From: Paramacrobiotus metropolitanus
Taxonomy: Eukaryota > Tardigrada > Eutardigrada > Parachela > Macrobiotidae
Direction: 5' to 3'
Length of the DNA: 64,000 bases
NCBI RefSeq assembly: GCF_019649055.1
Contig: NW_026570293.1
Span: 62,001 to 126,000, forward strand
The translations under genes were made by a program, and so were the position numbers. This document shows, piece by piece, positions 1 to 64,000 of the stretch. Every line of letters starts with the position of its first letter. Position 1 is the first letter of the stretch. The notes below the pieces were generated by a model. The model was given only the letters and a program-made list of their open reading frames with translations, did not search any database and was not told where the DNA came from.

Positions 1-3000
1 AGGTCATCGGGATTTAACACGGAGAATGTTATACTCGTATCTATACATAAGGAAGAAAAACTGTCTGCAGTGTAGAATTTTTGCAATTAGAGCGCTGGAA
101 TATTTTCGAGAATGTAAAAATAGTTCGCTTACTCGCTCGACTACGTTGGCGTGTGTGCAGGGCCACGGCCAATGTTGCGTGTTTTTTCCTGTGCGCCGCA
201 AACGACAACTAATTATGGCGATGCCGATACAATTAGCCGCGGTTTCTGCGCGTCCCCGGAATAGCAACACACTTTTGACTCCCTCGGTTTTCGGTTACAG
301 TGTGTTTCATTGCCACACACTCATACCGGGCGGGTTTTGGCCGCGGATTCCCGCGCCAATAGGCGCTGATAAGTAAAATCATCCGCGTGATACGTACTCT
401 GTAGCGCTTTCGCGTCAGTCATCCTTATTTTCCAATAAAAAACAGCACGTAGAATTTTTCCTTAATTTCTTTCGAAGCTTTCTCAACGTCAATAAATTTT
501 TTTATTTAAAAAAGGTTATAATTTTTTTCTTTTGAATTCCCGCCGATATTTTTTGTACTTTTATTTTAAAAATGTTATGATTTTTGTATTTGTAATTTAA
601 AAAACGAAGTTTTTGGGTACTTTTAAAAGAAATTAATACCATGGAAATATATAATTGTTAGATTTTAATCTGGCATTTACAAAATTAAATTTCCATGACA
701 GTTTTCGTATAATTACTTTGGGAAAAAAACAAACAAACACACCGATCGAATGCTGGAAGCCAAATTTACTCGGTGTATCGTTTACACATTCAATATAACT
801 TGAAGCCCTAGTGCCCTACATCGACCGCCGCTGATTTCGGTTAATTCAATTCGCTGCTGACAAACGCAAACTGCATCCACTCTGTTGCCGATGCACCCAG
901 TGTGCAGTATTAATTACTGGTGAAATCTATGCCGCGTTTTTTTTCTCATTTGCGATATTTTGAGGGCATCGTCAGAGAGAGCCGAGAGAGTGGCGGATGG
1001 CGCGGCTATAAATATCCATCTCACCCACGCCCACGACACTGTTTCAGGGCCAATCGGCCACATGCACACATTTATAGCCACTGAGCAGTGAGCACACGCA
1101 TTGGCCCGGGCTAAAAATACGCGTTATTTGGCACGCAGGTGATCTGTCGGCTATTTACAGTACAGTAACGCGCCGCGTTACCCATAAACAGTTACGCAAA
1201 AAACGCACATAAATATACACCATGACCCTCTCGTAACTTTAATTAATTTTCCACACTGCGCCGATTCTCGTTTATGAATTTACACGTATATACATTTATT
1301 TAGCATACATATTTACATGTATATTTTATTTTTATACTTATTTATTATATGTACAATATATCTTATTGTCATATTTATCTAATTCTACTCTGTATTTTAT
1401 TTGTTTACTAAAATCGAACAATAATAATCAACACCACATAATTATCAAGATTATTATTAAATTCTCGGCGATAAAAAATTTCCGTTACTCGGAACATTAA
1501 TACTTGCAGCTTTCGGCGCATTGATAATAATTATACAGGATTATAATGCACTACAGCAGTCTACCATCAATTTTCCCATTTAATTTTTTAAAATCTTTTG
1601 TAGTATAAAATGATTTCTCGAAAATGCAGTGAGTTTAAAAGGGCTTTTAAATGACACCGGCCCAACAAGCACATCATAAATATGTATCCTGCTGAATATG
1701 AATGAATACAGCAATTATACTGCATTGATATCACGCCGGCATTTGCCTCGGTAGGTGGGCAGTTAAGTGGGCAATTACTACAATTAGGGATGAGTGCGTC
1801 CCAGCTAATTCCCTTCTTCCGCCAAGCGCTCTACCTACACCACCCGGCTTTTCTGGACGCCGGACTGACAAATTGCAGATATTAACAAGTCATCGCGTAT
1901 CCCGATCAAAAGGCACCCTTCTCTGTATAATACAGTCTTTAACTCTGTGTCCCACTTTCACGCGACGCCTCCACAACACGCCGAAACGCAATCCCGGCAT
2001 AGATGCATGTACACACCGGTAAACAATCAGCTAACACTTCCTTCCGGTAATTGAGCTGCGCGCAAGTGTTGCCACGGCGCTTCCGGCACATTCGCCGATC
2101 GGGAGAACACGCTGAATGAATGCCCAGCTTCCTTTCGACAGGCTTCCTTGTATCATTCAGATTTCTGCTTACGCACTAATTTATGCCGAGCTGATACAAT
2201 GAGTCGAGTGGTGTTCTGTTGATCCTTCACTCGAACAGCCGATGCATAAATACATCTTGCAAATATTCACAACGTTCTCTATCAGTATAAAACTGTGCTA
2301 ACCTGATGTGATCAACCAATAAAAGAGAAAGCCATTTTAAATAAATCCGCAGACAATTTTAATCGTTGATTTCTTCGGTATTTTTACCTGTTTTTTAAGC
2401 TGTTTTATAAAACCCTATAAGCGAAAAACTTATAAGCTCAAACTTTATAAGCAAAACTCATAAGCTGTTTATACGTTTTTTAGCTATATTTTATTTATTT
2501 TTAGCATTTTATAAAAAAACCTACAGCAAATGTAATGGGCTAATCATTAGTTAAACTGATTCAGCTGCATTTTCAGCCTTCAAACCGTCAAAATTTGGAG
2601 CACACTCAAAAAGGTCAAGAGCGGCTGTGCAGTGCTTTACATCAGTTATTTGAAAAGATAAAACATTATTTCGAGCATCGATTATTTGTTATAAATCATT
2701 ATTTCAAGACAACGCATGTTTCGGAACAACTATTGACCGCAACATCAGTGCTCTGAAGATATTTTTCGTCTTAAAATCCGATAATAAAAATTACGTCCAT
2801 GCCGGCTAAGGTTATTACATAACGGGAGTATCCAGTTATTTGCCATAGGCCGCTATTACGCTAATTGAGCTTTCTGTAAATTGAAATGCCGTCCTTTACG
2901 CTTTTCATCAGCGAAAAGGCAAAGATCTCCGTGTATTTCTTAAATAACCAGCTGCTAATCGAAACAATATGATTAATCCAATTAATCCCTCAAAAGAAAA

Positions 3001-3182
3001 AGCACCTACGTCAGCGCGATCGGGAAGAATGGGATATGCGTCCAAGGTCACCGTACTGCTTATTGTTTCATCGGCTTCTCAACGATACACGAAAATTTTA
3101 GATAGAGACCGACAAATATCTGCAGTTTCGCCACAGGTCAGGGAAAAAACAATGTGCGAATACATTTACAATAATTGGGCGA
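1..3182. other. AT-rich non-coding stretch, no gene seen
   Basis: I see no coding region in this stretch. Open frames are short, lack family resemblance and are not bounded by convincing splice sites. It is AT-rich with scattered GC-richer patches (about 150-400, 960-1200 and 1730-2120). It could be upstream regulatory or intronic sequence of a gene outside the window. Confidence 0.5.
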
Positions 3183-3556
3183 TAAGGAAAGCGATATTCT
3201 GCCTTGATTACTTAAAAAAGAAAAGCGTAATTCTGCCTTGGTTAATTTATAAAAAAGCGTATAGCAATTCTGCCGTTATTTAAATTACAAGCACAATAAG
3301 AAAAGCGTTATTTTTTTGCTTGATTACTTAAAAAATGAAAGCGTAGTTCTGCTGTGATTAAATAATAAAAAAAGGCGTAATTGCCTGTATGTATAATAAC
3401 TGTACAACCAGAAAAGCGGTATCCTGCTTCTATTAATTAATAAGAAAAGCGTGATTCTGCCTTTATTTACAGTAATTGTAGAGCAAGGAAAGCGTAATTC
3501 TGGCTGCATTTACGCTAATTTATAATAAGAAAAGCGTAATTCTGCCTGGATTAAAT
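3183..3556. repeat. Degenerate minisatellite, about 10 units
   Basis: A core like AGAAAAGCGTAATTCTGCCT recurs about ten times (near 3187, 3222, 3256, 3301, 3338, 3374, 3412, 3446, 3488 and 3530), separated by AT-rich spacers of 15-25 bp. The period is therefore 30-45 bp. Short frames through it carry the periodicity and are not genes. Confidence 0.8.
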
Positions 3557-4032
3557 CCCTGATTATGGGAACGGCGAGTTGTGGGAATTGTTTCCCTTCT
3601 TAATTTTCTGACAAAAACAGAAAAATCCACGAAAGGTCACCTCCTCCTCAACACCCCGGATCGCGCGCGGGTACGCGCACCGCACCGCGTGATGCCGGGT
3701 TATTCTTTCCGCCTGACTGCGGACGAATGCCTGACCCTTTTTCGGGATAAACCGGCCTCTTCCAGCCGCCTGCACACACCACACCGCTGCATCCTTCTCT
3801 CCCATCTATTAATAAAGATTACAGCTTATCCCGCTCGCTCTCACCTTCCCCTATCCTCTCTTTCTTCTCTCCCGCACCTCTGGCGCAATTTACGTCTTAA
3901 GCAATCCCCCTGATGAGGATTAACGCGCGCGGGAATGGGGATTGTACGCGCGTAATTGGATGTGCTCGGGCATTAAAAATGCATTCTGCTCCATTTGCGT
4001 GGAAACAGACCGTGCTTGGGTTTGCGTCTTAC

Positions 4033-4240
4033 CTGTACTATGGCTGTCGCCCACCACCGCCTCCGGGGGCGCCCCCTCGTAGCCGGGATCCTTGTCGTAG
4101 TACAGATGATTATTGGTGCGCCAGTGTCCGGCGTGGCAGTTGAGTTGACTGGCCGCTGCCGGACGCAGCGGATGGGCATGCGGGATCTGCAGATGCAGGA
4201 GTGCCGCGGCCGATGGATGATCCAGGAGCGCCGTCATCCC
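4033..4240 (-). CDS. Orphan internal exon, unknown protein
   Basis: This is a 208-nt open segment on the minus strand. It is bounded by an acceptor (GTGTTTAG, just above 4240) and a strong donor (GTAAGA, 4027-4032). It encodes about 69 residues rich in His, Ala and Pro and ends in phase 1. The sequence includes PHAHPLRPAAA followed by NNHLYYDKDPGYEGAP, a composition typical of low-complexity parts of transcription factors or matrix proteins. An ATG follows the acceptor by three bases, so it could also be a first coding exon. I do not recognise the family and found no sure partner exons. The function is unknown. Confidence 0.4.
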
Positions 4241-4510
4241 CTAAACACAACCAACAACACACCGTCCTTAGTCCTTTCAAGCACCGAGCATAATCCAATG
4301 GACAATTAATGGATAACTGCGCACCGTGATGCAATGTACAGGTACATTATTATTATGACAGTGTGTGTGTATGTGTGTGTGAAAGAATGTCGACGTGTCT
4401 TGGTCGCACGGAATGAGCAGTCGCTGATTGTTGTTTGTTGAGTGCACGGCGCACAGCGCCGGCGACAAGGCTTATTGGTTCGCTAGCGCGCGCTTAGAGT
4501 CTTAGACACA

Positions 4511-4565
4511 CAGACAGAGAGAGAGAAAGAGAAAGAGAAAGAGGGAAAGAGAGAAGAGAGAGACA
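4511..4565. repeat. Purine (GA/GAAA) microsatellite
   Basis: An almost pure purine run of GA and GAAA units on the plus strand. A short GT-rich tract (about 4360-4382) lies 130 bp upstream. It has no coding potential. Confidence 0.8.
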
Positions 4566-5296
4566 CAGCGCGCTCATGTACGAAACGGCTTTACAGTTTA
4601 CACCGCTTCGTACACCTGTGATCGCACCAATCTGCTCCAGCTTTGCATATGTACGTGTACTTTATGCGGTGCCGTTTTAATACAGCACACAACACACCGC
4701 CGCCCACTCATTTCATTTCGTTCATTGCAGTCAAGTCCATTAAAGTGATTCTCATCGATGCTGATATACTGTTTCATTCAGAACCGGTTTCCCCTTTCCA
4801 CAATCTCGACAATTCAAATATTACTGGCTACTTTTCCACTCTGATATCATAATATTAATCAATTATTCACTCGCTGTAATGAAACACATATGTTTGTTGA
4901 AATAACTCCGGGGCTCTCGAGAAGTCCGAGAGTTTAACAATTTTCTTAGGTTTCTTAGATTTCTTAGAAAAAACGTTGCAAGAAGCGTGGTGCACTGCCG
5001 GGACTTTCGTTAATCGTGGGAGTTCTCGGAATATCTTGAATTTTTGATTTCTTAGGAAAAAACTGCGTTGCGGAAAAAGAATTTATGGTTGAGGTCGTTC
5101 GCCGTGTCGCGGAGAACCGTTTGGCATTTACACGACGCCCACAAATTTCGTAACCACGATGCACAAGGGTCACATCATCAATGACGTCACCAGAACCATC
5201 GTGAATCACTACTCTCACGTGTCGGTGCGCCCTTCCCGAAGAATATTCCATATCTTATTGAAGACCGTCCTCTGCGCTGCCGGCCGCAGGATGGCG

Positions 5297-5428
5297 TCAG
5301 CAGCCGCGGTTGCTGCACGCACATCCTCGTGTCAGCTGCTCCCAGCGCGGCGCCGGCAGAATCCCGCGGGACAGCACCGCCTCGCTAACCGCTAATATGC
5401 CCATCACCCCCACCACAATGCCGCCCAT
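5297..5428 (-). CDS. Candidate 43-aa secreted Cys-containing peptide
   Basis: The ORF runs from ATG at 5428 to TGA at 5297-5299, with an in-frame stop directly before the ATG. Residues 1-17 (MGGIVVGVMGILAVSEA) look like a signal peptide with a plausible AEA-type cleavage site. The remaining ~26 residues end in CACSNRGC, a three-cysteine tail. It lies in a locally GC-rich patch. No family is recognised. It could be a small secreted peptide, one exon of a larger gene, or chance. Confidence 0.28.
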   Translation of the reverse strand: MGGIVVGVMGILAVSEAVLSRGILPAPRWEQLTRGCACSNRGC

Positions 5429-7505
5429 TCAGCCGGCTATATTGGGCGGTGTGACCGCGTGCCCTGCAAGTGGACGCTGGGGACACCGGTTAAGAAGCAC
5501 ACACACATACGTCTTCGCATTCTGCTGCGTTCTTCATCGATCCGGGAAGACAACGAGACCAGCCTCTTTCCATCCCGGAAATCTATCCTTAACCTTCGCT
5601 GTTTTAACCAATTTCGTCGTATTACTAGGTTAAAGTAAAGCCCGGAAATCGGGGCGCAGAAAAAGCCTATCCGCTTACTGTAAGCAGGGTGTGGCGTATA
5701 GCGTTAAATATGAGAAGGAAGCCGTTGGAATCCTGTCAACATGCCTGCGGGCCACGTGCCCAGCCATGCACACCAACACGTATACTTCTATACATAACGA
5801 GGGAAGATGCGCTGACACGGCATATAACGCCGCGGCACCTACGCATATATACCGCGGCGTGAAAATGCCCACACAGGCGTGTATGTTGTGGTTGTTACGC
5901 TGGTATGTTTGTGCGGGACAAATATTGTGGAACCATGTCTCGCAAATATGCAGCAATATGGGAGCGGACAGGGTGCGCGGGGCCGGTGACCTTTACACTG
6001 ACCAACGGAAGTAGATGAAGTACCCAAAATATATATGCTACACCGTTTCTGGTTATTAAGATGACCCAATAATACTAGGACATCATGCTAGTTTTTTGGA
6101 TCGATGAAGAACCCAGCAAAATGCGAAAACGTGCATATGCACTATGCAGTACGGCGGATGCGGTTCACTAATCGACCGGTAAATCTTTTTGTGCAAGGCA
6201 CAGAGTGATGAAAATGAACATCAGCGAACACCTGAATTAAGAGACTTTTTTCAAATTCAAAGCGACTTTTTTCAAAATAAATTTTAAGTTTATAATTCAT
6301 TTTTTTAATTTTAAAAAAATTCTTTGAAGCCGAGATTTGTCAAACAGCAACATTGTATGGCCACGTCGGCGTCCTTCCGGTGCGGGAGGGAACCGGAAGT
6401 CAGCCGCAGACCTTCCGCGAGCCGGCAACGCGTGGTTTTAATTAGCGCCGGTGTAATTCCTGATCACGCAAAGGTCAGAATGATGTGTTGTCCACCACGT
6501 GTGTCGGCTGCTCTTCGGCGCAACAGCCCCACCAAGACAACGCCCTCACCGGCGCACTACGTTCAGATTTACGTTTCTCGGAGTTTCCCATCACGCTTCT
6601 TTAAGCGTGATCAATTTCTTAGCGGAGTTTTTCATTGAGTAATTAGTGTTCGCTTAACGTTTTACCGCTTAACTAAGAAAGAAATTCCCTAGCCGCGCAG
6701 CACACCCACGAAGCCCGTCAAACGCAGCCGGCAAAACGTGAGCAGCATTGTGTCATCACGTTTGGTAAATACACGGAGCATGTGCGGGCTTCCATGAGCC
6801 CGCTAAAAAATAGCCAAAAATTTCGTTTTGCTGCTAAATAATTTCCATCAAAATAATTAAAATAAAATCAATATGTTATTTAATAGATTTTAATATTTTG
6901 TTAGATATGAAATAAAGATATGTGAGTATTTACTGATTTACGTATAAGCGCACATAGTACTTATTAATTTGTTAGATATAAAATAAAAATTTGTTCGCTG
7001 ATAAAAAACAGAATAGTTGCACAAGGTGTAGGACTACAAAACTTAGGTGCTTCAGTTTTACGCATATTGGGCTAACAAGCGTTTGTCTGCTTGAACCCAG
7101 TGCCGGCGATTCATGCCCATTGGATATGTTCCTGTTGCACACTGTTTTTTGATCTTATTATTCAGTTTTTGAACTGCAGACCGCCTACTGGAATTTCCGT
7201 TTTTAGCCGTTTTTTTAGGTAAATACCGTAACCGGCAGTAATAATTTAAGCCGTATTTATCAATTAATTATATTGTTAGTCCCTTATTTATCAGTTAATG
7301 ACCCTCCCCGTTTTAAAAAGCCGACCCCGAAAATAAAACTTACTAATAAATACTTTTGCAACATTCCCGCTTTAAAAAAATGTTTTCCTTGAAATAGAGG
7401 CCATTGAAAGCTCTATTTAAATCGGTGAAATACGGTATTCGCAATTTATTACAGCGTATCCCATTATTATTTATTTAAATTATTTAAATATAAGATATCC
7501 CTTAC

Positions 7506-7540
7506 CAGACGACGAGCACGAGGCAGAAAAATCGCGGCAT
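7506..7540 (-). CDS. Possible signal-peptide first exon
   Basis: An ATG at 7540 is followed by eleven codons reading MPRFFCLVLVV and then a good donor (GTAAGG) in phase 2. This is the typical layout of a short first exon carrying the core of a secretion signal. The next exon was not identified; it should lie at lower coordinates on the minus strand. A longer minus-strand frame through 7467-7760 shows no family resemblance and is not called. Confidence 0.25.
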
Positions 7541-10500
7541 GCTGGAGCGGTAAACGGCGACAAACGGAAACTAGGCCAATGGCAGCACCGCTGAGACTAC
7601 CCAACGTGACCGGAAACGCGCCGGGCCAACAACGGTCGGAGTGGGCGGTTGGACGCGTCCGTGCGCCGTGCAGCAGCGTGGGCCGGTGAAACCTGCGTGT
7701 ACTGACCGCCAACACACAACACACGCGTGGGCCGTTACGTGTTCCCAACCACACTTTCACAATCCCCGAACATCAGGTCATCCGTACAACAACACACTGC
7801 GCAAAAATTCCCGGCTGCCGGTGTTATAAACGAGTGATCCCAACGCCAGCGGAACAAGTGCTAATAAATCAACAAATTGCCGGGCGACAAGTGGCGCTCA
7901 TCCCGCTGATCCCTTCTCAATTGCCGATGCAGCGTTGAATAAAAATATGGACCGGTCCACTTGATATGGTCGTCAATTGCCATGGAATGTGCATTATTGT
8001 CCCGGGATTAATATTACCCGCGCTTTATATATGTTTGATTAAAGACTGTGCCGGATATGTATGCAGCGGTGTTATATATACGTGCAGAGCTAGTCTAATC
8101 GAGACAATACGCGGGTCGCTCTCTTCCCGCGGCGCTGGTATACGCTGCATATATAGATGTATACGATGTGTATATTACGATGTATCACGTGTCCCGTTGA
8201 ATAGCGCCGGTGCGGCGTGTGCGGGAATGGGTGGGGCGTAAAGGTGAGGAATGGCGTGGATTACCGGTTATGTCTTTTACACGGTATTACGCGCGCTAAT
8301 ACGCTCCGTCGCACCGTGTACGTACGGAACAATTAGCCGATTAATCCGCCGCGATATTTTCCCCGGCGAAAAGCCGCGTGTATACTAGGTGTGGACACCG
8401 CCGGAGAAAATCCCGAAAACCGGGCGCAGCCACCAACGCGTGTGTACAAGGGTCCGGCGTGTATATCCGCCTCGGCAAATGCCGGTAAAAATAGAATCGC
8501 ACAAAACCCGCTTTTTCCGTCGATTCGGCGTTTTAGCCACGAATAACTCGAGTGGCCGGTAAATACGGCGTAAAAGTGACCCGGCGTCGGTGGTCGTTAA
8601 ATGTCGGCGAAATTTTCCCCTTTTAATGAGCGTCGTGTTGAAGTTTGTTCCAGGGAAGAAAAGGAACACTTACGCACATACGAAAGCGGCGCGTGGAATT
8701 AAATGGGAAAATGTTAAGAAGGTAGAAATGGGAAGGCGCAGTGAAGGTCAACAAGTAGCGCCGCTGTATAGGGAGCATATAAATACGTAAGTACATTACA
8801 AGCTAATCCGCCGATCGTGTTCAAGAAGCCCCGCACACCATGCTATTCACGCGGCACGTTGCCGCCGTGCGGAGATTGCGTAATCCGCAGCTTTGCCGGC
8901 GGATGTTCTTGTCCGACATTTCTTCCCAGTTATCCCTACCTGAAAAGGCAGTCATGGACTTTTAACCAGGAGTCAAAATTCCAAGCAGTTTTTGGCCATC
9001 TTTTATGTTTGAATTTTGATATGAAACAAATTAGAAACTATTGGTTTTTGCGAATAGTGTTTTGTACTAAAAAAAGAAAAGAAAAATAATGAGATATTAT
9101 TATTTTTTAATATACTTAATAGATCTTTTTTGATATACTTGATATGTTTAAAAGTAAAATGTTTATATTTTTTGATATATTTTATACATTGTTTTATATT
9201 TTAAAATTGTCATTACTTAATGCTTCCCTTTTCCCAATGGTCATTAACGCTACCGACATTCCGACAACGCGCGCGGCCACCAGGAAGTGTATTTCGGGAA
9301 GCAGATTCTTCGAGCCGTGTTTGACACCGCAAAGGCGGTATTGTGCGCCACCGCAGCGCGCACAGCGGGTGCGGACACGTGCCAGCGTGGATCGGGGAAA
9401 AAGTGAAAGGTCACCCGTTTGTGGTTATATTTAGACGGCGAGTATAATAAAAGATTAACCGGTATTCATTTATCCGCGGAGGAATTCAGCGCAGCCCAAC
9501 TTCATAACGGTCCCACGTGTGCCACCGCCGACCGGAAGCGGACGAGCGGATAGGTGGTGCGCGGTGGGCCCGGGTGAATGCCGTATTCAGGGGGGTGAGC
9601 CACGCTGAATGCCGCCTCCCACCGGAGGACGACGGGGCGGCGGATTAAGAATGGAAGATCGTCTCGTGGAATGCCTCGTGCAGCGTGCACTATTTCGTGC
9701 CGCGGCTTTCGCCGTATTCAGATAAGCCGAACGCGAAGCGTTTATTGATCGGCAGATATATATTGATTTATTGCATGTGCTTGATCTTGTGAATCAGCCG
9801 CGTCGCCTAATTAAACGCCGGCTTATATTGCCAATGGGTTTACGACGGGAAAAATTAATCATTCCAGTAATAGTTTGAATTCGCTCGATGACCAAACATT
9901 TTCGCTGCATTTTTTTTACTCCAACATTTTCCCGTTTCCTGAAGGTACACAAATTCCCAAGAAAATGTTGTATACACGTCCTTACTTGGCAATTGACCTT
10001 TGCAAATCAGAGTGCAAATCACTGATATTGTTCTCAGTTAGCATATACAAGTATTCTGAAAAACTTAATGATAGATCATCTACAAAGTATGTATAGAAAT
10101 TTTGTGATTGTAGAGCAACCCGTTTTGCATATAGTTTGCCCTTTGGATATGTTTTATGCACATACAACTTATTGTGCATAACACATTAATTCTAATCATG
10201 ACTGAGATACAAATCTATGTACGAGCAACAAAAACACGGAGCCGGTTTCAATTAATCGGTTTAAGTTTAAGAATGCAATGTGCGATGGCCTTAGCCAGCG
10301 AATGCCAGTGGCCATTTTAATTTTCTTAACCGGACGACACCGTTCTTTGCGCTACACCTGTCAGCAATATTCAGTGAAAGCACGTCAACGATCGTCGCTG
10401 ATCATGTCAGCGTTATTATCATTTTTTCTTCGTTATTCTTAACAATTCGAGCACAGAATAAATGTCACAAAATCATAATGCCGTTTATCACCACAGATTT

Positions 10501-10751
10501 TTGTCGGCGACTGCACAGTACTTTAAAACTACGAGTATTTAAACAATTTATGATCCGTTCACTAGAAGAAAATTTATTTAATCTACTGTAGAACACTTTA
10601 ATACAGAGTACGTTCACCAGTAATTCGGCATACATTATACAAAATTCTAGAAAAATTAATTACAAACATTTTCCCGGTCGACTTCGGTCCTGTCAGAGGG
10701 GCGCATCGTTCGTCCAAAATGTATGCAATCCGGGACATTCCGTTGGCGCGT
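7541..10751. other. Non-coding stretch, no gene seen
   Basis: AT-rich DNA with GC-richer islands near 8080-8960 and 9250-9700. Frames crossing the islands have no recognisable domains or paired splice sites. The islands may be regulatory DNA or unrecognised exons. Confidence 0.4.
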
Positions 10752-10961
10752 TTAAACAGGAAAGGGCTTGCCGCGCTGATGACCCACCGGGATTTTCTCG
10801 TCTTTTTTCACATGGCCACGCCCCCCATCTTTGCTGCCCTGGACCACCGGATTCTGGATGTGCACCTCGCCGTTCTTCACCACGCCGCGACCGGCCTCCG
10901 CGACAGCCAGCAGACCGACCACCAGCGCCACCATCCACCACACGCGCCGCAGCCAATCCAT
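10752..10961 (-). CDS. Candidate 69-aa secreted protein
   Basis: Taking the ATG at 10961 gives a 69-residue protein. It starts with a textbook signal peptide: positive MDWLRR, a hydrophobic core (VWWMVALVVGLLAV), then small residues AEA as cleavage site near residue 23. The mature ~46 residues are basic and glycine-rich (VVKNGEVHIQNP, GGRGHVKKDEK) and end in GKPFPV with no cysteines. The frame is open further upstream, but the longer start would bury the signal. No family is recognised; a neuropeptide-like or short matrix peptide is possible. Expression is not shown by the sequence. Confidence 0.4.
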   Translation of the reverse strand: MDWLRRVWWMVALVVGLLAVAEAGRGVVKNGEVHIQNPVVQGSKDGGRGHVKKDEKIPVGHQRGKPFPV

Positions 10962-11154
10962 TATTCCCCAATAAATCCGGAAATAATTTACCAAATAATC
11001 CCGATTTAATGCCGACCAAATGTCCCAGAAGAAATTCCGTCCGTGTAATCCGCGCAATAAACCGTCGAAACATTTATTCACCGGGCCAAACTGCCGGTTA
11101 TATACGCGCACCGCTTTTTAGGCCAACAGACCGAAACGCGCACCGACCAACGAA

Positions 11155-11575
11155 CGAAAACCAGTACAACCCACATTTATCACATTTAACCCATTTTCAT
11201 TTTAATTTTTATTTCTCTGTTTTTTTTACTTTTATCTAATCCATTTGTTCAACTAATTTTTAAAATCTTTTTTGTTTTTTTTCCTATTTTTTCATATTTT
11301 TAAATTTTTATTCAAGTTGTTCAACCTATTCTCATGTGAATTTTTATTTTTTGATATTTTTTCATGTTTTTATTTAACCTATTTTTAATGTCTTTAATTT
11401 TTTCATTTTTCATTTCCTTTTGTTTAATCTATTTTAATACTTTTGGTTTTCTGTTTTTATGTAGCCCATTCACTTAACGCATTTTTATTTGATCCGTTTT
11501 TATAGCTTCATTTTCCAATAAAGTTTTTCTATTTATATTTAACCCATATTCGTTCAACCCACATTTTATTTGCAG
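11155..11575. repeat. T-rich degenerate repeat (AACCCATTTT-like units)
   Basis: A strongly T-rich plus strand in which units resembling AACCCATTTTYATTT recur irregularly (around 11168, 11190, 11320, 11377, 11430, 11463, 11540 and 11558). It lies about 240 bp downstream of the MAP7-like stop codon. It has no coding potential. Confidence 0.55.
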
Positions 11576-11814
11576 CGTAATTCGGGTAGAGAATAAAACA
11601 TACAGCCCCTTATCACAGTCAGTATCAAAGCAGCTCTAACGAAAGCATCCGGCAAAAACAGAAAAAACGGTAATAATTCAGAACACGCTATATGAAAACG
11701 CATGTACATACAACATTCCGTTCAACGCCATAAAACCGTCAGAAAACCGTTGAAAAACTCAAGCGACCGTGCGCCGTCCGAAAATCCTTGAAAATTCCGT
11801 GAACGTGCGGGAAA

Positions 11815-14800
11815 TCACTCAAAATTGAGAAGCAGATCGCTGTTGGCCATTGTCACGTGATTGGCTGCATGGCGGTGCTCGTCCGGCACCGGCGTCCAGC
11901 CGTTGGGCGCAAAGGGGTCCAGCTCCAGGGATAACGCGTCCTTCACGCCGTTTGTCCTACAACAGCCAAAGAAAAACCATCAATTAACCAAATCAAGAAA
12001 ACTGGCAAAATGATCGCTTGCAAACGGTTTCTACAATATAAGCGTGGAACAAATCAACATTTTCCGTCATAAATAGCCTCAAAAAAGTACAACAAAAAAA
12101 AAACGAGGAAACAATAAATACAATCGTAATTTAAGTAGACATTTATCTTTAAAATAAAAAAGAGAGAAAGACACCAACAAAATAAAATATTTCTCGTTAT
12201 AAATATTCTCGCTGAAACCGCTGTAGGGAGTCGAAAATAAAAACAACGAATACGACGACACGAATAAATGTAAACAAAAAATACGACAAAATAAAAGCAA
12301 AGAAGTAAGCACAAATTTAAATTTAAATAAAAAATTGATGTTGCAAATATAACGAGTAATAAACAAGGAAAAACTAAGAAATTATTTAAGATGCATACTG
12401 GATTTAAAGCAGCTGAAATCCCCTAAAAATTTAGGAAACAGAAACTAAATTGACCAAAACTGGAAAGGCGCTGGGAAAGGTGAACATTTATTCCGCAAAA
12501 TTAATCGTTAGTCTACTCATTCCTGACCTTGCTATAGTATGTATTACAACCGTATGCGAAAGAAAACGCTGAATTAACTGATAATTAGCCCTTAAAAACG
12601 AAAATAATTCATTACAATAATAAAGTCAGAAAAATTCATTTGAAAATTCATTCCCAGAACAACCGGCTGCGAAACATTCAAAATCCACCGCCAGCGCCAC
12701 CTACCCGATGCCATTGACCTTGCCCTCCTCCGGCTCCCCGGGGGTGGTCACGGGCGACTCGGCGCCGCTGCCCAACCCGCGGCGCTGCAATAACTTGCGG
12801 GCGTTCTCCAGGGCGTCCGTCGCGCTCGGCTTCTCCGCCGCCGGGGACACCAGACGCTCGGCGGGGGTGGTGGGCGCCGCCGCGCCCTTGGTCAGCCGTT
12901 TGATGGCCTCCAGACGCTGTCGGCGGAGAATGCGCTCCTCCTCCTCGCGCTGCTCCATCTCCAGACGACGGCGCTCGGTCTCCTGTCGCAGCCGTTCCGC
13001 GTCGTCGTCCTCCCGCACCACGGTGGCGGTGGGGAGGGGCGCGACGGGTGGGGAGACCACTTCCTCCTCAGCCGGTGGGGTGGCGGTACGCGACTCCACC
13101 TGCAACACAAAATAACCATTATTCTGAGGATTTAATTTATACGATGTATCATACTGGTTCTTGAATTTTCCGGCGGTATTTTGTGCAGTTTCAATTCAAT
13201 TAAAATTGTTCAAAACAATCGCCATAAATAAACTGTTTCGTTTCTAAATCTGATTTATGTACCTTGTGTTCCAAAACCGTACGGTATTTCTATAAAAATT
13301 TTCTGGTGGCAGTTTTGTGTGATTTTAATTAAATTACAATTATACAAAAATCGCCATAAATAAACTTTCTCCTAAACTTTATTTATTTTATTCATGTATT
13401 TAATTTACCATATTAAATTACAACTTTTTTTGTGGCATTTCCGTGTAATTTTAATTAAATTAAAACTATTCAAAAATATAACCATAAATGACATCTTTAT
13501 TCCAACAACCTATTTTCAGTCAAATCCCAGTTTTTACGAAGACAAATTCAAACGAATTGATATGGATTAGTTTGAATTTTTCTTCGTAAAAACAGAATTT
13601 TTCTTCGTAACTGATGTGCTGTTTTCAGGGATAAACATACAGTATACCTTCTGATTAGGAATCACATCCGGCTGGACAACCGTCTCCGTTTCCATCGTCA
13701 TCATCATCGGCGGTTCATCCGTAATCTGTTCAACGACAGGCTGGACTTCTTCCGCGGGTTTCTCTTCCACAACTTCCGCCGGCATCTCGTCTTGCACCTA
13801 CGGAGAAAAAAATTTACATAATAAATCCATGTAAATTTAAATAATAATATTAATCATCAGTTTTGGCGTTGACGAATTTTTACGATGAGCCGAATCATAT
13901 TCGAAATCAACCAACACAAATCCGAGCAAAAACCTCACAAAAAAATCTTAGATCATCCAAAAATATTCCAAATTAATTCAACTAATAAAAATAAATTACC
14001 GCGCTGACGAATTTTTACGAAAGAACCAAATTCGAATAATCTGAATAATAAATAAATACTAATCCGAATCTGAATAAAAAAATACCGTAAAAAAGAAGAT
14101 TAAATGCGGTAAAAAAACCAATTAAATAATAAAAAAATTATCCCAATTACTGCTCGTAATAATACAAATAATTTACCTCGCTGACCACCGTAACCGTCTC
14201 CGCGGGCGGTGTCGCCGTAACCGCCTCCGCAGGCGGCGTCACCACCAGATCCTCAACCGACCGCGCCGCCTCCATCCGGGCCTCATCCTGCTCGAACATA
14301 ACAATCGACTGACTCCGCCCACTCTTCCTTATCTCCTCCTTCCCCTCCTCCTCCGCCGGGTGCGACGGCGACACCGACTCATCCACCCCGCGCGAACTGG
14401 GGGTCCCCAAGTCCCTCCGCTCCGCTTCCACCTTCAGTCGCGCCAATCTCCGCTTCTCCGCCAACGCCGCCTTGGCCTCCGCCTCCGAAATGATCTTCTT
14501 CCCCTTCCCCGCCTTCTCCGAATCCTCTGGGACCACCTCCTTCTCCGGGGAGGACTCCGCTTTGCGGTTGACGTTGCTGGCGCTCTGCGAGCGTTTGGAC
14601 ATGACCTTGAAGGTGTCGGTGGAGCGGGAGGTGGTCAGCTTGGGCAGGTCGCTGTCGTCGCGGATGCGCGTGATCAGCGTGGTGGGGCGCCGCGGGGCGC
14701 GCTCGGTTTTGGAGCCGTCCGTGTGGAAGGACGCCGACATCGGGTTGGAGGGTGTCCGGGCGGTGGTGGGGGGTCGCGGGGGGCGGTCGGGGGCGCGGTT

Positions 14801-17800
14801 GCGCTGGGTGGGGGGCGGGTGGGAGTGGGTGATGCGGAAGTGCTTCCCGTGACGTCCCGTGTGCACTACAAAGTACAAACAATGCAAACAACACAATTTA
14901 AATAAAAAAAATATTAAAAACTTAATTACAAAAAAATTGAATCGCAAAGTCTGAGAATTAAATTCCAAACCTGATTGAAGGTAAACTAACAATTACGACT
15001 GGACTGAAATCAATTAAGCATTCAGCGAGAATTAAATAAAAAAAATGTATTTTAGGATTAAAATTAGAATTACCGGTCAAACAACGATAGTTCGACCATT
15101 TAAGTCAGAATTAATTATTAAATTACGGATGTTGATTAGAAGTAAACTAAAAGTGTAACGTAAACTGCAGAAAATTCAAATTTTTATGTTAGAAATTATT
15201 TTAAAAAAATTTAATTTTGCATTGTATAAAAAAATTCAGGAAAATGCATACTGGTTAGAATTCAATAAAAAAAACATATATACTGGAATTAAAACAAACT
15301 GCTCAGCGGCGACCGAATGAAACGGTTAATACAGAGCACGATCGACGCGCCGCACTTACGACCACATTAACCACATATCAACGCTAATAAACTTGTGCAA
15401 ACGGAAATAAAACGGCCAATAAAAGCACTCCGATAGTTTAACCGTAAAATTCACTGACTGTTATGCGCACGCCACACAGCAAACTGGCGATCGGTTCGTC
15501 GACCATGTTACTGGAAGCAAATGAACAGTTTAACGGAGATTTACCTGGAGAAATCTCTGAAGAATTCCCGGAGACAGACTCCAGCAAGCGATCACCGCCG
15601 GCGCGGCTGGGCGTGCTCGGCGACGTGTGATAACGGGCGCTCTGCAGGGACCCTGTCAAAAAACCAATATTATTATTTTCAAAATTAATTCCTTCGATAA
15701 GAATTTATTACCAATTTAATAATGAACTTATTTCCTAATTTATGTAATAAATTGTTCATTAAATCACAGCTCACAACGACACGGAGAAAATTAATAAATA
15801 AAATCAACAGAATAATTTGTAAAATAAACTGGTGATAAAAGACGTACCGGGTGAGAAAGTATGGCTCTGGTGGTAGCTGCGCGACATGAGACTGCCGCGT
15901 CCCGACAAGACGCCGACGGAGATGGCGCGGCGCGAGGGATGCACGTTGAAGCTGTCGCCGTTGGTCTGCTGAATTCCATAAGCGGCCCGCCGACTTTCGT
16001 GCTGCCGGCGTTTCTGCTCGATGCGCTCAAAGATCTCCTCGTGCTTGCGCAGAATAGCCTCGCGTCGGTTCTATCAAAATTTCACACAATTAACATCATA
16101 ATTCAGCGATTTATCATCAGAATAATACAACAATCTCTGAACGCTAGCCAAAATTTAATTCAAATCCAAATGTTCCATAATATATCTATCATACATTTCT
16201 AACTTAAATTCTGAACTGTCTCTAATTTGTTCCAAAATTCGAAAACAAATTACAAGGTCATATTTCACACAAAACAGTAAAAACACTAATACTATTTAAT
16301 ACAAAATATTCCAAATAATCCAGGTACAGTAATTTTAATGTTTTGTACTGTAAAATCATCATTTAATTTAATTACTTTCATTTAATTCATTTCATTTAAT
16401 CCAATTTAACTTATAAAATTGTTACAATTTTTTTCCCATTTTATTTCCATTTTTCAAGCCATAAAACTAGTAAACTTGTGAAGCGGACCGCTGTCGACAA
16501 CTGCAAAACGAAATAATTGCCTTTCGAGAGGCCGTCAAGTGGATAAAAACCGCCCGCAACGCGGTCATTTCATAGGTACACAGTAGCCCATTATGCGGAC
16601 AAATGGAAAACTGATTAACTCGATGAAACGGCGGCAGTGTCTGTGGAATGTCGGCCGGGCATGTGGACCAGCCCGCGTTGATCTGAATACTGCATCTCAT
16701 CGCCAGCGATCAATGCTGATCATTCTCCGACGGCGAGAGGGTTTGTTTTCCGCCGGCCGCGTCATTCAGTCATGTCCGACCTATTTTCGGCACGGCAGCG
16801 CGCGCCGGTCTAATATCGCCGCTAATTATCACTGACAGTTCCGCTAAGATTTTTTTATCAAGCGCACTGTGCATCGCTGTCACCTCCGCCGCATCATTTC
16901 AGTGCGCCGTAATCCCGTAGAATATTATCGATTAACTGCCATGACGTATCAATGACAAGATAATCTCGATAATATTAATTCATAGACTCATCGTTGTTCG
17001 GCGCAATCTCGGACCGCTGCAGCCGCGTGACCAGCCCATGCCGAAAATAACTAATATTAACGAATAATTAACCAACCAGACGATCAAATATTCCCACAAA
17101 ATTTGACGAGAATATTTCCGATTAAAATAATTTTTTTAAAATAATATGCCAGTTTAAAAGAAATTGGAAAATAATGTCTACGGCTCAAATATATTTTAAA
17201 ATAATTTTTCCGGTTAGAAATTTCTGAATTTGACGGAACTTTCAGGAACTATGGCTAAATCAGCAAAAATTATTCGGTTTAAAAATGTGCGAAAATTTCT
17301 CCGATCAAAATAAATTTAAAATAATTTCCCCGAGAAAAATAAATTCGAAAATAAAATGTCTACAGGCAAATATATTTCCGATATTTTAAAATAATTTTTC
17401 CGATGAGAACCAGACGAGAATTTCTAAACCTGATATGGCAAAAAACAAATGTTCCGTGACTCGAAAAAAAAATTCAACAAATCGTGCTAAAACATTTGGA
17501 AAATATTTACAATTTATTTATAAAAAAATCAGAAAATACCTGTCCGAAAATTAATTTGTGTCACAGTTAAGCTAGATATGCCCACTGACCCGCTCGGCGT
17601 CCTCGATGCGTCGCCGGCGCTCCTCGACGGCGGCGCGGCGCTGCTCCTCCTTGCTCTTCATCTCTTCGACCCGCCGGCGGCGCTCCGTGTCCAGCTGCTT
17701 CTTGGCGCGCATGGCCTGCATCTGTGCCGCACGCAGCTCATCCAGACGCCGTTTGTGTTCCTCCAACTGCCGCTCGCGGACCACCTTCATCCGTTCCTCC

Positions 17801-19331
17801 CGCGACAACCCATCTACACAACAAAGCAACTAATTTTTGTATTTTTTAACATTTTTCTAAATTAATTTTCACTTCTGTATTTTTAAATATATTTTTTTTA
17901 AATTTTGTTTCAATTCTTAATATAAATTTTTATTAACAATTTCCCTGTCTGGTTCTTATCTCTTGCAAATTTTACACTATTCCATAATCTTTACAGAAAA
18001 AAATATATTTTTTATTTTCACGCAAGTTTTTCACTAAATATTTGATTATTAATTTCTCTGCTAATTTTTTCTGTTTTTTTTTACGAATCCTTCGCAATTT
18101 GCTTTCACAGTTGTTTAACGGACATCGAGACTTCCCAGTGACAATTCACTTTGGACAAATTACGGATCATTAAAAGATTTGCACACTACAGCAGATTTTT
18201 GTGCAAACAGCGCGTGAATGCAATTGTCAAGAGGTACATTCTCTCCTATTCTCCGCTTAAACGATCGCGGAAAAAGAAAACCCGCAGATTCAGCACTGTT
18301 TAGCAATCAGCTGAGCCAGCGCGCAAGTACCGTCCAAGTGTTGTTGTGGTGGGCACCTTGGTTGCAAATCATTACAAGGAGATCATCTGTCAAGGTTAAC
18401 ACCGCAGCCAGTCGATACCCAACACGCTGTTCAGGACTCTCGGTTACAAGACATTCCGCACTAATAGATTAACAAGTGCCCCGCGGAAACCTGTTTGTCT
18501 AATCCTGCCACTCATGCGAAAACAGCGAAATAAAAGAAAAACACGAAATTAATTTTTAAAATATTAAAATACGTAAACCAGATTTCAATCAAGCAGGTTA
18601 ATTTTAATTAAATAATTTAATTTACGAAACCAACATTTGGGCCCGCGAAACCTGTTTACCCATTTGAAATTTCTGCCGGTAATCCGAAAACAGTGAACCC
18701 CAGGAAAAACAGGATTTTTTTAGGAACTAAAATACGAACAACAGATTTTAAATTAAGGAATTGTATTTAAATTAGACAAATTAATTTACGAAAGCGAAAC
18801 TAGGATCCCCGAAATCTTTTACACAATTTGGACGATCAGGCAAAACAGCGAAGCTTCTTCGGCAAAGGAAAAACAAGAATTCAATTGTAAATAAAGGAAA
18901 ATTTAATAATATTTATAACAAATATCGGCAAAAGAAAAACAGGAATTTAAAGGTAAATAAATGCAAATCAGATGAAAATTTACAATAAATATTTTCAACA
19001 CAAATTTTAAAACAGCCTGAGATTTAAAAAAACCCGGAGTAATAGAATCATAAAAAAAATACAAAACGTGAAAATAAACTGAATACTTCCACAAATAAAT
19101 TATGTAATTATGTTACATCGAAAATAAATTCAATAATCCAATAAAAATACAGTATAATTGCGTACCTTTTGATTTGCGGGCTGACATCATACTGGCCGAC
19201 ATGGGATCCCCGGGCGACTGGCCCAGATCCATACTCTCCGAATCCGACATGGCCTGGCCTTGGCGGCGCTCCAGCGTACTGAACTTCGGGTTCTCCGCGC
19301 CCATAATCGACGGACTCGTCGGTCCATCCAT
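11815..19331 (-). CDS. MAP7/ensconsin-family microtubule-associated protein, 8 exons, 698 aa
   Basis: MAP7 proteins bind microtubules through an N-terminal charged coiled coil and recruit kinesin-1 through a C-terminal MAP7 helical domain. Coding exons on the minus strand: 19166-19331, 17590-17813, 15848-16070, 15545-15652, 14177-14865, 13648-13797, 12705-13099, 11815-11956. Every junction is GT-AG and the phases fit (2097 nt in total). Start: MDGPTSPS at 19331. Residues ~58-160 form a highly charged helix (REERMKVVRERQLEEHKRRL, then EERRRRIEDAERNRREAI, then HEEIFERIEQKRR), the microtubule-binding region. Residues ~240-360 are Ser/Pro/Thr-rich linker. A helix beginning EAEAKAALAEKRRLARLK at ~residue 390 and a second (RRRLEMEQREEEERILRRQR, then EAIKRLTKG) near residues 560-590 resemble the MAP7 domain. 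The C-terminus ends NSDLLLNFE. Family assignment rests on motif resemblance; the exon model is well constrained. Confidence 0.85.
13140..13510. repeat. Three tandem ~125-bp copies in MAP7 intron
   Basis: A unit containing ATTTTAATTAAATTA, then CAAAAATCGCCATAAATAAA, occurs near 13190, 13320 and 13440, a period of about 125 bp. The third copy is the most diverged. It lies wholly in the intron between exons 13648-13797 and 12705-13099. Confidence 0.65.
18481..18860. repeat. Diverged ~165-bp tandem copies in MAP7 intron 1
   Basis: Blocks with the same order of motifs (GAAACCTGTTT, then GAAAACAG, GAAAAACA, AAATACG, CAGATTT, AATTTACGAAA) start near 18485, 18646 and 18810. They look like old tandem duplications inside the long first intron. 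Confidence 0.55.
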
Positions 19332-22300
19332 TTTTCCCAATTAAAAAGTAATAAAAATACCAAATCAAATCAGCTGCTTCCGGCCGATCCAAATCCCGAA
19401 TAAATCCCGCATAATATTACCGACACCTACAAACAGCCGCCCAATTTTCCAAATAATTTCTACGCTGAATTAAATCTTCCTAAATTTCTTTGTCGTGCCT
19501 TCGAATTATTTTTCCACTAATTCATTTTTAAATGACCGTGTGTCCGACATTAGCGACGCGTGGCTGCCCATCACAATTAAGCCGAGTGAATAAAAAATCG
19601 CCGAAAATAATTACGGAACCTGCCAAGAAATGATCAAGTGAGCGGCGAATGCGCGCGCGCGGAAAGTGAGGCGGAAAATAGACGCGCGATCAAGCTCAAC
19701 CTGAAGATGCGCTACATGTACAGCATCCACCGAAGGCCAGTGTACACGTTGAAATGCCAAAGACCGGCCTTTCTGCAACACACTACCGATATTTACCCAA
19801 CTGCTGCGAGCACTCTCCAAGGCGATCCGTCTAATCATAAGACGAACGGTCTAGACCGTTCATTTGCATTTCTAACTTTTACTTAATTGGTTTGTTTTTC
19901 CTCTTTCTAAAACATCCGACCCACGCAGATAAATACCGCGCCAACAATGGAGCAACTGCTTGATCTAATGGATCGAATAACGCGTTCGCCTTAATTATCC
20001 ATAAACTGTTGACGGTTTAGAAAAAAAGACAAAGACGTCCTATTATTTTGTCCGCGCACTAGTAATAAATCTCTTAAGCACACTAAATTATTACGCCGAA
20101 AAAAGCGCAATTTTTAGCAGACACACAACTCTCCGAACATGAATCCCATCGTTTTAAATTTCCGAAAAACTGTGCAAAATTTAAAGCAAAGCTCACGGAG
20201 TGCACTAGCATGTCGGCTCTTAATTTTTACAAAAAATTACTAATAAATAATAAAAATTATTAAAGAAAATGTCTGCTAAACAGTTGCTGAAGAATTCGTA
20301 AAAATTCACGAAAAACAGGTTAAATTTCAGAATTATTCAGACAATTTAAAGTAAAGCTTCAAGAGTGTCTTGGAATAAAATGCTTCTAAAATACACAAAA
20401 TACTAAATTAAAATAAAAATTAGCAAAGAAAAACAGAAGTATGTCAGAAAATTCGCAGAAATTAAAAACAAATTGGTTCAAAATTCAAAATCTATTTGCA
20501 CAACTGTACAAGCTCGATCCCATCATATTAAATTGTAGAAGAAATATGTAAAATTGCAGCAAAGCTAAAAGAGCAAAGAGGATATTCACTAATAATAAAA
20601 TAATTAAAAGCAGTGTTCGCTAAAATTTCCCCGGAAAATTCGTAAAAAATTCAACAAATACGAATTAAAATCCAAAATTTACCTGCGTCACTGTACAAAT
20701 AATTTGTGAACGCAATCCGAACACCAACTCAACCACTGCGGTATGGAATAACACAACACGCACACACAACACCGCAAAGACGCGCCTGGGAAAACCGTGG
20801 GCCAGCGATGTGAGGCGGCGTGTGAGGCTGTGAGCGCGCTACTTGACGTGGAACCGAGGTACAAAACTCATTTCTACAAAAACACCCAGCTCGGCAATCT
20901 CTTGCAAATCTGGCTGGCACTCATATTTTTCTCTGGGCCAAACCAATTGAGGCCCATCAGGTAATTCTCGCGTCTCAGCATATAAACAACACTGCACTTG
21001 CTTCCGTAACATAATACATCTTAACCTAGCTATTTACCGGCAAATTAACAGCTCTTCTGCGATCAGCCCACAACTGCATAACACTTCTTATATAACACTA
21101 CTTAATACTATATTCCAATTAAAAATCAAAGCGATACACTTAGACACTTTCGTCCGGATTAGATTGAAAAATGGCGCAAGAAAAGTTTTGCCGCTTTGTC
21201 TTGATCACATTAAAATTAAAAGAAAGGTGCACTAAAAGATGATAATTAAAATTTCCCAGATATTATTCATTGATATAAAATAAGAATTAATGGAATTTAT
21301 GGCTTTTTGTCAGAAATATCGTATTTAACGGGAATAAAATAAAATAAGCAATAATCACGTCGCAATCGGGAGCGCGACAATAAACAGTCGCAGATCAAAC
21401 ATCATGAAACACCTCACGATTATTCTCTGCCAGCAAAATCGCCGTATATAATTATTATCTTTGGCATGGGCATTATCGTCCTGTAACTGCAAATACGGTT
21501 CGCAAATAAAAACTGAATAAAATTCCGCCGATAAGACGACCACACAAACGTAGACACACAGCGTTAAACTTACTCGGAAAGAATTCGTTTTCTCCCAAAA
21601 AGCTTAGGAAACATTTACTAAAGCATGTCCAAGACATTCAACTACATAATCAAAAATTTATATAAAAGAAAAATCATTATATAAATTAAATAAAAATTAA
21701 TAAAGACAGTGCTCATTAAAATTCTGCTGGAAAATTTGTAAAAAAAATAGAGGAAAAATGGTAAAGAAATTTTATGAAATTGGAAAATCAAAGGAGGATG
21801 GAATAACTTTCTTCCAGATCGCAGAAAAAACATCCAGAGAGAAGTATGCTGATACATGTCAAACACATGACACAAGCGCAACAACATCTGACAAGAAAAA
21901 CAGCAGGCTCCCTCGCGGAGCGAAGGAAGGGAACGCGTGAGTGTGCAAAACAAACACCCGAATGACTAAAAGGCATGGTTGCATCACTGCGCAGCGGAAA
22001 CTCTGACAAGAGAGTACCTGCGTTTCCCATAAAATCAATAAATGCCGCAGTGTCACCCCGTCTCACCTGGGAATATTATGAGAACCCACGCATACAGTCC
22101 GCTGCGCGAATATTCAATATATTCCCCGCATCTGCTGGCCACACTGCGCTAAGCAAACATCAGCGCACACGGCATCCAAGAACGCTATAAATGCGGCTGT
22201 ACATTCAGCGGAGTATTTATAAAAAATTGTTCTACTTAGTTTTATTCTGGGGTTGAATAAATAAACAAACCGAACGCGCCAAGCCTACATTTCTCATAAA

Positions 22301-24622
22301 GAAAATACTATACATCATTAAAAAAATTGCTGAGGAAATATTTTCTACAAAAGACGAAGCGTGGAATTTTTTCGTTCAATTATTTCTGTAAGATTTCCGC
22401 TGTCTAATGCAGCAATTATTTCCAGCTTTACCCGGAAACCATGCCGATCTAAATCGGAAAAATAAATTATATTACCCCAAAAATTATTAAAAAAAACATT
22501 ACAAAATTAATCAGAGACTTAAAATTAATATTACAAATTATTAAAATAATATTATAAATCACTAGAAAATTACAAAAACATTACAAAATAATTATGAAAA
22601 ACATCATAAATCATAAAAAATTGCTGATGAAAATAATTTCCATTAAAAGACATACGGTATGTTGGATTTTTCCAGATTTTTTCGTTCAATTAATCGGTGG
22701 GATTTCCGCTGTGTAATGCCGCAATTATTTCCAGCTCCACCGGAAAGCAGGCAGATTTTAATCAGGAAAAATACCCGGCGTACTGAACACCGCCCGCAGA
22801 CACAACACCCATTAGGACGGCGTATAAAGCGATTATCGCTGTAAATGCAGCGGTCGCCAGTGTAATCCAGACAGGACTTTGGCCTACATTATTCATCAAC
22901 AAGCAGCCCGCTGTTGTGTCTTACATGTTGAGATCGGGGCTTATCAAAACAACGCACGCACACTCATACCCGCAGGATTTCCCGATGCGCCCACTAATAT
23001 TAGCGCGACTATCAACAAATCATTGAGTTTCCCAGAATACCCAGCAAATCATCCCCGTTTCAGCGCGCTCTCCTCACACCGTAATACACTCACACCGTAA
23101 CACACCGGCAAAATTAAAATAAATTAAATAAACATATAAGAACAGAACGTCAAAATTAAATGGAGAATTCCCAAATTTCCAACAAAACAGCATCCAATGA
23201 TCTCCATTTCATCGCCTCAAAGCTCACCTCACACCTCAAAAATAATCACAATCCGTCTAGATTCTAGAATAATTAACATACCGACAAAAATAAAATATTT
23301 AAATAATTTAATAAACTAAAACGGTGAATGAAGATTTCGTACTCAAAAAAATGAAAAATTCAGCAAAAAAAATAAATCTCCAGATCTAAAACAGGTAATT
23401 CTCGATCTAAAACTCGCATAAATTCGCTATTTTAAAAATAATCCAAAGACGATGAGAAAATACAGACAAATACAAAATCAAAGAAAAATAAATGCGAAAA
23501 ATGCGAAATTCCGAAATAAAAATTCATTTCGTGTCAGAAACGGTAATTTTTATACATTACATACACGACATTACATTTAATTTTTTGTACAGCAAATTAA
23601 GGAATGTATAAATACCGAATTTCAGAAATAATCCAAAGACCATAAAGGAATTTTTAAAAATGAAAATATCGTCAAACAGGTTAAACACGAAAATCCGCGA
23701 ACATCTCATCGCTTCAACAAGGTCCTCAAGATTTCAACCACAAAAAGCAGCATTAAACTTTACTTTATGTATTCGCGTGGAAGCGCATGTCAGTCAACTG
23801 GAAATTATGCGCAAAACATGCAAGGGCAACCAGGTAAACACTACCCAGCAGGCAGCTTCACCAGTCAAACAGCACGAACTCACCTCAGATTTCTTCTGCA
23901 CCACTTCGCGAACCAGTCAATCTGACTTCCATCCGTTTTGCCGTGGGATACACAATTTGTAAAATTTAAAAACTCAAAGGAGAAATATTACATGTAGGAA
24001 AACAGCGGGGAAAAAATAATGCAGAAATGTTTATTGATTTTTGCGAAATATGAGGAGAAAACATGAGTCAGCGCGTCGACGTTCAACTGGAAATTTTTGT
24101 CAAGTAAGACGACTGGTTCTTCCGGCTGCCGTTCAACTCACGCTTACCGGCGCGCGCACGTACAAGCGAAGCGCAGCGGGAAATTGAATCTGATTGGCCT
24201 GAATGAAGAGCAAGGGCGGGGTTTAATACATCGCTGCTGATGTTCAGTGCGTACGCATGTACACACGGAGCGCCGTTCGATGCACGCGTACGTTTACTCA
24301 GCATGTGCATACAACACGCGGCGCAGCGAGATTTAAAAATCAAAAGCCTTATTGGCCCAATTTAACACCTAAGGCGGAGCTCCACCGCATCCACCAATCG
24401 GGCGCTGGCTGCGCATCGCAGCAGGCTGAGCAGCTGCTATCTGCGCCGATCGGCTCACCACAAATCCCCTCACCTGCCGATTGCCGATGAAAATCCATCG
24501 ATTTAAAATTTGATCGACCAGTTTGCACGGATTCCAATCATTCCAGTTCCCTTTCCCTGGTTGGATCTGTTGCCTTCTCCAGCAAGATTTTCATAGGTGA
24601 TTGGTGATTTTGAATTGCAACG
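19332..24622. other. Divergent intergenic spacer between MAP7-like and IMPDH genes
   Basis: This 5.3-kb spacer separates two genes transcribed away from each other, so it should hold both promoters and possible 5' UTR exons. It is AT-rich with diverged repeats (20100-20700 and 21630-21740 share AATTCGTAAAAA-like blocks). GC-richer islands lie at 19620-19850, 20730-20930, 22000-22190, 22720-23090 and 24090-24480. I see no coding exon with a recognisable domain. Confidence 0.5.
22322..22770. repeat. Direct repeat pair, ~150 bp, spaced ~295 bp
   Basis: Copy one (about 22322-22460) and copy two (about 22617-22770) share AAAAATTGCTGA, TTTTTTCGTTCAATTA, GATTTCCGCTGT, TAATGC and GCAATTATTTCCAGCT in the same order and orientation. 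It is non-coding. Confidence 0.7.
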
Positions 24623-27600
24623 ATGGCCGCCGCGGGTGATGCGCAGCGGAACGGTCCCTCCCCGAACGAAGGCAGCCGTGTGGCTCCCTGCGGACTGAGT
24701 CGCGAAGAGCTGATCCAGCGCGGCGAAGGCCTGACCTACAACGACTTCATCCTGCTGCCCGGCTTCATCGACTTCGCCGCCGAGATCGTGGAGACCAAGA
24801 GCCCGCTGACGCGCCGTATTACGCTCAACACCCCGCTGGTCTCCTCGCCCATGGACACCGTCACCGAGTCAGAAATGGCCATCGCCATGGCGGTACGCTG
24901 ATAAAAATAAATCTTCTGGAATCTAGTAATTCTTCAGGTCCCAGGAAATACCTTATCCATTGTAAAATAGATCCAGAATCGATGCGGAATAATGAAATAT
25001 TTATTTTTAATTATGGAACCATACGTACGGCTTAGGATCTGCGTAGGTTTGCTTAGGCCGCTTATGAATTTTAAAGTCTGAAAAATGTGAAAATTTAAAA
25101 AAATTTTCTTATTATTTTAAAAAAATTACTTCAACAATTACTTTTAACAGATAAAATTTAAAAATGAATTGATTCAATAAATAAATAATAAAATCGGTTT
25201 ATTAACTAAACAGATCGAGTTTTTAAATAAATTTTTTGAGTATATTTTTGTTCCTATTCGTTGTTTTCGAATTAAGCTTGTTTGCTTGTTGTTTTGCCTT
25301 TTCATGGTTGCAGTTATAATGCCGCGTAGAAAGAGGCACAGAGGCATCATTTTGGGTGGCAAATTGAGTCGTTCGTAGAAATCTTTGCGCCTTTTTGCCT
25401 CACTTTCTTGTTGCGGGTGTTAGAGTGATTGTGAGTGCCGTTATCCGCTGATAGAGCCTTATCTGATACGTCGTAATTAGCGGAAACGGGGAAGAGTAGA
25501 GACGCGATTGTGTTGGCTGCGCTTGCGACCCGGCAGTCAGATAAGCTTTGCCTGTCCGCGGTCGAATCTGTCAACAAAATGCTCGTGCATGATTAGGTTA
25601 TCTTCGATGCCGAACAGTTCCAGGCCGTGTTAACGCGGTGCAGAATTTTCCCGTTATTATTGAAAGACTAATTAAATTAATACATTTCCGCCCGATTTTC
25701 GAAGAGGTAACATTAACAAAATAAATATAAAATAGTGATTTATTCATCAAATAATGAAACAGGAAATTTAAATTTATTTAAAGTCAGGTAATTTAAATAT
25801 ATTTAAAACGGAGTATAATAAAATTCGCAGTCACACGTAAAGCTGGAATAAAACGAAAAAATTAAAAAAATAAATTAAATTTGGAAAAAAATGCTAAATA
25901 AAAACTGGTAAAAACAAATGGAATAAAGTTGTGAATATAAATATACTGCAAGTTAGTAAAATACATATTTGAGTTTGACGAACCGGTGTGATGAAGTGAT
26001 GGTCTCCCTCTGCTGAACAATCACCCAAGAAATCCCGTGTTGTGTAGACAGTTTCTGACCGGTTGACGATTTGTGTAAACTAAAATGCAGTGGCAAATAA
26101 AATCAATAAATGTTTGTTAGAAAATAAATTAAATCATAGTTTAGTCGGAATCAGTGTAGAGCTGTGTGAAAAGATGGTCGAATATGTGTGCAGTTGAACG
26201 GCGGGATCGGGATAATACACCACAACTGCACGGCGGAATTCCAGGCCAACGAGGTGTTCAAGGTGAAGCGCTGGCAGCAGGGCTTCATCATCAATCCCCT
26301 GGTGATGTCCCCCGACGAGACGGTGTCGGCCGTGCTGGACATTAAGCGGCAGCGCGGCTTCTCCGGCGTCCCCGTCACCACTGACGGCAATCTGGGCAGC
26401 GAACTCCTCGGCATCGTTACCAGCCGCGACATCGACTTCATTCCCGAGGGATCCCACCAGACCACCAAACTCCGCGACGTCATGACGAAATTCGACGATC
26501 TGGTTATTGCGAACTACGGTAAAATACCCTCTCCTGTAGTTCACATAGAAATAAAACGGGAAATTGAAATTTAGAAAAAATTGGAGAACGTTAAGACTGC
26601 AGTTTAATCAATCTCCGATTAATAAACGTGAAAATTTCACATTTAATTGAATTAAAAATGATAAAAAAGAAATTCTTTTATTGCTGGAGGAAGTTTGAAT
26701 AAAACTGAAGACGTCAAAAATTAAATTCATTCGTATTCCAGAAAATAAAAGGAGAAACTTCAAATTTAATTAATTAAAAAGTTATAAAGAGGGATTAATT
26801 CCTCCATTTAATTAAAGGAAAATTTTTAATATATAACTGAAATTAAAAACGATAAAAATTGATTACAGTAGTTTCTTTCTAGGGAAATAATATGGATTGA
26901 TTTGAATAAGTTTGATTTGAAATAATATTCCGAGCATTAAAAATTAACATACTGTATGGTAATTTAACAAAGCAAATTCAGTTACAGTATTCAGTGAAAA
27001 CGGGACACATTGGTTCCTTAAGTAAGCTGGAAAATAATAAGTTTATCCGAAAAGTACAACATTATAAACTGCAACATTTCCATAACGTTTCCGCCGATTT
27101 GGTGCACCGGTTTGATGTCGTAATGGTCTCCCTCTGCTGAACAATCACCCAAGAAATCTCCGTGTTGTCTGGACTATTTCTGACCGGTTTTTTTTTATTA
27201 ATGTTTTTATTAACTAATTCAGTTGAAAACATTTCCCATCGTTTTATATCGCTAATAGTTCCTAATTCGGTAGGGGTGTCGTTGCGGGACGCTCAGGATA
27301 AGTTGCGGCAGAGTAAGAAGGGCAAGCTGCCCATCGTGGACGACAAACGCACCCTGGTGTCGATTATGGCGCGGACGGATTTGAAGAAGCGTGGGAACTA
27401 TCCCTTCGCCACGCTGGACGAGACGGGACAGTTGCGTGTCGGCGCGGCCATCGGGACGCGCGACAGCGACAAGGAGCGGCTGAAGCTGCTGGTGGACGCC
27501 GGGCTGGACTGCGTGGTGATCGACTCGTCGCAGGGCAACTCTATTTATCAAATATCCATGCTCAAGTACATCAAGCAGACCTACCCGCAGCTCCAGGTCA

Positions 27601-29654
27601 TTGCTGGCAACGGTAAGCCAGATTAATTTACAATTTTTCTGATTTCTTTTTACGAGTTTTTTCGGTTTCTTTTTACGATTTTTCTATGATTTTTTCGATT
27701 TTCATACGATTTCTTTTTGCGATTTTTTCGATTTGTTTTATGGATGGTCAAGAGTTAAAATATTTATTTTGCATTAAATTGTAATATTTTAAATAGTTTT
27801 ATTTTCTTATGAACGGAAATAAGCCGAGAAATGACGAGTATAATAAATTATGGTTGTGATAAAATAGAATGAATTTTAATTGAAATCTTGTAATAAATAT
27901 AGTTATTCAATTTAGTTAGAACAAGAACAGTAAAAACGTGTTTTTGCTGGCGTCCGGTATGATGAAGTAACGGTCTCCCTCTGCAGAAATCACCCAAGAA
28001 ATCTCATGTTGTGCAGACTGTTTCTGACTGGTTGATGATTTATTGATAAGTTTTGTCCAGTAATACATATTTAATTTGTCGATAATTTCTGAATTATTTA
28101 AGATTATCCCTTTTAATGCGGTAGCGTTAAGTAGCGCATTTATAGAATTATACTTATGGTCAGTTGATCGAATTTCTTCTGTTGAATAGTGGTGACGCAG
28201 GCGCAAGCGGCCAACCTGATCGCGGCCGGCGCGGATGCGCTGCGTGTGGGCATGGGCAGCGGATCCATCTGTATTACTCAAGAAGGTACTGGCTGATAAA
28301 TTGTTAATTTATTTGATTGTCCATTGATTAATGATGAAATGTTCCTGGTTGAACAGTGATGGCCGTGGGCCGTGCGCAGGGCACCGCCGTGTACAACGTG
28401 GCCAAGTACGCCGCCGGCCACGGCGTCCCCATCATCGCCGACGGCGGCATCTCCTCCATCGGGCACATTATGAAGGCGCTGTCGCTGGGCGCATCCTGTG
28501 GTAAGGAAATTAATTACTCGCACTACCTGGCGGGCGATCTCTACACGCATAGAATGCAGTTATAACATGAGAGCCTTTTCTTGTCCGAATATTAAAGGTA
28601 ACACAAATGTGGTGTTATCGTAGTGCAGTGGTTGCTGTCCATGTCGCATGTGGAACAGTACTGTTGTTGACCTAGTAAACAAGTCATTGGGCAGTGTTAT
28701 TGTGGTATGAATATTTTTCCCAACGTCCGACATGATGACGTAACGGTCTCCCTCTGCTGAACATTCACCCGAGAAACCTCCGTGTTGTAACAGACTGCGT
28801 CTGACCGGTTGACTAAAAATGATACGCTGCCTTAGTGAATTGTTTATTTGATTGATTTTTCTTTTTTTACGTTTATTCAATAACTTAGTAACCATGGTAA
28901 AGTTTTTTTAAAAAAAAATCCGACAAATAAAGTAAAAAAACATTTAAAACATTTACTAATTTACTCATTAATTTATTATCTGTAAACACTCTTTGAAAAT
29001 TGGAAATATAAATGAAAAGCAATCTGGATCTTTCCAAAATCCGTTTCAGATTAAAAACAATTCCAGAAAATTCTGCAGACCCAATAACGAAGTAATCTGT
29101 AACGGTAGTATGTGTGTATTACCTTACTCACTGCTTTATTAATTAAGAGAAAAAATCGGAAGAACAAATAAAAAAAAATTAGAAACATTCAAGAAAATTC
29201 TTGGAAAATCATTCCTAATTTCCTAATGTGAGCATGTGTGTAATGCGTTGCAGTGATGATGGGCGGCCTACTGGCCGGGACGAGCGAGACCCCCGGGGAG
29301 TACTTCTTCCACGAGGGCGTCCGTCTGAAGAAGTACCGCGGCATGGGCTCGCTGGACGCCATGGAGCAGAAGTCCGGCACCGGCGGCGACCGCTACCTCA
29401 TGGGCAACCACGTCAACATCAAGGTGGCCCAGGGCGTCTCCGGCAGCGTCATGGACAAGGGCTCCATCCACAAGTTCCTCCCGTATTTAACCAACGGGGT
29501 GCGCTACGGCCTGCAGGATGTCGGCGCGCGCTCCGTGGAGGAGTTCCGCCGCTGGGCGGACAACGGCCAGCTGCGGTTTGAACGCCGCTCCCCCGCGGCG
29601 CAATACGAAGGTGGCGTGCATGGGCTGCACTCGTACGAGAAGCGGTTGTTCTGA
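24623..29654 (+). CDS. IMPDH: Inosine-5'-monophosphate dehydrogenase, 6 exons, 524 aa
   Basis: IMPDH oxidises IMP to XMP with NAD+, the rate-limiting step of guanine nucleotide synthesis, as a cytosolic tetramer. Exons: 24623-24892, 26194-26518, 27274-27612, 28190-28285, 28357-28500, 29254-29654. All are GT-AG and in phase (1575 nt). The length is close to the ~514 aa of animal IMPDHs. The N-terminus has [12 protein letters not shown], then [17 protein letters not shown]. Exons 2-3 carry the CBS-pair (Bateman) region ([20 protein letters not shown]). Exon 3 has [11 protein letters not shown]. Exon 4 has [12 protein letters not shown] with the catalytic Cys at about residue 339. Exon 5 has [13 protein letters not shown]. 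Exon 6 has the flap [11 protein letters not shown] and [13 protein letters not shown]. Key residues look intact. Introns 1, 2, 3 and 5 host snoRNA-like elements; intron 4 is only 71 bp. Confidence 0.97.
25981..26064 (+). ncRNA. Intron-hosted C/D-box snoRNA-like element, copy 1 (IMPDH intron 1)
   Basis: C box TGATGA (25989-25994) and D box CTGA (26055-26058) are closed by a 6-bp terminal stem (AACCGG 25981-25986 with CCGGTT 26059-26064). An internal CTGA (within CTGCTGAACA) is a D' candidate. The core GGTCTCCCTCTG, then AATCACCCAAGAAATC, is shared with three other introns of the same gene. The D box lies about 135 nt from the 3' splice site. Size and layout match metazoan C/D snoRNAs, which guide rRNA 2'-O-methylation. 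Confidence 0.7.
27105..27189 (+). ncRNA. Intron-hosted C/D-box snoRNA-like element, copy 2 (IMPDH intron 2)
   Basis: C box TGATGT (27113-27118, one change from consensus), D box CTGA (27180-27183) and terminal stem ACCGGT/ACCGGT. The central core is identical to copy 1 over GGTCTCCCTCTGCTGAACAA and beyond. The D box lies ~90 nt from the acceptor at 27273. Confidence 0.7.
27953..28033 (+). ncRNA. Intron-hosted C/D-box snoRNA-like element, copy 3 (IMPDH intron 3)
   Basis: C box TGATGA (27960-27965), D box CTGA (28024-28027) and stem CCGGT/ACTGG with one G-U pair. The internal D' is degenerate (CAGA instead of CTGA). The core GGTCTCCCTCTG and ATCACCCAAGAAATC is kept, while the stretch before the D box differs from the other copies. 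Confidence 0.65.
28722..28810 (+). ncRNA. Intron-hosted C/D-box snoRNA-like element, copy 4 (IMPDH intron 5)
   Basis: C box TGATGA (28733-28738), internal CTGA, and D box CTGA (28801-28804). The terminal stem is weaker: AAC and part of GTCCG against CCGGTT. The core GGTCTCCCTCTGCTGAACA is conserved. The element lies ~450 nt from the acceptor, further than in the other copies, so it may be less well processed. Confidence 0.6.
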
Positions 29655-29855
29655 TGAGAGGCACACAGGCACATGAAAGTAATTTTTATGGCGTTTGGCA
29701 TGTGATCCCGGGTTGCGTTCGATTTTTGTGTATTTTTTTTTTATTTTATCGGTTTAGCTTGGCTGCGCAGCTTTGGGGAGATGATTTGTTGTCTTGATTT
29801 TTTGATTTGGTGGGTTGATGCCCGGCGGGTGTGCACGCTTGCGCTGCTTGAAGGA

Positions 29856-29861
29856 AATAAA
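29856..29861 (+). terminator. Polyadenylation signal AATAAA after IMPDH
   Basis: AATAAA lies about 200 bp downstream of the IMPDH stop codon, followed by a T-rich stretch. It is the nearest canonical signal. Confidence 0.5.
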
Positions 29862-30749
29862 AATCATTTTTGTTGATTGCGTCTATTGCGGTATTTGTTT
29901 CTTATTTATTTATCACGCAGATACTCATCAGTTTTTAATTGGTAATAATTTATTTTATTTGGTCGGGTTTCTGCCGATTCTGATGGTGGTAATTTCGCTC
30001 AAGTATTACTGTGCGTTTTTTTTGGTTTTTTTAGATTAAAAAGAAATTATTTATTCTCCATTAAATGAATTATTTATTAGCCGTTACAGTACTAACTGAT
30101 TATAATTTATTTATTTGCCCGTTTTAGCTTATTTATTTGCCACTATAGACGTCCATTCTCTGCCACTGCGAAGACATTGCAAAATACCTGGTTTTGTTCT
30201 CTATATCCATGGGTTTTTTAATTATCTAATTTATTTTCTTTTGTCGTTTGGGAATTTAGGCAAAAACTTTCTATTATTTAGGCTATTAGGTAATTTGTTT
30301 CTCATTGTGATTTTATCCTTTTGTGCACTTCGAATGATTTCGTTGACTAAAAAATCGTTTTTCGACAGTTCCTCTCGGTTTTAATTGCATTATTTGGCGG
30401 TAGATTAAGCAAGCATACACATACCGCAGATTTCACTGGTACATTTTTTATGACGTTGTATTACAAATTACAACACGAGTACTTTTAACAAAAGCTTCGG
30501 AAACTATCACTCATTAAGCATCACTCGACAGTCGACAGAGGCGGCCTAATCACAGAGAAAATTGGTCTAAATTTGGTACCGCAGATTAGGTAGATACATA
30601 CTATATACATCTCCACAGTGTTTCCGTAGAATTATGAATAAAACTATTGCCGGTCCATCGTTATTTTAAATATGTACGAGTACATATGCTAGACCGCTTG
30701 ATAATAGAGACAGAATATGTTTTCACAATACGAACCGGCGTTTCTGTAG

Positions 30750-30910
30750 ATGACGCGTGGAACATGGGCGCCGGGCCGCGAATGCACCGCTCCTATTCGC
30801 AACTCGTCCCATCCTCATCCGGCACCAAGCAGCATCCTCACAACGCGGCGGCCGCGCCCCGCCGGCTCAGTGCGGCGCCGAATCCGGCTGGTGCCAGTTA
30901 CAAAAAATAG
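30750..30910 (+). CDS. Possible terminal exon, unknown protein
   Basis: An acceptor (TTTCTGTAG) at 30749 is followed by an open frame in phase 1 to TAG at 30908-30910. It encodes ~53 residues (DDAWNMGAGPRMHRSYSQLV, then Ser/His/Ala/Pro-rich sequence ending PAGASYKK). The segment is much GC-richer than its surroundings, which in this window marks exons. No upstream exons were identified in the AT-rich DNA between here and IMPDH, and no family is recognised. Confidence 0.3.
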
Positions 30911-31204
30911 CGCACAACGGTCAACATCCACTGCACTTCATGTCGCACTAATAATTAGTCATTGCTCTGGTGATTAGAATTTTCTCTCTAAGCCACTATT
31001 CTGATTTGCATTCTGCAATTGAATTTACGCTGTATTACGACTGTACATGGAGCACTTGGCCTTTAATATTATGACGAAGGATTGAGATCAGCGGTTTTTT
31101 AATTTGCTTCACCTTTTAATGCGTATTTAGTGACAACCGCGCTTGCCTTTTTTTCGCACAGCTATTCTTATATGGTTTGTCGGAGAAAACTGAGACAATT
31201 TCAC

Positions 31205-31420
31205 AATATAATCAGAACATGTACAAGCTTGTCGCGCAGTTTCTATCGCATTAACTCAGCGACAATTAAGTACAAATTCACGAGTTACGCCAAACTCTTT
31301 ACTGCGGCGCCCCACGACTACTTATTTACGCTCTACATGCATTTAGAATGGCCGATCGATGCATGTCAAATATCCATCTAAATTTAAACTATCGATATAA
31401 ATTACAAAATGTTAGCTTTT
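31205..31420. repeat. Dispersed repeat, TACAAGCTTGTC family, copy 1
   Basis: Starting at TACAAGCTTGTCGCG, this segment is homologous to 41169-41370 and shares TTTCTATCGCATTAAC, CATGCATTT, GATGCATG and AAACTATCGATATAA-like blocks in order. Its end also resembles the ends of the element at 58258-58595. It is probably an eroded MITE. Frames through it are not genes. Confidence 0.6.
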
Positions 31421-32326
31421 CGCCTGTATAATTAAAATCTTGAGAGAAGAACATTCGCCATTGTGGTAGACGTGGTGCAGTGGCTATAACAAAATTAACA
31501 CGGAACAATTGCTTGTACATGTATATCCGACCAAAATCTCTGGACTCTTTATACGTAAATAATATGTACCGGTATATAAAGGGAAGAAAGTTTTTTTTTT
31601 ATATGAATGATATCCTTAAAAGCGAGAATGTTGCCAGAACAGTCCACGGATAAAATTCAGGAAAACATTCGCCGTAGTGATCCCCTACGAATACGTACAT
31701 CGGTACATGGGCATCTGACTGGTTTCACGATATATACCGTCGCAGCCACGATGTCCGCTCCATTTACTACGCCTTAGCGAAGCTACCGTACAGGAGAGAT
31801 TTCGCCAGCTCTCTGTCACTCTGGAGCAGAAAATGGAGCGTACCTGTGACGTCACGATGGAACTTCAGCTATAATACGATTACTCTCAGATTTTAAATAT
31901 TATTTTCGTTATTCGGTTGGCATAATACTTACATACGTATACGAACGTATCTATCTGTATGTATTTGTAGTTGACGGTTTGACCATTTAATTGATTTAAA
32001 TGCCGGTAAGTGTTGAAAATGCAGTTTATTTGACAATAGCCATGGTTCACATAATCACATTACCTCGTAGGCATGCACTGGTAGTTAAACTGATTGAAAT
32101 TCAAACAGTGACCCGCTACTGAATGTTGGGCATTCTTTGGAGCTAACAGCTCTACAGTACGAGTTTTGTTTTCGTATTGTTTTTAATTCGGCTGATTTCC
32201 CAGTGAAATCGCGCAGACTAGCAGCCGGCACTGAAATTTCCAGATATGGGTGATGGCGAGGAGAAGTGTACATGTCTGTGCGCCGCTGCAGCACCCGAAG
32301 ACCACAAAGACACACCGGCGCGGCGT

Positions 32327-33643
32327 TCAGTCCAGCGGCATCCCGTTGCAGCCGTCGGTGAAGCAGGTATAGGTGCAGCCGCGCCACGGGCGGTCGTTGA
32401 ACAAGGAGTCGCCGCAGTGCTTCTGCCGGGTGGTTTCCTTGTCCGACGACGGACTGCCGTGGTCCAGGGCACACGCACGCACCATCACAGTTTCCCCTGT
32501 GTCCGCTGCAACAGCATCTGATTAACAAGGGATTACTGACCTGGGTTCACCGTCGTCGTACACCCAGCGATAAGTGAGGTGTTAATATGTCATAGTACAT
32601 GACTGCGTGTGGATGGTCATCGAGTACGTTATATCGTGTGCAACTTCCGTTATATATAACATCAACACGCCATGCATGCATGGTTTCGCGGCTGTTTTAT
32701 GTGGCTAGCGGCACACATCCCTTAAAATCTAATTATGTTGGACTGCAGTATACCCGCTTATAGTATTTTTTTCCCTGTGTAAAAATTTTTATTTCGCGTT
32801 ATGAGCAACACAATTTTTTCACATATTTTTCACATATTCAAATATTATTTCACATACGCTTGTAGTAGTGATATGCTTACAGAAGGAACCGTGCAGCTTC
32901 AAACAGGCGGTGGCGGCAACGGGAGGGACGGTCCTCCTGCGGCTGGCGTGCACGTGACAGGCACGCTGCAGATGCAAAAGGGAACCGTTGAGATGGGTGG
33001 CATTTAGGCCGGCGTCTAGGTGATCGTCCGGAGGCACGGTGATGGGATTGAAGGGGTCCTCACACGACAAATCGCTTTGGCTCACGGAAGAACACACGTA
33101 GCAGTCTATTTGAAGCGAGCCTACACCGTCGACACATCAGTGTTAACTGTGTTGCACCGTTCGTACATAAGTGTGTAGCCGGTGTAGCTCTTGTAAAAGT
33201 ATGCACATACAATGTACCTAATGCGAATGGTGCACACATAATAATGTCGACAAACTGAACATGTTAAAATATACAGATAACGAAGAGCGCAATTAGCATT
33301 AGAATAATGGAGACTGCACTACAATTATCGCAATGACATTAAATTGCACATGTCCCAATACATATAGTATTAAAAAATTATTAATTGCTACGGGTAAATA
33401 AAGAAGTACTGTACAGACAGTTGTCTCATTAACACAACATGCTGGCATGTTCTGTACAGTGTCCACAGCATGCGGAGTAAACAAGAAGCGACTGTGATAA
33501 TCTACACTTGATTATCTGTAGGCGCAACATTCTGTGTACGGATGAAAAAGCAGCAGCAGCTTACTTTTTGCTAACATCAGGAGCATCATAATGGTAGCCC
33601 ACAAGCCACCGCGGTTTCTGTACACCGGAAATGGCATCCCCAT
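32327..33643 (-). CDS. Secreted Ly6/quiver-like three-finger-fold protein, 3 exons, 169 aa
   Basis: Exons on the minus strand: 33565-33643, 32881-33120, 32327-32517. All are GT-AG and join in phase 1 (510 nt). Exon 1 encodes an N-terminus with a hydrophobic signal core (WATIMMLLMLAK). Exon 2 begins DCYVCSSVSQSDLSCEDPFN, the classic start of the arthropod quiver/sleepless branch of the Ly6 superfamily (CxxC, spacer, C, DPFN). Exon 3 carries VMVRACALDHG, CGDSLF, then CTYTCFTDGCNGM, matching the terminal C-x3-C-x4-CN signature. The protein stops four residues after that motif, so there is no GPI-anchor tail: it should be secreted. Members usually modulate channels or receptors. The stretch between the first cysteines and exon 3 is longer than usual, with NAT and NGS glycosylation sequons. 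Function of this member is unknown. Confidence 0.75.
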
Positions 33644-33813
33644 GGCTTCGCCAGTTACGGCCAGTACTGGGTCTGTCCGCATATATTCCGCTATGGGGAC
33701 GCTCAGTTCAAGACTTCAAGGGCAGTCAAATTCAGACAAACTGGATTAACTGTCAAATACAACTGGGAGTTGAGACAGACACAACTGGGGGTTGAAGCTT
33801 CTAATATTATTAA

Positions 33814-34457
33814 GGGAAGTGGCCCGGTACATGGTATCAAATTCATGTACATGCACGAGAACTTTCGCTTTCGCGCACTCCTAAACGCATTTTTGTTTCG
33901 GTTTATGACATTCTGTAGCCAGAAGATTTGTATACACTGGCGTGAAAACCGTTTGTGCGCGCAACCTATTGCTCGGGAGTTACGGCCGTTAGAAAATTCC
34001 AAAAAGTTTAACTGCATTCAGGTGTACGTTCGTACCAAAAGTCTATTGTGGACGTACCGATCTCTCTCATTTTGCATGTGAATGCGCATAACCATGAAGA
34101 TCGGTTTTATACCGATCCACTGCTCTAGCACGTGTTTCAAATTTTAAAAATCATGGAAGTCTGGATCGGTGCAAAAACGATCTTCATGGCCATGTGCATT
34201 TACATGCAAAATTTGAAGAAGATCGGTCCATAATGAGACTTTTGGTACATCTGAATGCATTGAATTTTTTTGGAACTTTCCAACGGCCATAACTCCCGAA
34301 CCGGATGTTGCGCGCACTAGCAGTTTTCATGCTAGTGTATATAAGTCATCTGGCTACAGAATGTCATAGAACAAGAAAAAAAGGACTTGGGAGTGCGCGA
34401 AAGTAAAAGATTTCGTGCGTGTACACGACTTTGGTGCCATGCACCGGGCCACTTCCC
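33814..34457. mobile_element. TTAA-flanked fold-back element (piggyBac-type MITE), 644 bp
   Basis: The element is almost entirely two inverted arms of about 320 bp each. Its ends GGGAAGTGGCCCGG and CCGGGCCACTTCCC are directly flanked by TTAA (33810-33813 and 34458-34461), the target duplicated by piggyBac-type transposases. The arms share, inverted, ACATGGTATCA, CTTTCGCGCACTCC, GGAGTTACGGCCGTT and GTACCAAAAGTC. It has no transposase, so it is non-autonomous. Open frames inside it are by-products. Confidence 0.85.
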
Positions 34458-35074
34458 TTAAAACGCCAGCAGTACAGATTGACTGCTTTCTGAAAGAAAA
34501 CTGAGGTCCTCTGCAATAGAGGTATTAAAAAATTAACAACAAATGAAGAATTATACGACCTAACGTACGGACAATTGTCTCACGAATTTGTAACTGCAGC
34601 GGTATTTACGGCACATACTTACCTGTATGCTCGATTTGTCGATAGGCTTTTTGAAAGTACTATACGTGTAAGTATATTTAGAAAGTCATATCTATCTGTA
34701 TTGGTTTTCTGCCTGGAAGGCTGTAATGAACTGGGTTAAAAAAACACATGCCCAAGAGGCCTAAGCTATGTTAAAAAAGTAAACCGAGGCAGACTTTGCT
34801 TTAAATATAGATATTATCATTACCGAACAGCCTCGAATATTTAAGCACGAACATGCACCTAAATATTATCCAGGTACAGGCACTGACTTTTGCTGGTCTC
34901 GAGTCATTCGCTGACTATACAGCACGTGGTTGACCTTTACCCGGCCTCCCACATACAGATACTGTAACCAAATTTACTCGGTGGTATTGCTGCGGCGGCT
35001 GATATACGGGTACTTTCATACACTGATATATGTAGATATACAGTACTGTATTATTGTAAAAACACCGTACCGCC

Positions 35075-35380
35075 CTAAGCCTAATAGCTAGTGTACGCAG
35101 CGTTTTCGGATGGTAAACCCGCTGTACGCGCACAATCAGTGCATACATAAACATTTTAATTGCTGTAAATCTACGCCAGCGTATAGATTTGAGCACCACG
35201 GCTAGTGTGGCCGCACAATATTATAAGAGAGAGATACATTAATTTTATCCAAGCACTTCTTCCAAGCACTTTCAAAATCCTTTGCGCCTGCAACAGCACA
35301 GTGCCGGAAGGAAGATAAAGATTATGTCTGTCTGGCTTGTTTGTTTTGATAGTTAAATGTTAAATTTTCATTTATTACGT
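35075..35380. repeat. Dispersed repeat B, copy 1 (left of DUF1963 gene)
   Basis: Homologous in the same orientation to 39218-39530. Shared blocks include TTTCGGATGGTAAAC, TGTACGCGCACAATCAGTGC, TAAACATTTTAATTG, GTGTGGCCGCAC-like, GCGCCTGCAACA, and GAAGATAAA. No terminal inverted repeat was recognised. The copies are diverged with indels. Confidence 0.7.
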
Positions 35381-37773
35381 AGACTGTTGACTGTTTTGCG
35401 CTTGGAGTCAATCGCCTATTATGAAACGACATGCAGTTAAAATATACAATGTACTTACGTGTTGCATTAAAATAATTATACTTTTACTCATGATATAAAT
35501 ACAGTACGAGTACTTATGATTTCCAGTACATCCCAGGGTTTATTATTCCCCGCCGCCACGTGCTTGCACTTGCAGCCTGTCACTGCCTGCAGTCTCAGGC
35601 CGGATTCACGCTGACTTCTATCTATCAGTTTTTCTGTTGAGACACCGCCCAAAACGGCCGGTTTCTTAGCAGTATGCGTGAACGCGGCACGCTTTTCTAA
35701 ATAGATACCTAAATAGGGAGCAGAATTGCGTTCACACAGTCACCTTTGAATAGGTGCAATAAAAGTTATTGTTTAGGGGCTTCCGATAGTCAGCTAGGTC
35801 TGCGTGAACACATGTCGCCTATCTACGTATCTAAGTGAAACGCGAAATTAAAACGGCAAAATCGCAGAACGGTAATTATTTTTTTCACTTCTAATGTTTA
35901 CGAAGATCAAAGATTTAGTACAGTAGTTATAAAAAATGCGAAGCATTAACTGCCACTAGTATCACAGAGCCGCTACGTAAATGAATACGGTACACGGGCC
36001 GGCTTTTAAATATTTAGACATACAGATACTTTAGACAGCATACAGACAAAATTTACTACGTTTTCTTGAATTTGGTACTGAAAATTTCTATGAACTGAAA
36101 ACGCTAAGTACTGGAAGTTTGAAATGTTTTTAGAAACCTTCGGGAGACCAAAACTTTTTTCAAATTGCAGGTAGGAATCTTTGAAAACGCTGGATTTTAT
36201 AAAACTATCAAAAGTATCGAAAACTAAATCTCGAATTAGGAGATTATTTCCAAAAAATAAGGGCGTAGGGATGTACGAAATTACGAATCTATATAACTGA
36301 CACGAGTTTATCCAGTTGGGCTTATTGCTAAATATCTCGGCTTGCCATGCGCCTGATATCGGCTTGCCATTATGCAGCGCTCAGCCGCCCAGGGAGGCTA
36401 TTTGCTACCGTTACAGCGGGCGGGTGCCTATATCGCTGCCTACTGCTACCGTGGGCGGTTGCCAGTTGCCGATACAGCGGGCGGGTGCCTACGTGCCGTG
36501 CAGAGGTAGTAAGCGCTTTATAATAATAATTATTATTTTCGTGCAATATTAAGTGATTGAATTCCATTACAGTAAATTTGCAGTGACACTGGCAGAAGAA
36601 TATGAACTGCACACCACAGTCAATTTACAAAGCAGTGTAAAATGGGCAATGCTTCAATAAATTAACTAATATTACATCACAAAACTTTTATTTTATTTCA
36701 ACTGTCATCACCAACCGGCAACAGCTATTTGTCATAAGCGATAAATTTATTACCTGCAAAGTGCAACCACAAATAATAATACTTACCAGTAAGTACGGCA
36801 CCCAGCGATATTTCCTTCATTAAAACTCTTTCCCAGTTAAATGTTTACAGCGTATACATTGTGTCTGCCAGCTAACGGACTCGAACTAATGATTAATTGG
36901 ATTAATCCGCTAAAAGAATTCGTTTTTAAAAAAATAATTATAAACAAAGATCGCGCGCATTCAAACTGTGTCCGTGCGCTTGTTGCAGTTTTGCCTTTAC
37001 AAGTCTAAAGCAAATGCATGCCTTCGTTTAAAATGTGATCTTTACGCAAATAGGTTGTATGTGCTTTACATGATAAAGTACGGTAATACTTTGCAATGGT
37101 AATTAACGGAGCAAGTTGTCATATCCTGAATCAAAACATCTTTTTAGGTCATCACATAATCATTCTGAAAGCATTTTAACCAGAAATGCGTATATGTCCA
37201 TACACATAGGAACCTCAAGTGGTTCCTATATGTCTTAACCATTGTGCCTACGGAGCAAACGAAAAGGTACCTTTCGATAGGAAAGCACTGTTCAGGCCGC
37301 GCATTGCTATCTATCAATTAAGAGCTAGGTAATTAACGTTAGCATAGGTATGCTGCGTGAACGCAATTTTGGGACCTAATGCAATTAGGTGGTTGTCCCC
37401 GGTTGAACTCACATCCCACTAAGCAATTAAGATAGATAGGTGTACGCGTGAACGGGCCCTCAGAGTCTGCACTCGGCAGTCTGACTGAGTGCGCTGTTTG
37501 TGCATACGTAAAAAGTCTTGTGCTTTTATAATTAAGTACTTATACTTTTCTCGACTCAAAAACCAATTGTGAATTCTGTATTTACAGGTTAATCGCTTTG
37601 ACAATGCATCGTTCTGCATTCGCGTTTGCTATGTTTCTGTGATCTATATTAGCCTCTCTACCCATAGACTGTAAAAATCGAGTTTCTATTTGATTATGAT
37701 GTGAAGAAGATGGAAGAAAACACAACAGTATCATAAAATCACCGTACACCCCAACCCCAGTCCCATCATTCCC
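35381..37773. other. Non-coding stretch with short local duplications
   Basis: No gene is seen. A GC-rich patch at 36340-36510 has short direct repeats (CGGCTTGCCAT twice; TACAGCGGGCGGGTGCCTA at about 36411 and 36472). The rest is AT-rich. Confidence 0.5.
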
Positions 37774-38598
37774 ATGGCTTCCCGGACATTGCCCGTGATT
37801 CCGCCCGAACTGGCTCCCTTCGCTGATAAGATTCGTGCGACAATGAAGGACGCCATAAACATCGAACTACACCCGGATGCAAACCTGCAGCCTTGGCAGA
37901 GCAAAGTAGGCGGAACACCGTACCTCCCTAAATCAGCGGAATATCCCCGCAGCTCTGCGGGCCAGCCATTACGCTTACTGGCGCAAATTAACTTCGCCGA
38001 AACACCGCGTCTCCCGGGCTATCCGGACAAGGGAACCCTCCAGTTCTTCATCGATCCCACGGACAGCTACATGGGAAAGCCTTGGAACACCAATACTGAG
38101 CAAAATTCGTATCGCGTCCTGTATTTCCCGGGCGTCATCGAAGACGCCTCGCAACTGCAGACCGAGATGCCATTCCGCATTGACGATGAGACTATCGTGG
38201 ATGTGGTGTCCGGGACAGAGTCCCCGCTACACTGGCCGCTGGAGAAATACGACGCGTTGAGGATGGAGTTCCAGCCGTTCCAGCAGTACATGACGCGCTG
38301 TGATTACCGTCGGGAGGAGATCTTTGGGGATGATGAGGAGACGTATGACAGCGATGCGGTTCGTGTGTTTCTGCAGGCAGGTGGACACCAGATTGGCGGG
38401 TATCCCTGCTTCACGCAGGACGATCCCCGGAGTGGCAGTGCGGAGCTCCGCGGCTATGAGCTCTTGTTCCAGTTAGACAGTGACGGACCGAACGGCATCT
38501 TATGGGGCGACGGGGGAGTGGCGAATTTCTTTATCCGACCGGAAGATCTGGAGAAACGGGATTTTTCTAAAGTTGATTATCACTGGGATTGTTATTAA
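37774..38598 (+). CDS. DUF1963/YwqG-like protein, intronless, 274 aa
   Basis: The single open frame starts MASRTLPVIPPELAPFADKI. It has the marks of the DUF1963 (YwqG-like) family: an early WQSKVGGTPYLPKSAEYP segment, then PLRLLAQINFAE, GTLQFFIDP, later GGHQIGGYPCFTQDDPR, LLFQLDSDG and the closing GILWGDGGVANFFIRPEDL. The family is best known from bacteria and its biochemical role is not established, so no function is assigned. The protein has family-typical length and no signal peptide or membrane segment, so it is probably cytosolic. It lacks introns, while the MAP7, IMPDH, serpin and CAHS genes in this window have two to seven. It is flanked by two copies of dispersed repeat B. Horizontal acquisition or retroposition are both possible; the sequence alone does not decide. 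Confidence 0.85.
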   Translation: MASRTLPVIPPELAPFADKIRATMKDAINIELHPDANLQPWQSKVGGTPYLPKSAEYPRSSAGQPLRLLAQINFAETPRLPGYPDKGTLQFFIDPTDSYMGKPWNTNTEQNSYRVLYFPGVIEDASQLQTEMPFRIDDETIVDVVSGTESPLHWPLEKYDALRMEFQPFQQYMTRCDYRREEIFGDDEETYDSDAVRVFLQAGGHQIGGYPCFTQDDPRSGSAELRGYELLFQLDSDGPNGILWGDGGVANFFIRPEDLEKRDFSKVDYHWDCY

Positions 38599-38725
38599 TC
38601 GGTGTGTCATGTCGCGATGAGACGCACTATATATAGCTTTTATTTTTTTGTTAGCAGTTAGATGATAATATTGTGAATCATTCGTTGGGCACGGTGTTGA
38701 GATTCCATTTTGTTATTGAGATTTA

Positions 38726-38731
38726 AATAAA
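38726..38731 (+). terminator. Polyadenylation signal AATAAA after DUF1963 gene
   Basis: AATAAA lies 128 bp downstream of the stop codon. It suggests the intronless gene is a normal eukaryotic transcription unit. Confidence 0.5.
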
Positions 38732-39217
38732 TTAAGATCAATCATATAACAAAATTCAAGTGACTGCTAGATGACTTCCAGTGGACTAAACCAGAGTGGA
38801 CTAGCTATTGCAAGCTTGGCGCTCACCGCTTTATATGTACAGTATCCATATTCAGGTACACATCCATATTAAAAAAATTCTAGAAATTTCCTTATTAAGT
38901 CTAGATTACTCAATAAGAAAATTAAAACGACATAACAAGAGATACAGAGGAGACTGGCCAAATCCTACTAAAACCCGGGAATATACGTTAAAAGTTGAGT
39001 AATCACAGTTAAGGAATATTGATGATGAAGAATGTTGATGCCGAAGGCATTTTTTTAAATTTTTTTACACCGGTGCTGTCAATTTAATATTGGCGTAACG
39101 TGGCGTAGTTGTCTAATGGCTTAAGCCAACGCTTTCTAATCTTCCCGCTTACACTTGTGCTTTTGTTTCCGGATGGGCTTGTACGAGTTATATTGAGAGA
39201 ACATGGTACCAAATTAC

Positions 39218-39530
39218 GCCTTAGGTAATGTAAGCAGCGTTTCCGGATGGTAAACGCAATGTACGCGCACAATCAGTGCGTACAAATACGTAAACATTTT
39301 AATTGGTGTAAATCTGCGCCAGTGTGTTGATTTGTGCACCATGGCTGTGGCCGGACATGATACGTACAAGTGAATTTTATCCGAGTACTTCTATCCTGCA
39401 GATGTAGTTTAACGTGCATTTCTATCCAAATCTAGTGCGCCTGCAACATTAAAATGCCGCAGGGGAAGATAAAAATTGTTTTACTTGTTTATTTTGATAT
39501 GTAAATTTCTATATTTTATTAGGTGGTGGC
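39218..39530. repeat. Dispersed repeat B, copy 2 (right of DUF1963 gene)
   Basis: The partner of 35075-35380, in direct orientation. It shares GTTTCCGGATGGTAAAC, TGTACGCGCACAATCAGTGC, AACATTTTAATTG, GCGCCTGCAACA, and GGGGAAGATAAA. It ends about 330 bp before the first clear serpin exon. Confidence 0.7.
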
Positions 39531-39863
39531 CTAATAAAAAAGAGTGCGACACGCATATTATAGGTCTAGTATTCTTAACATATAAGCGCGCAGAAGCATG
39601 AGCTGCTAAAAGTTCGATAAAAGACAAATGTGGCTTTTTTTGCCACAGGATATGCCGATGGAACCGGCAAATCCTTTTGATCCATTACTGCATTCCGTGC
39701 GTCCTCCGGCGACTGCTGACAAAGTACAGCTGCACTTCGGCAGTGTGCACAAGCATTTGTCGCTGGTTAAGACAAACGTCGCCGTTACTCTGACTAGCGA
39801 TTGCTATTATTTGTCCGTTAATTTTGCAGTCGATCACTAGCATTTGTTGTTGTGATTGTGCAG

Positions 39864-42800
39864 AAAACGCTGGTGTAGAGATTACCTATCCCGAGATCAT
39901 GGAGCATCTACGGAAGCCGGCCAACGAGATGGCCTACCGGTTGGTGCGAGGGGCGCGGGATATCATCGTGGAGGAGCGCGGCGATGGTGCCATCGATAAT
40001 GTAGTGCTGTGTCCCTTCTCGTTTCTGACCGGCGTGGCCGGCGTTTATTATCATGCGGCCAACGAGATCTGCCGCAATAAAATGGAAGCCAAACTGGGAT
40101 TTCAGGAGCTCTTCCAGGGACACGGCAAAAAACGGGACGTCCTCATGGCCTTCCGGTAAATGCGCGCGTCTATACAGTGCACCGATTAAAGAACTGAACA
40201 AAATTTATACATAACTTTATACATACATTAAATACATCATACATTACACACATTATATATATATATATGTTATATAAATTATTCCTTATATACATTATAC
40301 GTTAGATTACGTGATTAATTAAGTGAGTGATGTAATGCGTGATGTTGTGTTTGACTTAAATTGTTGTGAACAACCCATTAAAGTCTCTCTCCATTTACAT
40401 TTAGTAATAATAATTATAATAATAGTAATATAAAATTTAAAATTAATTGTACGTACGTAATCGATAAAATTAATGATATACGTACAAAAGTGACAAAGCT
40501 ACGCCCATCCAATATTTTGCCCAAGCCTAGAAAAGGTTTAATTATAGGAATATTTCACGCGGTGAATTCAGCACTTTTTGTCAAGCAATACTTACTTCAT
40601 TACTACGATTTTTACCGTACTTTTATGGATTTGTTCCTGCTTTTTTGTGTGTGCAATAACGGAGAAATTTATGTGGCGGATACTTGCAAAATCTCGCAGC
40701 GTCCTTCAAAAATTTAAAAAGAAGGACAGTACCGAGTCTACCGACCTATGCACTGTGCAAGTTTCTACCATAAATTTTTAATTCTGTTCTTGTTGATGCG
40801 CATTCTGTATCCGCCTTTCTTCCCACTTTCTTCCTACCGAAGAATACAAACAAAAAGATGGGCGCGTCATTACAATGCTGCTGCTGGTAGCCTTGAACTT
40901 GATTGTTACAGCCGATCCTTATGTAACCGTTTTTATACAACCACTCACCGCTGATTTCGGCTGAACAATGCAGTGCCGGCTATATGTTCGCACCGCACCC
41001 TCGGGGCACTTCGTTGGGCCGCCATAATATGCGACGGCTTTTCTCAGCCAGTGTTGTGGTCAGGAATTTTGGTCCTTCACAAACGCCGAAACAATCAAAT
41101 TGAAATCGCTCCAGGCTCTAGCCGAAACGTGCAGGTTAGGCAGGAGCCCTGATAGATAAAGAAAGTATAAGTTTGTCTCGTAATTTCTATCGCATTAACA
41201 CAGTGGTAAACCCAGAGTCACGGGTAACGCCCTAACTGCATAGTACGGCGCGCACCGCCACACTATTTATGCTGTGACATTGCTGTCCATGCATTTGGCA
41301 TGGCTGATGCATGCCAGATATCGATCTAAATTATGAACTATCAATATAATTTCTAAAGTATTAAATCTTGCCCTTTATAAAAAAAAGATACTGTAAATAT
41401 GTAATATCTTTTTAGATATAACCTCAAAAGGTACTATTATGTTTTGAGGCCAGAATTTGTCATAATGGTAGACATAATGCGGTGACAATCGTTCATGCTT
41501 CATAGCCCCACTTTGAGACAAGCTTGTAGACCCGAAACGAAATTATCCCGGTAAATTATACCCAATTCGAGGACATGTACGAAAAATTTCACTTTCGCGC
41601 ACTCATAAATGCTTTTTTGCATTTTTTTTCTGACAGCGATTGGTATATATAGTCTATAGATATATTGGCGTAAAAGGTTGAGCGCACAACATACGTACTC
41701 TGTACATCCAGCTGGGGAAATATATGTTATTACTGTATAAGAAAATTACCAAAAGTGTAAACGCATTCAGTTGTACGTACCAAAAGTCTCACTATGTATC
41801 GCTCTGTTGTACATTTGTATATTATTGTGCACATAAACGCACATAAATATGCAGGTTGTTATAGAAAATTTTTCAAGTTTAAAATGGATTTCAGAAATTT
41901 TAAAATTTATTTTAAAAATCGAAAAGCGTACAGGTGATAACATTATAAAGTTCCATGTCTAATTTAACGGTCGGTATTTTGTAGGGAAGCCATGATGCAG
42001 TTGTCTAAAGATCCGCTGACCAAACGGCGTCGCGTCAGCGTGTATCCCGGCGGCACGGAGGAACTCGAGCAGAAATTCCGGGCCCCTTTCCACATGTACT
42101 TCCTCCACAAGCTCCTGCTGCACAAGGCTCTGGAGACCAGTCCCGAATACCTGCAGGACATCAGCAAGTACCTGCATGTTGAGCACGAATTCGTCGACCT
42201 GAACACCGGCGATCCGCGCCGGCTGCTGCTCGATCTGGAGCGTTCTCTGGGCGAGGTAGACCAGACGGAACTGGACCCGGAAGTCCCGCTGGAGATGGTC
42301 GACGCCGACTATACCGGACTGCGTGCTTTCGTGGCCAATGCGGCGTTCTACACCGCCCACTGGCAGGTACTCATTTTGTATATACAGCACTTAATCGATG
42401 TACGTATTTTGTTTGGATTTGGGTGTTTGCTTTCTTGAAAAGTAAATCTGCTCACAGTAGACCCCACTTTTGAGTGATGCCTTCTCCTTCAAGGTTGGGG
42501 TTGTAATGGTTTAACGTCCGCACACATTCAGGACAAGAGCCCAATTCGAGGCAGCAGCAATATTATAATCAGTACTCGCATTAATTTTATCAGTTTAAAC
42601 TTTCACCTTAAGTATTTCAGACAGCTTACAATAAATTCCAAATTATCGAGATTTCTTTTTTACATTTTTTAAAAGAAGTGACCCGGTACGTAAATGGCAC
42701 TATCTTCGCGAGCAAACACGAAAACTTCGCCGCCGCGCTCCCCCATATATTATTTCGCATAATTATATTGATGACTCTTGTATCCAGATGATTTAATTTG

Positions 42801-45800
42801 TACTTTGACTTCTGTCTACAACAGATCATTTTAGGTGCATATATTTGTGAAGAATTTTACACCAAACGTTGACGTTAAAGTACAGTGTACATCGAGCGTA
42901 AGCTGGCGCTGGTAAAGTGATTATTTCCGGTTGATATGTGTATTTTCAAGAAGTACACGAGACAGCCATTTATCTTGTACTTTTTTTGCAGCCAAATCTT
43001 CTCAATGTAATAATATTAAGCGAATCTTTCTGATCCAGAAACCATTTTCTGAAATTTGTTCGTGCGAAAAATCGTCCACGCACCTTGATACTAATGAAAA
43101 ATTTCTCTGTCGTGCCAGGTGCCGTTCGACCGCAATCTGACATACTGGGGCAGTTTCTACACGGAGACCGGCGCTCTGCAACAAGCCAAGTTCATGACAC
43201 TAACCTACGAATTCCCGTATTACGAGGACATGTCGAAGGAGTGCTGCATGCTGGAGCTGCCGTACTACGAGAACAGCGCCTCCCTCATCCTGGTTATGCC
43301 CTGCGACTTCAACCGCCACGGCGACGGCAGCCACTATAACAACAAACTGCGCCATAAATCCGTGGACGATATGACGCGCTTCCTCACCGTGGAAGACCGC
43401 CGGGATTTCAACATGCATAAACGCATGCGCACCGTCCAGCTGGCGCTGCCCAAATTCTTCGTGCAGTGCACCTTCGGGATTCATTCGCTGCTGAAGGAAC
43501 TCGGCTGCCAGGATACCATTAAGGACGACGCCGGTTACGAGCAGCTGAGTGGAAATAATGAACCGGTTAGGGTCGGTGAAGGCTTCCACAAGGCCGCTAT
43601 TGGTCAGTACAGAATCCAAATGTATATGATACCTATATCTATATATAAATATTTACATATATATAAATATTCTGTATATAAATATTTGGTTTTTGTGGCA
43701 GCGTATAAGTGTAGTGATTCAGCGCGGAAATGCGGCTTCCGTTTTCGGTGCTGTTGCTTGTTCTAAAGTACTGGAAGAGTTATTTTATTTGTTCTAGCCA
43801 GCTGACATTTTGAGCTTAAGTGAGAATGGCATTCTGCTTGTACAAGTGTATTAAGAAAACTATACAATATTTACAAGTAAATTTAACCAGATATTAAATA
43901 TTTACATGTAGTTAAATAATTTATATTTTGTTTAAATATTTACTTGTAAATTAAATCCACATGTATATCTATATACAAATATATTGACATAATACACGCA
44001 CCGCGTGTACTATGACCAACCTGACCGCAGTCAGCAGAGAAGGAACTCTGGAGATTGGTGTTGGTTCTGTTGCCTACTTCCGCAGACAACAGGTGCCACA
44101 AACCACACTCTCACCACACTACAGGAATACCACACAGTAACTTCCGCCTAGGTACACACTACTGCTTTCCCTAAACGAAGGTCACTCACAGCACAAACAC
44201 CAACAGGACTAAGATGATGTTACTCGTTTTAATCTTATTGATGTTCACTCCAACTCAGTCACACCGTAACTACTGAATGCTAGCCGACGACGAAGCGCAG
44301 CTTCTGATCGGAGGCTACCGATAAGAACGGAGGCTACCGGATCATACGTCATCGCTAGTACAACCGGGAACACTCGTACAAACGCACAGTAAAGTCATAC
44401 AACATAATCCCAATTATGTCAATATACATGTAAATTTATTCTTCGCCGTATTGTATTACAAAGTAATTTCCGCTTAAATACGAAGTATCTATTAAAATGG
44501 CTGGCTCGACGTATTAATGCTTAATTAAAAATAATAGTCTTGTTAGACAAAAATAATTGCTACACATTAATTTGGGTGGTAGAACGTATATACCGGGTGG
44601 CTGAACAAAATGGCGGGCTCCGTTTTTAATGTGTCGCTCGAAAACCTCTCGTCCCACCGTTAACTCCTTGGAATCGTTAGATAGACAATTTTATTGGCTA
44701 TTTAAAACAGCAAAACGTTTACAAAAAACATTAGCGGTACTCGTTTTAAATGGTGTCAACTAAAGTCATGTCGAAATATATTTTGGCCAGCTCCCAAAAC
44801 TTAGAATCTCACGGCATTTCTTTCCCGCAAGGACGTTTTGAATATTTTCAACCATTTCGTCTAGAAAAATTTGCCTTCTTTCAGTAGTAAAAAAGTTCTG
44901 GACATGCTGCATGCGCTCAACGAGTTATTCCGCAGCGCACTTTTTGACTTTTCTAAAAAATGCCGATTTTTAATTTGATTTGTATGGGCATTTTTTTTAA
45001 ATTTTTGGCTGCACGAGAGGATGCAGCAAAAAATGCCGGTTTAAGTTTTATATGTAGCTAGCACATTGCCCTTGCAGGAATAAGACCGAACTAGATAAGC
45101 CCTTTAAACAGTGACCAGCAATTAGCTTTCAAAAACCCTGCTTGCGAATTTCATGAGAGTTACTCGTTCGGACGCTAGATTATTCCTTGTATTGGCCAAA
45201 CGCAGTTGCTGAAATTTTGCTGATCCCTACAGTAGAAAAACTACAAACAACCCCTCTATCCGAAATAGTAACGTGAGGTACATAAATGTCCTTAACCGAA
45301 CAGCAGCAATTTTTGTTTAAAAATGGGTAAATTCGAATATTCGTTTCCTGGCCAACCGCAATCCTGCCTACTTTTTCGAAACAATTAATAAAAAAAGTCA
45401 AACGTTTGTATATTGTCAGTTTAATTTCACTTACATATGCTGAAAACATTGCTCTTTCGAATGAAATAAAAACGATGTCAGTCAAGCATCTGGCAGACCC
45501 AGCGCGCTCTGGTAAAACAGACCGCCATTTTGTTCAGCCACCCGGTACTTGAGTACGTAAATCTGTGCGTTCAAACGCCCTTTTGCTGTTGACAGAAGTG
45601 GACGAGGACGGGACGTTTGTGGACCAGAAGGGCTCGCTGAAACTGACCTCCCCACCGGATGTCTACGGCGGCAAGACCGACGGTCGTGACCATCCCCACC
45701 AGTCGCACGATTACGGACCGAAGCAGGTCAGCAAGAGCCCCAGCAGCAAGGAAAAGGTTCATCTGGTCTTCGACCGGCCATTCCTCTTCGATGTTCGCCA

Positions 45801-45849
45801 CAACCGCTCCGGACTGTTTGTCTTCTCCGGATACATTGCCTGTCCCTAA
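39864..45849 (+). CDS. Serpin-family protein, at least 5 exons, probably non-inhibitory
   Basis: Serpins fold around a reactive-centre loop (RCL). Supported exons: 39864-40155, 41985-42366, 43119-43602, 45596-45849, all GT-AG and in phase. A first exon must precede 39864 (phase 1). A frame from ATG 39652 (MPMEPANPFDPLL) using a weak donor at 39743 is possible but unproven. Marks in order: VVLCPFSFLTGVAGVYYHAA (helix B 'SP-S' region), FVANAAFYTAHWQ (strand 3A), CCMLELPYYENSASLILVMP (strands 2B/3B), VQLALPKFFVQCTFGIHSLL (helix I region), hinge HKAAIEVDEDGT, and the C-terminus FDRPFLFDVRHNRSGLFVFS. The hinge continues FVDQKGSL instead of small Ala residues. About 50 residues separate hinge and C-terminus, some 20 more than usual, with a His/Lys/Ser-rich insert. 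That argues against protease inhibition by loop insertion. Introns hold transposon fragments. Confidence 0.88.
41169..41531. mobile_element. Eroded MITE, TACAAGCTTGTC family, in serpin intron
   Basis: The left end TATAAGTTTGTCTCGTAATTT and the right end (ACAAGCTTGTA at about 41520-41531) form a short imperfect inverted repeat. The interior matches 31205-31420. It is non-autonomous and old. Confidence 0.5.
41575..41850. repeat. Relic arm of the TTAA fold-back element
   Basis: This is recognisably the same sequence as an arm of 33814-34457: GACATGTACGAAAA, TTTCGCGCACTCATAAA, TTGGCGTAAAA, AGCGCACAACAT, CGCATTCAGTTGTACGTACC, AAAAGTCT. The partner arm is not evident here. A third weaker trace (GAAGTGACCCGGTACGTAAA) lies at about 42674-42740 in the next intron. 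Confidence 0.6.
44593..45545. mobile_element. TA-flanked DNA transposon relic, 953 bp, in serpin intron 4
   Basis: Perfect 24-bp terminal inverted repeats (start CCGGGTGGCTGAACAAAATG) are flanked by TA on both sides (44591-44592 and 45546-45547), as expected for the Tc1/mariner superfamily. The interior has only broken open frames (for example minus-strand 45180-45485), in which I do not recognise a transposase. It is probably a decayed or internally deleted copy. The element ends about 50 bp from the last serpin exon. Confidence 0.8.
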
Positions 45850-47523
45850 GGGCATCTAATTAAGCCTGTATTGTCATTGTGTGCACGATACTGTATTTCA
45901 CGCTCATCAGTCGACAGTACCTGATTTTCAGCTGTTGTTAAAATGTGTTTGCCGGCGCGGTCGGTGCTTTTAGCGACACCGCAAATGATTAAATATAGTA
46001 AAAATAATTATTACGTTTATTTTCGCTGCCCTTCGTGGGTCGTATTAAAATAACTCAGTGACGCTAAGTTTCGTGTGTCTGTGTATGTGTGTTAAATAAA
46101 AGTTAAAACGTAGTAAAAGTCTTTCAAACTGATGGCATGTTTTCTAAATAATATATTAGCATTTAGAAAAAGTCCTACGCGGTCATTATCCATATGACAG
46201 TTACAGTGCGTAATGTTACGCATTATTACGACATTAGTACTTGCAAACAATAAAGCTACGTATAGTGAAACAAAACGTCATTTGAGCCAACTTTGAGTAG
46301 TTGTTAATCCATTAAGAAACAAACCAACAGTTTGAACTTTGAACTTACGGAATTTACCAAATTTAGGAAATATAAAAATACGGTTCACTAGGGAAGTGCA
46401 CCGCTTTTAGCACTGTTAGACCGAAGTAAACAAAAAAACTGCTGCAGAACGGGAAAAACTGCAAATTTATATAACCAACCATTTAACCAGTAACTAACCA
46501 TTTAACCAGTTCCCGTTCGACTATCACCACCATCACCGACACCAATACTGTAACCAGTCCACTACTATCCAGCAACTAGAACAATATCACTAACTATCAT
46601 TACCCGAATCAACTGAATTGTGATATTACCCATAATGCAATATACATAGTCAAGTACTTACTATAGTGTGAGGAGGACTGGTAACCTACCGTTTGACGTC
46701 ATCACTCTCGCATACACGGGAAGGCGCCTGCCATGGTGACAGATGCGCGTTTTTTACGGTTTTTGTCAGTTTTCTCAGCATATTTCTTTTCTCTTCTATT
46801 TCTAGCCCCTCATGTTTGGGTTTCTAAATTCAATATGATCTGTTAAAATATCAGAAAGCTTTAGAGGAGAAAGGAACTGAGAATATCTTTAAAAAGGGAC
46901 AATAAAATCTGTGGGCCTATGGTAAGCAATAGCACACCAGTGCATTCTGTATGCGACAGTGATGACGTAGTCGACCGTTGCAGAGTCGCTTCCCAGTCCT
47001 CTACCTATAGTAAGTTCTTGACATAGTATATCTTGCCTCGACATACAGCTTCTACAGTAAATACACCTGGAAAAATGAACACCTGCCTAAATTCTTACAT
47101 TTAAATGTTTTTATTAACCGAGACCGAAGAAACAACAGAGTATATAAGCCACCCTGCTAGTTCTCATGCAGTTCTGCTAACAGTTTATTTTAAATGCTAA
47201 CAGTTTTATTTAAAGTAACATCCGTACATGTGATATAGAGTATCTGTACAGAGAAAAGATGTCAAACAATTTTTACCAAGCGAAAACCTGCCACCCTGCA
47301 GCACGAAGATGGCTAAATGTAAAGGCTGTAAAACGATTAATTGATCTAAACAAAACTGGGATAATTTCCCTCTGCCTTTTAAATACCGTGGTGTAATTGA
47401 CTCACTCTTGAGAGAAATTTTGCCGGGTGGTGTATATGTAGTTACCCGGTTGCCTGGGTTTCGCGTCGGTTAACGGGCCAGGGACTTGTGCTGTGCTGAA
47501 CGGTGCTGTTAAGGCAAAGGGTG
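45850..47523. other. Intergenic stretch, no gene seen
   Basis: The serpin 3' region, then AT-rich DNA without recognisable exons. GTATATAAGCCACCC near 47148 resembles a TATA-type core promoter on the plus strand, but I see no clear gene directly downstream of it. Confidence 0.4.
46095..46100 (+). terminator. Polyadenylation signal AATAAA after serpin
   Basis: AATAAA about 250 bp downstream of the serpin stop codon; it is the first good signal on this strand. Confidence 0.45.
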
Positions 47524-47817
47524 CTACTCCCTGTCGGTGAGGTCGTGGAGTGGAACCGCTTCATTATTTGCATTCGCACCAGCCGCTTCGGGCTCATAAC
47601 CATGATTCTGCCGTTCTTTGCGTTGTTGGCACCATTTGTAGATGTGATAGGCACACCACGGAACGGCAGTTATAATGGCCCCAATGACAGCGCCAATGCC
47701 GCCAGAGACTGTGTCCTGAAGCACGTCGATCCAGAAATCGTCTTCACAGCTTGGCGTCGATAGCCGTGCAGTGGCCGAGGAATTCGAACAATCGCATATA
47801 AAGTTCACTTCGCTCAT
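47524..47817 (-). CDS. Small single-pass membrane protein, 97 aa
   Basis: This intronless frame has an acidic Cys-containing N-terminal part (MSEVNFICDCSNSSATARL) and one hydrophobic segment at about residues 36-55 (SGGIGAVIGAIITAVPW), Gly/Ala-rich like packed transmembrane helices. A basic stop-transfer stretch follows (YKWCQQRKERQNH), then a polar tail ending LHDLTDRE. The charge pattern suggests N-out/C-in topology. No family is recognised. It may be a complete small gene or one exon of a larger one. The ORF is GC-richer than its flanks, which supports coding. Confidence 0.45.
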   Translation of the reverse strand: MSEVNFICDCSNSSATARLSTPSCEDDFWIDVLQDTVSGGIGAVIGAIITAVPWCAYHIYKWCQQRKERQNHGYEPEAAGANANNEAVPLHDLTDRE

Positions 47818-48726
47818 TGTTCAGAGCGACTGAGCAAGAAAATTTAATGAAGAAGTGAGACGTGGTAACTATACATTCTGTACGGTGTACGCTGTCTTTA
47901 AGCCTGTTATTATATACTGCCATTGCGTCTTAATCGCTCCGAATTCTGGCTGCAGCAATCTTTTGTGTGAATTTGCTCTTAGCTAAGAGACTATAGTCAT
48001 CAAAATACTAGCTACTAGGTAACACCATGTCTCCATTATCCATAACATTGATCTGCACTAGTCTGATTTCCGTTTCACATTTGATTAAACTAGTCGCTAG
48101 CGGCAGACAAATGTCATACTTTGCTCTTTGCGCATCGCGCATTTGTGCTGCCAAACAAATTTGCTGATGTTTTCTTACTTGGTAATGACAGCAATTTAAG
48201 ACGATTCGAATAATAAGTAACTTATAGCACCTGCTCCGCTGCTCTAAACCACCACACATCTGCTAAGTTGCAACCGGCTTGAACGACAATGATCCGGCTA
48301 ACTGCGGTATTTTGCTGGCGGGAGAACAGGCTTCATGAGTTGCTTGGCACGGTTTCTTCTGATATGAAGGACCGGTACCTGTGGATCCTGAGTCCATCGT
48401 TGCAGCTTATATGACGCTGAAGAAACCCCTTACGCTTTCCGCCGCGGCGCTTTTTGATCGATGCATTTTTGACCGGCGATGCTGTTATCTCAGTTGCTTA
48501 CATTACTGCTTCCAGGGAGCTGTTGCACAGTATAGACTGGAAAAGGTTGTAAGGTCGCCCAAATCAGCAATGATTGCGTTGACCAGAATAGGGAAAACAC
48601 CGGATCACCGGCTAGGCGTTTATGTTTGTCAGATGCATTTGTTAGGCACGACCACGGCGTCGGCCAAGTGCCAAGCTACTCGGGTATCTGCTCACTTTTT
48701 ATGCGGATGCGCTTATGTATGGTACA
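47818..48726. other. Intergenic stretch, no gene seen
   Basis: Mostly AT-rich. A plus-strand frame over 48381-48758 has no domain and runs into the retrotransposon LTR, so it is not called. The retrotransposon target site ATACT lies at 48727-48731. Confidence 0.4.
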
Positions 48727-48731
48727 ATACT

Positions 48732-48868
48732 TGTCATGTATTAAGTAATACACTTTAATAATTAATATGACTTGTACAGTACGCCAGCTCGCCAGAATCA
48801 TTCTGATTGTAAACATTGCAATTGTAACACAACTTCATAATCTGTCTGCTTAGCAACAATACACCACA
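48732..48868 (-). repeat. LTR (3' LTR of the element)
   Basis: 137 bp, identical to 52970-53106. On the minus strand it begins TGTGGTGTATTG and ends CATGACA. Confidence 0.95.
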
Positions 48869-48900
48869 TCTCCTCTCTCCGTTACAAAAAACTTTTTTCG

Positions 48901-49989
48901 CTACATTTTTCCCTTTTCATATCCATATCGATCGGGAACCTTCGTCACTCTTGTAGACTGGCGTAATGCTGGCTGTTCCGCATTTGTCGCTTGTGGTAGC
49001 GGTTGCGGATTCGTTATCGCTTCCGGTACAGCTGGAATCTCAGGTTCTGGCTTCACAGTTACTGCTGCTGGTACTTCTGGTTCAGCAGTTTTCATACTCG
49101 CGCTCGATGTCGTTTCTGCCAGTTGTTTTGGGATTTCTGGCAGTGCGGTTACATCATTTGGCTCTTCGTTGTCGCTTCTCCAGTGTCTGAGTTTGATCTG
49201 GTCTTCATGCCTGACCCACTGATCACCATCAACTGTGACTATCCACTGACGTTGACCTTTCCTGCTGATTAGTTTCCCAGCTGTCCAGTTTGTTTTCGGC
49301 CCATGGCGGTAATCGCGAACGATGACCTTCTGACCAGGGCTAAACTCCTTCGCCTTCGTGTGCTGATCGAACTGCTCTTTATAACGAGCCTGGTTTGCGA
49401 CTCGCTTCTCATTCACATCTGGATGAATGCGATCCAGTGCTGTTCGCAGCCGTCGGTTGAGAAACAGTTCATCCGGTGGACTTCCGGTTGTTGACTGCGG
49501 TGTCGTACGGTAGCGAAGCAGGTACTGCCGTATGGCTTCGTCGAGATCGGTTTTCCCGGCAGCCAACATCTTTGTCATGGCGTCTTTGAACGAACCGACA
49601 TACCGCTCCGCCTGCCCGTTTGACTGCGGATGTCCTGGAGCCGTGCGCAGGTGCTTGATTCCGTTACGTTGACAGTAATCACTGAATTCCGCCGAGGTAA
49701 ACTGCGGCCCATTGTCCGTTACCAACTGTCTGGGATACCCATAGCGCACGCACAGGTTTTCCATTACGGCAATGACATCCGCTGACTGGGTGCGCCTCAT
49801 TCTGATCACCTCTGGCCATTTGGAGAAACTGTCCACGATGATCAGGAACATTTCGTTACGAAACGGTCCCGCGAAATCCATGTGGACACGTTCCCACGCA
49901 CGCTCCGCTATCGGCCATTGCTGCAGGGGACTTTTGGTGTCTCTTTGATGCCAGGCTGCACTGTGGACAGTTCTGAGACAGGCGTTCAA
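48901..49989 (-). pseudogene. Frameshifted continuation: integrase catalytic core and C-terminus
   Basis: The integrase core follows the second break. The DDE residues are visible in VHMDFAGPF, LVTDNGPQFTS and GHPQSNGQAERYVGSF. A GPY/F-like or SH3-like C-terminal part follows (GPKTNWTAGKLIS, RHEDQIKLRHW), then a Pro/Glu-rich tail ending EKGKM. The catalytic triad is intact, so the only visible lesions are the two frame breaks upstream. Confidence 0.88.
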
Positions 49990-50680
49990 TGTCGCCGTCC
50001 ATTCCTGGCCACCAGAAGTGACTGCGCGCTTCCGCCTTCATCCTGACTACACCTGCATGGGTCTGATGCAGATAATTCAGTAGCTGCGTCCTGAGGGCGG
50101 TTGGAATCACTGTCCTTGCTCCCCAAACCACGCAACCACTGACCACCGACAACTGAAATCGGCGCTGGTAGTATGGCTGGATATCTGCTGGAGCCTTATC
50201 TGGCCATCCGGACAGTACCAGATGTCTGCAGCGCGCAAGAAGCGGATCTTTACCGGTCGCTGACGCAATCTTCCGTGCGTCGACAGGTGTTTCGGACAAC
50301 TGCTCAACGTCGATTTGGTGCACCACTTCACTCATTCCCCAATCGTTGACATCGAACATGTCTTTGGAGTGCAGCGGCAACCTACTGAGTCCATCAGCTT
50401 GCCCGAAGTCCGCTGTTGACCGGTATTCAATCCGGAAGCTGTATCCCATCAGTGCCACTGCCCATCGCTGCAGTCTGTTTGCTGACACGATCGGGATTCC
50501 GGCTTTACTTCCGAATATCGTGACCAGTGGCTTATGGTCGGTGAGTAATACGAACTCGCGTCCGGCCAGATACTGGTCAAATTTCTTCACTCCGAAGACC
50601 AGAGCCAGCGCCTCTTTTTCAATCTGGGCGTACCGCTGCTCCGTTTCGGTCAGTGTTTTCGACGCATGCGCAATGGGGCG
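49856..50680 (-). pseudogene. Frameshifted continuation: RNase H and integrase zinc-binding domain
   Basis: Directly after the first break the RNase H domain resumes in another frame (QRYAQIEKEALALVF, then LLTDHKPL). It is followed by the integrase N-terminal zinc-binding region (HQTHAGVVRMKAEARSHFWW, then CPQC). A second frameshift at about 49925-49945 takes this frame out before the integrase core. No separate function is expected for this frame. Confidence 0.85.
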
Positions 50681-52935
50681 GTCTTCACCTCCGGGCCGCG
50701 GTGGCTGATCACTGCGCCAATGCCATACTGTGATGCATCAGCTGCTAGTATCAGTGGCTTTGCTGGATCGTAGTGGACCAGCATCGTTGCCTCCGCCAGC
50801 TCTTTCTTCAGGCCTTGGAAGGCAGATTCACACTCCCGTGACCACGCCCAATCGACATCCGCTTTCAGCAACGAATTCATACAGTAAGTTTTCGTTGCTA
50901 GCTGAGCGATGAATCGGCTGTAGTGGTTGATCATTCCTAAGAATGACCGGAGCTGCTGAACGTCTTCCGGTGCCGGCATATCCAGTATGGCCTGTACCTT
51001 GCTGACGGATACGTGGCGCCCGTGCTTATCCACCACGAATCCGAGATACTCCACTGAGGCTTGGAGAAAGTGACACTTCTCTGCCTTCAGTGTGAATCCT
51101 TGTTCCCTCATGCGCGTTAGTGTTTGCGTCACATTTCCGAGATGCTCCTTCCGGTTCCGTCCCGTGACGATGACATCATCTTGGAATATCGCCAGGTAAT
51201 CGATACCACTAAGCATACTTTCCATCAGTTGCTGGAATATGCTGGGTGCTGCCGCCACACCGAATGGCAGTCGTGTGTAGCGGAATAGACCACGGTGCGT
51301 ATTGATCACCACCAACCAGCTGCTTTCCTCATCCAGCGGAACTTGATGGTACGCATCAGACATGTCTATTGTCGTAAATTCTTCGCCTCCGTTCAGTACT
51401 GCAAACAGTTCATCGGGCAGAGGCAGCGGATATCTCTGTATATCCAGCGCGTCGTTTAGCCCTGTGCTCAAGTCGGCACATGTTCGCACTTTCCGTTTCA
51501 CTCTACGGACTATCACAATTGGTGCGGCCCACTTTGCCCGATCGACCTTGACCAACACTCCCAGTCGTACCAAACGCTCCAAGTCTTCTTCCACTGGTTG
51601 TCTGAGCGCGAACGGCACTGGGCGTGGTTTGCAGAACTTCGGTATGGCGCCTGGCTTCAGGTATAGATGCGCTTGAAATGTCCGGCAGCATCCTAGCTCA
51701 TCCCGGAACAGTTCCTTGTTCTGCGCGAGGATACTTTCCAGCGTGTCCGGTTCCGCCACCGTGTGAACGGCTGACGTTGACAATTCGCTGAACTTCAGGT
51801 CGCCCATGTTTAGCGCGCGGATCCAGTCTCTTCCCAAGATCCCGCCGCCCTTATCAGCCACTATCATCTCAAGGTCACTGGCTGTGCTGTTCCGGTGCTC
51901 TGCGTTCACCTTGCACACGCCTAGTACTCGTATTGTGTGGCCAGTGAAACTGCGCAGCAATCCTTTGTATGGGGACAGTTTAGGTGATCCCACTGATTGC
52001 CACATTTGCCTTGATGCAATGGTCTTCCCGGATCCGGTGTCCAGTTCAAAAGTTACTGACCGTCCGTTGACCTTGATGCACATCTGCATCGGGTTTCCGT
52101 CTGGCGAGCTAGTGTGCAGAATGTCGTACACGGCTCCTGTCCGGCTGCTCCCGCTACCGCGTTGCCCTCCTTGATATCCGCTTGCCTGTTTGGACTTGCA
52201 GACCCGCGCAATATGGCCGGCCTTGCCACAATTGCGACAGTTCTGGTCCTTGAACCGACATTGCTCTTGGTCGTGGTTCGTGTTTCCACACCGATAGCAC
52301 GCTTTGCCGCCACCGCTGTTTGGAGCTCGCTTGGCTTTGGCACCACCATTTGGCTTGAAGCTTCGACGGGATGAGGTCGCCTTCACGATGTCTTCTTGGA
52401 GGTTGTTGTTGACCTTGGCCTCTTCCTGGCCAGTCTCAAACCGTTTTGCGATCTGCAGTGTCTCGTCGAAGGACTTAAGCTCTTGCGACATGAGATGGCG
52501 CCTCGTGGTATCGCTGTACACTCCAGCCACAAACACTGAGCTGAGTAAATCCTCCAACAACGTCCCAGGAAACTTACATGTGTAAGTTTTATCCCGTAGT
52601 TCGTTAGAGAAAGCCACTAGCGATTGGCTGGATTTCTGTCGAGTAGAGAAAAACGAGGCCCATTCAGTCGTTTGGTAGGTGACCTTTATGTACGTATCGT
52701 CCAGCTTCTTGATAAGCTCATCGTACGACAGCTCCGTAGGCTCCTTTGGTCGACAGGCGCTGACAAGGTCTTGGAAGGCTCGGACTTCCAGACTGTTCAG
52801 CAGCACTTCTTTCTGTTTCGTGGCGGCTATTTCCGCAAGGGCAAAATAGTTCTTTAACAACGACTTCCATGATGTCCATGGTAGCTGGTCCGGGTTAAAC
52901 CGTATCAGATTCTGCGCTTTCTTTTCAGTAGACAT
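50650..52935 (-). CDS. Retrotransposon Gag-protease-RT polyprotein, truncated by frameshift
   Basis: The 761-codon frame begins MSTEKKAQNLIRFNPDQLPW. Residues ~1-205 are Gag capsid-like. Two CCHC zinc knuckles lie at ~213-226 (CYRCGNTNHDQEQC) and ~233-246 (CRNCGKAGHIARVC). The aspartic protease motif DTGS is at ~299. RT has TIDMSDAYHQVPLD, LPFGVAAAPSIFQQLMES and the active site as FQDD in place of the common YxDD, keeping both aspartates. The frame continues into RNase H (LAADASQYGIGAV) and is then lost: after about 50690 it reads out of frame to an early stop. Gag and Pol are fused in one frame with no programmed shift between them. Confidence 0.9.
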   Translation of the reverse strand: MSTEKKAQNLIRFNPDQLPWTSWKSLLKNYFALAEIAATKQKEVLLNSLEVRAFQDLVSACRPKEPTELSYDELIKKLDDTYIKVTYQTTEWASFFSTRQKSSQSLVAFSNELRDKTYTCKFPGTLLEDLLSSVFVAGVYSDTTRRHLMSQELKSFDETLQIAKRFETGQEEAKVNNNLQEDIVKATSSRRSFKPNGGAKAKRAPNSGGGKACYRCGNTNHDQEQCRFKDQNCRNCGKAGHIARVCKSKQASGYQGGQRGSGSSRTGAVYDILHTSSPDGNPMQMCIKVNGRSVTFELDTGSGKTIASRQMWQSVGSPKLSPYKGLLRSFTGHTIRVLGVCKVNAEHRNSTASDLEMIVADKGGGILGRDWIRALNMGDLKFSELSTSAVHTVAEPDTLESILAQNKELFRDELGCCRTFQAHLYLKPGAIPKFCKPRPVPFALRQPVEEDLERLVRLGVLVKVDRAKWAAPIVIVRRVKRKVRTCADLSTGLNDALDIQRYPLPLPDELFAVLNGGEEFTTIDMSDAYHQVPLDEESSWLVVINTHRGLFRYTRLPFGVAAAPSIFQQLMESMLSGIDYLAIFQDDVIVTGRNRKEHLGNVTQTLTRMREQGFTLKAEKCHFLQASVEYLGFVVDKHGRHVSVSKVQAILDMPAPEDVQQLRSFLGMINHYSRFIAQLATKTYCMNSLLKADVDWAWSRECESAFQGLKKELAEATMLVHYDPAKPLILAADASQYGIGAVISHRGPEVKTAPLRMRRKH

Positions 52936-52969
52936 GGTTTGTGGAATACGACTATCCTTTCACGCCAGA

Positions 52970-53106
52970 TGTCATGTATTAAGTAATACACTTTAATAAT
53001 TAATATGACTTGTACAGTACGCCAGCTCGCCAGAATCATTCTGATTGTAAACATTGCAATTGTAACACAACTTCATAATCTGTCTGCTTAGCAACAATAC
53101 ACCACA
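52970..53106 (-). repeat. LTR (5' LTR of the element)
   Basis: 137 bp, identical to the other LTR. The gag start codon (52935) lies 35 bp inside it, so the leader is very short. Confidence 0.95.
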
Positions 53107-53111
53107 ATACT

Positions 53112-54044
53112 CACTTACAAGAACGAATTATGCTCACCCAAATTCGGCAAATCGAGCGGCCATGTAGTTGCTTTTACAAATAAATTATGGGTTCCACAGT
53201 ATTATTTCGTTTTATACGGTAGGGCAACACTTGGGTTTTATGCAATATAATCGTATAACGACCTTTAATAAGTATCACATGTACTCACACATCACATGTA
53301 AGTACGAACTCAGTGCTACTAAAGACAAGATTTATAACAAAAGATACTAATGACAAGATTCTTCTGTGGTATAGAGTATACGTTAATCTATTTTTTTGGT
53401 TTTGTGGGATAATTTATTGTTCTGTACGGTGCTGAATCCATGAATACCTGATCGATAAACAATGCGCCAGTAACAATAGCGCGCTGATAAACGCTGTGCA
53501 GTTCCTTGTACGTTTCAACGTTTAAGTCTCCTGATTCAGCGTGGTAATGCTCAGAGTATTTTGGGAACTGTTCATCTCACGTTAATTGGAATGGATTTTT
53601 CATATACTAGTACATGTAGATCGTGCGTTGCCTTTTGTAAAACATACTGATTAAAGTTACTTATTACTGTAATTCCTTGTACGAAAGACGTCCATGGTGG
53701 CTGTATGTATAGCTGTCAATTTTTCCATCGTTAACGGCTGTTGACAAAATACCGTGTGCCGTTTATTATGTGCAACATTTGGAAATCACGGTTAAGACAG
53801 ACCACACCGTTTTCCGCTGATCACGCAAGCTATGGTAGGTGCTGGCGTTCGCTGCGTCGCCCGGAGGGGTTTACTAACAATTTCTACCGAAGTATTTGTT
53901 GATTCCTCGGCACTTCGCTGGAAATCATTTTCCAGCTTACTTACAAAACTTTCCAAGCCGGTTTTCTTGCATGTGCTTAGTGTTTACCATGGTGCATTGC
54001 AGTGCACTTTTCAACCGGTACAATCAAGACCGCTTAACGACTAC
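53112..54044. other. Non-coding stretch
   Basis: AT-rich DNA after the retrotransposon, with no recognisable gene, repeat family or RNA. Confidence 0.4.
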
Positions 54045-54215
54045 CTTGCGGCCGGCATCTTTACGGCAGCTTCCGCGTCCATGGGATAAGTATTTCCGAT
54101 TTCCGATTTCCATGGGATCACTGGGAAGACGCTGCATCAGCTGCACCGCATTTTCCACTCTCACCGGCTGTTTGAACAGCGCTGCACTCCGAAACTGATC
54201 ATCTACGTTCGCCTT
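54045..54215 (-). CDS. Possible internal exon, unknown protein
   Basis: A 171-nt open segment in one frame (57 codons, phase 0 on both sides). It is bounded by an acceptor (CCTGGTAG) above 54215 and a donor (GTAGTC) below 54045. It encodes a basic peptide including FRSAALFKQPVRVENAVQLM and GRGSCRKDAGRK. No neighbouring exon or family was recognised. It may be chance. Confidence 0.22.
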
Positions 54216-55933
54216 CTACCAGGTGGTGGTCTATCTCACCAAGCGCTCCGATTAGCAATTCCCGCTAAAGGTCAGTCAATTAGCTAGTCATTATTGCAGC
54301 TCGGATAACAGCTCGGGTAGAGGGAGAGACAGAGATTTTAGTTGTTTTTCTAATGTTTAAATTTAAACTGAAGTAGCGTGCCCGCGCTACCATTTTTTGT
54401 TTTCTTGATGGCTATTTATTGCCTATTAAAAATATTATCATTATCATTCTGTTAATTATCATGCAGTTAATTAAGCAGTTGCACGGGTAATTAATTTTAT
54501 TGAACGACAATTTTTCACTGCTAGAATTTAATGTAATGTGCAATATTTTCGAAAGATTGTGCATTATGCGCAGTTCTAAAACAGATGAAAAGCAAAAAAG
54601 TTCAATGGACTGCAAAACTACAGTACAATACTTAAACAACACTTTCTTCCCTGTATATCTCAAGTAACAAACATAACTGCTACAATAACTGCTGACTATA
54701 TCCCGCTATAACAAGAAAATTTCCTCTAATGTAGCAGTTATTGTCGACGTACAAAATATATTTACGCGATCTAGTTATTCTTTAATAATGTACTCGTATG
54801 TACATACACTATCATAATTAATTAATGTGCTACATTAATCGTAAGCACCTAAATACCTAAATTAAAGTTTGACTACCATAATTATTCAGTAAGTACCTAA
54901 ATAAATGTACAGGATAGGCAGAGGACAGAAGCTTTTGCGCGAACAGATGAACCGATTCAAACGCGGTAATGTATGTTATAAGTGACTTATAACCACTGCA
55001 ATGTCGCAAAAGTTTTTCACTCGTTTCGCTTTTTTTCGCCTCACGGTGACGGAGGGTTCTAAAAAAGCGCATATTATTGCTACCATGGGTCCATATAACC
55101 TATAGGCCTCGGCGTAACATGTACGAACAAAACCTCGGATGCTATCATGCAACTGTTATAAATCCCGTTAGTCTTATGCTAATTGCGGTAATTTTAATTT
55201 GCCCGTGTGTGACCAACGGACAGAATAGTGCGTGACCGACTTGACCGATAAAAGGTCCCGTTTGGCTTAACACAGAAGACCTTCGCTTCGCTTACCAAAA
55301 GTTCCTCACGTCTCGACCGCCAGCGGATACAAAAGATATCCCATTCTCTCAACGAAATTTACACACGCTGCCTTGTGCACCGGGCAGTACTTATGCAAAT
55401 TTCCGTGCACCACACTCTGTGGTCTAACTTGTGACCGCCGCTACAGTACTTCTACCGCTTGCTGTTTTCAGTCAGTTGCGCCACGCTCCCGGCTTTCATC
55501 GAGCTAGCGTGCACGTGAGACGCGGCCACCGTATCCCAGCATGTTGCGTCCCAAACAGCCGCTTAACCATTACGCACAGGAACTAAGGTCATGCCATCAT
55601 ATTCCGCGACCACTCGGGCCATACTTCTTCATGTACCAGTCACTCACGAGTCACGTACCATAATTTCCAAACAAAACGCAAAATTGTAAGTTTACCTGTC
55701 GGCTGTCACTAAACTTGGCCAGAATGTGCACGAACCGATTGTTGTCTAGACAACGCATACCAATAATTTTCAAAGAAGCTGGTGGAAAAAACCAATTATT
55801 GAAAATCAGCAGGTGCTGTTCCCTTGCTAGGGAACTAAGGGGCAGAGATGAAAAGCCCCTTGTTAATCGGTCCTGATTGGTTATGAAGTTTTTATAACCA
55901 CGTATTCATGGTCATCGTATGATCCTGATCGTA

Positions 55934-57348
55934 ATGGCCACCCGGTATATGGTTCTGCTCTGGGCAGTCATTTCGCTCTGTGGATGCTGCAGTCCCTCCC
56001 AAAAAGGGCGATGTAAGTTGTACCAGTGTAAAGTGTTCCAGGTAATGTGCTGCGTCATGCGCCATATAATGCTATCGAAGCCATCTATGTGACTGACGCC
56101 ATCCATAAATTATTGCAGGGAGAGTCGCTCTACTTGTTTTTTGTTTCCACGTCTAACTTGGAAATAATGTGTGGTAATGCTATGAGTGTTTTGTGTATAC
56201 AGTCCCATCTCATGTTAATTTGGACACATTCATCCTTTGAGTGTTTTTACTGAGCGAAGCTCGCCCAGCCTTTATTTACCCGAGGTACAACGCTTTACGC
56301 AATATTGGAAAACATCAGTTTTTTACAACATTAAAACTTCATTGAACTTTTCTGCTCCTTCCATTGTTCCCAAAGCTGATGCCGCGTTTCCCCGCTGCAT
56401 CTCCAGAGATAAACTTTAGCGCAAACTCTTCTGAACGTTTTTCACCTGTGTGCTGTTCCAAACTTTTGCCCAATGGCGATAGTGATGGCGACACTCGCCA
56501 ATGTACACAGTACTATTAAATGCGAAACATTTGTTGTAGTGGATGACATAATTGCGGAAGGTCTACGCCATCAGGTGGACGACCTGGTGGTCCTGCCTTT
56601 TGACCATAGTCCAGGAACAGCCGGCGCGCTGCCGTGGCCGGCCTACGATCCAGAAGCACTGCAGCGTCCACACCTGGGTGGCAATGTGACGTTCAGCTGT
56701 GTGCTGCCGCCGGGGACGCCGTCGAACGCGGTGTCCTGGCTGCACCAGGACCGTGTTGTCTTTGAACGCGGCCAGCCGGTGCCGGAGCAGGATGGCCAGG
56801 AGTACAGCTTCAGTCACGTGGACACGCTGATGCTCTTCCGCATCAGTCATATCTCTTTCCTGTCCAGCGGATCGGTCGCCTGCGTCAACACCGTCGACTC
56901 CCTCCCCATCAAACGCTACACGCTGCTGCCGCGGGTTACCCGCGCCACCCAGGTGTTCCAGACCCCGATGCCGGATCAGCGGGTTACCGAAGGGGACACC
57001 CTGATCATCAGTTGTGCATTGCGCCTGCCGCTGTCACCGCAAGTCATAAAGAATGACCTCCTGCAGAACCATGTTATGTTCCGTCACAACGGCCGGTTGC
57101 TGTACTGGCCGGACGAAGCACCGTACGGGCTACTCCGGCCCCATGGTCCGCTCGTCGATGGGAAGAAAAACGGGGCATTGGAGGTGAATCGTGCAATCCG
57201 CAGTCCGTTCGTCGTGCAAGCGGATGTACCCAATATCAGCGCTGTCAGCGGCACGGGTACGGCAGAATGCTGGTTCCGGCCGCATGCCGGTCTACACGAG
57301 TGGATTGTGCAAAAGGCCATGGTCGTGGTATTGTCACGCAAGGCATGA
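55934..57348 (+). CDS. Secreted protein with two Ig-like domains
   Basis: The main exon is open from at least 56473 to TGA at 57346-57348. Ig domain 1 has GGNVTFSC, VSWLH, then LSSGSVACVN (Cys-Trp-Cys pattern). Ig domain 2 has EGDTLIISCAL, VMFRHNGRLLYW, then GTAECWF. No transmembrane segment is seen. A short upstream exon at 55934-56012 starts with a clear signal peptide (MATRYMVLLWAVISLCGCCS) and ends at a perfect GTAAGT donor in phase 1. Acceptors at 56419 or 56482 both restore the main frame, so the exact junction is open. With the signal the product is about 310-320 aa and secreted. Partners are unknown; two-Ig proteins usually bind other surface proteins. The Ig call is from spaced motifs, not a search. 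Confidence 0.7.
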
Positions 57349-58257
57349 TTTTAACCATGCGCATCCTATTTATCAGGCTTACTTATTTTTTTAAATAATT
57401 TATTTAGTTATTTTACTATTATTTAGTAATAGTTTATTATCGGGTTGACCGGGTTGTTAATATTACAGTGCTACTACTGTATTTACATTAGAATGCCGAA
57501 TCATGCTTTACAGCAATGCGGTTGCAAACGCAATACGTAGTTAGCGGTTAACTTCTCCTAAGAATGAATATATTCACTGTTCACAACAGCTTTCCTGCTA
57601 TTGATTTTTCTGCCACGTGTGCACTGTACGCTCGACATTTTTTTATATCCTTTCTTAACCCTCAGTGCTAAAAAAAATTTCAAATTACTAGTAAAATTTT
57701 GGCTGTATGATACTGGCTCAAAGTTCCTGAATGCACTTATAGAAACTTACGAACGAGAGAAAAACTAAACTCCATGTTTGCTTCCAACTTACGCATCTCT
57801 AATATACCGTTTATAACGGTTTAAAAATCCTCGAGAGGCGCTTGTACAAAACATTTATTGATATAAACCTTATTGGTCGTTGTATAAGGCAGGTAGTTTA
57901 CCCATGAAAAGCATTGGCTCGAAAAATCTGACGGTGATCCGTCATTTTGCCAGCCGACATTTCGGCGAACAGACACCGTGTCGAACCCACACGATGTCGA
58001 GCTAGCGTTTTGCTAAAGTGCCGCAGCTTTTCTCAGAATTGCTAGGTGAGTGAGTGACCGAGCTAGACTCCTTTTCAAAGAAGTTTTAGAACAACTACTA
58101 TTTGTTCAAAGCGGCCGTTGATCACAAAAAATGTGGAGGCGAAGCCGCAGCGGTTTCTTGTATGTATATACGAGTACGATAACATCAGACTACGGTGGGC
58201 TCCTATACCTGCAATACAAGGTAAGCCTCGCGTATCCGCCTGTGAGTGTACTGTGTA

Positions 58258-58595
58258 CAAGCCTGTCCGGTAATTTCTGTCGTAAAGGTACAGCTAGCGC
58301 AAAATTTGCGCTTAAAACCATAGCCACGTCACTGCGCTTATTAGATTGCCTAAATGCGCTCCGCAGTCAGATTGTCCATTACTACACCGACGGTTTTTTA
58401 GCCACCTTGCGCCAGGCAGTTACTGTTATTCTCATTAAATTAACTGGCATGCACCAGGCCACCAGCCAGCCAGATGCATGTTACGTATTAAAACAGTGTG
58501 GCGTGGCGCGCCGTAGCATGGAGTTTGGCGTAACACGCAAATTTGTGTATTGTATTTCGCTGTATTGAACCGGCAGAAATTACCGGACAAGCTTG
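58258..58595. mobile_element. TA-flanked MITE, 338 bp
   Basis: Terminal inverted repeats of about 25 bp with two mismatches (left CAAGCCTGTCCGGTAATTTC; right end GAAATTACCGGACAAGCTTG) are flanked by TA on both sides. The interior is non-coding; a plus-strand open frame across it is incidental. Its ends resemble those at 31205 and 41169, suggesting one family. Confidence 0.75.
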
Positions 58596-58599
58596 TACA

Positions 58600-59598
58600 C
58601 TGTACAGTATTTAAAGATTGCAGGCGGTACTCTTTAATTTCAATAGCACGATAACAATATCAGGAGTTAGTTTCACTTAAAGTATTGGTATTGGCTGATG
58701 TACAGTATTGGCTGATGCCAATAAAGCAAATGGGAGTGCATCTAAAACACAGAGAGGAAAAGTCAACTGGGAGGCCAACATGGCGAATGAGGCAGAACAG
58801 GACGTAACATGATGCATGCAGGCCGAAGCTCGGCAATCACTGTAATTTACCAGTTTACGGGGAGCTGCAGCATTTACTTTTTTGACATCCGAGAATCTTT
58901 CCGTTATGAGCCGGCATTGCCTTCATTTTTGCAAATGCCGAAGCTATCGGTAGTCGCAGAGTCGGTACCGCTGGCGACATTGAAATAATATTTTATGTAA
59001 TAATCATAATCAGGCAGTTTAATGCGGCTGTAGTCAGTTAATAACTTTATTGGGCAATAGCCCCCAAAACAACAAATAGTGCAAGCGCGGGCACACTACT
59101 TTACAGTTAAAATTTAAACATTAAAAAAACAATCTGTAGTCAGTTTATACTTAGTGTGCTCTATTACTGGTACATATACGTGCCTACATATTAATAATTA
59201 ATTTTTTATTCTTAAATAAATTATTGCTAGCAAATGGCAGCTTCATAATTTATTAGTAAACAAATTTTACGTAAGTACTGACACAAGCACGGCACCTGAT
59301 GCGTGCCTGAAGTGATACGATTTTATAATACTAACTTCCTTAGTGTGATAGTAAGACTGCTGTATCACCCAGTATTGTGACTTGCAGGTTTTGTTACTTA
59401 GTAACCGCAACTATCTACAAATTTTTCAAGTTTACCTGTGTGTCTTGCACATTACATACAGCAGGGTGGGAACAAAGCATTGCATACAGTATTTTCTGAA
59501 TTGATTTTGTCGACACATTCTAAGCACGCCTTCTAAAACGAGTAACAGCAAGTGCTCTAAGGTTAACCAGACAGTACAGAAAAACCGAAAGCCAGAGA
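58600..59598. other. Upstream region of CAHS gene
   Basis: About 1 kb of AT-rich DNA before the CAHS start codon, without other genes. I see no convincing TATA box or known stress element. Confidence 0.4.
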
Positions 59599-60837
59599 AT
59601 GTCTCAGCATCACCACGCCCACAACTACGAATGCTACTCGCACACGTCGGGCGCCAAGGAGGACACCCATATGGCGTCGGGCGAGAAGGAGGTCCACACC
59701 ACCAGCTACACCCACGCGGAAGCCAAGGCGCCCGTTCTGAATGTCCCTGATCCGCTAACCGTCACTGGCATCGGTAACCTGTGACCTTTACTAAATTTAA
59801 TAACACAACACACTGCTGAACAAAACCTTAGTATAAAAAAATAATTTTATTAAAGTTGCATTAATAACTAATTGCGTAATTTTTGAATACATATAAATAA
59901 ATTACCTATTGGTTTATTTACATGTATATTTACGTATTGCGAGAAAACAGCATAGGAGGACATTTGCAAGCGGTTACTATTGTGTTAATTAGTAATATAT
60001 TAGATATTACGAAGTTATAACCACAAGGTCCACAGAATTATGCACAATGATTTAATAACAATAAATAAATAAATGTTATCAATTTCTAAATTGATAATTT
60101 GCTTCAACCAGCAATGATTTTGTAATATGGGCTAAACAATGTAAAAAAACACGGCTAAACTAAATGTTTCATAAAAATGATTAGTAGTTCTGATTAAATG
60201 TCAAATGCAATTTTGATGAAATTTGTGTATTGATCATTAATGGATGTTGGTAAATACGCAGCGAATATAAACCCGTGTAATTAATTTCCAGCCGGTCTGG
60301 GACAGACACTGGTGGGTGAGGGTTTCGCCGCCTCGGCGGTACGGGCGTCCGGTGAATCGGAAAGGGTCACCGTCCTGCCTAACGAGCACCTGACGGAGGA
60401 GGCCCGCCGCGACCAGGAGAAGTACCAGAAGGAGAAGGAGGCCATTGCGGAGCGCCAGAAGCACGCGTTGGAGGCCAAGACGGAGGCCTACCGGAAGGAG
60501 GCCGAGCAGCAGGCCGAGAAGATCCGCAAGGAGATGGAGAAGCAGCACGAGCGGGATGTCGGCTTCCGTCAGGAGCTGGTCAGTGAGACCATCGCGGCGC
60601 AGAAGAAGCAGGTCGATCTGGAGGCGCAGATGGCCAAGAAGCAGTTGGAGCGCGAGGGGCAGGCGGCGCGCGAGGCTCTGGAGAAGAGCAAGATGACCAG
60701 CAATGTAAGTATACTGGCATGTGCACGAGTACTCCGTGTATCATGTATGCGATAGGCCTTATATCGGGGCATATACAAGCCCGTCCGGATGATGAGCACG
60801 ATGTCCGTCCGTCCGGATGATGAGCTTGTTCATATTA

Positions 60838-60936
<99 letters not shown>

Positions 60937-61367
60937 TATCGGTATATATACCGATATGTACATAAATTAACGTAAATCTGTAAATGCCCTGAAAACCTGG
61001 CGATTCTGAAAACTTTATCAAAACTACATACGCAGACATGTAGTATGCATACATGCATATTTAATGCTTTATTTATAATGTGCTTATTTAATTTTCAATT
61101 ATATACTCTGTAGATATTTTGTTATATGAGTAGGTTTCAGTTAGTAGAATTCAGTATAAAAAATATTTAATATTTAAGTCTATATTTTTGAAAAGTTTTT
61201 CAAAATTTCCAGGTTTGCATCTTGTATCTCCAGTATTGCATCAGCTCGGAAGTTTTTGTAAAACGAAAAATTTCGATTTACAGGTGGAAGTCAACTTCGA
61301 CACTGCGATCGGCCACGCCGTCTCTGGCAGCACCACGGTGGAGTCGGAAGTGAACAAACTAAACTGA
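59599..61367 (+). CDS. CAHS: Cytosolic abundant heat-soluble (CAHS) protein, 3 exons, 223 aa
   Basis: CAHS proteins are tardigrade-specific, intrinsically disordered proteins. They form helical filaments or gels on water loss and protect cells from drying. Exons: 59599-59773, 60292-60704, 61284-61367, all GT-AG and in phase (672 nt). The N-terminal ~70 residues are disordered and His/Ser/Thr-rich ([35 protein letters not shown]). A long charged amphipathic helical region (~80-195) follows, with the family-typical stretches [54 protein letters not shown] and [20 protein letters not shown]. Exon 3 gives the conserved tail [20 protein letters not shown]. Length is normal for CAHS (~220-240). No signal peptide, as expected for a cytosolic protein. 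The second intron carries a long TA repeat. CAHS numbering cannot be set without a phylogeny. Confidence 0.96.
60842..60964. repeat. (TA)n microsatellite, ~45 units, joined to a 36-bp perfect palindrome
   Basis: An uninterrupted TA run (60842-60931) leads directly into a perfect palindrome at 60929-60964 (half-site TATGTACATATCGGTATA). The tract is in CAHS intron 2. It is likely polymorphic and can extrude as a cruciform or RNA hairpin. Confidence 0.9.
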
Positions 61368-61372
61368 ATAAA
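61367..61372 (+). terminator. Polyadenylation signal AATAAA overlapping the CAHS stop codon
   Basis: AATAAA starts at the last base of the TGA stop codon. If it is used, the 3' UTR would be only about 20-30 nt. Other signals further down could serve instead. Confidence 0.4.
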
Positions 61373-62148
61373 TAATGTTTACTGATACAGTGCTTACGTA
61401 CTGTAAATACTAATAACAATAATTATTCTAATATATTCCTCTATCATGTGCTATGTGCATTTTTATGGTAACTATGTGAATGTGTGTATGTCTTTACAAT
61501 CAGGTACACCGCACAGTTGATCCAAGTGCTTCTCTATCGTGAACTACTCTAGCGTATGGCGATCAAATCTTGCCGGTCAATGCTAATTATACAGACAAAA
61601 ATCATTTATTGCAGCATATGACGTTTACCTTTTTATCTAGAAATATTGATTTAAACAGGTACAATAATACTAAAAAACAAACAACGAAATCTGCGCAACC
61701 AGTTACTGTAGTTTGTTTTGAGTGGGTAAAGTGCCGAACACAGCAGCAGCATTTCCTTTTACAATGGCGAGCCGCACATCCTCCTTACCAGCGAATGCGA
61801 AATGATGAACTTAAATTATAAAAATAAAAATTAAGAAAGCAGTTAATACCAAACGCTAATACAAACAATAATGAAAACAAGGAAAAGCGTATAAAAATGT
61901 AGTGGAAATGGCTTTATCGCCATATTGGACTCACTGCAGTCTGCAGCAGACAACGATGCGGAAGCAACCTTGTACAAAATCGAAGAACGCTGATGTACAA
62001 AATCGAAGAACGCGAAAAATGCTGATGTTTTGATATATTGTTTCCAATTACGTTGTACCGCAGGTAAAATAAAACACAAGAACGCTCACCGGCCTTTTCG
62101 TTGCAGTGACGCCTAGCGTAGCTAGAAATCTAGCAGTCCATATTTTAC
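61373..62148. other. Spacer between CAHS and UDG-like gene
   Basis: The two genes converge here (plus and minus strands). AT-rich DNA with no recognisable gene. A short direct duplication (ACAAAATCGAAGAACGC twice) lies at about 61974-62012. Confidence 0.45.
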
Positions 62149-63401
62149 TCAGTTAGCCCCAAATAAATGACGCTGCACAGCGTCCCTGGTCTTTGTATGA
62201 TTACGCTGCTGTTCCTCTGTATCGACCGGTGCGTCCTTGATGCGCAAACGGCCGAACGGCTCAACTACCGACGTATGCAGTGCTCTCTCTTGGGGCGTGA
62301 GGAGTGGGGCATTCGGCATCAGCGGCGTCGACGTCGACGCTGCGCTTGCAACCGGTGCGGACTCAGTTCTCATTATCCGGGGCGACGCTTGTAGTGATTT
62401 GGGCGTTGATGACGCTGCCCTGAACAATGGAGGGGTGCCCTTTGATGTGGAGGCCTTCGGTGCCACGGTATCGGCGCGACTGGTACCCTGGCCGCTGCCG
62501 GCTCCACTGGCTTCTGCCTCCCGGCGTCCGCTGGTGCTCTGGATCGTCTGCGGCAAATTCCTTAGCGCACGTGCAACTGCGTCGCAGTCGTCATCCGTAT
62601 AACGGCTAATGTGTTTCAGAGGTGCGGCCACCACCACCCCTCTCGTGTACAACTTCTCCGCATCAAATTGACCATACCGATACAAAGGGACCAGGACCAG
62701 ATTGGGACGGTCCTCGTTAAGCTTTAACAAAAGCGCTTGGGTAAAAGCGTGCCACGGTTGCTCGTCAGCATTGCGCGCATTAGTATCCTTCTCACTGCGT
62801 GTCAGCGCGGCATTTAGCATCAAGCAGCCCGCTTCGGCCAGCGGTCGCAAATTAAAATGCTTGGAAATTCTTGTCCCGCCAAGTCTGTCCTGCTCGATGC
62901 AGTTGCAGGACACGAAAGTGTCATTCTGTCCTCCATGATTGCCCCACGCCGAATGGAGAATGCGGTATAAATTTTTGGCAGCCGGAACGCCAAATATCTT
63001 GTCTTTGTCTGATTTATCGCCGGTCGGTTTGGGGTTTGGCTGAAAAATATGCCCGTAAGACTCTGTCCACGTACATCCGCCGGCAAATCCTGTGCTCTTG
63101 GCTCTGGGATGGCTTGGCTTTAATGGCTCCATCATAATGAAAATTGCCGTAATACTTTCGTACGGACAATGTGTCCACTGAAACATTGTGTCCCAGCCTG
63201 GACTGGTGTCATTATTATTTTCCATTGCCCTTGCCCATTTTTCATGGCCATGGGCTTGTACGTTTTATGGAGATACTTCATGATGGCTTGGAATTCTGTT
63301 GCGATTCCCTTGGCACTGTTCGGAGCCCACATCCAGCTCCATGATTCATGGACCGTTGCTTTCACCTGGGCGATAAATTCCTCCTCGGATAACTGAGCCA
63401 T
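62149..63401 (-). CDS. Uracil-DNA-glycosylase-fold protein lacking catalytic motifs, frameshifted N-terminus
   Basis: The main frame (62149-63225, from MENNNDTSPGWD) carries landmarks of family-1 uracil-DNA glycosylase in order: a beta strand AIFIMMEPLKP where GQDPYH should be, AAKNLYRIL (substrate-side helix), PLAEAGCLMLNAALTR (very close to the family's LLLNAVLT segment), PWHAFTQALLLKLN, and VVVAAPLKHISRYT where HPSPLS should be. Both catalytic motifs are thus replaced, so repair activity is unlikely. A Ser/Ala/Pro-rich tail of ~140 residues follows. Upstream, 63132-63401 (MAQLSEEEFIAQVKATVHES, then IATEFQAIMKYLHKTY) looks like the N-terminal part of the same domain in another frame. A one-base shift between about 63226 and 63264 separates them: a real mutation, an assembly error, or use of the ATG at 63225. 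It is intronless and could be an old capture from a virus or transposon. Confidence 0.5.
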
Positions 63402-64000
63402 TGGCAGAATTTAACACATATATTAAGCACTTAATGCTATTCTGTACCTGATAGCGAAGCTGCGGGTGGTGATAATGAACTTAAATTTATATCTGCCACA
63501 AAAAAAATGTGCATGCAAAAAGCAAATCCCGGTAAAATTAGTATGGCTACGAGCCCACTGAAACCAGACAATTAGATGCGCGATGCGGTGCCGGCGATTG
63601 CTCATAATATACGCTCGCGAAGAGTTTTTGAACATCCGTCCGCCGGCAGGCTGTTGTCACCCGGAAATGCGCATTCATGAATCCCCAGAATGACTGTAAT
63701 ATTACTCGTATTACGTCAGCTTTTGCCGGCCTCCAACGCCGTCGCTCAACTGCGCCGTTCCGCTGATGCAGTATCTGTACACGAGGTGAAGTTATGCGTC
63801 ATACAGGTCATACGTGGCCGGAGGGACTGTTGAAGTCTGCTACCGAATCCGTTTTGTACAACGTTTTGCTAGTAATGCACTAACTGTGTGCGCGTTATTT
63901 CCGGTCGGCCGTGCCTGAATTGTATTAGCGCCACACAGGCACGATGTACGGCGTAACGGCTGCAATTACTGCGAACATGCTGCCTGCTAGTGTAGAAATT
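63402..64000. other. Upstream of the UDG-like gene, no gene seen
   Basis: No coding exon is recognised. It should contain the promoter of the minus-strand UDG-like gene. Confidence 0.4.

What the first reader, a model, noticed from the sequence alone, without database searches (positions are those of the whole stretch)
25981..28810. Four paralogous C/D-snoRNA-like elements, one in each long intron of IMPDH
Introns 1, 2, 3 and 5 each contain one sense-strand copy of an ~84-nt element with C box, D box, paired ends and a strictly conserved core (GGTCTCCCTCTG, then ATCACCCAAGAAAT). Intron 4 (71 bp) is too short to hold one. The flanking intron DNA is not conserved, so selection or recent copying is confined to the element. 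Metazoan C/D snoRNAs are normally intron-hosted in housekeeping genes, so a one-per-intron array from local duplication fits. The conserved core before D' contains an 8-nt complement (CTCCCTCT) to the universally conserved AGAGGGAG stretch of 18S rRNA. The region before the D box varies between copies, so the second guide may have diverged.
Basis: partly seen in the sequence, partly recalled or inferred. Interest (0 to 1): 0.78.

Follow-up and report, generated by a model that had tools for sequence, protein, structure and literature searches.

The report
Four SNORD100-like snoRNAs in IMPDH introns
Four similar copies of a small guide RNA gene sit one per long intron of a tardigrade's IMPDH gene and most likely direct a known, ancient chemical mark on ribosomal RNA; the kind of arrangement is familiar, the host gene appears to be new.

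Summary
Four sense-strand elements (82-86 nt, 81-89% identical) lie in introns 1, 2, 3 and 5 of an intact six-exon IMPDH gene; intron 4 (71 bp) has none; flanks are not alike. All four have a D box and the invariant GGTCTCCCTCTG; three of four have an exact C box. A genome-wide pattern (C box, guide, D') and a DNA search each find only these four, so they do not look like mobile-element copies. By the D'+5 rule CTCCCTCT points at the 18S G that lies 26 nt before the U14-guided C, the position of human G436, the target of SNORD100. SNORD100 is also the best Rfam family for all four, though far below threshold (19.9-23.6 bits, cut-off 58); three clear U14 copies in this genome also miss theirs (about 33 of 64). 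In sponges and vertebrates SNORD100 sits in RPS12; the RPS12 gene here has introns but no such element. Best reading: SNORD100 moved to IMPDH and was copied between introns, as U14 was in hsc70: a new member of a known kind. Expression and methylation are untested, 28S could not be read, and the second guide has no clear target.

The parts
25981..26064 (+). Copy 1 (intron 1): C/D snoRNA, SNORD100-like; C box GTGATGA 25988-25994, guide CTCCCTCT 26004-26011, D' CTGA 26013-26016, D CTGA 26055-26058
27105..27189 (+). Copy 2 (intron 2): C box TTGATGT 27112-27118, guide 27128-27135, D' CTGA 27137-27140, D CTGA 27180-27183
27952..28033 (+). Copy 3 (intron 3): C box ATGATGA 27959-27965, guide 27975-27982, D' CAGA 27984-27987, D CTGA 28024-28027
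28725..28810 (+). Copy 4 (intron 5): C box ATGATGA 28732-28738, guide 28748-28755, D' CTGA 28757-28760, D CTGA 28801-28804
24623..29654 (+). Host gene IMPDH; exons 24623-24892, 26194-26518, 27274-27612, 28190-28285, 28357-28500, 29254-29654
28286..28356 (+). Intron 4 (71 bp), no element

Best explanation
The four elements are intron-encoded box C/D snoRNA genes of the SNORD100 type. Mechanism, inferred from the class: IMPDH pre-mRNA is spliced, the debranched introns are trimmed up to the C/D core proteins bound on the C/D motif and terminal stem, and each RNA guides 2'-O-methylation of the 18S G equivalent to human G436 through the guide before D'. The guide forms eight Watson-Crick pairs, then a bulged U and two G-C pairs. 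The gene left its usual host RPS12 at some point in this lineage, settled in IMPDH and was copied from intron to intron; selection kept the guide and the D box while the flanks drifted. Shown here: anatomy, register, only four copies found in the genome, none found in RPS12. Inferred: expression, processing, methylation, orthology and direction of the move.
For: SNORD100 (RF00609) is the best Rfam family at each of the four places (4227 families). The guide's fifth nucleotide before D' pairs with 18S G at fragment position 387, 26 nt before the C of ACATC; U14 copies found in this genome point at that C by the same rule (read). Human Gm436 and Cm462 (PMC3511168, table passage) and chicken G397 and C423 (PMC2653536, table passage) are also 26 apart. 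C box + guide + D' occurs 4 times in 169.8 Mb, all here (reversed-pattern control 1); a DNA search gives the same four (counts are lower bounds). Invariant guide with unlike flanks. Precedent: three U14 copies in hsc70 introns (PMC7277114, passage), intragenic duplication in chicken (PMC2653536, passages). SNORD100 lies in RPS12 from sponges to vertebrates, and was not found there in animals with heavy intron loss (PMC3412847, passages); in the RPS12 gene of this genome no element was found.
Against: No RNA evidence. Rfam scores (19.9-23.6) are far below the cut-off of 58. Over the genome the SNORD100 model lists two other places at 23.4 and 22.6 bits and not these four (61 of 6082 candidates scored); one of them (L014) has TGATGA followed by GGCTCCATCTAC, one mismatch from the SNORD100 guide, but no CTGA in the 300 nt viewed. 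So the score alone is not specific. Eight contiguous pairs is short: shuffled guides reach eight or more somewhere in 18S in 385 of 2000 trials. The terminal stem shows no covariation and is weak in copies 3 and 4 (-4.5 and -5.4 against -9.6 and -11.2 kcal/mol). Of the two assembled 18S copies that span the target, one (L016) has it intact and one (L023) has a one-base deletion in it. No clear C' box.
Confidence: 0.85

Rival explanations
1. They are C/D snoRNAs, but not orthologues of SNORD100: an unrelated C/D RNA gained the same guide, or the main target is another RNA such as 28S.
For: Weak Rfam scores and non-RPS12 host; contiguous guide only 8 bp; a second 18S place pairs over 8 with 7 WC and one G-U, directly at D'; 28S not readable.
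Against: All four copies align to SNORD100 end to end with C box, guide, D' and D in place; the register falls exactly on the known site.
Confidence: 0.1
2. Some copies are pseudogenes: one or two elements make the snoRNA and the others are decaying duplicates. This does not exclude the best explanation for the rest.
For: Copy 2 C box has two departures, copy 3 D' is CAGA, copy 4 end pairs 4 of 6.
Against: Guide and D box are invariant in 4 of 4 although copies differ by 11-19% in pairs.
Confidence: 0.25
3. A short mobile element or repeat that happens to carry C/D-like boxes.
For: Four copies close together; unlike flanks.
Against: No fifth copy found in the genome, one copy per long intron, same strand, no shared flank.
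Confidence: 0.02
4. A cis-acting intronic regulator of IMPDH (splicing or purine-sensing RNA), not a trans-acting guide.
For: One copy per long intron of one metabolic gene; a conserved middle segment (ATCACCCAAGAAAT) without assigned role.
Against: Boxes and guide register explain the conserved parts better; no fold more stable than shuffles.
Confidence: 0.03

Closest known systems
SNORD100 / HBII-429 (Rfam RF00609, clan CL00073)
   Same: C box, D' guide with CUCCCUCU, D' and D in place; target 18S G436, helix h13 (PMC3412847 and PMC12288042, passages)
   Different: Host is IMPDH, not RPS12; four copies; a U inserted in the guide (GGUCUCCCUCU against GGCUCCCUCU); score below the Rfam cut-off
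U14 (SNORD14) copies in hsc70/HSPA8 introns
   Same: Paralogous C/D snoRNAs in several introns of one protein-coding gene (PMC7277114, passage; chicken introns 5, 6, 8 in PMC2653536, table passage)
   Different: Other guide, other host
Plant snoR30 (Rfam RF00046, clan CL00073; Gm390 in Arabidopsis)
   Same: Same clan and paired with human HBII-429/Gm436 in a table of PMC3511168 (passage; that table also lists HBII-429 beside other sites)
   Different: Not compared by sequence here

Membership tests
Box C/D snoRNA | C box RUGAUGA near the 5' end | tested here: met
   3 of 4 exact; copy 2 has UUGAUGU
Box C/D snoRNA | D box CUGA near the 3' end | tested here: met
   4 of 4
Box C/D snoRNA | Terminal stem joining the ends | tested here: inconclusive
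   20 of 24 cells pair against 0-54% of cells when slid, but no compensatory change
Box C/D snoRNA | Antisense element ending next to D or D', modifying the 5th nucleotide | tested here: met
   D' guide: 8 WC pairs, one nucleotide from D', same site in 4 of 4. D guide: at most 6 contiguous WC pairs in 18S or 5.8S in each of 4 copies; mixed runs up to 8 with 5-7 WC and G-U, not the same site across copies. 28S not tested
Box C/D snoRNA | C' box | tested here: inconclusive
   no clear RUGAUGA after D' in any of the 4 (alignment, by eye)
Box C/D snoRNA | Stable RNA bound by fibrillarin, Nop56/58 and 15.5K | not testable with these tools
   no RNA data held
SNORD100 (RF00609) | D' guide for the 18S G436-equivalent | tested here: met
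   26-nt spacing to the U14-guided C
SNORD100 (RF00609) | Rfam gathering score of 58 bits (a curated cut-off, not a biological feature) | tested here: not met
   19.9-23.6 bits; three U14 copies here also miss theirs, 32.7-33.6 of 64
SNORD100 (RF00609) | Host RPS12 (usual, not defining) | tested here: not met
   RPS12 gene found, no element found in it

The most novel reading that the evidence does not exclude
The guide for 18S Gm436, seemingly unused in Drosophila, was kept in tardigrades by moving from RPS12 to IMPDH and being multiplied to four, so that GTP supply and the dose of this ribosomal mark rise and fall with one transcript; if so, IMPDH induction after stress or rehydration would change ribosome modification.
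Probability: 0.08. Interest if true: 0.5.

Novelty: new member of a known kind. Interest (0 to 1): 0.33.

Why it matters
It extends SNORD100, and by inference the 18S Gm436 site, to a tardigrade, in a group (Ecdysozoa) where the fly appears to lack the site, and offers a clear case of a snoRNA changing host gene and spreading intron by intron. Searches of the held library for this: tardigrade + snoRNA listed 1 paper and tardigrade + small nucleolar RNA listed 1, neither on tardigrade snoRNAs by title; snoRNA + host gene + IMP dehydrogenase listed 0; snoRNA + IMPDH + intron + host gene listed 4, none on IMPDH as a snoRNA host by title. None of these six was opened.

Tried and rejected
Rfam at curated cut-offs on the whole window: no match. 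RF00609 over the genome: two other places, both below the cut-off, 61 of 6082 candidates scored, and the control genomes (bacteria and archaea by name) rang in 12 of 14 below the cut-off, so uninformative. RF00016 over the genome found nothing, nothing rang in the controls and the tool warns this does not show absence; a typed U14 motif then found three clear copies, so such family searches miss tardigrade snoRNAs. A middle segment CCGTGTTG (8 nt in copies 2 and 4, 10 nt with neighbours in copy 1, not in copy 3) is complementary to a conserved 18S stretch, but it is 12-13 nt from the D box, and shuffles of the copy 1 segment reach 10 or more in 9 of 300 and 8 or more in 102 of 300: not accepted as a guide. 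Coding on the antisense strand: indels of 1 and 2 nt between copies change frame; rejected. Second-guide search in 28S could not be done (28S not readable). Of the other four exact GGTCTCCCTCTG places (8 forward and reverse in all, reversed control 6), two (L001, L008) were looked at and lack the anatomy; the other two were not viewed, but none of the four carries the C box + guide + D' pattern. Of the 26 U14-motif places (reversed control 7), ten were viewed.

Full report
What is there. The gene at 24623-29654 (+) encodes a complete IMP dehydrogenase in six exons. Introns 1, 2, 3 and 5 (1301, 755, 577 and 753 bp) each hold one element of 82-86 nt in the sense strand; intron 4 is 71 bp and holds none. 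The copies are 81.0-89.3% identical in pairs, with indels of 1 and 2 nt. The longest invariant stretch is GGTCTCCCTCTG; the D box is invariant; ATCACCCAAGAAAT is exact in 3 of 4. Distances from element end to the 3' splice site are 129, 84, 156 and 443 nt (from coordinates). Flanks (200 nt upstream; 130 nt downstream, 75 for copy 2) are no more alike than shuffles in 12 of 12 comparisons.

Is it more than chance? Yes. A covariance model of the four finds only them in the window. In the 169.8-Mb genome the DNA search returns the same four places and no other (the tool states counts are lower bounds), and TGATG-N(5-20)-CTCCCTCTNCNGA occurs four times, all here, against one for the reversed control.

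What family? At curated cut-offs Rfam gives nothing. At relaxed threshold SNORD100 is the best family at each of the four, over its whole length, with C box, guide, D' and D in register, at 23.6, 22.8, 22.1 and 19.9 bits (E 0.089 to 1; cut-off 58). The four are not independent of each other, and over the genome the same model lists two other places at 23.4 and 22.6 bits. As a yardstick, the U14 guide-plus-D motif was sought in the genome: among ten of 26 places viewed, three look like U14 genes, SNORD14 is Rfam's match there, and it gives them 32.7-33.6 bits against a cut-off of 64. Scores below the cut-off are therefore what clear U14 genes get in this genome, though the SNORD100 scores here are lower still.

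What does it point at? Own 18S (L016) holds CCGGAGAGGGAGCC. CTCCCTCT pairs with AGAGGGAG, one nucleotide from D', in 4 of 4 copies; with a bulged U the pairing extends by two G-C pairs (-18.4 kcal/mol; -22.1 for the guide of the SNORD100 consensus). The fifth nucleotide before D' pairs with G at fragment position 387, 26 nt before the C at which the U14 copies of this genome point by the same rule. Human Gm436 and Cm462 are 26 apart (PMC3511168, table passage; that table also sets HBII-429 beside other sites), chicken G397 and C423 too (PMC2653536, table passage); SNORD100 is given as the guide of G436 (PMC3412847 passages; PMC12288042 table passage, helix h13). Shuffled guides find eight or more pairs somewhere in 18S in 385 of 2000 trials, so eight pairs alone are weak; for a uniform random guide the chance of eight pairs in this register at any of 41 methylated sites (that number is recalled) is about 6e-4. 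The guide before D has at most 6 contiguous Watson-Crick pairs in 18S and 5.8S in each copy; counting G-U, runs of up to 8 (5 to 7 Watson-Crick) appear, at different places in different copies, so no second target is proposed. 28S could not be read in the held genome. Of two assembled 18S copies that span the target, one has a one-base deletion in it.

Host change. SNORD100 lies in RPS12 from sponges to vertebrates and was not found there in animals with heavy intron loss; D. melanogaster and C. elegans were among those examined (PMC3412847, passages). The RPS12 gene of this genome was found by three matching stretches (73-86% identical to the human protein). A full-model scan of that locus gives no match better than 9.4 bits, relaxed Rfam gives none up to E=1, and the one TGATG-to-CTGA pair seen starts in an exon and lacks the guide. 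So the snoRNA was not found in its usual host and is present four times in IMPDH. Hoeppner and Poole describe snoRNAs as free to move among broadly expressed hosts (PMC3511168, abstract and passages). In Drosophila S2 cells human 18S is said to have unique peaks of this mark in the region 99-436 (PMC13228274, section on rRNA), which suggests but does not state that the fly lacks the site.

How it works. Inferred from the class: splicing, trimming to the snoRNP, methylation of the 18S G. Four copies may raise dose; departures in copies 2 (C box), 3 (D') and 4 (terminal stem) leave room for some being weak. Whether IMPDH as host has meaning (GTP supply and ribosome making) is speculation.

Species. 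The genome size (169.8 Mb, 533 contigs held) fits Paramacrobiotus sp. TYO (170.5 Mb, 684 contigs; PMC8277472, passages) and the reported 170 Mbp of P. metropolitanus (PMC11191345, passage); this is an inference.

Noticed in passing
L029/L038 (G000:C2, about 3132100-3133190) and L034/L039 (G000:C5, about 2902650): Three U14 (SNORD14) genes, two of them 973 bp apart in a stretch with other sub-threshold C/D hits and no open frame over 130 aa on that strand in 9 kb, perhaps a non-coding snoRNA host gene.
   Followed up: partly
26033-26042 (copy 1), shorter in copies 2 and 4: TCCCGTGTTG in copy 1 (CCGTGTTG in copies 2 and 4) is complementary to the conserved 18S stretch CAACACGGGA but not in register with the D box.
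   Followed up: partly
copies 1-4, middle segment ATCACCCAAGAAAT: Conserved segment between D' and D (exact in 3 of 4) with no assigned role; not a clear C' box.
   Followed up: partly
L016, L023, L024 (18S copies): Assembled 18S copies are partial or carry single-base indels, one of them inside the guide's target.
   Followed up: no
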